This document shows, one piece after another, positions 1 through 35,589 of a DNA stretch of 35,589 nt. The notes beneath the pieces were generated by a model that made no database searches, was not told the origin of the DNA, and worked only from the letters and a program-made list of their open reading frames with translations. The stretch is from NCBI GenBank assembly GCA_024695105.1, contig JAILIV010000037.1, forward strand, positions 1-35,589. Reading direction: 5' to 3'. Numbering within the stretch: position 1 is the stretch's first letter; every line of letters starts with the position of its first letter. Made by a program: the position numbers and the translations under genes. The stretch comes from Bacilli bacterium (GTDB lineage Bacteria > Bacillota_I > Bacilli_A > RFN20 > CAG-826).

Positions 1-1
1 C

Positions 2-811
2 ATCGAGTTGCTCTTTAGCTTTGGGGTCATCCCCGGAAGGGCGATCGAACTGGGGACGCAACTATTCAACTACTTCGCCGCGAAGAACGGGGAAGTCTGC
101 TATGAGTGTGGCTATTACGCCTTCCAGACCGGATGGACGTATCTGTTTAACCTCCATTTGGTCCATTCCGTGAGCAACGCGAAAATGTGGTTTGACCGTT
201 CCTACCGCATCTTGTCCCAGGTGGAGATTAACGAAGTGGACCAACACGCTGCCTATGGCCATCTTCTCAGCCATTTGTCCCGGGTCAACCTCGTGATGTA
301 TGAGGAAAACAAAGATCCGAAGCTACTCGAAGAAGCCAAGATGTGGGCGGAAAAAACGATTGAGAACGCGGAGAAGTACCTTGGCCGCGACACCCCGTTC
401 TATTCGCGCCTTGCCGTTGCCTATATGCAGATGGGGGACGTCTATATCGCCGCGGAGGAATACGAGAAGGCGTTAACCTATGTCGAGGATGCTTATGGCA
501 TCATGTTCTCTTTGTTTGGGGAAGAGGATCCGGATTCGCTAAACGTTTCTTCGCGAAAATCGACGATCCTCTACCATTTGGGCCGGTATTCCGAGGCTTA
601 TGCCTTAGGTGTGAAGAACCTGGAAGGTTATGACAAGTTTTGCGGGAAGCTCAACTACTTACGGTTTGAGCAACTCGTTACTACGTTTAAGTGTTGCGTG
701 AAGGTGGGCACGCCCGAGCAAATTCAAGCTATGCGTGAAAACGTCTTAAGCATCGGGGAGCAATTGCTTTCGGAAACCTCCAAGCAATTGCAGGAACTAA
801 AACAGTTATAA
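2..811 (+). CDS. TPR-repeat protein, C-terminal part (5' truncated by window edge)
   Basis: The reading frame is open from the first bases, so the true start lies outside the window; about 270 residues are visible. The segment is almost wholly helical and carries tetratricopeptide-like pairs. The clearest covers roughly residues 95-200, with the pattern A-x-A-x-x-Y-x-Q-M-G-D-V-Y followed by A-x-x-E-Y-E-K-A-L-x-Y-V-E-D-A-Y, then L-Y-H-L-G-R-Y-S-E-A-Y. Such arrays are protein-interaction scaffolds. In Firmicutes they often form the C-terminal half of multidomain regulators (AAA/STAND ATPases or kinases), but the catalytic N-terminus is not visible, so no role is assigned. It ends 4 bases before the TfoX-like gene, so the two are probably cotranscribed. 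Confidence 0.7.
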   Translation: MELLFSFGVIPGRAIELGTQLFNYFAAKNGEVCYECGYYAFQTGWTYLFNLHLVHSVSNAKMWFDRSYRILSQVEINEVDQHAAYGHLLSHLSRVNLVMYEENKDPKLLEEAKMWAEKTIENAEKYLGRDTPFYSRLAVAYMQMGDVYIAAEEYEKALTYVEDAYGIMFSLFGEEDPDSLNVSSRKSTILYHLGRYSEAYALGVKNLEGYDKFCGKLNYLRFEQLVTTFKCCVKVGTPEQIQAMRENVLSIGEQLLSETSKQLQELKQL

Positions 812-815
812 GAGA

Positions 816-1106
816 ATGCCGAGTTCGGAAGAGTATCTCCAATACGTGCTGGAGCTATTGCGCGGAATCCCAGACATCTCCTGCAAACGAATGATGGGGG
901 AGTACCTCCTTTATAAGGAGGGTGTCTTGTTCGGCGGCGTCTATGACAACCGTTTCCTCGTCAAGAAAACGAAGTCTTTGGAAGAGCGAGGGCTCAAGGA
1001 GCAAATCCCTTACCCTTCCGCCAAGCCGATGTATTTGGTGGATTGCGAAGACGCGGAAGAAGTGGCGCGCCTCATCGAGTTGGCTTGTCGCGATTTGGGC
1101 AAGTGA
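816..1106 (+). CDS. TfoX N-terminal domain protein
   Basis: A 96-residue protein made of a single TfoX/Sxy N-terminal domain. Telling elements are C-K-R-M-M-G-E-Y-L-L-Y at about residues 23-33, F-G-G-V-Y-D-N-R-F-L-V-K at about 38-49, and Y-P-S-A-K-P-M-Y-L-V-D near 66-76. In Proteobacteria TfoX/Sxy is a competence regulator. The short stand-alone N-domain versions common in Firmicutes have no established function and lack the C-terminal helix-hairpin-helix part. The ATG lies 4 bases after the preceding stop, and a hypothetical gene follows by 3 bases, so this is an operon middle gene. The family call is secure; any link to competence is not. Confidence 0.8.
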   Translation: MPSSEEYLQYVLELLRGIPDISCKRMMGEYLLYKEGVLFGGVYDNRFLVKKTKSLEERGLKEQIPYPSAKPMYLVDCEDAEEVARLIELACRDLGK

Positions 1107-1109
1107 GAC

Positions 1110-1607
1110 ATGGATATGGGCAAAGCCAGTTACGAGAACGTGTTGGATGGACTTCGTAGATCCGGTATACGTATCGATTCGTTTCGGCGTAGGCTTTTCG
1201 GCGTCTCCTTAATCGGGGCTTATCCTTTCGGCGGGTTGGAGCTAAAAATCAGACTGGGCTTTAGTTCCTTCGCCAAGACCTTGGTGGGCGAGTTTTATAT
1301 CCCTTATTCCCCAACCAAAGGGCCCTTGATGGATGAGTATGACCGCGTTTTTCCCGAAGAGAAATCCATGTGGGGGCGATCCACGCCGAAGTTCCCTAAG
1401 GCCATCGAGGACTACATGCGCGGCCAAGGGGAGGGGAGAAACCTCGCCGAGTTGATCGACCATAAGCAGACGTTGCATGTCTTGGTCCGCGTTTTGGTGC
1501 CCGTTTCCGGTCCGCAAGGGTTTGCATCCGGGATATCGAAACTGAGCTTCGAGATGCGCAAAGGAGCGCTGCACGAAGACGTGTTGACCCATATGTTCGC
1601 CGTATAA
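1110..1607 (+). CDS. Hypothetical protein, 165 residues
   Basis: The protein is not recognised. It has 165 residues, no signal peptide, no membrane segment and no cysteines. The N-terminal third is basic (R-R-S-G-I-R-I-D-S-F-R-R-R). The middle has alternating hydrophobic stretches that look like beta strands, and a conserved-looking aromatic/proline patch lies at about residues 61-70 (E-F-Y-I-P-Y-S-P-T-K). It starts 3 bases after the TfoX-like gene, which supports it being real and cotranscribed. Overlapping frames on the other strand (1242-1640, 1412-1672) look like shadows. A function cannot be given. Confidence 0.6.
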   Translation: MDMGKASYENVLDGLRRSGIRIDSFRRRLFGVSLIGAYPFGGLELKIRLGFSSFAKTLVGEFYIPYSPTKGPLMDEYDRVFPEEKSMWGRSTPKFPKAIEDYMRGQGEGRNLAELIDHKQTLHVLVRVLVPVSGPQGFASGISKLSFEMRKGALHEDVLTHMFAV

Positions 1608-1629
1608 ATCTCTTTTCTTTCGGAAATAT

Positions 1630-1650
1630 ATTGTATACAATTCAATTTAG
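1630..1650 (+). promoter_or_regulatory. OhrR-box-like operator/promoter of the gpx-ohrR operon
   Basis: ATTGTATACAAT at 1630-1641 is a perfect 12-base palindrome. It runs into TACAATTCAATTTAG (1636-1650), which resembles the known Bacillus OhrR box TACAATTAAATTGTA. The site ends on the Shine-Dalgarno AGGAGG (1649-1654) of the glutathione peroxidase gene. TATACA at 1634-1639 could be the -10. Since the second gene of this operon is an OhrR, autoregulation is the natural inference. Confidence 0.55.
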
Positions 1651-1661
1651 GAGGAAACATT

Positions 1662-2126
1662 ATGGAATCCATTTACGACTACAAAGTGTTGGACATGCAG
1701 GGCAACGAAGTGAGCCTGTCTGATTACAAAGGTAAGGTCTTGCTTATCGTCAATACCGCGACGGGTTGCGGCTTCACGCCCCAATACGAAGGCTTAGAAG
1801 GCCTATATGAGAAATACAAGGAGCAGGGGTTGGAGATACTCGACTTCCCGTGCAATCAGTTCTTCGGACAAGCGCCGGGAACCGATGAGGAGATCCATTC
1901 TTTCTGCACGTTGAAGTACAACGTCGCGTTCAAACAGTTCCACAAGATCGATGTCAACGGCAAAAGCGAGGACCCGCTTTACACGTTCCTGAAAGCGCAG
2001 AAGAAAGGCCGCATCAAATGGAACTTCACCAAGTTCCTCGTCGACCGCGAAGGCAATGTCGTAGCCCGTTTTAGCCCGATGGATAAGCCCGAGAAAATAG
2101 AGCCGCACATCGTAGAATTGCTTTAA
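1662..2126 (+). CDS. gpx: Glutathione peroxidase family thiol peroxidase
   Basis: A 154-residue cytosolic peroxidase that reduces H2O2 or organic hydroperoxides, in bacteria usually with thioredoxin or bacillithiol-type thiols rather than glutathione. The peroxidatic cysteine is C36 in N-T-A-T-G-C-G-F-T-P-Q-Y. The second signature F-P-C-N-Q-F (62-67, with C64 as a possible resolving Cys) and the W-N-F-T-K-F block near residue 130 with its active-site Trp and Asn are present. Length and order match the bacterial GPx/BsaA family. The selenocysteine of some relatives is replaced by Cys. A strong AGGAGG lies 7 bases before the ATG. The gene shares one base with the following ohrR (TAATG), so translation is probably coupled and the pair regulated by OhrR. 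Confidence 0.93.
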   Translation: MESIYDYKVLDMQGNEVSLSDYKGKVLLIVNTATGCGFTPQYEGLEGLYEKYKEQGLEILDFPCNQFFGQAPGTDEEIHSFCTLKYNVAFKQFHKIDVNGKSEDPLYTFLKAQKKGRIKWNFTKFLVDREGNVVARFSPMDKPEKIEPHIVELL

Positions 2127-2554
2127 TGGAAGGCGAAAACAACGAGCTTTTGCTTGCAAATCAGCTTTGTTTCCCGCTTTATGCTGCCTCAAAAGCCTTG
2201 GTGCGCCGTTACGATGAGTTGCTGGCGCCCTTAGGCTTAACCTACACCCAATACATCGTCATGCTGGCGATGTGGGAGTTAGGCGAGGCCACCGTCAACC
2301 AAATCGGGGAGATGGTGTGTTTAGACTCGGGGACGCTTTCGCCACTTTTGAACAAGCTCACCTCCAAAGGGTTTTTGGAAAAGAAAGTCGGCGAAGACAA
2401 GCGGAGCAGGTTGATCGCGCTGACTTCGGAAGGGGAGGCTCTCCGCGAAGAGGCACGTCAAGCCCGGGCGAAGGTAGCGTGTGGGCTGAATCTAAGCGAA
2501 GAAGAGGCCAAGACTCTCTACCGTCTTTGCTACAAGACCCTACAAGGCTGTTAG
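2126..2554 (+). CDS. ohrR: OhrR-type MarR-family peroxide sensor and repressor
   Basis: A 142-residue winged-helix repressor of the MarR family. The N-terminal N-Q-L-C-F-P-L-Y places the redox cysteine at C15, with Y29 and Y40 at the positions of the tyrosines that contact it in Bacillus subtilis OhrR. The DNA-recognition segment L-D-S-G-T-L-S-P-L-L-N-K-L (about residues 66-78) and the wing with D-K-R-S-R follow. Oxidation of C15 by organic hydroperoxides releases the repressor from DNA. One other cysteine lies at about residue 63, one near 112 and two near the C-terminus, so it may act as a 1-Cys or a thiol-exchange sensor. Its usual target, ohr, is not in the window; a glutathione peroxidase occupies that place. 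Confidence 0.92.
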   Translation: MEGENNELLLANQLCFPLYAASKALVRRYDELLAPLGLTYTQYIVMLAMWELGEATVNQIGEMVCLDSGTLSPLLNKLTSKGFLEKKVGEDKRSRLIALTSEGEALREEARQARAKVACGLNLSEEEAKTLYRLCYKTLQGC

Positions 2555-2583
2555 GTGCGCTTGCGCGTAAGATGTGCGTAACT

Positions 2584-2612
2584 TGAAAAAGAGCCCATCG
2601 CGGGCTTTTTTT
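2584..2612 (+). terminator. Rho-independent terminator after ohrR
   Basis: The stem AGCCC (2592-2596) pairs with GGGCT (2602-2606) around a 5-base loop. It is preceded by a run of A and followed by a run of seven T (2606-2612). It ends the peroxidase-ohrR operon. Confidence 0.85.
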
Positions 2613-2658
2613 ATTGTGAATAACTTTGGAAAATGCCGATGGTATCGAGAAAATTCGC

Positions 2659-2694
2659 TTTATCTCAAGGGGCCTTGATGATAAGATACCCGCG
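2659..2694 (+). promoter_or_regulatory. Putative leaderless promoter of dnaB-dnaI
   Basis: An extended -10 (TGA plus TAAGAT, with TAAGAT at 2682-2687) lies exactly 7 bases before the ATG at 2695, and TTTATC at 2659-2664 could be a weak -35 with a 17-base spacer. No Shine-Dalgarno precedes that ATG. Transcription would begin at or next to the start codon. Confidence 0.4.
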
Positions 2695-3945
2695 ATGAAA
2701 TCCGCCAGTCTCCTCGATTTCTATCAATGCCAGGTGTGCTTCGACGCAAGCTACCTCGACGTCAGCGCGCTCCGCGATTTTTATTTGCCGCTGATCGGTG
2801 CGGATGCCTTTGCCTCCTATTTCGCTTTGCTTGGCGAAAAGGGTATGGCCAAGAAACACCAGTCTTTGCTTGGGCGATTGAATCTTACCCCCGGGGAGTT
2901 CGAAAACGCCATGCGCGCCTTGGAGGCCGTAGGACTAGTTCGGACATTCGTGCAAGCGCAAGGCGGAGCGAATCTCTTCGTTTATTGCCTATCGGGACCT
3001 TTGTCTGCCTCCGAGTTTCAAAATGACATCATGCTTGCGGGCACCCTTAAGGGCAAGATCGGCGCGGAGGAATACGACGCCTTATGCGCCCGCCACCAAA
3101 GCGAAGAGCCTTCTTCGGATTTGGAAGAGGTGACCATTTCCTTTCCGGAGTACTTCAAACCCGCTTATGATCCTTCCTGTTATTTAGGTAACGGGAACAA
3201 AAAAGGAAAGGGTGGTAAGGCTCGAGCGAAGACGGGCTTTGATAAGACGCTTTTCCTGCGGAAAATCGAGCAACTCGGTTTGCGGAAAGGCGGAATAGCT
3301 TCCGATGAACTGGAGCAGATCGCCAAAATCGGTGCCCTCTATTCTATCGCGGAACAAGAGATGGCCTCGTTCGTTTTTGACGCGATTCGACCCAATGCTC
3401 CCTATGGAAAGAAAGTGGACGTGAACGCGTTATCCAAACGTTGCGCGGAAGCGATGCCCTTTACGTTCTACCGTCCGGAAAAAGGAGAATCCTCCAACGT
3501 GAAGTCGGATACGGTGCTCGCAGAAAAGATCCGAATGATGGACGAGATTTCCCCCGCCAAGTTTTTGGAGATCCGCCAAGGCGGGCATAAACCGGCCTTC
3601 GCGGATTTGAAGTTGGTAGAACGTTTGACTTTGCAAATCGGTTTACCGAGTCCTTGCGTCAATGCCCTATTGGACTATGTTCTTGAGACCAACGATAACG
3701 CCCTTCCCTCCGCCTATTGCGAAAAGCTCGCCGCCTCCCTGGTGCGCGAAGGCTGCCGCAGCGCCCGTGACGCGATGGACTACTTGAAACGTTCTCGTAA
3801 AGAGAAACGAAAAGCCACGCCGAAACCGACCGACGTCGATCCCGTCGATCCCGTAATTCCCACCACCCCAGATGCGCCCAACGACGAGGAGGACGTATCC
3901 GCTAAAGTGGACGCGTTGCTCAATGACCTGTATAAGGATGCATAA
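2695..3945 (+). CDS. dnaB: DnaB-type replication initiation and membrane attachment protein
   Basis: About 416 residues (439 if the upstream TTG at 2626 is used). This is the Firmicute helicase co-loader DnaB/DnaD family, not the replicative helicase. It works with DnaI to place the helicase ring on DNA at oriC and at restarting forks. The N-terminus carries the family winged-helix start with L-R-D-F-Y-L-P-L-I-G-A-D-A-F-A-S-Y (B. subtilis has L-Y-Q-P-L-I-G). Two helical DDBH2-like regions lie near residues 190-260 and 310-365, the second with D-A-M-D-Y-L-K-R. A Lys/Pro/Asp-rich tail precedes the last helix. I prefer the 2695 ATG because family members begin about 30 residues before the P-L-I-G motif and a -10 sits 7 bases upstream. 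The TTG at 2626 is only 14 bases past a terminator. dnaI follows after 2 bases. Confidence 0.85.
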   Translation: MKSASLLDFYQCQVCFDASYLDVSALRDFYLPLIGADAFASYFALLGEKGMAKKHQSLLGRLNLTPGEFENAMRALEAVGLVRTFVQAQGGANLFVYCLSGPLSASEFQNDIMLAGTLKGKIGAEEYDALCARHQSEEPSSDLEEVTISFPEYFKPAYDPSCYLGNGNKKGKGGKARAKTGFDKTLFLRKIEQLGLRKGGIASDELEQIAKIGALYSIAEQEMASFVFDAIRPNAPYGKKVDVNALSKRCAEAMPFTFYRPEKGESSNVKSDTVLAEKIRMMDEISPAKFLEIRQGGHKPAFADLKLVERLTLQIGLPSPCVNALLDYVLETNDNALPSAYCEKLAASLVREGCRSARDAMDYLKRSRKEKRKATPKPTDVDPVDPVIPTTPDAPNDEEDVSAKVDALLNDLYKDA

Positions 3946-3947
3946 AG

Positions 3948-4844
3948 ATGGAACAACTTAAACCCAATAACAAAGGCTTTGACACCAGCGAGATGAAAAA
4001 GTTGGTGCAGGAGGAACTGGAGGCGATCCGAAAGGATCCTTTGGTCTACCCCATCCTTTCGGAACAGCTCCATCTGACCACCAAGGAAGCCGAAACCTAT
4101 GTGGGGGCCTTGATGGACCTCCGTGATGATATCCATTATTGCGCCTCCTGCCCTGGGCTAGACAAATGCGATAAGCCCAATCCCCATTTCTGTCTTCGTC
4201 TTGAAAAAGAAGGCAAAACGCTTTTGCGTCACTGCGACCCTTGCCCAAAGATGTTGTCGTTGGCCTCGTTCCGAGACCGCTACATTCTGTGCAGCTTCGA
4301 CGAGGATTGGCGGGATGCGGACCTCCGCGACATTGAACACAGTAAATCTGCGCGTGGCAAAGCCATTGTTGCGATGGTGGAAGTGGCCCAAGGCAAACCC
4401 AAATGGCCGTATTTCATCGGCAACAGTGGTTCGGGCAAGACGTACATGCTCGCATGCCTGGCAAACCATATTACGAAAACCTCTGGGGCGGGTGCCTTCG
4501 TAAACACCGCTTCATTGATGGAAGATCTCAAGGACAAATCCATTAAAAAGAAAGATGCATTCGAGGATCTTTTCTCTCGTCTATGCAAGGCGTCCATTCT
4601 CGTATTGGACGATTTTGGGAACGAATATAAGACGGAATACGTATACACGACCATTCTATTTCCGCTTTTATCCGCCCGTGATAAAGCGGGTTTGCCCACG
4701 GCTTTTGCTTCCGATTTCACCATCTCTGAAATCGTATGGATGTACCGTGGCAAAATTGGCGATCAGCGCGCGAAGCAATTGGAAGGCCTACTGGTTCGTA
4801 GATGTGGCAAAGAGTTCGACGTCAGCGGCGTCGCGATCCATTAA
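3948..4844 (+). CDS. dnaI: Primosomal helicase loader DnaI
   Basis: A 298-residue AAA+ ATPase that loads the replicative helicase. The N-terminal half has the DnaI zinc-binding region (C-A-S-C-P-G at about 65-70, further Cys near 74 and 83, and H-C-D-P-C-P near 97-102). The ATPase half has Walker A G-N-S-G-S-G-K-T-Y-M (about 160-169), Walker B I-L-V-L-D-D-F-G-N-E (about 216-225), and a C-terminal V-R-R-C-G-K-E-F that sits where the family has its arginine-containing sensor region. It lies 2 bases after dnaB, as in other Firmicutes. Its stop codon overlaps the stop of the convergent mutM-coaE gene in a shared TTAA, with no terminator between them. Confidence 0.93.
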   Translation: MEQLKPNNKGFDTSEMKKLVQEELEAIRKDPLVYPILSEQLHLTTKEAETYVGALMDLRDDIHYCASCPGLDKCDKPNPHFCLRLEKEGKTLLRHCDPCPKMLSLASFRDRYILCSFDEDWRDADLRDIEHSKSARGKAIVAMVEVAQGKPKWPYFIGNSGSGKTYMLACLANHITKTSGAGAFVNTASLMEDLKDKSIKKKDAFEDLFSRLCKASILVLDDFGNEYKTEYVYTTILFPLLSARDKAGLPTAFASDFTISEIVWMYRGKIGDQRAKQLEGLLVRRCGKEFDVSGVAIH

Positions 4845-6226
4845 AGGGGCAAGCTTTCCAAGGCTTTGTGTAAATCTTCCAGCGAGCCATCGTTATATAC
4901 GGTGAAGCTTGCTTTTTTCTTCACGAGGGCGACGGGCCAATCCTTATTGATTTTCGCGAGTTCATGCCCCCTCGTTCCTTCCTCATTGATCCTTTGGGCG
5001 AATGCTTCAGGCGAGGTAAGGACAAGGATCGTGGCATCGCATAATTCGTCCATACCCGATTGGAAAAGCAGGGGAACGTCCAAAACGATTTGCTGATTGG
5101 GTTTATGGTTCGCAATGAACTGTTTCGCCTTTCGGATTACGCAGGGGTGGATGATGCCTTCCAGTTTTTTCCGAAGTGCAGGATTCTGGATTAGTTTGGA
5201 ACGGATGTGGCCAGTGTTGGGTTTTCCGTTTTCTAGCGCTTCGCGTCCGAGCAGGGTTTTGATTCTCTTTTGGATCGTTTTGTCCCCATAGGCTTGTTTG
5301 GCGATGACGTCGGCGTCGAATAGGTCATAACCCTTGCTTTCAAAGAAGCGCGAAACGGTGGATTTCCCTGAATGGATTGGACCAGTAACGCCTAAAACAA
5401 ATGGCACGTGCGTTGCTTTTTGGCAACGGGGGCAGAAGGTCGTTCCTCTTCCGTTAGCCAAGATGCGACGCATGGGGAACCCGCATTTTGGACATGGCTG
5501 GTTCTCTTTTCCATAGGCTTGGATGCTTAGTTGAAACATACCGTCGATATCTTTTCCTGGATGGTAGGAACGGATGGTCGAGCCGCTAGCTTCGATCGCC
5601 TTGTTCAAAATGAATTGGGCATTATGGAGTATTTCCTCGGCCTTTTCCGAGATTTCGCATGCGGGGGTCAACGGGTGAAGGGCCGAGGCGAATAAAACCT
5701 CATCGCAATAGATGTTCCCGATTCCCGCGATGACGCTTTGGTCCATTAGGACTTGTTTGATGTAACGTTTGTCTTTGGATAGCCGCTTTTTGAATTGGTC
5801 GGGAGAGTAATCGAATGGTTCAGGCCCCAATTCGCTTAAAGGGGGTGTTTGAAGATAATGCATCTGGTCGCTTAATTGGAGACGGCCGAATTTGCGGACG
5901 TCGTTATAGACAAGCGCTGATCCGTCGGTGAAACGGAAACGGAGGATGTCGTGTTTCCCTTGGGGCTCAGGAGAGGGTTGATAGAAGTATTTGCCTTCCA
6001 TCCGCAGATGACTGACGATGACGAGGCTTTCGCTTAGAAAAAATAGAAGGAACTTCCCCTTGCGTCCAATGCCTTCAATCGTTTTCCCTTGGAGTCTTGT
6101 GACGAACTCATTTGGATCGGATGCGATATTTTTCGGACGGAAAACGTCGATGCCTTCGATGGTTTTGCCTACGCAAACACCTTGGAGGATGCGACGTACG
6201 GTTTCGACTTCAGGGAGTTCGGGCAT
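4841..6226 (-). CDS. mutM-coaE: Fused formamidopyrimidine-DNA glycosylase (MutM) and dephospho-CoA kinase (CoaE)
   Basis: One uninterrupted 461-residue reading frame encodes two enzymes. Residues 1-270 are a complete Fpg/MutM: catalytic P2 and E3 in M-P-E-L-P-E-V-E-T-V, active-site K58, the helix-two-turn-helix Q-S-V-I-A-G-I-G-N-I-Y (163-173), and a C-terminal zinc finger with C245, C248, C265, C268 and R260. After a linker of about six residues comes CoaE (276-461): P-loop G-P-I-H-S-G-K-S-T (282-290), F-D-A-D-V-I-A-K (303-310), and L-D-V-P-L-L-F-Q-S-G (382-391). MutM excises 8-oxoguanine; CoaE makes the last phosphorylation to CoA. The start must be 6226 because Pro must be residue 2. It lies 1 base after the polA stop (TGACATG). 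In Bacillus the genes are adjacent but separate. Confidence 0.95.
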   Translation of the reverse strand: MPELPEVETVRRILQGVCVGKTIEGIDVFRPKNIASDPNEFVTRLQGKTIEGIGRKGKFLLFFLSESLVIVSHLRMEGKYFYQPSPEPQGKHDILRFRFTDGSALVYNDVRKFGRLQLSDQMHYLQTPPLSELGPEPFDYSPDQFKKRLSKDKRYIKQVLMDQSVIAGIGNIYCDEVLFASALHPLTPACEISEKAEEILHNAQFILNKAIEASGSTIRSYHPGKDIDGMFQLSIQAYGKENQPCPKCGFPMRRILANGRGTTFCPRCQKATHVPFVLGVTGPIHSGKSTVSRFFESKGYDLFDADVIAKQAYGDKTIQKRIKTLLGREALENGKPNTGHIRSKLIQNPALRKKLEGIIHPCVIRKAKQFIANHKPNQQIVLDVPLLFQSGMDELCDATILVLTSPEAFAQRINEEGTRGHELAKINKDWPVALVKKKASFTVYNDGSLEDLHKALESLPL

Positions 6227-6227
6227 G

Positions 6228-8840
6228 TCAGTCTTTGGCCTCGTACCAGGTTTTGCCGATGCTTGACTCCACAATCAAGCGCACGGGCAACTCGACGGCT
6301 TCATCCATGATCTTCTCGATTTTGGGCAGCAACTCTTCTTTCTCTTCGCTAGGAATGGCAAAGATCAGTTCGTCGTGAATCTGAAGGACCATTTTGGTCT
6401 TATAGCCTCCATTCCTTAGCATTTCATCAATGCGTAGCATAGCGATTTTGATGAGATCGGCCGCGCTTCCCTGAACGGGAGCATTGAGAGCTTGTCGGCG
6501 CGCGGCCTCACGTTTGGCGTAATTGGGATCGGTGACCCCGGGGAGGTAGCGCCTTCTGCCAAACATCGTGGTCACGTACCCTTTCTTTTCGACGTCGGAA
6601 AGGACGGATTGCAGGTAGGCGTCGACTTCGGGGTAGTGTTGTTTGAAAGATTGGATTAAGCGAATGGCTTCGGCAGGGGTGCCTTCGATCTGTTCCGCGA
6701 GGCCAAAGGGGGTGACGCCATAGATGATGGCGAAGTTCACCGCCTTGGCGCGCCGCCTTTGCAACGGTTGGACCTCTTCCCCTTCGGGAACGCCGAAGAT
6801 CTTCCTCGCGGTTTCGGAGTGGACGTCGCGGTCGGACGAGAACGTCTCGATGTAGGAAGCGCAGTTGGAGAGGGCTGCCAAGATGCGTAGTTCGATTTGC
6901 CCATAGTCAAACGAAGCGATCGAAAGGTTGGGGTCATCGTAAAAGAACGCCTTCCGGATTTGTTTGGACTCGGGGTCGCGGGCGGAGATGTTCTGAAGGT
7001 TCGGGTTGGAGGAAGAAAGGCGGCCCGTGGCGGTTTGGGCTTGGTTAAAGTAGGTATGGATCTTTCCGTCGGAAGAAATGTGGGGGATAAGCCCATCGAT
7101 ATAAGTGGAGACGAGCTTGGCGTATTTGCGGTATTCCAAGATGAGCGGGACGATGGGGTGTTTGTCTTCGATGGAATGCAAGACTTCAACCGAGGTCCCA
7201 AGCATCTTTCCACCGGCGAGATTGAGTTTTTGGAACAACAATTCGCCCACTTGCTTGGGGGATGCGACGTTGAACTTGAAACCCGCAAGGTCATGGATTT
7301 GTTTCTCGAGCGAATCGCGTTTGGCGCGGAATTCCTCCCCGATCGCGGAAAGGGTTCCTTTGTCTAAGGGAAAGCCTTCCAATTCCATTTTGGTGAGGAC
7401 TTTGGCGAGGGGCATCTCAATGTCGTTAAAGAGTTCAAGGGCCTGGTTTTGCGTTAACGAAAGGAGGGCTTTTTCCCGCAGTTTCAATGCAAAATGCGCC
7501 ATTTTCCCGCAAATCTCAGGATTATTTCGGCTGAATAGATCCATTTGGATCGCCCCCGGGGCGATGTCCACGCCGAAAGAGGAATAGACGAGTTCCGGGG
7601 TATCGGTGAGGGAAGAGTCCAGAAGGTAAGCGCATAAGAGCAAATCAAAATCGATGCCTTCGACCTTTAGGCCCAGCCGATGGAAGCAATACAGGATGGC
7701 TTTGGAATCGTAGACGCATTTGGCGACGTTTGGATCGGAAAGCAGACGAAGGAAGGTAGGGTCCTTTACCGCGTCTTGCGTTTCGAGGTAGTAGATGGAT
7801 TTGCCATCGGAGAGGGCGAAACCAAGAATCTCCTCCTCGTGGTATAGCTTGGAAGGCATATCCACGGTCAAGCCGATACGATTCGCCTCGATGGGTGGCA
7901 AGGAGGCCACCTGCTCCACAAGAGGAACGGGTTCCTGCGCCCCTTGTTTTAACGAAGCGGGAAGGCGGGAGAGGAATTGCTTCAACTCGTATTTCTGACA
8001 GAAGTCGTTGACCTTGTTGAACGCGTAACCTTCGTAGGCGGTTTGTTCCAACGTAAACGGAAGCTTGGCGTCGATGAGGATGGTGGCCAGACGGTAGCAG
8101 GTGCGTCCTAGTTCTTCTCCCGCGATGATGTTTTCGGCCATTTTTCCTTTGATCTTCCCGTCTTTGGCGGCCTGTACGATCGCGTCGAAGGTTCCGAATT
8201 CGGTCAGGAGTTTGACCGCGGTCTTCTCTCCGATGCCCGGGATGCCAGGCAGATTGTCCGAAGCATCGCCACGAAGGCCTTTGTAATCGATCATCTGCGC
8301 GGGGGTGAAGCCGAACTCCTCCGCCATCGAAGTGGGGGTGAGGCGATCGATGTCGGACATGCCTTTGCGGATGAGGCAAACGGTGATGCGGTCGTCGATG
8401 AGTTGAAGGTAATCTTTGTCCGACGTATAAACGTCGACTTGGTAGCCTTGCGCGGCCGCTTGCTTGGCCATGGAGCCACAGATGTCATCGGCCTCGATTC
8501 CCGCCTCTTCGTAATGGATGATGTCCAAACTGTCGAGCAATTCCCGCGAAATGGGGAATTGGGGGATGAGCTCTTCGGGCGCGGGTTTTCGGTTGGCCTT
8601 GTAGGCGTCGAATTCCTGCTTGCGGAAGGTGTGGGAGTCCGCATCGAACCCCACAAAGATCGAGTCGCCTTTTTCCATGCCTTGTAGCACTTTGGCGAGC
8701 ATGTTGGAAAGGGCGAAGATGGCATTGGTGGGGATGCCCGACTTTGTGCGCATGATGGAGGAGGGGTCACCGTAAAACGTGGCGTAAAAGGCGCGGAACA
8801 ACAGCGAGTTCCCATCGATGACGATCATTCTCTTTCCCAT
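6228..8840 (-). CDS. polA: DNA polymerase I
   Basis: An 870-residue family A polymerase for Okazaki fragment processing and repair synthesis. The 5' nuclease domain (about 1-290) is intact, with D-G-N-S-L-L-F-R-A-F, the acidic A-G-I-E-A-D-D, T-S-D-K-D and G-D-A-S-D-N motifs, and the helix-hairpin-helix G-I-P-G-I-G-E-K-T-A. The middle 3'-5' exonuclease fold has lost its DxE motif (L-T-V-D-M-P near residue 325) and is probably inactive, as in Bacillus Pol I. The polymerase domain is complete: motif A D-Y-G-Q-I-E-L-R (about 643), motif B R-x-x-x-K-x-V-N-F-x-x-x-Y-G (about 695-708), motif C Q-I-H-D-E-L (about 820). AAGGAGG lies 9 bases before the ATG. It sits in the dnaE-polA-mutM-coaE operon, 13 bases after dnaE. 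Confidence 0.97.
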   Translation of the reverse strand: MGKRMIVIDGNSLLFRAFYATFYGDPSSIMRTKSGIPTNAIFALSNMLAKVLQGMEKGDSIFVGFDADSHTFRKQEFDAYKANRKPAPEELIPQFPISRELLDSLDIIHYEEAGIEADDICGSMAKQAAAQGYQVDVYTSDKDYLQLIDDRITVCLIRKGMSDIDRLTPTSMAEEFGFTPAQMIDYKGLRGDASDNLPGIPGIGEKTAVKLLTEFGTFDAIVQAAKDGKIKGKMAENIIAGEELGRTCYRLATILIDAKLPFTLEQTAYEGYAFNKVNDFCQKYELKQFLSRLPASLKQGAQEPVPLVEQVASLPPIEANRIGLTVDMPSKLYHEEEILGFALSDGKSIYYLETQDAVKDPTFLRLLSDPNVAKCVYDSKAILYCFHRLGLKVEGIDFDLLLCAYLLDSSLTDTPELVYSSFGVDIAPGAIQMDLFSRNNPEICGKMAHFALKLREKALLSLTQNQALELFNDIEMPLAKVLTKMELEGFPLDKGTLSAIGEEFRAKRDSLEKQIHDLAGFKFNVASPKQVGELLFQKLNLAGGKMLGTSVEVLHSIEDKHPIVPLILEYRKYAKLVSTYIDGLIPHISSDGKIHTYFNQAQTATGRLSSSNPNLQNISARDPESKQIRKAFFYDDPNLSIASFDYGQIELRILAALSNCASYIETFSSDRDVHSETARKIFGVPEGEEVQPLQRRRAKAVNFAIIYGVTPFGLAEQIEGTPAEAIRLIQSFKQHYPEVDAYLQSVLSDVEKKGYVTTMFGRRRYLPGVTDPNYAKREAARRQALNAPVQGSAADLIKIAMLRIDEMLRNGGYKTKMVLQIHDELIFAIPSEEKEELLPKIEKIMDEAVELPVRLIVESSIGKTWYEAKD

Positions 8841-8853
8841 GGCGTTTTCCTCC

Positions 8854-11800
8854 TTAGAGCAGTTCGACCAAGGTGCACACGTAGCCTTTGCGGCCTTGGT
8901 TCTTGCGGATGGTGGCTTTGACGAGGTTTCCTTCTTTTAGTTGGGCGAAGGAAGCGTCGTAGGCATCGGAGAACATGGCGGCCTCGACGAAGCTATCTTC
9001 GTCATAGAGGGTCAAGAAAGCCATGCGCGTGCCTTTCTTTGTCGTGATTTTGCTGACCTTAGCGATGACGCCGGCGTATTTGCCTTGATAGGTAAGGTTC
9101 GGTAGGTCGCGAAGGCGCAGTAGGTGTTCTTGCTCGATGACATCGGCTTTGCTTTCTAACGCCGAGCCCGAAATCATGATGCCCAAAACATCGCGTTCCG
9201 CCATCAGGTCGCCCATGCGGTCATCGGGAAGATCGGGGATGTCGGGCTTGGGGAAACCAAAGTCGAGCAGGATCTGGTTGCCGGAAAGTCCTGAAAGCAT
9301 TTGGGCGTAGCGGATGGCGCTATCGGCGGCAAGCCGTAACCGAGGGCGGGAGACTCCAAAAGAGTCCAATGCCCCTGCGTCGATGAGCTTCACCAATAAC
9401 GCAGTTGTTAGTCCATTGCCCTTGTTGCGGGCGGCCAAATCGAAGATGTCTTTGTATGGGCCGTTTTGGGTGCGCTCGTCCACAAGGCGCGCGACCAGCG
9501 CGTCGGGGATACCCTTGATGTAGCCTAAAGGGAACATGATCCCGTTTTCCTTGGGGAGGAAGATGTTGGTGGCTTGGTTGATGTTGGGTAGAAGGAAGCG
9601 GTAGCCCCGCGCCTTGATTTCTGAGGCTAACGGCAGGAACTTGGGGTCGGACGGGGACTTGCCATCTAAGATGGCACAATAGAACTCTGCGGGGTAACGC
9701 GATTTAAGATAAGCCATTTGGCAGGCCAAAATGCCATAGACAAGGGCATGGGACTTATTGAAGCCATAGTCCGCGAAACGGAAGATGAGGTCGTATACCT
9801 CCAAAGCCGTCTTTTGGGGAACGCCTCGGGCGATGCAGCCCTCGAGGAATCCTCCTTTTAAGGATTCGAGCTTTTCGGCGTCTTTTTTGCTGACGGCGCG
9901 GCGGAACAAGTCGGCCTGCCCATAGCTATAACCGGCTAATGCGGTGACGATTTGGACGATCTGCTCCTGGTACACCATGATGCCATAGGTCTCACGAAGG
10001 AAAGGTTCCAAGGAAGGGTGGGGGTAGGTGATACGTTCTTTCCCCGCTTTGCGCCGGGCAAAGGAGGGGATGTTGGCCATCGGCCCAGGGCGGAACAAGG
10101 CGATGATGGCCACGACGTCGGTGAAGGTGGTGGGCAAGACGGTGGCGATGGCGTTGTTCATGCCTTCGGATTCGAGTTGGAATAAGCCCATGGTTTGCCC
10201 TTCGCGGATGAGCCGGATGGCATCATCGTCTTCGTAGGGGATGGTCGCGTAGTCCAAACGGATGCCGTGGGTGGCTTCCACCAGATCGATGCAATGGTCG
10301 ATCAAAGTGAGGTTCCGTAGTCCAAGGATATCCATTTTGAGAACGCCTTGTTCTTCCAGATGGGTCATTTCGTATTGGGCGACGTATCCTACTTCGGGGT
10401 GCTCTGCGATGGGCACGACTTCCTTTAACGGCTTTTGGCTGAGCACCATGCCGGCGGCGTGAAGCCCGGTTTGACGTGGGAGCCCCTCGATTTTGACGGC
10501 GAGGGTAACGATTTTCAGGTAATAGGAGTCGCTGTCGACGAGGGTGCGAAAGGCGGTGTTGGTTCGGTAATTGTCGCGTAGGGATTGGGTGTTGCCGCCT
10601 ATGGATTTGCATAGGTCTTCGATCGTGCGGTCGCGAAATCCGAATACGCGTCCGACGTCGCGGATGGAGGCTTTGGCCCCGAGGGTTTGCATGGTGACGA
10701 TATGGGCGACGCGTTCATGGCCGTATTTCTCTTGGAGGTAACGGCAAACCTCGTCGCGGCGGACGTCGGCGAAGTCCACGTCGATATCAGGCATCGTTTG
10801 ACGCTCCGGGTTGAGGAATCGCTCAAAGAGCAGACCATATTTCAACGGGTCTGGGCTGACGATTCCCAGAGAGAAGGAGACGAGGCTTCCCGCCGCGGAT
10901 CCACGGCCAGGGCCAACGGAAATCCCGTGGGTTTTTGCGTAGTTAACGTAGTCGGCGACGATCAGGAAATAGTCGCAATACCCCATTCTTTCGATGACCG
11001 AAAGCTCGTATTCGAGGCGGTCGATGTATTCTTTCCCGGCATTGGGAATCTTGCGGTAAAGGCCCTCATAGGCATTTCGCCGCAACGCTTGAGCCGAGGG
11101 TAACCCGTCATCGCTGGGGAACAAAGGAAGGGCGCCGCGCTTTTGCGAAAAAACGAAGGTTGACTTCCTCGCGATGGTCTCGGGAAGGGACAGTTCCTCG
11201 GGCGTGAAGAAACCCGAAAGCGTGGCATCGTCGAGATACCATTCATCCCCGGAAAGGCTCGTTTGCTCTAATGTCTTATCGTCGGAAATGGCTTCGACGA
11301 TGGCTAAGGAGATGGCGTCGTCGGGTTTCAGGTAGCGGATGAGCGGATGGGCCAATAGGGGATAAGGGTGCGTGCGGACGAAATCGCGAAAAAGGTTCGT
11401 TTTGTCCTGGCCTAAAGGCAGATACGGGAGGCCTAAGCAAAAGTCGTCGATCCCCTGAGACAAGGAGAAGAGGGTGGAGGCAAAGAACTCTTCGCCGGCC
11501 TTTAACTCTTCAGCGTATTGGGGTTTATCCAGACAAAGGATGAACGTGAGACCTTTTTGGTGATGCCGCAGAAAAACGAGGTCGAGTTCGAGTTTTGAGG
11601 CGCATAGGGCGATCTCAATGGCGTTGCGGTAGCCTTCCTCGGTTTGGACGACCAAGGTAAAGAGATGGCCATCCGCCTCCGCGTCTAACCCAAACACGGG
11701 GATCATCCCCAACTTTTGGCACCCTTCCGCTAATTCGGGGAAGCCGATTAAGGATTCGAAGTCGCTGATGGCGCAGTGGGTTTGCCCTCTGTTTTTCGCG

Positions 11801-11880
11801 CTGGAAAGGAACGCGGGAAGCAATAAGCCGCTTTTTAGGATGCTATAGCCGGTATAGACGTGAAGGGGTAGGAAAGCCAT
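8854..11880 (-). CDS. dnaE: DNA polymerase III alpha subunit, DnaE type
   Basis: A 1008-residue family C polymerase, slightly shorter than typical DnaE. In Firmicutes DnaE extends primers on the lagging strand before PolC takes over. The N-terminal PHP region (1-200) lacks most metal ligands (it begins F-L-P-L-H-V-Y-T-G-Y-S), so no proofreading is expected. The polymerase core has G-P-G-R-G-S-A-A-G-S-L near 325 and the catalytic P-D-I-D-V-D-F near 362-368, followed by Y-L-Q-E-K-Y-G. A helix-hairpin-helix region precedes a C-terminal OB fold (about 900-985). The ATG has no Shine-Dalgarno; TATACT lies 7 bases upstream, so the mRNA may be leaderless. A PerR-box-like palindrome overlaps the promoter. 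The polA gene follows by 13 bases. Confidence 0.96.
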   Translation of the reverse strand: MAFLPLHVYTGYSILKSGLLLPAFLSSAKNRGQTHCAISDFESLIGFPELAEGCQKLGMIPVFGLDAEADGHLFTLVVQTEEGYRNAIEIALCASKLELDLVFLRHHQKGLTFILCLDKPQYAEELKAGEEFFASTLFSLSQGIDDFCLGLPYLPLGQDKTNLFRDFVRTHPYPLLAHPLIRYLKPDDAISLAIVEAISDDKTLEQTSLSGDEWYLDDATLSGFFTPEELSLPETIARKSTFVFSQKRGALPLFPSDDGLPSAQALRRNAYEGLYRKIPNAGKEYIDRLEYELSVIERMGYCDYFLIVADYVNYAKTHGISVGPGRGSAAGSLVSFSLGIVSPDPLKYGLLFERFLNPERQTMPDIDVDFADVRRDEVCRYLQEKYGHERVAHIVTMQTLGAKASIRDVGRVFGFRDRTIEDLCKSIGGNTQSLRDNYRTNTAFRTLVDSDSYYLKIVTLAVKIEGLPRQTGLHAAGMVLSQKPLKEVVPIAEHPEVGYVAQYEMTHLEEQGVLKMDILGLRNLTLIDHCIDLVEATHGIRLDYATIPYEDDDAIRLIREGQTMGLFQLESEGMNNAIATVLPTTFTDVVAIIALFRPGPMANIPSFARRKAGKERITYPHPSLEPFLRETYGIMVYQEQIVQIVTALAGYSYGQADLFRRAVSKKDAEKLESLKGGFLEGCIARGVPQKTALEVYDLIFRFADYGFNKSHALVYGILACQMAYLKSRYPAEFYCAILDGKSPSDPKFLPLASEIKARGYRFLLPNINQATNIFLPKENGIMFPLGYIKGIPDALVARLVDERTQNGPYKDIFDLAARNKGNGLTTALLVKLIDAGALDSFGVSRPRLRLAADSAIRYAQMLSGLSGNQILLDFGFPKPDIPDLPDDRMGDLMAERDVLGIMISGSALESKADVIEQEHLLRLRDLPNLTYQGKYAGVIAKVSKITTKKGTRMAFLTLYDEDSFVEAAMFSDAYDASFAQLKEGNLVKATIRKNQGRKGYVCTLVELL

Positions 11881-11887
11881 CCGTAAA

Positions 11888-11915
11888 AGTATAGCAGTTT
11901 TATAGTTACTATAAA
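11888..11915 (-). promoter_or_regulatory. dnaE operon promoter with PerR-box-like palindrome
   Basis: On the minus strand an extended -10 (TGC plus TATACT, complement of 11888-11893) sits 7 bases before the dnaE ATG. Just upstream, TTTATAGT-T-ACTATAAA (11899-11915) is a perfect 8+8 inverted repeat with one central base. Its core TTATAGTTACTATAA matches the known PerR box TTATAATNATTATAA at 12 of 14 defined positions. The one-base loop rules out a terminator, so an operator is more likely. Confidence 0.5.
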
Positions 11916-11937
11916 CGTGGAACGCGGAGGGCCTTGT

Positions 11938-13047
11938 TTAGTATTCCCCGGCTAAGATTCGGATTTCCGGGTCTTGCCTGAGACGCTTTGAGGCAAAGTG
12001 AAAGGCGTCTTGGTCTTTCTTTACCGCGGCAATGACACAGTCTCGGTCGTCTCGGATTTCTTCGGGGCTTTCGCCCAGCATAAAGCCGTTTTGGGAAATG
12101 GCGATTATCGCGAGTTCCGCATCCTTGCGAAGTTCATCTGGAATGTAGTCATAGACAGAAGCATTGGACGAAAGGAGTTCCTTGAGGAAATCCTTATCTG
12201 CAAAGATTTCGTCTGGTACGTACTTCAAGGCTTCGCCACATTCCCGCGCCGCCTCACGGATAATGTCTTTGTCCTTCCGCAGTTCGGGGCCGGCGTATTT
12301 TAGGGGGGATTCGCTGCCCATCGGGTGATGCGAAGCGTGTTGGACCGCCAGGAGAACGATCTCACGGTCGTTGCGTAATCTTTCGGAAGCGTATTCCAAC
12401 ACGCGCCCACATGTAGCGACGGCGGATAAAACGATCTCTCGGTCATCGCCATAGTTCATTTTCACGAACGCGGGGAGCTCATACTCTTCACTGCCTAGTT
12501 TCTTTTCCATGCCGAAAGCCAAAAGGACACCGTTTTTCGTGATGAGCGAGAGCATGAAATCGCGGTTTTGCAGAAGCCGTGCGGAGACGAACTTGATGGC
12601 GTTGGGATTGGATGGCAAGGCGATGGAAACCATTTTCTCATCATCGCGGAACCGTTCGTTGGCGTCTTTGAGGGCATAACCATTGTCCTCCAACGCAAGG
12701 CGTACGATTTCGGGGTCGTCGCGAAGTTTTTCGGGGAAACGGTGGAAGAAGTAGCCGATGCCACTAGGCGAGGCAAGAACGAAGGAGCGGTCCGCGAGGA
12801 ACTGTTCGTGGAGGTCGCGCCAAGCGTTAGGGTCCGCCTTCACCAAGGACAACGCGATGTCCCGGTTGCGTTTCACGTCCTCATCCATCAAGCGGTAAAC
12901 GCTTTTCCCGACGTGATCGAGGATGGCTAACTCCATGAACTTAGGGTCAGAAAGAAGTTCCAACGGAAAATAGGCGGGCAGGTCTTCCCGGGAGTCGAAA
13001 GATTCCTCGTGGAAAATCTTGAGATAACGTGGGTAATTGATGGCCAT
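11938..13047 (-). CDS. DUF4116 repeat protein
   Basis: About 369 residues built from tandem helical repeats of roughly 45-50 residues. Each has the form L-R-x-D-x-E-I-V-x-x-A-V followed by G-x-A-L-x-Y-A-x-x-x. Clear copies include R-D-D-P-E-I-V-R-L-A-L, G-D-D-R-E-I-V-L-S-A-V, R-N-D-R-E-I-V-L-L-A-V, R-K-D-K-D-I-I-R-E-A and R-Q-D-P-E-I-R-I-L-A. This is the DUF4116 family, often expanded in gut bacteria and protists, with no known function and presumably a protein-binding solenoid. There is no signal peptide. I chose the ATG at 13047 (M-A-I-N-Y-P-R-Y) because AGGAGC lies 7 bases upstream; the frame extends 15 codons further without support. The gene is divergent from the hydrolase. Confidence 0.85.
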   Translation of the reverse strand: MAINYPRYLKIFHEESFDSREDLPAYFPLELLSDPKFMELAILDHVGKSVYRLMDEDVKRNRDIALSLVKADPNAWRDLHEQFLADRSFVLASPSGIGYFFHRFPEKLRDDPEIVRLALEDNGYALKDANERFRDDEKMVSIALPSNPNAIKFVSARLLQNRDFMLSLITKNGVLLAFGMEKKLGSEEYELPAFVKMNYGDDREIVLSAVATCGRVLEYASERLRNDREIVLLAVQHASHHPMGSESPLKYAGPELRKDKDIIREAARECGEALKYVPDEIFADKDFLKELLSSNASVYDYIPDELRKDAELAIIAISQNGFMLGESPEEIRDDRDCVIAAVKKDQDAFHFASKRLRQDPEIRILAGEY

Positions 13048-13063
13048 GGTGGTAGCTCCTGTG

Positions 13064-13084
13064 TTGGGTAAATGATATACCCAA
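13064..13084. promoter_or_regulatory. Inverted repeat in the divergent DUF4116/hydrolase promoter region
   Basis: TTGGGTA (13064-13070), seven bases, then TACCCAA (13078-13084) form a perfect 7+7 inverted repeat between two divergent genes. On the minus strand it includes TATATC as a plausible -10 for the DUF4116 gene. The same 10-mer TTGGGTATAT forms the -10 region of the glycosyltransferase gene (15505-15514, minus). Confidence 0.4.
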
Positions 13085-13108
13085 TCGCACACCTTTTGGG
13101 TCTTGGAT

Positions 13109-13114
13109 TATGAT
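13109..13114 (+). promoter_or_regulatory. Putative -10 of the hydrolase gene (leaderless)
   Basis: TATGAT ends 6 bases before the ATG at 13121. There is no Shine-Dalgarno, and a weak CGCACA lies 17 bases upstream. The spacing predicts initiation at the A of the ATG. Confidence 0.35.
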
Positions 13115-13120
13115 TACGCT

Positions 13121-14158
13121 ATGCCGACACGAAAGGGGAAAACCGCTGCGATCGTCTCCGCCTGCATCGTTGGGGCGGTGGTGCTTTATTTCGTGGGAGG
13201 GTTCATCGCGGAAAGGGCGGTGTATCGGGCCGTTTTCGAACACCGTGGCTCGGCCTCAAGCACATTGTTAAAACTGGAAAACAGGATTTACAAGCAGAAG
13301 GAGGATTACCCCGCTCTTTCCAAATGGGAATTGCATTACTTTGTTTCTGGGGAAAACACGCTCACGGGGTACTTATATTCGGGTGGCGCAAAAGGGGTTG
13401 TCCTCTGTGCACACGGTTTCTCTTCCCAATCCGGCGGTCCCGAATCGGCCTACGAGGATTATTTCGTTCGGCAAGGCTATGACGTCTTCGCCGTCGACCT
13501 CACCGCAAGCGGCGTTTCAGAAGGAAGCTCCCTCGTGGATTTGAGCCAAAGCGCGAAAGATGTCGCTGCTGCTTACCAGTATTTGGACGCAGGCAACTTG
13601 CTTCATGGGCAAGTGGTCTTCGCGGGTTATTCCTGGGGTGGCTATGGCGTGGCTCAAAGCCTTGCTTTGGGAGCGAGGCCGGACAAAGTGATCACCTTTT
13701 CCGCATATGACCAACCTTACGAGACTATGATTGCTTCCGCCGTTGAGAAAGTTGGAGGGGTCGCTTATTTGACGATCCCCGCCTTTGCCTGGAGCATTCG
13801 GACTTTCGAGGGCGAAGAAGCTTTCTACCGGGCTTCCGATACGCTGGCGGAATACCGCGTACCAACGTTGATCGCCCACGGGGAAAACGATGTGCGCATC
13901 CCCCTAAAAGACGTTAGCCTTTATTCTCGCGCGTCGGGTGATTTCGTCACGAAATATCTCAGCGAGGCAACGCATCTGACGCCGTGGTTTAGCAAAGACG
14001 CTCGGGACTATGTCGAGACGCAAATCCTTCCTAGGATGCAAAACGTGAATCGCGATTCCAAAGAAGACGTGCAAGCGTTTTTGTCTACCGTGGATATTGA
14101 AAAAAGCTCGGAGTTGGACCCCGAGCTCTTCGCTGCGATTCAAACGTTTTTAGGGTAA
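13121..14158 (+). CDS. Membrane-anchored alpha/beta hydrolase
   Basis: About 345 residues. One N-terminal hydrophobic segment (about residues 8-30, after P-T-R-K-G-K) makes it a type II membrane-anchored protein with the enzyme probably outside. The hydrolase fold has the oxyanion region C-A-H-G-F-S, the nucleophile elbow G-Y-S-W-G-G, the acid in H-G-E-N-D-V-R-I-P, and the catalytic His in E-A-T-H-L-T-P-W. This is the BAAT/Frsa-like 'alpha/beta hydrolase with anchor' type common in Firmicutes; the substrate is unknown (peptide or ester). I took the ATG at 13121 over the TTG at 13103 because of the -10 placement and the membrane-helix length. The 3' end contains the minus-strand terminator of the convergent glycosyltransferase. 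Confidence 0.85.
   Translation: MPTRKGKTAAIVSACIVGAVVLYFVGGFIAERAVYRAVFEHRGSASSTLLKLENRIYKQKEDYPALSKWELHYFVSGENTLTGYLYSGGAKGVVLCAHGFSSQSGGPESAYEDYFVRQGYDVFAVDLTASGVSEGSSLVDLSQSAKDVAAAYQYLDAGNLLHGQVVFAGYSWGGYGVAQSLALGARPDKVITFSAYDQPYETMIASAVEKVGGVAYLTIPAFAWSIRTFEGEEAFYRASDTLAEYRVPTLIAHGENDVRIPLKDVSLYSRASGDFVTKYLSEATHLTPWFSKDARDYVETQILPRMQNVNRDSKEDVQAFLSTVDIEKSSELDPELFAAIQTFLG
14100..14127 (-). terminator. Terminator of the glycosyltransferase gene, inside the convergent hydrolase CDS
   Basis: Read on the minus strand, AGCTCGG (14127-14121) and CCGAGCT (14111-14105) form a perfect 7-base stem with a 9-base loop, followed by TTTTTT (14105-14100). It lies within the last 20 codons of the + strand hydrolase. 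Confidence 0.7.
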
Positions 14159-14163
14159 TGCCC

Positions 14164-15498
14164 TTACTCTTTTTTCGTCGGAGCGTTTCGTTTCAGTTGC
14201 TTCCATTTGGGCTTGGTGAGGACGCCGACGAAGACGGCCAAGCCATAGAACACCATGAATAACGGGGAGAGAATGACGGCGCGCTTATAGCCTTTATAGG
14301 ATTTCCATCCGAGCTTCTTTTTGCTTAGGGCCACGGCCAAGAAGGTTTGAAGCGGATAGATGACGAGGAACGACCCGATGACCACGGCGGCCATGATCAG
14401 CAAATTGATGAAAGCCCCTTGGGAAACTGAGGAGGTGATGGCGATGCCATCTAGTCCCGAGAACCCGGCCATCCATTCCACGCCCACCCAGTTGATCAGA
14501 TGGCACAGGGCGTAGAAGACGTAGTAGGGCACAAACCAGAAGAAAGCCAATAGGGTGAATGGAATCATCAACAGTTGTACGAACAAGTCCACGTTGCTCC
14601 ATCTTCCGCTGACGAAGAAATGGCCAAACATCTTCCATCCCTTTGTCCAGAAGACACCATGGAGGCCGTGCCCCATGCGGGAAAGGCGGTTCCAGGTGTC
14701 CTTCATGGTGGAGGGTTGGTCTTCGTAGACGATGGCGTCGGCCACATAATGGACGCGCTTGTTCTCCAGAAGGCGATTCACGGTGAATTCCGAGTCGTCG
14801 GAGGTGGACAAAGCGTCCCAATTGCCAGGTAAGGCCTCGATGATGCTCGAGGCGACCATCATGCCCGCGCCCGTAAGCATGGAATCCAAATGCAACGCTT
14901 CGCGGCAATTGCAGGCGATGCGGGAGTCGCGAATGTAGTAGGTGGCGCTGACGGCGGTCCAGGTGTTCTGGGCGCCGTTGGTGGACCCCTCAAAGGGACG
15001 GGCGATCAGCACGCCTTCGCGATAGGCGTTGTTCATCTCGCGGATATAGTCGGGGTTGCCGTGGTTGTCCGCGTCGAACTTGATGAAGAAGTCGTATTTC
15101 TCCCCCGAGGCGATGATTTGCTGGAAGCCGTATTGGATGGCGTAGGCGGCGCGGTGATGGGCGGGGTCGGGGTCGTTGTGGATAAGGACCTTGGCTCCGG
15201 CTTTTTCCGCAATTTGCGCGGTGTCGTCGGTGCAGTTGTCCGCGACCACGAAAACGTCGAAGCGGTCCTTGGGGTAGTTTTGGTTCTCTAGTAAATCGGA
15301 GATGGTGTCCCCGATGACGTCGCGCTCGTTTCTTGCGCAGATGACGATGGCGGCGCGCCCGTAGTCTTCGCTTTGCTTGAAGTGGCGCGGCTTTAGCCAG
15401 AACAAAAGGATCATCACGAGCTGGAATCCGAAGCATATCGTCGAAATGACGATCACGACCCAGTTGATGACTTCCAAAGATTTCCAAATGATTTCCAT
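14164..15498 (-). CDS. Membrane glycosyltransferase, family 2
   Basis: A 444-residue processive-type GT2 enzyme. One membrane helix lies near residues 9-32. A cytoplasmic catalytic domain follows, with V-V-A-D-N-C-T-D-D, the D-x-D in K-F-D-A-D-N-H-G-N, the acceptor acidic pair in S-T-S-D-D-S-E-F-T, and E-D-Q-P-S-T. After that comes R-L-S-R-M-G-H-G-L, which sits where processive synthases carry Q/R-x-x-R-W. Three further membrane helices occupy about 300-430. The tail is Lys-rich. It probably adds or exports a sugar polymer or lipid-linked sugar; the substrate cannot be told. The 15498 ATG is favoured: TATATT ends 6 bases before it, TTGCGT is the -35, and there is no Shine-Dalgarno. It has its own promoter just after the nrnA terminator. 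Confidence 0.9.
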   Translation of the reverse strand: MEIIWKSLEVINWVVIVISTICFGFQLVMILLFWLKPRHFKQSEDYGRAAIVICARNERDVIGDTISDLLENQNYPKDRFDVFVVADNCTDDTAQIAEKAGAKVLIHNDPDPAHHRAAYAIQYGFQQIIASGEKYDFFIKFDADNHGNPDYIREMNNAYREGVLIARPFEGSTNGAQNTWTAVSATYYIRDSRIACNCREALHLDSMLTGAGMMVASSIIEALPGNWDALSTSDDSEFTVNRLLENKRVHYVADAIVYEDQPSTMKDTWNRLSRMGHGLHGVFWTKGWKMFGHFFVSGRWSNVDLFVQLLMIPFTLLAFFWFVPYYVFYALCHLINWVGVEWMAGFSGLDGIAITSSVSQGAFINLLIMAAVVIGSFLVIYPLQTFLAVALSKKKLGWKSYKGYKRAVILSPLFMVFYGLAVFVGVLTKPKWKQLKRNAPTKKE

Positions 15499-15504
15499 GC
15501 CAAC

Positions 15505-15534
15505 AATATACCCAACAGGCGCGAAGGGACGCAA
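15505..15534 (-). promoter_or_regulatory. Leaderless promoter of the glycosyltransferase gene
   Basis: On the minus strand TTGCGT (15534-15529) and TATATT (15510-15505) are separated by 18 bases. The -10 ends 6 bases before the ATG and no ribosome-binding site is present. The -35 begins three bases after the T-run of the nrnA terminator. Confidence 0.55.
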
Positions 15535-15536
15535 CG

Positions 15537-15567
15537 AAAAAAGCCGTCGCCAGCGGGGGCAACGGCT
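15537..15567 (-). terminator. Rho-independent terminator after nrnA
   Basis: On the minus strand AGCCGTTGCC (15567-15558) pairs with GGCGACGGCT (15551-15542), a 10-base stem with one G-U pair and a 6-base loop, followed by TTTTTT. It ends the ackA-nrnA operon. Confidence 0.9.
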
Positions 15568-15575
15568 CTTGGGGG

Positions 15576-16589
15576 TTATTCGTCAATGAACAGCGCGTCG
15601 AGGTCGGCGATGAACTGATCCAATACGGTGAGGTCTTTGATCTTGGCCCCGCTAGCTTGGGCGTGCCCGCCGCCTTCGTATTTGTTGGCGATGCCGGAGA
15701 TGTCCTTTTGCTTGCTGCGGATGGAGATGCGCCAGCAGTAGTCCTTGGGGTTGGGGTCCTCAGTGATGGAGCACCAAGCGTTGATCCCGCGGATGTTGGA
15801 GAAAGTGTTGACGTGTTCCTTCCCTTGTTCGGGGGTGATGTGCAACTCTTCCTGAACGTCTTTGGGGAGGCAATAGTAGGCGACCCCATGGGGCGAAACG
15901 GAGAAGTGGCTAAGGACATAAGCGAGCGAACGGAGCGAATCCACGTCCTTCTCATACATTTTCTTGTATAGAGGGGAGATCTCGATTCCAGTGGCAAGCA
16001 GCGCTTGGGCCACGGCGAAGGTGTGGGGCGAGGTGGAGGAATAAAGGAACCGTCCGGAGTCCCCTACGATGCCGATGTAGAACCAATACGCGGCCTGCTT
16101 GGAAAGGGTCTTGCCCTTCCAGTTGAGGAGGATGTTCGCCGCCAGTTCGGCCGCCGCGGCCATGTCCAAATCGCACATGGCGGCCCGCGCCACTTCCTTC
16201 TTGCAGGGGTGGTGGTCGATCTTGACCTTGTAGGCGGCGTGTTTGAAGCGGGGGTCGGCGATGCGCTCGGGGTCCCCGACGTCGCAGATGATGGCGAGGA
16301 ACTTGTTCTGCTTGAACCATTCTTCGCTTAGGGTCTCCGTCTCGGGGAATAGACGCGGGGTGAAGGTGACGTGGTTGTCCCCAACGTAATGGATTTCCTT
16401 TTCTGGGAAGTTGTCCTTTAGGAATTGGAACACGCCCATCTGGGTGCCCATGGCGTCGTAGTCGGGCTTGAGGTGGCGGAAGACGACGATCTTCTCGTAG
16501 CGTTCGATCGCACGGTAGATCGCCTTGTATTCCTTCTTGTGCGCCTTGGCGTATTCGGAAAGGATGGGGTCAAGCTTAGATACGGCCAT
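15576..16589 (-). CDS. nrnA: DHH/DHHA1 phosphoesterase, NrnA type
   Basis: A 337-residue cytosolic phosphoesterase. The DHH half has H-L-K-P-D-Y-D-A-M-G-T (about 38-48), C-D-V-G-D-P, the signature I-D-H-H-P (about 125), and G-D-S-G-R-F-L-Y. The DHHA1 half ends in G-G-G-H-A-Q-A-S-G-A. NrnA/pAp phosphatases degrade oligoribonucleotides of 2-5 bases, 3'-phosphoadenosine 5'-phosphate and linear pApA from cyclic di-AMP turnover. The motifs, the size and the lack of a membrane part separate it from GdpP and RecJ. Its ATG lies 14 bases inside the end of ackA, with GGAGG 8 bases upstream, so it is translationally coupled to ackA. Confidence 0.88.
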   Translation of the reverse strand: MAVSKLDPILSEYAKAHKKEYKAIYRAIERYEKIVVFRHLKPDYDAMGTQMGVFQFLKDNFPEKEIHYVGDNHVTFTPRLFPETETLSEEWFKQNKFLAIICDVGDPERIADPRFKHAAYKVKIDHHPCKKEVARAAMCDLDMAAAAELAANILLNWKGKTLSKQAAYWFYIGIVGDSGRFLYSSTSPHTFAVAQALLATGIEISPLYKKMYEKDVDSLRSLAYVLSHFSVSPHGVAYYCLPKDVQEELHITPEQGKEHVNTFSNIRGINAWCSITEDPNPKDYCWRISIRSKQKDISGIANKYEGGGHAQASGAKIKDLTVLDQFIADLDALFIDE

Positions 16590-17784
16590 TTTCGATCCTC
16601 CGGAGGCAATCGCGGGCGATCATCACTTCCTCGTCGGTGGGGAGGACGATGACGCGGATGGGGGAGGAGGGCAGAGACAACGTCTCTTCTTTGCCGCGGA
16701 GGCCTTTGTTCTTCGCGTAGTCGATCTTTAGGCCAAGGGCTTCCTCGACGTCTTTGAGAATCAATTCGCGGAAGTAGTCGCTGTTTTCGCCGATGCCGGC
16801 GGAGAAGATGATCATATCGACGTGGCCCAGACGGACGTAGTATTGGCCGATGTAATCGGCGATGCGACGGGCGAAGAGTTTCGCGGAGAGGATGGCGCGC
16901 TGGTTGCCTTGTTCGGCCGCGGCTTCCACGTCGCGGGTGTCGGAGCTGACGCCAGAGACGCCAAGCAAGCCGGACTTCTTGTTGAAGATGTCATACATCT
17001 CATCGACGGATTTGCCGGTGCAGTTGCAGAGGTAATCCATGACGGAGGGGTCAAGGTCACCCGTACGGGTACCCATCATGACGCCTCCTAGCGGGGTGAG
17101 GCCCATCGTGGTGGCGACGCATTTGCCGTCTTTGATCGCGCAGAGGGAAGAACCCGAGCCGATGTGGCAGGAGAGGATGCGGGTGCCTTCCTTCTTGCCG
17201 CCGAAATAATGCTCGATGGCGGTGTCGGCGAGGTAGTTGTGGGAGGTGCCATGCGCCCCATAGCGGCGGCAGTCGTACTTTTCGCTCATCTCATAGGGGA
17301 TGGGGAAGAGGTAGTCCTCCGGTTCCATGGTCTGGTGGAAGGCGGTGTCGAACACGGCGATGGAGGGGACGCCCGGGAGGGCCGCGGAGAAGGCCTTCCA
17401 TCCGGTGATATGGGCCGGGGCGTGAAGTGGATCAAGCGGGGTCATCGACTCGATGAGGTCGGCGTTATGCTGGTCGAACTCGGCCGAGGAGGAGAAGTAC
17501 TTGCCGCCTTGGACGACGCGGTGGCCGACGCATTTGATCTCATCGAGGGATTTCACGATGCCGTATTTGGTGAGGGCTTCGAGGACGAGCCTGGCGCCGA
17601 CTTCGTGGTCGGGGATCGGCTGTTCGAGGGAGATCTTCTGATCGCCGAATTTGATGCCGAAGATGCCCATTTCGAGCCCGATGCGCTCGACGTTGCCCGA
17701 GCAGAGGACTTTTTCTTCGGGCATCTCATATAGTTTGTATTTAAGGGAAGAGGAACCGCAGTTGACGGCCATTACTTTATGCAT
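16576..17784 (-). CDS. ackA: Acetate kinase
   Basis: A 402-residue enzyme that interconverts acetyl phosphate plus ADP with acetate plus ATP, the ATP-yielding step of mixed-acid fermentation. The start A-V-N-C-G-S-S-S-L-K-Y-K-L (6-18), C-V-G-H-R-V-V-Q-G-G (here Gln replaces the usual His), F-D-T-A-F-H-Q with its catalytic Asp, the R-R-Y-G-A-H-G-T-S-H block, G-T-R-T-G-D-L-D-P and the C-terminal T-D-E-E are all present. I set the start at 17784 (M-H-K-V-M-A-V-N-C) because AAGGAG lies 8 bases upstream; the frame extends 18 codons further without family similarity. No pta gene is in the window. A TATCAT near 17812-17817 (minus) may be the -10. It is divergent from the GTPase module. Confidence 0.96.
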   Translation of the reverse strand: MHKVMAVNCGSSSLKYKLYEMPEEKVLCSGNVERIGLEMGIFGIKFGDQKISLEQPIPDHEVGARLVLEALTKYGIVKSLDEIKCVGHRVVQGGKYFSSSAEFDQHNADLIESMTPLDPLHAPAHITGWKAFSAALPGVPSIAVFDTAFHQTMEPEDYLFPIPYEMSEKYDCRRYGAHGTSHNYLADTAIEHYFGGKKEGTRILSCHIGSGSSLCAIKDGKCVATTMGLTPLGGVMMGTRTGDLDPSVMDYLCNCTGKSVDEMYDIFNKKSGLLGVSGVSSDTRDVEAAAEQGNQRAILSAKLFARRIADYIGQYYVRLGHVDMIIFSAGIGENSDYFRELILKDVEEALGLKIDYAKNKGLRGKEETLSLPSSPIRVIVLPTDEEVMIARDCLRRIENGRI

Positions 17785-17864
17785 ATGGAATGCTCCTTTG
17801 TTTCTGGGGCAATGATACTCCATCCGCATGGGGTGCACTAGGGGACAATGGCGCGAGTTCCCTT

Positions 17865-17894
17865 TTGCCTGCGCACTTAGGGGTGCGCTATAAT
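17865..17894 (+). promoter_or_regulatory. Promoter of the GTPase module, with a palindrome filling the spacer
   Basis: TTGCCT (17865-17870) and a consensus TATAAT (17889-17894) are 18 bases apart. The whole spacer is GCGCAC-TTAGGG-GTGCGC, a perfect 6+6 inverted repeat. A near copy of the right arm, GGGGTGCAC, lies upstream at 17830-17838. The arrangement suggests a regulator binding between -35 and -10. Confidence 0.6.
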
Positions 17895-17926
17895 TACGTG
17901 CAGAAGGGCTTTCCCCTCACTTTTTG

Positions 17927-20245
17927 ATGAGCGAGTACCATTTCGATTACAAAATCGTGTCGCGGACCGGATATCGCGAAAAGCGGATCAAGCTTTTCTT
18001 CGCCCGTTCCTACGATACGCTTGGGATGCAGATCCAGGTTTGCGTCCCCGAGGAGATCTACCGCAATTTCCGGAGCATTCGGCTCCGCTATGCCCATAAC
18101 GCTTCGGCGCGTCCGGCGACGTTGCTCTCTTCCCTTGGACAAGAGGCGCTGAACCTAATCACCGAGGAACGGCTTCCCATCTTCCGCGACCGGTCCGACC
18201 CCGATGCCACATTCGTCTCCGACATCAACGGCTTTTACATCAAGGCAAGGGAAGGGTCGTTTGCCTGCACGGGAGAGCTTGGCTTCTGCAAAAGCCTCGA
18301 TCCCGACGCGGTGCCTCTAGAAGAGGACATCTACGAATTCGTGGTCAACTTCGCCCGGAAGGAGACCATCCATTACAAGATCCGCGAAATCAACCGCGAT
18401 GGTACGAACCATGACCGCTTGGAGATCAGCGTGCTTTACCCCCGTCTATATGACGACATTGAGCTTCGGCTATATTCCAAAGCCACGACCAAACCGATTT
18501 TGCGCGGGGATTTCGATTCTTCCAAAGAAGTCCCGTTAAAACGCAAGTTGACGTTACGGAAGTTCCGACGCGACGAATCGCTTTCCATCTTCGTCGTGGC
18601 CCCGGGGGAAGACGTCTTCACGCACAATTACCGGTTGGGCTTTGCGGATGGCGAAAAACTGGAGCCGTTTTATTTCCTTTCCGACGATTCGGAGTTCACC
18701 AGCGAAGACCAAACCCGCCGGCAACAAGAAAAGGAAAACGAGGAAAGGCGGAGCAAACAGACGCCCGTCGTGCTTTGCCCCTATTGTGGGAACCCCGTCT
18801 CCCCGGTGGCCCTGAAGGCAAGGAAGGGCGTGTGGGGGTGCGATGGGGAACACTTTTATAAAAACGTTCCCGCCAGTCGGTTCCGCATCGCTCCCAAAAA
18901 AACCATCGTCTGCAACCAAAAGCCCCATTTGCTTTCCCATGGGGCCATTCCTTTGGAACATCCGATATTGCCCGTAAACTACGGCGAGCATCCGGTGGCC
19001 AACCTCGTGGTGGCCGGGGCGCCCAAATGCGGGAAGACCACGTTTTTGGCTTCCTTGTTCGACGTGCGCAAGGACGAAGACATCTACGTTTCCCATCCCG
19101 CGATCCTTCAGGAAATCCTGCGTCACTTCCTCCCGAAACGGAAAAACCGCTCGGTGCGCGAAGTGAAGATGGACGGCGCCGTTTTGCCCGCCTCAGGCCC
19201 TATTGGGTTGGACGGCAGTTACGAGGAGGCGCGTTCGAAAAGCCTCACCTCGTCTTCTCATCCAGGCCATAAGGTGGGCGTCAAGGGCCGTTACGCCTTT
19301 GACGTGAACAGCAATTTCGAATCCAACACACAAGCCTTGGACGAGGCGGTGCTTTCGTTCAACCCCATCGGCTTCGAATTAGGTGAAGCGGGGCACGCTT
19401 ATTTCTATGACGTCCCCGGCGAGATGTTCGACATGGATAACCCTAGTCCCGTCCGTTGCCTCGACGTGGCCAATGGGCTGATCGTCTTGGTCGACGGGGA
19501 TCCCGAAGTGGGGATCGACGAGGATTTGGAAGTGGGGCGCATCCTTTCCAGAGCCTTGGCCGAAACGAATCTGGACCCCGAACTGCGGAAGGCGTTTTTG
19601 GAATACATGCAGGAAGACGATCCCGACAAGAAACGGGACCTCGCCAAAGGGTTTATGCCTTTGCTTGGGGGATTGGACCCCTCCATCCGACAAGACCTCG
19701 AGGAATACAAAGACCATCTGTTGCTTCCTCCTACCCCCGGCACGAAGAAGTCCCCGTTACGCAAGTTGGGAAAGACGTTCGCGAACTTAAGGAAGCTACG
19801 TACGAACGGGGAGCCTCTTTCTTCCCTTCCCATCGCCATCGTCTTTTCCAAACTCGACGCCCGCCTATATGGGCATGAGGGGTCTAGGGCCGACGCGGAC
19901 GCTTTTTGCTTCGACGCCAATACGCACATTACCCATGAGAACATGGTGCCTCTTTATCCCGCCTCGCGCCGATATCGCCATTCCGAATTGGAGCGCCACA
20001 TCAATAACGCCAGCTACGAAATCGAGGAGTATTTGCGCAGTTGGCCCGACGGGGCATCCGTCATCGATAACATCCGGGCCGAATGCGGGAACGTGAAGTT
20101 CTTCGCTTGCTCCGCACTCGGTGGGGCGGACGTGTTGCGCCTAGGCTCCACCACCAGCGTGAAGCGCATCATGTACCGGCCACGGCCTATTCGCATGGAG
20201 CTGCCGATCGTCTGGCTTTTCTACCAGTTGGGGGTCATTTCCTGA
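17927..20245 (+). CDS. Zinc-ribbon P-loop GTPase, double-GTPase (DO-GTPase)-like
   Basis: 772 residues in three parts. Residues 1-270 are a beta-rich region I do not recognise. A zinc ribbon follows with C284, C287, C305 and H309. The GTPase domain has G1 G-A-P-K-C-G-K-T-T (364-372, K370), G3 D-V-P-G-E (495-499), G4 S-K-L-D (641-644) and G5 S-A-L near 728; a long insertion with acidic and basic helices separates G3 from G4. The C-terminal M-E-L-P-I-V-W-L-F is typical of the double-GTPase proteins described in NTP-dependent conflict systems. It overlaps the next gene by one base (TGATG). No Shine-Dalgarno is visible; the ATG at 17927 is preferred to the TTG just before it. The GTPase call is firm; the subfamily is tentative. 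Confidence 0.75.
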   Translation: MSEYHFDYKIVSRTGYREKRIKLFFARSYDTLGMQIQVCVPEEIYRNFRSIRLRYAHNASARPATLLSSLGQEALNLITEERLPIFRDRSDPDATFVSDINGFYIKAREGSFACTGELGFCKSLDPDAVPLEEDIYEFVVNFARKETIHYKIREINRDGTNHDRLEISVLYPRLYDDIELRLYSKATTKPILRGDFDSSKEVPLKRKLTLRKFRRDESLSIFVVAPGEDVFTHNYRLGFADGEKLEPFYFLSDDSEFTSEDQTRRQQEKENEERRSKQTPVVLCPYCGNPVSPVALKARKGVWGCDGEHFYKNVPASRFRIAPKKTIVCNQKPHLLSHGAIPLEHPILPVNYGEHPVANLVVAGAPKCGKTTFLASLFDVRKDEDIYVSHPAILQEILRHFLPKRKNRSVREVKMDGAVLPASGPIGLDGSYEEARSKSLTSSSHPGHKVGVKGRYAFDVNSNFESNTQALDEAVLSFNPIGFELGEAGHAYFYDVPGEMFDMDNPSPVRCLDVANGLIVLVDGDPEVGIDEDLEVGRILSRALAETNLDPELRKAFLEYMQEDDPDKKRDLAKGFMPLLGGLDPSIRQDLEEYKDHLLLPPTPGTKKSPLRKLGKTFANLRKLRTNGEPLSSLPIAIVFSKLDARLYGHEGSRADADAFCFDANTHITHENMVPLYPASRRYRHSELERHINNASYEIEEYLRSWPDGASVIDNIRAECGNVKFFACSALGGADVLRLGSTTSVKRIMYRPRPIRMELPIVWLFYQLGVIS

Positions 20246-22899
20246 TGGATCGCGTGTGGGAAGGGATATTCGCTTACGCCGACGGGGATGGACTCTGCCG
20301 TTATGGCGAAGGGCTTTCGTCGGAGCAAATCGCGCTTTTGAAGGAGCCTGGCGTCGGGCGATACATCGGGCTAAGCGACTTTGACGCGGCGAAAGGCTTC
20401 TATTACCGCGACGAAGGGGAAACCTACCTCACGGGTGAAAAAGGCGAGCCCTCATCGGAATATAGTGGCAAGGGATATGCCCATCGCATTTTGCCCCAAG
20501 GACACGTTTTTGAGGTGCACGTGTTACGTGATTCGGTCAAAAACGACCCATCCTTTACCCGCGGCACGAAAGAGATGGACCATTTCCTTTTGTGCGAGGA
20601 AGCCCCGTCGTTGCCCGTTTCCGCCTTATTCCGTTCCGGTCCATTGACGAAGGAAAACGATTTGCCCAAATGGGGGTTTGACCAAAGCGAAGGGGCGAAG
20701 CTTCCGGTTTTTAGCGAAGATGCCTTTGCCGTCCCGCCGCTTCCGTTTGCTGCGTATGCGAAAGACAAAGACGCATTTTTGGATTTTGCCGTCGCATTCA
20801 TCCAAGCCCAGGAAAAGAAGCTCCCCTTGCTTTGCCTTTACGAAGTGGGGGAAGAAGAGACGTTCGCCTCTTTCCTATTCCGTTTCCTTGACCTCTTCCC
20901 TTCTTCCTTTGGCCTAGCGTTGCCCTTTTCCACCTTGGCCAGTGGGAACGATGGCTCATCCGTTCTTGGCGTGCCCGTGGGGAAGGGGAATGTGGATAAA
21001 GGGCTGTTGCGCCGCATCTATGGGGAAGTCCATGCCCTACGTTTCCCGCTTATGGGGCAAGACGCGCCTTTGGATGAGCCCATTTTGGAGTTGATCCGCC
21101 ATATCCTCTCTTCGGAAGAGGCGTTTGTCTCCTATCGTTCCTCCATTTTTGGCGAGGAGGCCGAAGTGAGGGATGTCGCGTCGCTACGGACGTTTGCCTC
21201 GGGGTATCTATTTGCCAAGAGCCTTTCTGGAAAAGAGGACGAGGATGTGTTTGAGAAAGCGCGTCGGCAAGAGGCGTTCCTCGACGGATTGATCGCGGAG
21301 CCCGAGCGCCTCATCGGTTTGCCCGCGTCCACGCTAAAGGACGTTCGTGAGAACATGAAGACCCTCAACGTCGCCGCCGACCCGGACTTCGGTTCTTTGG
21401 ACCTCTCCACGAGGATACGTTTGCTCCAAAAGGCGGTCTCCGTGCACCAAAGTGTCTACGATGCGAGTTTGCGCCTCGCTTCGTTACGCCACCTCGATGA
21501 GTTCGTTTTTCCGCAAAACCTGGAGCAAATCCCCGACGATTCGCCGTATTTGGAGATGCTTTCCGCGTTATTGCGGACCGATGAGGAATTCCTTTCCGGC
21601 ACCTATTACCCGCACGTTTACCTTGATGCCTCCTTGGGCAAGAGGGCGTACCGCCTTTGCGAGGCGGGGGTGAAGGAAGGGTCGTGGGAATTCGCCGAGG
21701 GATATGTGGCGTTTCTTTCCACGCGCCTGCCCACCTCAAAGCCGGCGCTTCTTCGCTTTGGCGAACTTCTTTCCGAAGGCAGTTCCGTCGACAACCTTTT
21801 CCGTGTCTTATTCGAAACCGGTGGGTCGAAGGAAGAAGAGACGGTGTCCATCGCCTGCGAGATGCTCGCTTCAGCCCAAACCCAAAACGGCAAGGCCATC
21901 GAGGAGGCGTTGCTAAAACGCTATGCCGGAGAAGGGGTGCACCGCCTGCTTTCTTTGCTGGAGAAGGCGCCGGTCGGTCGATGGAAAGACGAATTGCAAA
22001 AACGGGCGCTGGAAGAATACCTTGGCGTGCTTTCCTCACCGGAGGTTGCATCCTCCGCGGTATCGTTGGCCCATTTGGCCGCTTTGGAAAAGACGAAGTG
22101 GGGCGTTCAAGCGGAGGATATCCTTGATCCGTGGATGGCCGATATCCGGCTTCTTTCTTCCGCAAAAGCGTTAAGCCTCGAAGACTTTATCGCCTTTGGC
22201 GCTTCCGCCCTGCAGTCGTGCATCCTCTATTTGGAGAAGAAGGGGCACATTAAGGAAAAAGACGCATTGCTTTTGGTGTATGAGGACCTAAAGCAAAAGG
22301 AGGAGGAGTCGGGTAAGGCGCAGCGTAACCTTGACGGCTTAGAGAGCCAAAGGCTCCGCTTTTGCTGCGACATGATGCGCACCCTCCCCCGAAAGGACAT
22401 CCGCGCCATATTGGCCAAGCATCTTGGCAAAGAAGGGTTCCTCGACGCATATAAAAAGGAAAAAGGCAGCCAAGACGAGCGGTTGGACGCCCTTATCCTC
22501 CGCGTGGAAAACGGATCGCTTCCTTTGTCGGACATGGACCGCTGGTGGGAATTCGGGAAGGACGTGTATGAGGCAAAAGGCAAAAAGCGCTTCAACCTCG
22601 CGAACGTTTCCTACGCTTTCCGCAACCTATTCCTTTCCGTCGTGGTGGCCCTCATCGCCTTCGCTGGATCGGCTTTCGTCGGATCGCTTTGCTACGTGTT
22701 TTGGATGAACAACACCTATTACCTTTTGTTCCTGGGCATCGCCCTTTTGACCGCTTTGGCGGGCTTTGGGGTGACTTACGCGAATTGCTTTGACGCCAAG
22801 TCGCGCTTCCGTATCATCTGGGCCTCTGCGTTAGAGACCGCGGGGATCGGAGTGCTCTTGCTTGGCTTGTTCATGGGGATCTTCATGTTCATCCCCTAG
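20245..22899 (+). CDS. Membrane-anchored GTPase-associated protein (GAP1-like)
   Basis: 884 residues, partner of the preceding GTPase, whose stop codon it overlaps. The N-terminal 150 residues resemble the GAP1-N domain: an opening F-A-Y-A-D-G-D-G, the S-E-Y-S-G-K-G-Y-A-H-R-I-L block, and D-H-F-L-L. A second block, F-G-L-A-L-P-F-S-T-L-A-S-G (about 220-235), recalls the GAP1-M strand that follows. Residues 300-780 are helical, Leu/Glu-rich and repeat-like. The last 95 residues carry three membrane helices (about 792-820, 822-845 and 862-883), so the protein is anchored with its bulk probably in the cytoplasm. The frame opens upstream at 20083, but the start must be the ATG at 20245. A role in the GTPase cycle is inferred from the described family pairing and has not been shown here. 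Confidence 0.65.
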   Translation: MDRVWEGIFAYADGDGLCRYGEGLSSEQIALLKEPGVGRYIGLSDFDAAKGFYYRDEGETYLTGEKGEPSSEYSGKGYAHRILPQGHVFEVHVLRDSVKNDPSFTRGTKEMDHFLLCEEAPSLPVSALFRSGPLTKENDLPKWGFDQSEGAKLPVFSEDAFAVPPLPFAAYAKDKDAFLDFAVAFIQAQEKKLPLLCLYEVGEEETFASFLFRFLDLFPSSFGLALPFSTLASGNDGSSVLGVPVGKGNVDKGLLRRIYGEVHALRFPLMGQDAPLDEPILELIRHILSSEEAFVSYRSSIFGEEAEVRDVASLRTFASGYLFAKSLSGKEDEDVFEKARRQEAFLDGLIAEPERLIGLPASTLKDVRENMKTLNVAADPDFGSLDLSTRIRLLQKAVSVHQSVYDASLRLASLRHLDEFVFPQNLEQIPDDSPYLEMLSALLRTDEEFLSGTYYPHVYLDASLGKRAYRLCEAGVKEGSWEFAEGYVAFLSTRLPTSKPALLRFGELLSEGSSVDNLFRVLFETGGSKEEETVSIACEMLASAQTQNGKAIEEALLKRYAGEGVHRLLSLLEKAPVGRWKDELQKRALEEYLGVLSSPEVASSAVSLAHLAALEKTKWGVQAEDILDPWMADIRLLSSAKALSLEDFIAFGASALQSCILYLEKKGHIKEKDALLLVYEDLKQKEEESGKAQRNLDGLESQRLRFCCDMMRTLPRKDIRAILAKHLGKEGFLDAYKKEKGSQDERLDALILRVENGSLPLSDMDRWWEFGKDVYEAKGKKRFNLANVSYAFRNLFLSVVVALIAFAGSAFVGSLCYVFWMNNTYYLLFLGIALLTALAGFGVTYANCFDAKSRFRIIWASALETAGIGVLLLGLFMGIFMFIP

Positions 22900-22914
22900 A
22901 AAGGAAGGAATGCC

Positions 22915-25900
22915 ATGGCCAAACCCGTTACGTTTCGACACCACACCGGATTGATTGCCTTTTTGGTTTTGGCCGTCGTGGCTTCCGCCGCCGGGGTAGG
23001 GGCGGGCGTTTTGACCAAAACCTACTTCCGCACCGACCGCGTCATTCGCGATGGCCAAGAGGCACTGACCCGCGCCGGGGAAGACTTTTCCTTTGACGGG
23101 AACCTAAGCGAAGAGCAACGCTCTTACGATTGGATCAAGGACAAAAAGTACGAAGCCAGCGTCTATGGTTACGACCAGACGCGCCAATCCTATTTTCCCA
23201 TCGACGGTTTGGCGGAAGTCAACGAGGAAGGCGATGGCTTACGCATCCTTGGAGTGGGCAAGGGCATGGTCCGCTTGACCAACACCGTGTTCTCCGATTT
23301 GCGTGTGGAAATCCCTTTTGACTCAAAGTTCGACTCCGAAGACACGGCGGTGCTACTGAAGTCTTCGGGCTACGACATCTATGATGACGGGTTTGTCTTA
23401 AAAGACGAGTTCCACAAAGTGGATCATTTCGACGCCGACGCCTCTTTCTCGCGTCTGACCTTCGCGGATTACCATTACTTCCCCAACCTAAGAGCCTTGA
23501 GCATCCAAAGCTCCACCTTCGCCCTTCCCACCGACATCGAGAACATGCCGGGTCAACTCCACGTCTATGTCCCGAAGGCCAGCTACCTCGACTATCGTCT
23601 TTCCCCGTATTGGGCAAGCCGCGCCGAATCGATCTTCGTTTTGAAGCAAAACAAGAACAACGTGTCCGTGATTTTGAACAAAAACGGCGGCGAGTTCCAA
23701 CATGATGACGGCAAGGAATTCCTTTCCCTGGAATTACCTAGGGGAGGCACCATCGACTTCGATGGCAAATACCCCATCCACCGCATCGGCGCGAATTTCC
23801 AAGGATGGAAAGATGACGTGGTGGGCAATCCTTACGATTCCTCCACACCCATCGAAGGCGACATCCATCTCTCCGCGACGTGGGATCTGATCCGTTACCA
23901 AATCCGTTTCCATTACGATAACGCCGACGGGCAAACCCCCGAAACCTTAGTCACTACCTATGCGTTTTGGGGAGATACCATCCAAACCCTAGGCGGCCAA
24001 GGGGAGACCCATGGGGATTTCGCTTTGATCGGCTGGAGCACGGACAAGACTTCGCGCGTCCCCGACTTTGATTTGGGTGAGACGTTGCCCGGCTCGTTCC
24101 TTTACCCCCAAAAGGAGGAATACGACCTCTACGCTTTCTGGGTTTATCCGGAGACCGAGGTGTTATTGATGGCGAAGGAACCCCAATCCCTTGGCCCTAT
24201 CCGTTATAACGGGGCAAAGGAAATCCGTTACAAATCGATCCCGATAGGGGATGGGCGCTTCGCCGGATACAGTTTCGATTCTTCCGCCACAAAGGTGGAC
24301 GTCGAAGAGGGCCAAACCCTGCAAAACGTGTACACGCGTAGCGTATTTGACGACCCAACCCTTCGCCTTTACCCCGTGTTCGCGAAGGAATACTTCACGA
24401 TGACCTACGAGAGTTTGGGGAAAGTGGTCGCCACCGACGAAGGCTGCGCCGACTTTAACCCCATTGCCTTGCCTCGTCCCGGAAGCCATGGATTGACCGA
24501 CGCCTCGCTTACCAAAGAGGGGCACCGCTTCGTCGGATGGTTGGATCCGGAAACGGACGTGGTGTACGCAAAAGAAGAAGATGAAGGGCAATATCCGGAT
24601 TATCTCCACGTCCTTTATTCGGAGGATTTGACGTTTGCTTCCTTCGGCGGGGAAGGGTTAGAGGAGGTTCGGTTGCAAGCCTATTACCTTCCCAACCGTT
24701 TCGAAGTGTCCTTCTCCGGAAGTCTCGATCCCACCGAGACCGCGTTTGATTCGCTTGAGGCGACGTATGGGTGGGATGCCCCGTTATCGGGGGAGATGGG
24801 CAAACGCGGCCACGTCCTTTCCGCCTTGAGCACTCCCAAGGGAACCGATGTGTTAGGCCAAGTGGACATGAATGACGACCGATTCCTTAGCGAAGGCATC
24901 CAAACGCTTTATCGGGAGATCCGGGACGACAAGGGATGGAGCGACAACGGCTTCCAAAGCGATTCGGCCTCCATCGTCTTGAGCCCCATATGGATCCGCG
25001 AGCATTACGAAATCACCTTTGACATGGCGGAGAACCAAGGGAAGATCCCTGGGCCAACCGCCCAAACCATCGAATACGGGGAGAAGGTTTCCGAACCATC
25101 CTTCCCCGTGATTGGCCAAGTCTATAACGGCTATACCTTCGGTGGATGGAACCTGGGCGAAGAGCCTTTCGATTTCGAGACCATTTTGGCTTCCGATGCG
25201 GTTTTGCGGGCGGTTTGGTACCAAAACGACATCCCCGTGAGCTTCGTTTTGAACCCTGGGGATAGTTATGCCGCCTTTGACGCGTCCAACGCTTCCTTGT
25301 TCATCACGCAGCTTGTGAAGACGGGGGAAAGCCCCATCGTGGCGGAAGACCCTGCCGCCGACGGGTATGCCTTCCTGGGCTGGTACTTAGACCCCGCCTA
25401 TGGGGAGGAGGACAAAGTCGACGCATTATCGTCTTTGTCCATCCACGAGCCCACGACGCTGTACGCCAAATGGGAGGCCAAGACGTTCACCGTGACCTAT
25501 CATGCGGAAGGACATGGCGACGTGGCGCAGCAATCCTGGAGCCAGGAACTCACCTATCCTAGCCATGCCTTATCCTCCCTTCCTTCCAAGGTGGGGGAAC
25601 CGGACTACTCCTTTGGGGGATGGTTCCGTTACCAAGGAGAGGCCAAGGTCCTTTACGACCCCAGCCAATACGTGACGGAAGACCTGGAGCTTTACGCCGT
25701 TTGGAACCAAGCGACCTACGAGATTCGCGTACGGGATTATTCGGGCCCAGGCACGGCGACCCAAGTGCTTTCCGGATACCATTACCAAGAAGAAGTGGCC
25801 ATGCCCGACCTTCCCAAGCCCGAAGGCTATCATCTGATTGGGTTCTTGGAAGCGCAAAGCGGAGAGGAAGTCGGATTCCCTTATTCCATGCCCGCCAAGC

Positions 25901-27243
25901 ACGTGGATCTCACCGCCGTTTGGGAACTTGATGCCCACGTGGTCACGTTCCATTATGGCGATGGTCGCGACGACGTGGTGAAGGAGACCGTTTACGGCAG
26001 TTTGGTTTCCGCGCCTAGCGGCACCGTTTCCGGGCGAACTTTCGTTGGGTGGTACCTTGAGCCGACGTTCCAGACCAAATTCGATCCTTTGGCCGACGTG
26101 GTGAAGGCGGATTTGGACCTCTATGCCCGTTGGACCGTCAAAGTGTCTTTCAGCGACAACAAAAACGAGCATAGTTCGACCGTGGCCAACGTGACGGTGG
26201 ATTATGGCTCGAAGATCGCCTCCTATCCGACTTCCCCCACGGAATATGGGTTCACTTTCATGGGTTGGTACCGCGTATCGGGCTCCTCGCTGATAGCGCT
26301 GGATAAGTCTTATGTCTTCAAAGAAGACACGCAAGTACGGGCGAGATGGTCTTTGGCGACGTTCTACGTCAACTTCGACCTCGATGGCGGCAGTGGCGCG
26401 ACCCGCTCGGGATATTACGAATACAAATCCCTCGTCCAAAACCCCGGCACCCCGACGAAGAGCGGTTGCGACTTCCTGGGTTGGTATAACGGCGATTCGA
26501 AATGGAATTTCTCCAGTGACCGCGTCACCATGGCCATGACCTTGAAGGCCCATTGGGATTCGGGCTGCTTGGTCAACGGCACGCAAGTGCTGATGGCGGA
26601 TGGCTCCAGCAAAGCCGTCGAAGACCTCGTCCCCGGGGACGTGGTGATGACCTTTGACCATGCGCAGGGGCAATACGTCTCTGGGGCGATATTGGCCAAC
26701 GCGGTGACCCACGCCCGTCTGACCGAGGTGGCCTACCTTCGCTTTGACGACGACACCGAAGTCGGGGTGGTGGGGAGACACGCCTTCTATGACCTCGACC
26801 TAAGGACCTACGTTTACTTTAATAAGGAAAACGCGGCGGATTACGTGGGGCATCGCTTCGCCGCCTACGGAGGCTTCGTCACCTTGGTTGAAACCCGGAT
26901 TCAAGAAGACGAAGTGGGGTATAGCTCCCCCGTCGTCGCGGGCACCTTCAACTTCCTCGCCAACGGGTTATTAAGCGTCGCGGATGGGATCGAGGCCTTC
27001 GTCCATTGCTTCGAATATGGCGAGGACATGCGCTTTGACGAAGAAGCCATGGCCCGCGACATCGCCCTATATGGCTTGGTCGCCTACGAAGAGGTCGCCG
27101 AATACTATCCTTATGACCTTTATGAGGCCTTCAACGTCCGCTACCTCAACGTGATCTTGGGCAAGGGGCTGACCACCTTTGAGGAAATCCAAGTCCTCTA
27201 TGCGGTTTATTACGGGCTTTTGCAGCAACGTTTGAACGCGTAA
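22915..27243 (+). CDS. Giant InlB-repeat surface protein with C-terminal Hint domain
   Basis: 1442 residues. An N-terminal hydrophobic segment (about 12-34) with no visible signal-peptidase motif suggests a membrane anchor with the rest outside. Residues 40-240 include an Ig-like-looking stretch and a leucine-rich cap with L-S-I-Q-S-S-T-F-A-L-P. About twelve Listeria-Bacteroides (InlB B) modules follow, ending in variants of L-Y-A-x-W (about 320 to 1215). C1218 then begins a Hint domain: C-L-V-N-G-T-Q-V-L-M, V-P-G-D-V-V, H1289, and N-F-L-A-N-G-L-L (1346-1353). The last 85 residues (F-E-Y at about 1362, G-K-G-L-T-T-F-E-E-I near 1418) form a separate small domain. Hint domains cut or splice the polypeptide. 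The function is unknown; it could be an adhesin, a self-released effector or a reporter of the GTPase system. GGAAGG precedes the ATG. Confidence 0.8.
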   Translation: MAKPVTFRHHTGLIAFLVLAVVASAAGVGAGVLTKTYFRTDRVIRDGQEALTRAGEDFSFDGNLSEEQRSYDWIKDKKYEASVYGYDQTRQSYFPIDGLAEVNEEGDGLRILGVGKGMVRLTNTVFSDLRVEIPFDSKFDSEDTAVLLKSSGYDIYDDGFVLKDEFHKVDHFDADASFSRLTFADYHYFPNLRALSIQSSTFALPTDIENMPGQLHVYVPKASYLDYRLSPYWASRAESIFVLKQNKNNVSVILNKNGGEFQHDDGKEFLSLELPRGGTIDFDGKYPIHRIGANFQGWKDDVVGNPYDSSTPIEGDIHLSATWDLIRYQIRFHYDNADGQTPETLVTTYAFWGDTIQTLGGQGETHGDFALIGWSTDKTSRVPDFDLGETLPGSFLYPQKEEYDLYAFWVYPETEVLLMAKEPQSLGPIRYNGAKEIRYKSIPIGDGRFAGYSFDSSATKVDVEEGQTLQNVYTRSVFDDPTLRLYPVFAKEYFTMTYESLGKVVATDEGCADFNPIALPRPGSHGLTDASLTKEGHRFVGWLDPETDVVYAKEEDEGQYPDYLHVLYSEDLTFASFGGEGLEEVRLQAYYLPNRFEVSFSGSLDPTETAFDSLEATYGWDAPLSGEMGKRGHVLSALSTPKGTDVLGQVDMNDDRFLSEGIQTLYREIRDDKGWSDNGFQSDSASIVLSPIWIREHYEITFDMAENQGKIPGPTAQTIEYGEKVSEPSFPVIGQVYNGYTFGGWNLGEEPFDFETILASDAVLRAVWYQNDIPVSFVLNPGDSYAAFDASNASLFITQLVKTGESPIVAEDPAADGYAFLGWYLDPAYGEEDKVDALSSLSIHEPTTLYAKWEAKTFTVTYHAEGHGDVAQQSWSQELTYPSHALSSLPSKVGEPDYSFGGWFRYQGEAKVLYDPSQYVTEDLELYAVWNQATYEIRVRDYSGPGTATQVLSGYHYQEEVAMPDLPKPEGYHLIGFLEAQSGEEVGFPYSMPAKHVDLTAVWELDAHVVTFHYGDGRDDVVKETVYGSLVSAPSGTVSGRTFVGWYLEPTFQTKFDPLADVVKADLDLYARWTVKVSFSDNKNEHSSTVANVTVDYGSKIASYPTSPTEYGFTFMGWYRVSGSSLIALDKSYVFKEDTQVRARWSLATFYVNFDLDGGSGATRSGYYEYKSLVQNPGTPTKSGCDFLGWYNGDSKWNFSSDRVTMAMTLKAHWDSGCLVNGTQVLMADGSSKAVEDLVPGDVVMTFDHAQGQYVSGAILANAVTHARLTEVAYLRFDDDTEVGVVGRHAFYDLDLRTYVYFNKENAADYVGHRFAAYGGFVTLVETRIQEDEVGYSSPVVAGTFNFLANGLLSVADGIEAFVHCFEYGEDMRFDEEAMARDIALYGLVAYEEVAEYYPYDLYEAFNVRYLNVILGKGLTTFEEIQVLYAVYYGLLQQRLNA
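23659..26562 (+). repeat. Array of about twelve InlB B-type (Listeria-Bacteroides) protein modules
   Basis: Degenerate modules of about 65-90 residues, each with a hydrophobic strand, F-x-G-W, an acidic or Asp-rich turn and a final L-x-A-x-W (or a variant). Endings include L-S-A-T-W, L-Y-A-F-W, L-S-P-I-W, L-R-A-V-W, L-Y-A-K-W, L-Y-A-V-W, L-T-A-V-W, L-Y-A-R-W, V-R-A-R-W and L-K-A-H-W. The repeats are visible in protein only; the DNA copies have diverged. Confidence 0.85.
26566..26985 (+). other. Hint (hedgehog/intein) autoprocessing domain, C1218 to about residue 1357
   Basis: This begins with C-L-V-N-G-T-Q-V at the exact end of the last InlB module. It contains S-S-K-A-V-E-D-L-V-P-G-D-V-V, the histidine in G-R-H-A-F-Y-D (H1289), and the closing N-F-L-A-N-G-L-L. 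No C-terminal His-Asn followed by Ser/Thr/Cys is present, so cleavage is more likely than splicing. Confidence 0.75.
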
Positions 27244-27267
27244 AGCGCTCCCAAGACTCAATAATCT

Positions 27268-27325
27268 TTTCCTTAAGGAAAGAATGCGCCTATAATGGAG
27301 GCAAGAATTTTCTACAGGAGCAAAT
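27268..27325 (+). promoter_or_regulatory. Promoter and operator of the glycogen operon
   Basis: A consensus TATAAT lies at 27291-27296. A perfect 14-base palindrome TTTCCTTAAGGAAA (27268-27281) covers the -35 region, where no good -35 hexamer exists, so an activator or repressor probably binds there. The Shine-Dalgarno CAGGAG precedes the ATG by 7 bases. Confidence 0.6.
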
Positions 27326-29326
27326 ATGGCATACGGAATTCTCTACGATTATCTGATGGGTCAGTCCATCGATGCTTTCCGCTATTTCGGCGCGCATTTT
27401 GGCTACGTCGAGGTGGACAAGGAGGAGGTCATCCCCGCGAAGACCCCCAAAGGCAAGGCCAAGAAGGTGTTGGTCAAGGACAAACTCTACGGCGTTTGGT
27501 TCCGCCTCTACGCCCCCATGGCCAGCGATGTCTCGGTCATCGGTGAGTTCAACGGCTGGGACGTCCGCGTCAACAAGATGAACAAGGTTGACCCCTCGGG
27601 CGTCTATGAGACCTTCGTCCCCGGACTCCATAACTACCAATCCTACAAATACCACTTCAAGAACGCCCGCGGCGAATACGTCGACAAGGCCGACCCCTTC
27701 GCCTTCTACAGCGAATACCGCCCGCAGTCCTGCTCGCGGTTGTTCGACATCGAGGACTTCCCTTGGATGGATGGGGATTGGCTCGGCCAGCGCACCCGCA
27801 ACTTCGACAAGCCCATGTCCATCTACGAGGTGCACCTCGGTAGCTGGAAGGGCAAAATCGGCGACCGTTACCCCTCCTATGAGGAAGTAGCGGACTACCT
27901 GATCCCATACCTTCAGGAAAACGGCTTCACCCACGTCGAGATCATGCCGATCACCCAATACCCCTTCGATGGGTCGTGGGGCTACCAAGCCACCGGCTTC
28001 TACTCCGTGGACAGCCGTTATGGCAACCCAAAGCAATTGATGTCCTTCGTCGACCGCATGCACCGCGCCGGCTATGGCGTCATCCTCGACTTCGCCCCCG
28101 TCCACTTCGCGGTCGACGGCTACGCCCTCCGCGAGTTCGACGGAACCAATCTCTATGAGTACGGCGACCCCGCCCACACCCTCTCCCCGTGGGGCAGCGC
28201 GCAGTTCGACCTCGGCAAGGATCCGGTGCGTTCCTTCCTGATGTCGGCCATGAACTACTTCCTGGAATACTTCCACTTCGACGGCATCCGCGTCGACGCG
28301 GTCAGCAACATCGTCTATTGGGACGGCAACAAGGCCAACGGCGAGAACACTGGCGCGACCGAGTTCATCCGCCGCCTCAACGGCAAGCTCCATTATGCCC
28401 ATCCCCAGATCATGATGATCGCCGAAGACTCCACCGACTTCACCAAGGTCACCCACCCGATCGAGTATGGTGGGCTTGGCTTCGACTACAAGTGGGACCT
28501 CGGCTGGATGAACGACACCCTCAAGTACTACAGCAAGGACCCCATCTACAAGAAGTACGAGCACAACAAGCTCACCTTCTCGATGGCCTACTTCTATTCC
28601 GAGAACTTCCTGCTTCCGTTAAGCCACGACGAAGTCGTCCACGGCAAAGGCACGATCATCAACAAGATGTGGGGCGACTACGACCAGAAGTTCGCCCTTG
28701 TCCGTAACCTCTACGCCTACCAGTTCGGCCACCCCGGCAAGAAACTCAACTTCATGGGCAATGAGCTTGCTTCCTTCGATGAGTGGAACGAGACCCGTTC
28801 CCTCCCGTGGAACCTCCTCTCCTTCCCCAAGCACGACTCCGTCCGCCGCATGGTCCGCGACCTCAACCTCATTTACGCGGCCGAGCCTGCGATGCACTGC
28901 GAGGAACATAACCCGTCCCATTTCCATTGGCTCATGGTCGACAACAGCGACCAATCCGTCTTCGCCTTCGAGCGCGAATACGGGGACAGCGATTTGATCT
29001 TCGTGTTCAACATGACCCCCAACTGGTACGAGTTCTACGAAATCGGCACCTTGCACGAGGGCGTCTACGACGAGATCTTCAACAGCGACAAAGACGTCTA
29101 TGGTGGCTGGAACCAATATTCCGGCGCCCCGAGCGTTTCCGTCCCTGGCCCCGGCCCGGAGAACCGTCCCTGCAAGATGGGACTGAAGCTCGGCGGCTTC
29201 GCGGCTTCCATCCTGAAGCGCCGCGTCGAAAAGCCCGCCCCACAGCCCGAGCCCGCCCCCAAAGAGCCCAAGCCCGAGCCCAAGAAAAAGGCTCCCGCGA
29301 AAAAGAAAACCGCGGCCAAGAAATAA
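27326..29326 (+). CDS. glgB: 1,4-alpha-glucan branching enzyme with basic Lys/Pro/Ala tail
   Basis: A 666-residue GH13 branching enzyme that makes alpha-1,6 branches in glycogen. A CBM48-like domain (about 50-135, with V-S-V-I-G-E-F-N-G-W-D) is followed by the catalytic barrel: Q-Y-P-F-D-G-S-W-G-Y, nucleophile D324 in D-G-I-R-V-D-A, acid/base E367 in I-A-E-D, and D435 in L-S-H-D-E-V-V-H-G. A C-terminal beta domain ends near 630. The last 34 residues (29222-29323) are an unusual tail rich in Pro, Lys, Ala and Glu that ends in K/A blocks like histone H1. Codons are strongly biased to C in third position, which suggests high expression. The glgP gene follows after 22 bases. Confidence 0.96.
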   Translation: MAYGILYDYLMGQSIDAFRYFGAHFGYVEVDKEEVIPAKTPKGKAKKVLVKDKLYGVWFRLYAPMASDVSVIGEFNGWDVRVNKMNKVDPSGVYETFVPGLHNYQSYKYHFKNARGEYVDKADPFAFYSEYRPQSCSRLFDIEDFPWMDGDWLGQRTRNFDKPMSIYEVHLGSWKGKIGDRYPSYEEVADYLIPYLQENGFTHVEIMPITQYPFDGSWGYQATGFYSVDSRYGNPKQLMSFVDRMHRAGYGVILDFAPVHFAVDGYALREFDGTNLYEYGDPAHTLSPWGSAQFDLGKDPVRSFLMSAMNYFLEYFHFDGIRVDAVSNIVYWDGNKANGENTGATEFIRRLNGKLHYAHPQIMMIAEDSTDFTKVTHPIEYGGLGFDYKWDLGWMNDTLKYYSKDPIYKKYEHNKLTFSMAYFYSENFLLPLSHDEVVHGKGTIINKMWGDYDQKFALVRNLYAYQFGHPGKKLNFMGNELASFDEWNETRSLPWNLLSFPKHDSVRRMVRDLNLIYAAEPAMHCEEHNPSHFHWLMVDNSDQSVFAFEREYGDSDLIFVFNMTPNWYEFYEIGTLHEGVYDEIFNSDKDVYGGWNQYSGAPSVSVPGPGPENRPCKMGLKLGGFAASILKRRVEKPAPQPEPAPKEPKPEPKKKAPAKKKTAAKK

Positions 29327-29348
29327 CCCCCAATAACAGGAGTACCCT

Positions 29349-31769
29349 ATGTTCGATAACAAAAAAGATTTTAAGGAGACTTTCGAGCGTCGCCTCGAGG
29401 AGAAGTACGGTCGTTCCGTCGCCGATTCCCACATCACCGAGCGCTACGACATCCTCGGTGAGATGGTCCGCGATTTCGCCGGGCGCGAATGGCGTTCCTC
29501 CCGCGAGGAAATCCTCGACAAGTCCCGCCGCCAGCTCATCTACTTCTCCATGGAGTTCCTGATGGGCCGATTGCTCACCTCCAACATGCAGAACCTCGGC
29601 ATCTACGAGGTCGCCCGCGATGGCTTGAACGACCTTGGCATCGACATCGGCGAGCTCGAGGACATGGAAGCCGACGCCGGGCTTGGCAACGGTGGCCTTG
29701 GCCGCCTCGCCGCCTGCTTCCTGGATTCGATCGCCTCTTTGGGCTATCCGGGACATGGCAACACGATCCGTTATGAATACGGCTTCTTCCGTCAGAAGTT
29801 CCGGCATGGCCAGCAGATCGAGCTTCCCGACCAGTGGCTCTCCAACGGCTTCGTCTTTGAGGTCCGCAAACCCAAGCACGCCGTCGAGGTCAAGTTCTAC
29901 GGCGAGGCCGAGACCTTCATTAAGCCCAATGGCGAATATGGCCTTCGCACCGTCAACGCGACCTGCGTCCGCGCCGTCCCCTATGACGTGTCGATCCCTG
30001 GCTACCGCAATGGCGTGGCCAACTCTTTGCGTCTATGGTCGGCCGAACCCAGCGAGCACCACCTGCCCACCGACCAGACCTTCGAGTCCTACTTGCAGAC
30101 CCTGAAAGAGCTCTGCCACGGCCTATATCCGGATGATTCCACCGAGCACGGCCGCATGCTGCGTTTGCGTCAGCAATACTTCCTCGTTTCGGCGGGCCTT
30201 CAATCCGTGATGCGTAGCGTCAACCGTCGCTATGGCAATTTGGATAAGCTCCCCGAGCTCTACGTTTTCCAGCTCAACGACACCCATCCGATCCTCGCCA
30301 TCCCCGAGGCCATGCGCCTTTTGATGGACGAGTATAACTATGGCTGGGACGACGCCTGGGATATCGTCACGAGGCTATTCGCCTACACCAACCACACCGT
30401 CATGCCCGAGGCCTTGGAGAAATGGCCGGTCCAATACGTCCGTCAGCTCGCGCCCCGCGTCTACATGATCGTGGAGGAAATCAACCGCCGCTTTAACATC
30501 TATCTGAACGAGAAAGGCATCGGTGGCGCGGAACGCTACGCCATGCAAATCATCAAAGACGGCCAGATCCACATGACCAACATGGCCATCTACACCGTCT
30601 TCTCCGTCAACGGCGTCGCGAAGATCCACACCGACATCCTTAAGGCCTGGACCTTCAAGGAGTTCTATGAACTCTTCCCGACCAAGTTCAACAACAAGAC
30701 CAATGGCGTCACCCATCGTCGCTGGCTCATGTACAGCAACCCGCGCCTCGCCGAACTCATCACCTCCAAGATCGGCGAAGGCTGGAAGACCGATTTCGAG
30801 AAGGAGATCGGCGGCTTCACGAAATTCGCCGACGACCCGGAAACCCAGAAGAAGGTGCTCGAGATCAAGGCGGAGAACAAGCGCGACTTTGCCGCCTACG
30901 TCCGCCAAGCCTATGGCTTCGAAATCGATCCGGACTCCATCTTCGACGTCCAAATCAAGCGTCTGCACGCCTATAAACGTCAGCTGCTCAACGTCTTCCA
31001 CATCATCCATCTCTACCAGAAGTTCAAGGAAGACCCGAACTTCCAGATGACCCCGCACACCTACATCTTCGGGGCCAAGGCCGCGCCGAGCTATGTCTAC
31101 GCGAAAAAGATCATCGAGTTGATCCTGGCCGTGGCCAAGGTCGTCAACAACGACCCCGAGGTGTCCCGCTTCATAAAGATCGTCTTCGTGGAGAACTATG
31201 GTGTCACCCTCGCCGAGAAGATCATCCCCGCCGCGGACATCTCCGAGCAAATCTCCACCGCCGGCAAAGAGGCCTCCGGCACGTCCAACATGAAACTCAT
31301 GATGAACGGCGCGATCACCCTTGGCACTTTGGATGGCGCCAACATCGAGATCGCCGACCTTGCGGGAGAAGACAACGAAGTCATCTTTGGCTTGAAGGCC
31401 GATGAGGTGCAAGACATGGTGGATAACGGCTCCTATTCCCCCTGGGACGTCTATAACAGCGACATGCGCGTCAAAAACGTCATGGATTCGCTCTTCTATG
31501 GTCCTTGGTGCGAAGGTGACCAAAACCGCTTCCGCATGATCTTCGACGAAATCATGAACCACAACGACCAGTTCTTCGTCCTCGCCGACTTCGCCGCGTA
31601 TAACGCCGCCTGCGAGCGCGCCGACGCGATGTATGGCGATCGGAAGAAGTGGGCCCACGCCTCGATCATGAACATCGGCCGTTCCGGCTTCTTCACCTCC
31701 GACCGCACGATCGAAGAGTACAACCGCGACATCTGGAGGCTCGGCAAGCTCACGCCGAAAAAAGGATGA
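29349..31769 (+). CDS. glgP: Glycogen/maltodextrin phosphorylase
   Basis: An 806-residue GT35 enzyme that releases glucose 1-phosphate from alpha-1,4-glucan ends with phosphate. The N-terminus has G-N-G-G-L-G-R-L-A-A-C-F-L-D-S (about 113-127) and R-Y-E-Y-G-F-F. The C-terminal domain has K-R-L-H-A-Y-K-R-Q-L-L-N (about 537-548), E-N-Y-G-V-T-L-A-E-K, and the PLP lysine K649 in G-T-S-N-M-K-L-M-M-N-G. Length and order are those of complete bacterial phosphorylases. AGGAG lies 7 bases before the ATG. Its stop overlaps the dUTPase start (ATGA). With GlgB it covers branching and breakdown; synthesis genes (glgC, glgA) are not in the window. Confidence 0.97.
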   Translation: MFDNKKDFKETFERRLEEKYGRSVADSHITERYDILGEMVRDFAGREWRSSREEILDKSRRQLIYFSMEFLMGRLLTSNMQNLGIYEVARDGLNDLGIDIGELEDMEADAGLGNGGLGRLAACFLDSIASLGYPGHGNTIRYEYGFFRQKFRHGQQIELPDQWLSNGFVFEVRKPKHAVEVKFYGEAETFIKPNGEYGLRTVNATCVRAVPYDVSIPGYRNGVANSLRLWSAEPSEHHLPTDQTFESYLQTLKELCHGLYPDDSTEHGRMLRLRQQYFLVSAGLQSVMRSVNRRYGNLDKLPELYVFQLNDTHPILAIPEAMRLLMDEYNYGWDDAWDIVTRLFAYTNHTVMPEALEKWPVQYVRQLAPRVYMIVEEINRRFNIYLNEKGIGGAERYAMQIIKDGQIHMTNMAIYTVFSVNGVAKIHTDILKAWTFKEFYELFPTKFNNKTNGVTHRRWLMYSNPRLAELITSKIGEGWKTDFEKEIGGFTKFADDPETQKKVLEIKAENKRDFAAYVRQAYGFEIDPDSIFDVQIKRLHAYKRQLLNVFHIIHLYQKFKEDPNFQMTPHTYIFGAKAAPSYVYAKKIIELILAVAKVVNNDPEVSRFIKIVFVENYGVTLAEKIIPAADISEQISTAGKEASGTSNMKLMMNGAITLGTLDGANIEIADLAGEDNEVIFGLKADEVQDMVDNGSYSPWDVYNSDMRVKNVMDSLFYGPWCEGDQNRFRMIFDEIMNHNDQFFVLADFAAYNAACERADAMYGDRKKWAHASIMNIGRSGFFTSDRTIEEYNRDIWRLGKLTPKKG

Positions 31770-32266
31770 CGGGCGACTATATCGACCTGACTCCCTGTTT
31801 CGCCCTTCAAGAAGAACTCGACGCGGAGATCGCCTTAGCCCACGGCGTGGACTATGACTCGACCTTCACGCGTCGGGTTTTGGCCTTGTTGGTGGAACTG
31901 GGCGAGTTCGCGAACGAGACCCGTTGTTTTAAGTACTGGTCTTTCAAGGAACCCTCTCCTAAGGAGAAGATCCTAGACGAGTACGCCGATGGATTGCATT
32001 TCTTGCTGAGCCTTGGCATCCCCCTGGGGGTAAGGGAATACCGCCATTACTTCCGCGTGGACATCAAGGACCTAAGCGAGGCCATCGTGCGCGTCTATGA
32101 CGACGTCAGCAAACTCCACGACGAATACACCGTGGAACGCTACGCGAAGGCTTTCGGCGACTACCTTAACATCATCCCCTTGTTCGACTTCGGGGAAGGG
32201 GAGGTCATCGACGCCTACGTGAAGAAGATGGCCGTCAACCATAAGCGGCAGAAGGATAAGTATTGA
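31766..32266 (+). CDS. Dimeric all-alpha dUTPase (MazG-like dUTP diphosphatase)
   Basis: 166 residues. The enzyme hydrolyses dUTP to dUMP and diphosphate, keeping uracil out of DNA and feeding dTMP synthesis. The metal-binding helices are visible: E-L-G-E-F-A-N-E-T-R-C-F-K-Y-W-S (about 44-59) and E-Y-A-D-G-L-H-F-L-L-S-L-G-I (about 72-85), which give the E-x-x-E and E-x-x-x-D signatures of the dUTPase_2 family found in Firmicutes and phages. The C-terminal part has the usual further helices. The ATG overlaps the glgP stop, so its synthesis is coupled to a glycogen enzyme, an unexpected partner. Confidence 0.88.
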   Translation: MTGDYIDLTPCFALQEELDAEIALAHGVDYDSTFTRRVLALLVELGEFANETRCFKYWSFKEPSPKEKILDEYADGLHFLLSLGIPLGVREYRHYFRVDIKDLSEAIVRVYDDVSKLHDEYTVERYAKAFGDYLNIIPLFDFGEGEVIDAYVKKMAVNHKRQKDKY

Positions 32267-32267
32267 G

Positions 32268-32717
32268 ATGGACATCGAATGGAGCGTCAAAAAGCGCATC
32301 GCCTTGATTGGGCTATTAACCCTGCCGATTTTCGTCATCGCCTGCTTAGCGGTGCCGATGTTCGTTTACGTCGACCCCGATACCGGCATCCATTATGGCG
32401 GATTGGTCTCTTATTTCATCCACGCCCCGTGGGGCGGGGAGAAGATCTTCTACATCGTCGCGGAAGGACTGACGCTTCTTTGCTTTGGTTTCTCCGCCTA
32501 CCGCCTCATCCGTTCGGTGCGCGCCGATCCGGATGTGGGGGATGACGAAGATCGGCATTTCGTGTTTGGCTTCGCCATTTCCGTGCTGGGCTTTGCGATA
32601 TTCGCGATGGCCTGCTTCGCCGCGAATAGCTACATCCCGATGGCGGTGGGCCTGCTAGGCGCGGGGTATGGCATCGTCTCGTTGATCGTTCATTTCCGAA
32701 AGCTCTCGAGTTTCTAA
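32268..32717 (+). CDS. Small four-helix membrane protein, function unknown
   Basis: A 149-residue integral membrane protein with four predicted helices (about 12-30, 48-71, 93-112 and 118-139). The first ends at a conserved-looking V-D-P-D-T-G-I-H-Y-G-G-L-V loop, and a loop rich in Asp and Glu lies at about 83-92. I do not recognise the family. It starts 1 base after the dUTPase stop and is the last gene before the terminator at 32733, so it belongs to the glycogen operon. Confidence 0.7.
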   Translation: MDIEWSVKKRIALIGLLTLPIFVIACLAVPMFVYVDPDTGIHYGGLVSYFIHAPWGGEKIFYIVAEGLTLLCFGFSAYRLIRSVRADPDVGDDEDRHFVFGFAISVLGFAIFAMACFAANSYIPMAVGLLGAGYGIVSLIVHFRKLSSF

Positions 32718-32729
32718 GCATCGCCAAAT

Positions 32730-32757
32730 CGAAAAGGCGCCCGCGTGGCGCCTTTCG
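32730..32757. terminator. Bidirectional terminator between the glycogen operon and the EAL gene
   Basis: AAAGGCGCC (32733-32741) and GGCGCCTTT (32747-32755) pair perfectly over 9 bases with a 5-base loop. The flanking CG pairs beyond one bulged A. A and T runs within the stem flanks let it work in both directions for the two convergent genes. Confidence 0.85.
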
Positions 32758-32771
32758 TTTGGTCCTTGGGA

Positions 32772-34955
32772 TTAGTCTTTCGGGGTTTTCTTGGCCTTCG
32801 CTTTGTTGCGTTTCTCCGCCTCGGCGACCACGTCGGGCTTGAAGTGGATCTTGCCCTCGTGGACTTGCTCTAAGATGGTCTGAAAGGACATGGGCTTGCC
32901 AAAATAGTAGCCTTGCATCCGCGAGATGCCCACGGAACGGAGGAAGGAGGCGACCTCCTCGTTTTCCACGCCTTCGGCGACGGTCTGCAGCCCAAGGGAA
33001 GAGGACATCTGGACCAAAAACTCCACAAGGGGTTTGGCCTTGGGGTTGGTGTCGATGTCCTTGAGCAACTCCATGTCGAGTTTGAGCACTTGGAAGTCGA
33101 ATTCCTTTAAGGCATTGAAATGGGAGTAGCCCGACCCGAAGTCATCGATCCACAGCTGGTAGCCGCGCTCGGCAAGGGTCGTGACGCCGGATTTGAGCGT
33201 CACCTCGTCTTCGGCCAAGGCGCTTTCGGTGATTTCGATGTGGAGGTATTCCTTGGGCACGCCATATTTGCTTAACGCCGCCTCCACCGTGCCGACGACG
33301 TCCATGAACTGGAAGTCTAGGCGCGAGAAGTTGACGGAAGTGGGAACGACGGGGAGCCCCATGTCCAGCAGCGTGCGGATATTGCGGCAGATGACGTCGA
33401 TGACCGCCGCGTCGAGGCGGTGGATCATCTGGGCGTTCTCGAGGAAAGGAACGAACGATCCCGGATAAAGGAACCCATAACGCGGGTCGTCCCAACGGGC
33501 CAAGGCCTCCACGCAGGAGATGCTTCCGTCATCCGCCCACACGATGGGTTGGTAATGGACCAGAATCCGCCCTTCTTCGGCGGCGCGGTCGACGCTGCGG
33601 ACGATGTATTGCATCAGGTGGTAACGGTTGTGCATTTCCTGGTCGTAGGTCGCGAAATGGTCGGGGCGTTCCTTCCCTTCGGTGCAGGCGTAACGGGCCT
33701 TGTCGACGCAGCGGTGGACGTCTTCGTAGGGGGAGTGGTGGACGTAACACCCGGCGCGCAGGGAGATGGCGATCTCCTTTTCCAAAGCGATGACGTCGGC
33801 GTTTGCTTGCACGAAACGCTCATAATGGCAATCCACGTAGGTGAAGACGGCAAAGCGGTCGTCGGAGATGCGACAGATGAGGGAATCCGGGAAACGCGCG
33901 GTGAGGATGTTCGCGATCTTCGTCAGCAAAACGTTGCCCGCGGCAAAGCCGTAATGGTCGTTATAGATGCGGAAGGAGCCAACGTTGAGGAAAAGATAGA
34001 CGCGCTGTTCCATCAATGCTTGGCTGCCTTGGGTTTGGTTGTGGATCTGGTCGAGGAAATGGTCGAAGGAAAGAAGGCCCGTCAAGGTGTCGATGGTGGC
34101 AAGCGCCTCCAACTTTTCCGAGCTTTCCGCATCGCGGATGCGTTGGTGGTAGATGGAGAAGCACACGACGACGAGGGAGATGAAGAAAGTGATGTAGTTG
34201 ATCGTGTCGCCTTCGGGGATCGAGCGGAAGGAGGGGTCCACGCTGGCGATGATGGCGTAGAACAAGGAGAAGGCCGTGCCCAAGATGGCGATGGAGATGA
34301 ATGGGCGCCAAATGACCAAGCACCCCACGTAGAACGCCATCATCAGGAAGGCGATGATCTGCTTGGAGGCGTGGATGTCGTATCCGGTCGGATCGGTCCA
34401 ATCGCTGTAACCCACGCGGATGCCGAAGGTCAGGCAGGCCAAAGCGAACAGGGTCACCACGGCGATGGGGACGTATGGATTGCGTTTATCGGTTTTAATG
34501 CCGATCGCCGAGAAGATGATGATGATGGCGCCAAAGGCGGCGACGGAAACATATAGGGCAATGACCAGCGTGTTCTTCAAAACGGAGGAAGAGAAGGTCT
34601 CAAAGGGAAACAAAAGACCGCTCACCAAGGCGGGAGTGGCGCAGATGAGGTTGCTGATGCACCGCGAACGGAAGGAGACCTTGCGCCGCAACGAGACGAG
34701 GGCGAAGCCAAACATCCCGACGCCTACGGAAAGCATCAGGACGAAGGGAAACGTATTGTGGAAGGTGATGGTGTGGTTGGCGGGGTCAACGAAGGCTTCG
34801 ATGACGCGGCGAAGGATCATCGCCACTTCCAGCACCACGATGATGGCGGACATATAGACGGAGGTCCGCAGGTTGGTCTCGATTAAATAATCCCGCCCAT
34901 AAGGGGTGCTGCGGGAGAATCCGAGGAAGTTGGAAAGCTTTCGGAAAAAGTTCAT
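32772..34955 (-). CDS. Membrane-bound cyclic di-GMP phosphodiesterase (degenerate GGDEF, intact EAL)
   Basis: 727 residues. Six or seven membrane helices fill about residues 30-270. A GGDEF fold follows (A-T-I-D-T-L-T-G-L-L-S-F near 285), but its signature is R-I-S-D-D-R-F-A-V-F instead of GGDEF, so cyclase activity is unlikely. The C-terminal EAL domain keeps its catalytic set: Y-Q-P-I-V, V-E-A-L-A-R-W, the N of S-V-N-F-S, E-I-T-E-S, D-D-F-G-S-G-Y-S, K-L-D, A-E-G-V-E-N and Q-G-Y-Y-F-G-K-P. It should hydrolyse c-di-GMP, perhaps allosterically tuned by the dead GGDEF. The start at 34955 has CATAAT 7 bases upstream and no Shine-Dalgarno. A 29-base imperfect palindrome lies just upstream. Confidence 0.93.
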   Translation of the reverse strand: MNFFRKLSNFLGFSRSTPYGRDYLIETNLRTSVYMSAIIVVLEVAMILRRVIEAFVDPANHTITFHNTFPFVLMLSVGVGMFGFALVSLRRKVSFRSRCISNLICATPALVSGLLFPFETFSSSVLKNTLVIALYVSVAAFGAIIIIFSAIGIKTDKRNPYVPIAVVTLFALACLTFGIRVGYSDWTDPTGYDIHASKQIIAFLMMAFYVGCLVIWRPFISIAILGTAFSLFYAIIASVDPSFRSIPEGDTINYITFFISLVVVCFSIYHQRIRDAESSEKLEALATIDTLTGLLSFDHFLDQIHNQTQGSQALMEQRVYLFLNVGSFRIYNDHYGFAAGNVLLTKIANILTARFPDSLICRISDDRFAVFTYVDCHYERFVQANADVIALEKEIAISLRAGCYVHHSPYEDVHRCVDKARYACTEGKERPDHFATYDQEMHNRYHLMQYIVRSVDRAAEEGRILVHYQPIVWADDGSISCVEALARWDDPRYGFLYPGSFVPFLENAQMIHRLDAAVIDVICRNIRTLLDMGLPVVPTSVNFSRLDFQFMDVVGTVEAALSKYGVPKEYLHIEITESALAEDEVTLKSGVTTLAERGYQLWIDDFGSGYSHFNALKEFDFQVLKLDMELLKDIDTNPKAKPLVEFLVQMSSSLGLQTVAEGVENEEVASFLRSVGISRMQGYYFGKPMSFQTILEQVHEGKIHFKPDVVAEAEKRNKAKAKKTPKD

Positions 34956-34962
34956 CGAGATA

Positions 34963-35006
34963 ATTATGCTTTGCTTTTTGCGCACGTAAAGCGCTTACAT
35001 GCGCAA
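34963..35006 (-). promoter_or_regulatory. EAL gene promoter with 29-base imperfect palindrome
   Basis: On the minus strand CATAAT (34968-34963) is the -10 and TTTACG (34990-34985) the -35, 16 bases apart. The palindrome at 34978-35006 has arms TTGCGCA and TGCGCAA and pairs at 11 of 14 positions around a central C. It covers the -35. The T-run is on the wrong side for a terminator in either direction. Confidence 0.5.
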
Positions 35007-35012
35007 ATCGCG

Positions 35013-35390
35013 TCAATCGCCATAGGGAAAGTTGGTGTAATCGACGCCATTGGCGATGTCTTCGGCCCGATTGGTACGCGCCACGCCGCGGAAGACGACC
35101 GCGATGACGATCCCCGCGACCCCGATGAAAATCTGCGGGGCGAAGAGGGAAAGAAGGGTGGTGGAGGCGACCACGCCCCCGGCCATTGACGCGCATTGGC
35201 CCGAAGGCTCCGACACGGCGGGGCAGGTGGAGGCGATATTGATGGAAAGGAGGGTCAACGCGACGATGGAGGCGATGGTGATGAGCGTCCCAAGCACGGT
35301 CAACACGATGCCTAGTGGCAAAAAGACGCGGGAGATGATGGAAAAGGTGCGCACTTTGCGCTTGTGGGTTCCGGAGTTGGAAGGTTGCAT
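35013..35390 (-). CDS. Small membrane protein, function unknown
   Basis: 125 residues with a basic start (T-H-K-R-K-V-R) and two or three hydrophobic segments (about 17-50 and 67-97). A short loop between them holds two Cys. The C-terminus is hydrophilic and ends D-Y-T-N-F-P-Y-G-D. The family is not recognised; it resembles generic DUF4190-type small membrane proteins only in layout. AGGAGG lies 7 bases before the ATG. It lies upstream of the EAL gene on the same strand, but that gene has its own likely promoter. Confidence 0.65.
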   Translation of the reverse strand: MQPSNSGTHKRKVRTFSIISRVFLPLGIVLTVLGTLITIASIVALTLLSINIASTCPAVSEPSGQCASMAGGVVASTTLLSLFAPQIFIGVAGIVIAVVFRGVARTNRAEDIANGVDYTNFPYGD

Positions 35391-35465
35391 GGACGTCCTC
35401 CTTGGTTCGTTAGGTCTATTTTATCTTCAATAAGAAGATACGCATAGGGTTTCCGCCCGGGGCTA

Positions 35466-35494
35466 TGGATAAAAAGACCCCGTTCCCGTATAAT
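35466..35494 (+). promoter_or_regulatory. Promoter of the CBS-domain gene
   Basis: TGGATA (35466-35471) and a consensus TATAAT (35489-35494) are exactly 17 bases apart. The ATG lies 10 bases after the -10, which leaves a leader of only about three bases. Confidence 0.6.
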
Positions 35495-35504
35495 GGGGGT
35501 GCCT

Positions 35505-35589
35505 ATGAATCTGCTTTCCGCCCTTATCCCCAAGTCCGAAGTGGCCACCCTGGATGGCAACGACACGCTGCGCATGGCGGTGGAGAAGA
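35505..35589 (+). CDS. Probable CBS-domain protein, N-terminal fragment (3' truncated by window edge)
   Basis: Only the first 28 residues are visible. They contain L-L-S-A-L-I-P-K-S-E-V-A-T-L-D-G and then D-T-L-R-M-A-V-E-K, the way stand-alone CBS-pair proteins of Firmicutes begin (I-P-K-x-x-V, then T-L-R-x-A-L-E-K-M). CBS pairs bind adenine nucleotides and act as sensors. The family call rests on a short stretch. A good promoter precedes it and the frame stays open to the end. Confidence 0.55.
   Translation, partial: MNLLSALIPKSEVATLDGNDTLRMAVEK

Follow-up and report, generated by a model that had tools for sequence, protein, structure and literature searches.

The nucleophile of the DNA glycosylase Fpg (MutM) is its own N-terminal proline, and dephospho-CoA kinase (CoaE) completes CoA synthesis with a step that is normally essential. 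Under oxidative stress MutM excises 8-oxoguanine, and CoA guards thiols by protein CoAlation. Ordinary MutM (TIGR00577, structure 1r2y) ends just after its zinc finger. For CoaE (TIGR00152, PF01121; structures 1uf9 and 2grj), a two-domain protein is known from mycobacteria, in which a C-terminal UPF0157 (GrpB) domain of unknown function is needed for folding (PMC2765170). A further described relationship concerns the same pair of genes: a GeneTack cluster named 'DNA glycosylase / Dephospho-CoA kinase' has a conserved frame transition, for which the authors state that E. coli reporter data allow both frameshifting and translational coupling (PMC3711429). No report of a fused MutM-CoaE protein was found in the literature searched, a scope that excludes most subscription journals and automatic database annotations.

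The window analyzed here (the whole stretch of 35,589 nucleotides, contig JAILIV010000037.1 of the Bacilli assembly GCA_024695105.1) contains such a fused gene, flanked as follows:

6228..8840, minus strand: polA (NF004397, 866.8 bits versus a cut-off of 720), directly upstream of the fusion
4841..6226, minus strand: fused mutM-coaE gene, 461 codons plus stop (frame, Pfam, NCBIfam, relatives)
5417..6226, minus strand: MutM/Fpg half, residues 1-270 (Pfam/NCBIfam, invariant residues, structure match)
5402..5416, minus strand: junction, residues 271-275 (no ATG; one GTG without a Shine-Dalgarno-like stretch)
4841..5401, minus strand: CoaE half, residues 276-461 plus stop (PF01121, TIGR00152, phmmer)
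3948..4844, plus strand: dnaI-like loader, convergent with the fusion

The fused gene is a single minus-strand frame of 461 amino acids (ATG at 6224-6226, stop at 4841-4843), and the plus strand of the same interval is full of stops. A sequence-only reading had placed MutM and CoaE in one reading frame at 4841-6226; the coordinates are correct, with the gene on the minus strand, and frame, domains and relatives bear out the joint frame. A longer version of the frame opens at TTG 6274. We prefer the ATG at 6226, because Fpg requires an N-terminal proline, which only this start provides. Pfam assigns, all above cut-off, Fapy_DNA_glyco (residues 1-116), H2TH (133-220), zf-FPG_IleRS (243-270) and CoaE (277-450; PF01121, 95.4 versus a cut-off of 27), and NCBIfam identifies both fpg (TIGR00577, 296.7 bits versus 203.3) and CoaE (TIGR00152, 93.0 bits versus 65.55).

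Compared with the described systems, the MutM half has the domains, catalytic residues and zinc finger of MutM/Fpg, but the chain continues into CoaE where ordinary MutM ends. The second half has the whole kinase, the P-loop and the catalytic Asp of CoaE, but is N-terminally joined and carries Gln389 and Glu416 in place of a conserved Glu and Arg. CoaE thus shares one chain with another domain, as in the mycobacterial CoaE-UPF0157 protein (PMC2765170), but here the extra domain is an N-terminal DNA glycosylase; Pfam detects no UPF0157 domain at the C-terminus of the fusion, where the chain ends with CoaE. The GeneTack pair consists of separate overlapping genes (PMC3711429), whereas the fusion in the window is fixed in the DNA.

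The MutM half retains the N-terminal Pro2-Glu3 (MPELPE), K58, R260 and a zinc finger formed by C245, C248, C265 and C268. Across 107 fused proteins the catalytic, DNA-contact and zinc residues are invariant or nearly so, and P2, E3, E6, K58, R111, N171, R260, C245, C265 and C268 are strictly invariant. The structural model of the fusion matches MutM (1r2y) over 268 residues with Z 36.9 and an rmsd of 1.5; the list of fold comparisons is filled by the MutM half, and CoaE is assigned from sequence profiles and phmmer. From its conserved residues, we infer that this half works as an 8-oxoguanine/Fapy DNA glycosylase-AP lyase. The assembly also encodes a MutY-like protein, which scores just below the cut-off.

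The CoaE half contains a P-loop (GPIHSGKS, 282-289), Asp306 and the lid residue Arg412, and phmmer matches it to the solved dephospho-CoA kinases 1uf9 and 2grj. In mycobacterial CoaE, Lys14, Asp32 and Arg140 are critical by mutagenesis; Arg140, whose loss abolished activity, was called strictly conserved (PMC3019153). The equivalents in the window are K288, D306 and R412, the first two of which are invariant in the 107 fused proteins. Other positions have changed. The window carries Gln389 where separate CoaEs have Glu (57 of 57) and Glu416 where they have a second lid Arg (56 of 57); the Glu after the PLL motif and the second lid Arg are local observations rather than curated criteria of the CoaE family. 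The sequence-only reading had called both enzymes complete by their motifs, which is firm for MutM and, given Gln389 and Glu416, less firm for CoaE. In what follows, f1 denotes the family of the window and f2, f3 and so on other families. The Glu389 equivalent is kept in 8 of 24 f1 proteins, the His360 equivalent in none of seven from f2, and the Arg140 equivalent in two of seven from f2; in all six from f3 (L149, L151, L117 and L142 among them) the latter is His or Asn. At least one of the two lid arginines is kept in all sampled proteins except those of f26. Some of these changes are also present in f4, the unfused sister family, and the erosion therefore appears to be a trait of the wider clade and not simply a result of fusion.

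Within f1 the mean identity is 30% for CoaE versus 47% for MutM, and CoaE is also the faster partner in most groups with separate genes. Among usable close pairs, dN/dS (estimated simply by NG86, leaving out a pair with G520 that looked misaligned) is about 0.02-0.33 for MutM and 0.06-0.48 for CoaE. Both values lie below 0.5, and both halves are under purifying selection. The assembly contains one CoaE match, in an assembly 85% complete from which a second coaE could be missing, and CoaD is present. On the strength of its motifs and profile matches, the CoaE half is taken here as a putatively active kinase.

The two halves are joined with hardly any linker. The zinc finger has its last cysteine at residue 268, the first CoaE strand starts in the model at 276 and the P-loop at 282, such that 13 residues separate the last zinc Cys from the P-loop Gly; the linker of about six residues right after the zinc finger, as originally proposed, is about as short as was stated. 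The junction length is 13 in nearly all f1 proteins and 10 in f2 and f3. An ATG with a Shine-Dalgarno-like stretch occurs in only one of 112 fused junctions, and this survey leaves an internal start for CoaE unsupported. AlphaFold predicts the window fusion with pLDDT 93.9 and pTM 0.89 (about 95 pLDDT in the junction block) and a protein from a separate fused lineage with pLDDT 92.5 and pTM 0.88, the alignment for the latter also holding members of f1-f3. The high pTM for two domains suggests that these have a defined mutual orientation and form one rigid body. A sequence search of solved structures returned no chain spanning both halves.

The fusion is old and extends well beyond the genome of the window, across a broad set of uncultured bacteria from the gut. 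In the genus, 27 of 31 genomes have both halves in one frame (38-56% identity), the other four giving partial or split matches; in f1, 184 of 196 genomes match, from 35 of 35 genera. Those of the remaining 12 genomes that were tested lack both halves, and their number is about the rate expected from incomplete bins; likewise, co-loss of both halves in some near-complete genomes, considered as a possible true loss, is roughly what missing contigs would give. Within the same order, f2, f3 and most of f8 are fused, and f4, f5 and f6 are separate. Outside the order but within the class, fused genes occur in f12, f26, parts of f16, f25, f27 and f28, and one f19 genome. A non-exhaustive scan of named genomes (80 loci kept) gave fused frames only in uncultured Bacilli-type MAGs; the phylum search drew genomes of the same class only and concerns this class alone.

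This distribution also decides whether the fusion might be an artefact, with a sequencing or binning error having removed the mutM stop. The window does come from a fragmented draft (88 contigs, 85% complete), but the fused frame is common to independent assemblies of more than 40 genera. A sequencing error near the mutM stop is ruled out by the independent genus and family assemblies, and, because genomes of the genus share the whole fused frame, the chance that the fusion is accidental or artefactual is negligible. The sequence-only reading had proposed a search for the same fusion in related genomes, which found it across the genus, the family and further families; a lost-stop error, or separate genes in all close relatives, had been named as what would speak against it, and the close relatives are fused.

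Among intact loci of f1-f3 no convincing split was found. The CoaE-only piece of G254 is cut by a contig end and is no true split. The frame break in G020/L038 is probably an assembly frameshift, because no start codon for a separate coaE was found in the 60 nt upstream of the match. Stops inside the MutM half were observed in G277/L143 (codon 8), G184/L206 (codon 97, within a short tandem duplication) and G520/L258 (codon 80); G277 and G520 are labelled fused in the tree described below despite these stops.

The fusion is real, clade-wide and recurrent. In a tree of 123 rows based on concatenated MutM and CoaE, at least 13 changes between the fused and the separate state are required, and well-supported branches alone force at least eight; the tree was built by a quick method and has long branches, and its counts do not tell gains from losses. 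The families f1, f2 and f3 form one clade (support 99) that is fused throughout and includes one f12 row, probably a contamination. G564 has two fused copies, one of which groups with f3 and is therefore probably a contamination. In some separate relatives mutM and coaE overlap by a few to some 30 bases; in others they share a frame interrupted by just one stop, 1-16 nt before the ATG of coaE. With such neighbours one substitution or small indel suffices for fusion, and the recurrence is probably owed to mutM and coaE being next-door neighbours. The suggestion that a neighbour fusion arose by loss of a stop codon fits the relatives in which one in-frame stop is followed within a few bases by the ATG of coaE.

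The other flank of mutM behaves differently. The TGA stop of polA is separated from the fusion ATG by 1 nt, and polA lies upstream in 116 of 119 fused loci, often with a gap of 1-14 nt, but no polA-mutM fusion was found in any locus examined. Because MutM attacks with the proline at its N-terminus, it has to come first in any fusion: coaE at its C-terminus is tolerated, whereas polA at its N-terminus is not, because Pro2 is needed. The invariance of Pro2 and the lack of polA fusions agree with this constraint on direction. On the opposite side, the palindrome TTAA at 4841-4844 serves as stop for both the dnaI-like gene, on the plus strand, and the fusion, on the minus strand; many Bacilli have dnaB-dnaI downstream in the same orientation, whereas the arrangement in the window is convergent. 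Elsewhere in the window, a glutathione-peroxidase-like gene is followed by a MarR-type regulator starting on its last base (1662-2554, plus strand), possibly a peroxide-response pair. A 384-aa protein with several DUF4116 repeats is encoded at 11938-13092 (minus strand), and three consecutive large ORFs (773, 938 and 1442 aa) occupy 17924-27243 (plus strand), two without a Pfam match and the third with List_Bact (Flg_new) repeats.

We consider it likely that the protein is a bifunctional fusion that arose by neutral stop loss between neighbours and was kept by essentiality. Both activities would then come from one 52 kDa chain translated from a single polA-coupled ATG, with the MutM C-terminus leading by almost no linker into the one kinase of the CoaE family that was found in the assembly; we infer that both halves are catalytically active and that CoaE is not also produced as a separate protein. 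The adjacent Bacilli genes would have been fused once in the ancestor of f1-f3 and separately elsewhere, by loss of the mutM stop where both lay in the same frame and by a small indel where they did not, and the fusion would persist mainly because an essential enzyme, once tied to a neighbour, is not easily separated from it. Selection for a functional link, in which the cell would benefit under oxidative stress from making the two enzymes 1:1 or from holding them in one rigid body, would also be consistent with repeated independent fusion and with the lack of convincing splits in intact f1-f3 loci, but we judge it rather unlikely, as adjacent genes with overlapping ends can readily fuse again and again even when nothing selects for it. 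The constant junction length and the high pTM in two lineages point the same way, but a short linker will accept few indels regardless of what it does, and AlphaFold may predict short linkers as too ordered. In B. subtilis lacking YtkD, MutM and MutY the CoaE protein is 9.5-fold higher, and the authors of that study tie CoA to oxidative defence (PMC10968225); this rise, however, may have come about indirectly, through the disruption of mutM next to coaE. The earlier proposal that the gene joins base-excision repair to CoA synthesis holds for the protein as one chain; a functional coupling of the two would be a further, putative step.

It is improbable that the CoaE half of f1-f3 is losing or has changed its role, to become a nucleotide-binding appendage of MutM with CoA being finished otherwise or taken up. 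The erosion of the Arg140, Glu389 and His360 equivalents, which are near-invariant in separate CoaEs, and the faster divergence of CoaE in f1 would fit such a change. However, the P-loop Lys and Asp306 are invariant, a lid Arg is retained outside f26, the half is under purifying selection without a second CoaE found in the assembly, f4 shares some of the changes without being fused, and CoaE outpaces MutM in most separate groups as well. We likewise give little credence to the idea that the kinase half has been re-tuned at its lid arginines and substrate-site residues, several times in evolution, such that binding of ATP or dephospho-CoA modulates the glycosylase, or DNA modulates the kinase. 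If true, the re-tuned body would physically connect CoA state with the repair of oxidative DNA damage.

The fusion has consequences for the organisms concerned: in these bacteria neither mutM nor coaE can be lost or disrupted without the other. Having arisen repeatedly and remained stable across more than 40 genera, it offers a clean natural test of neutral ratchet versus selection in fusions of operon neighbours. The eroded kinase lid provides a test of how far CoaE can do without parts of its active site, and the protein itself is ready material for studying a possible interaction between CoA metabolism and 8-oxoguanine repair.
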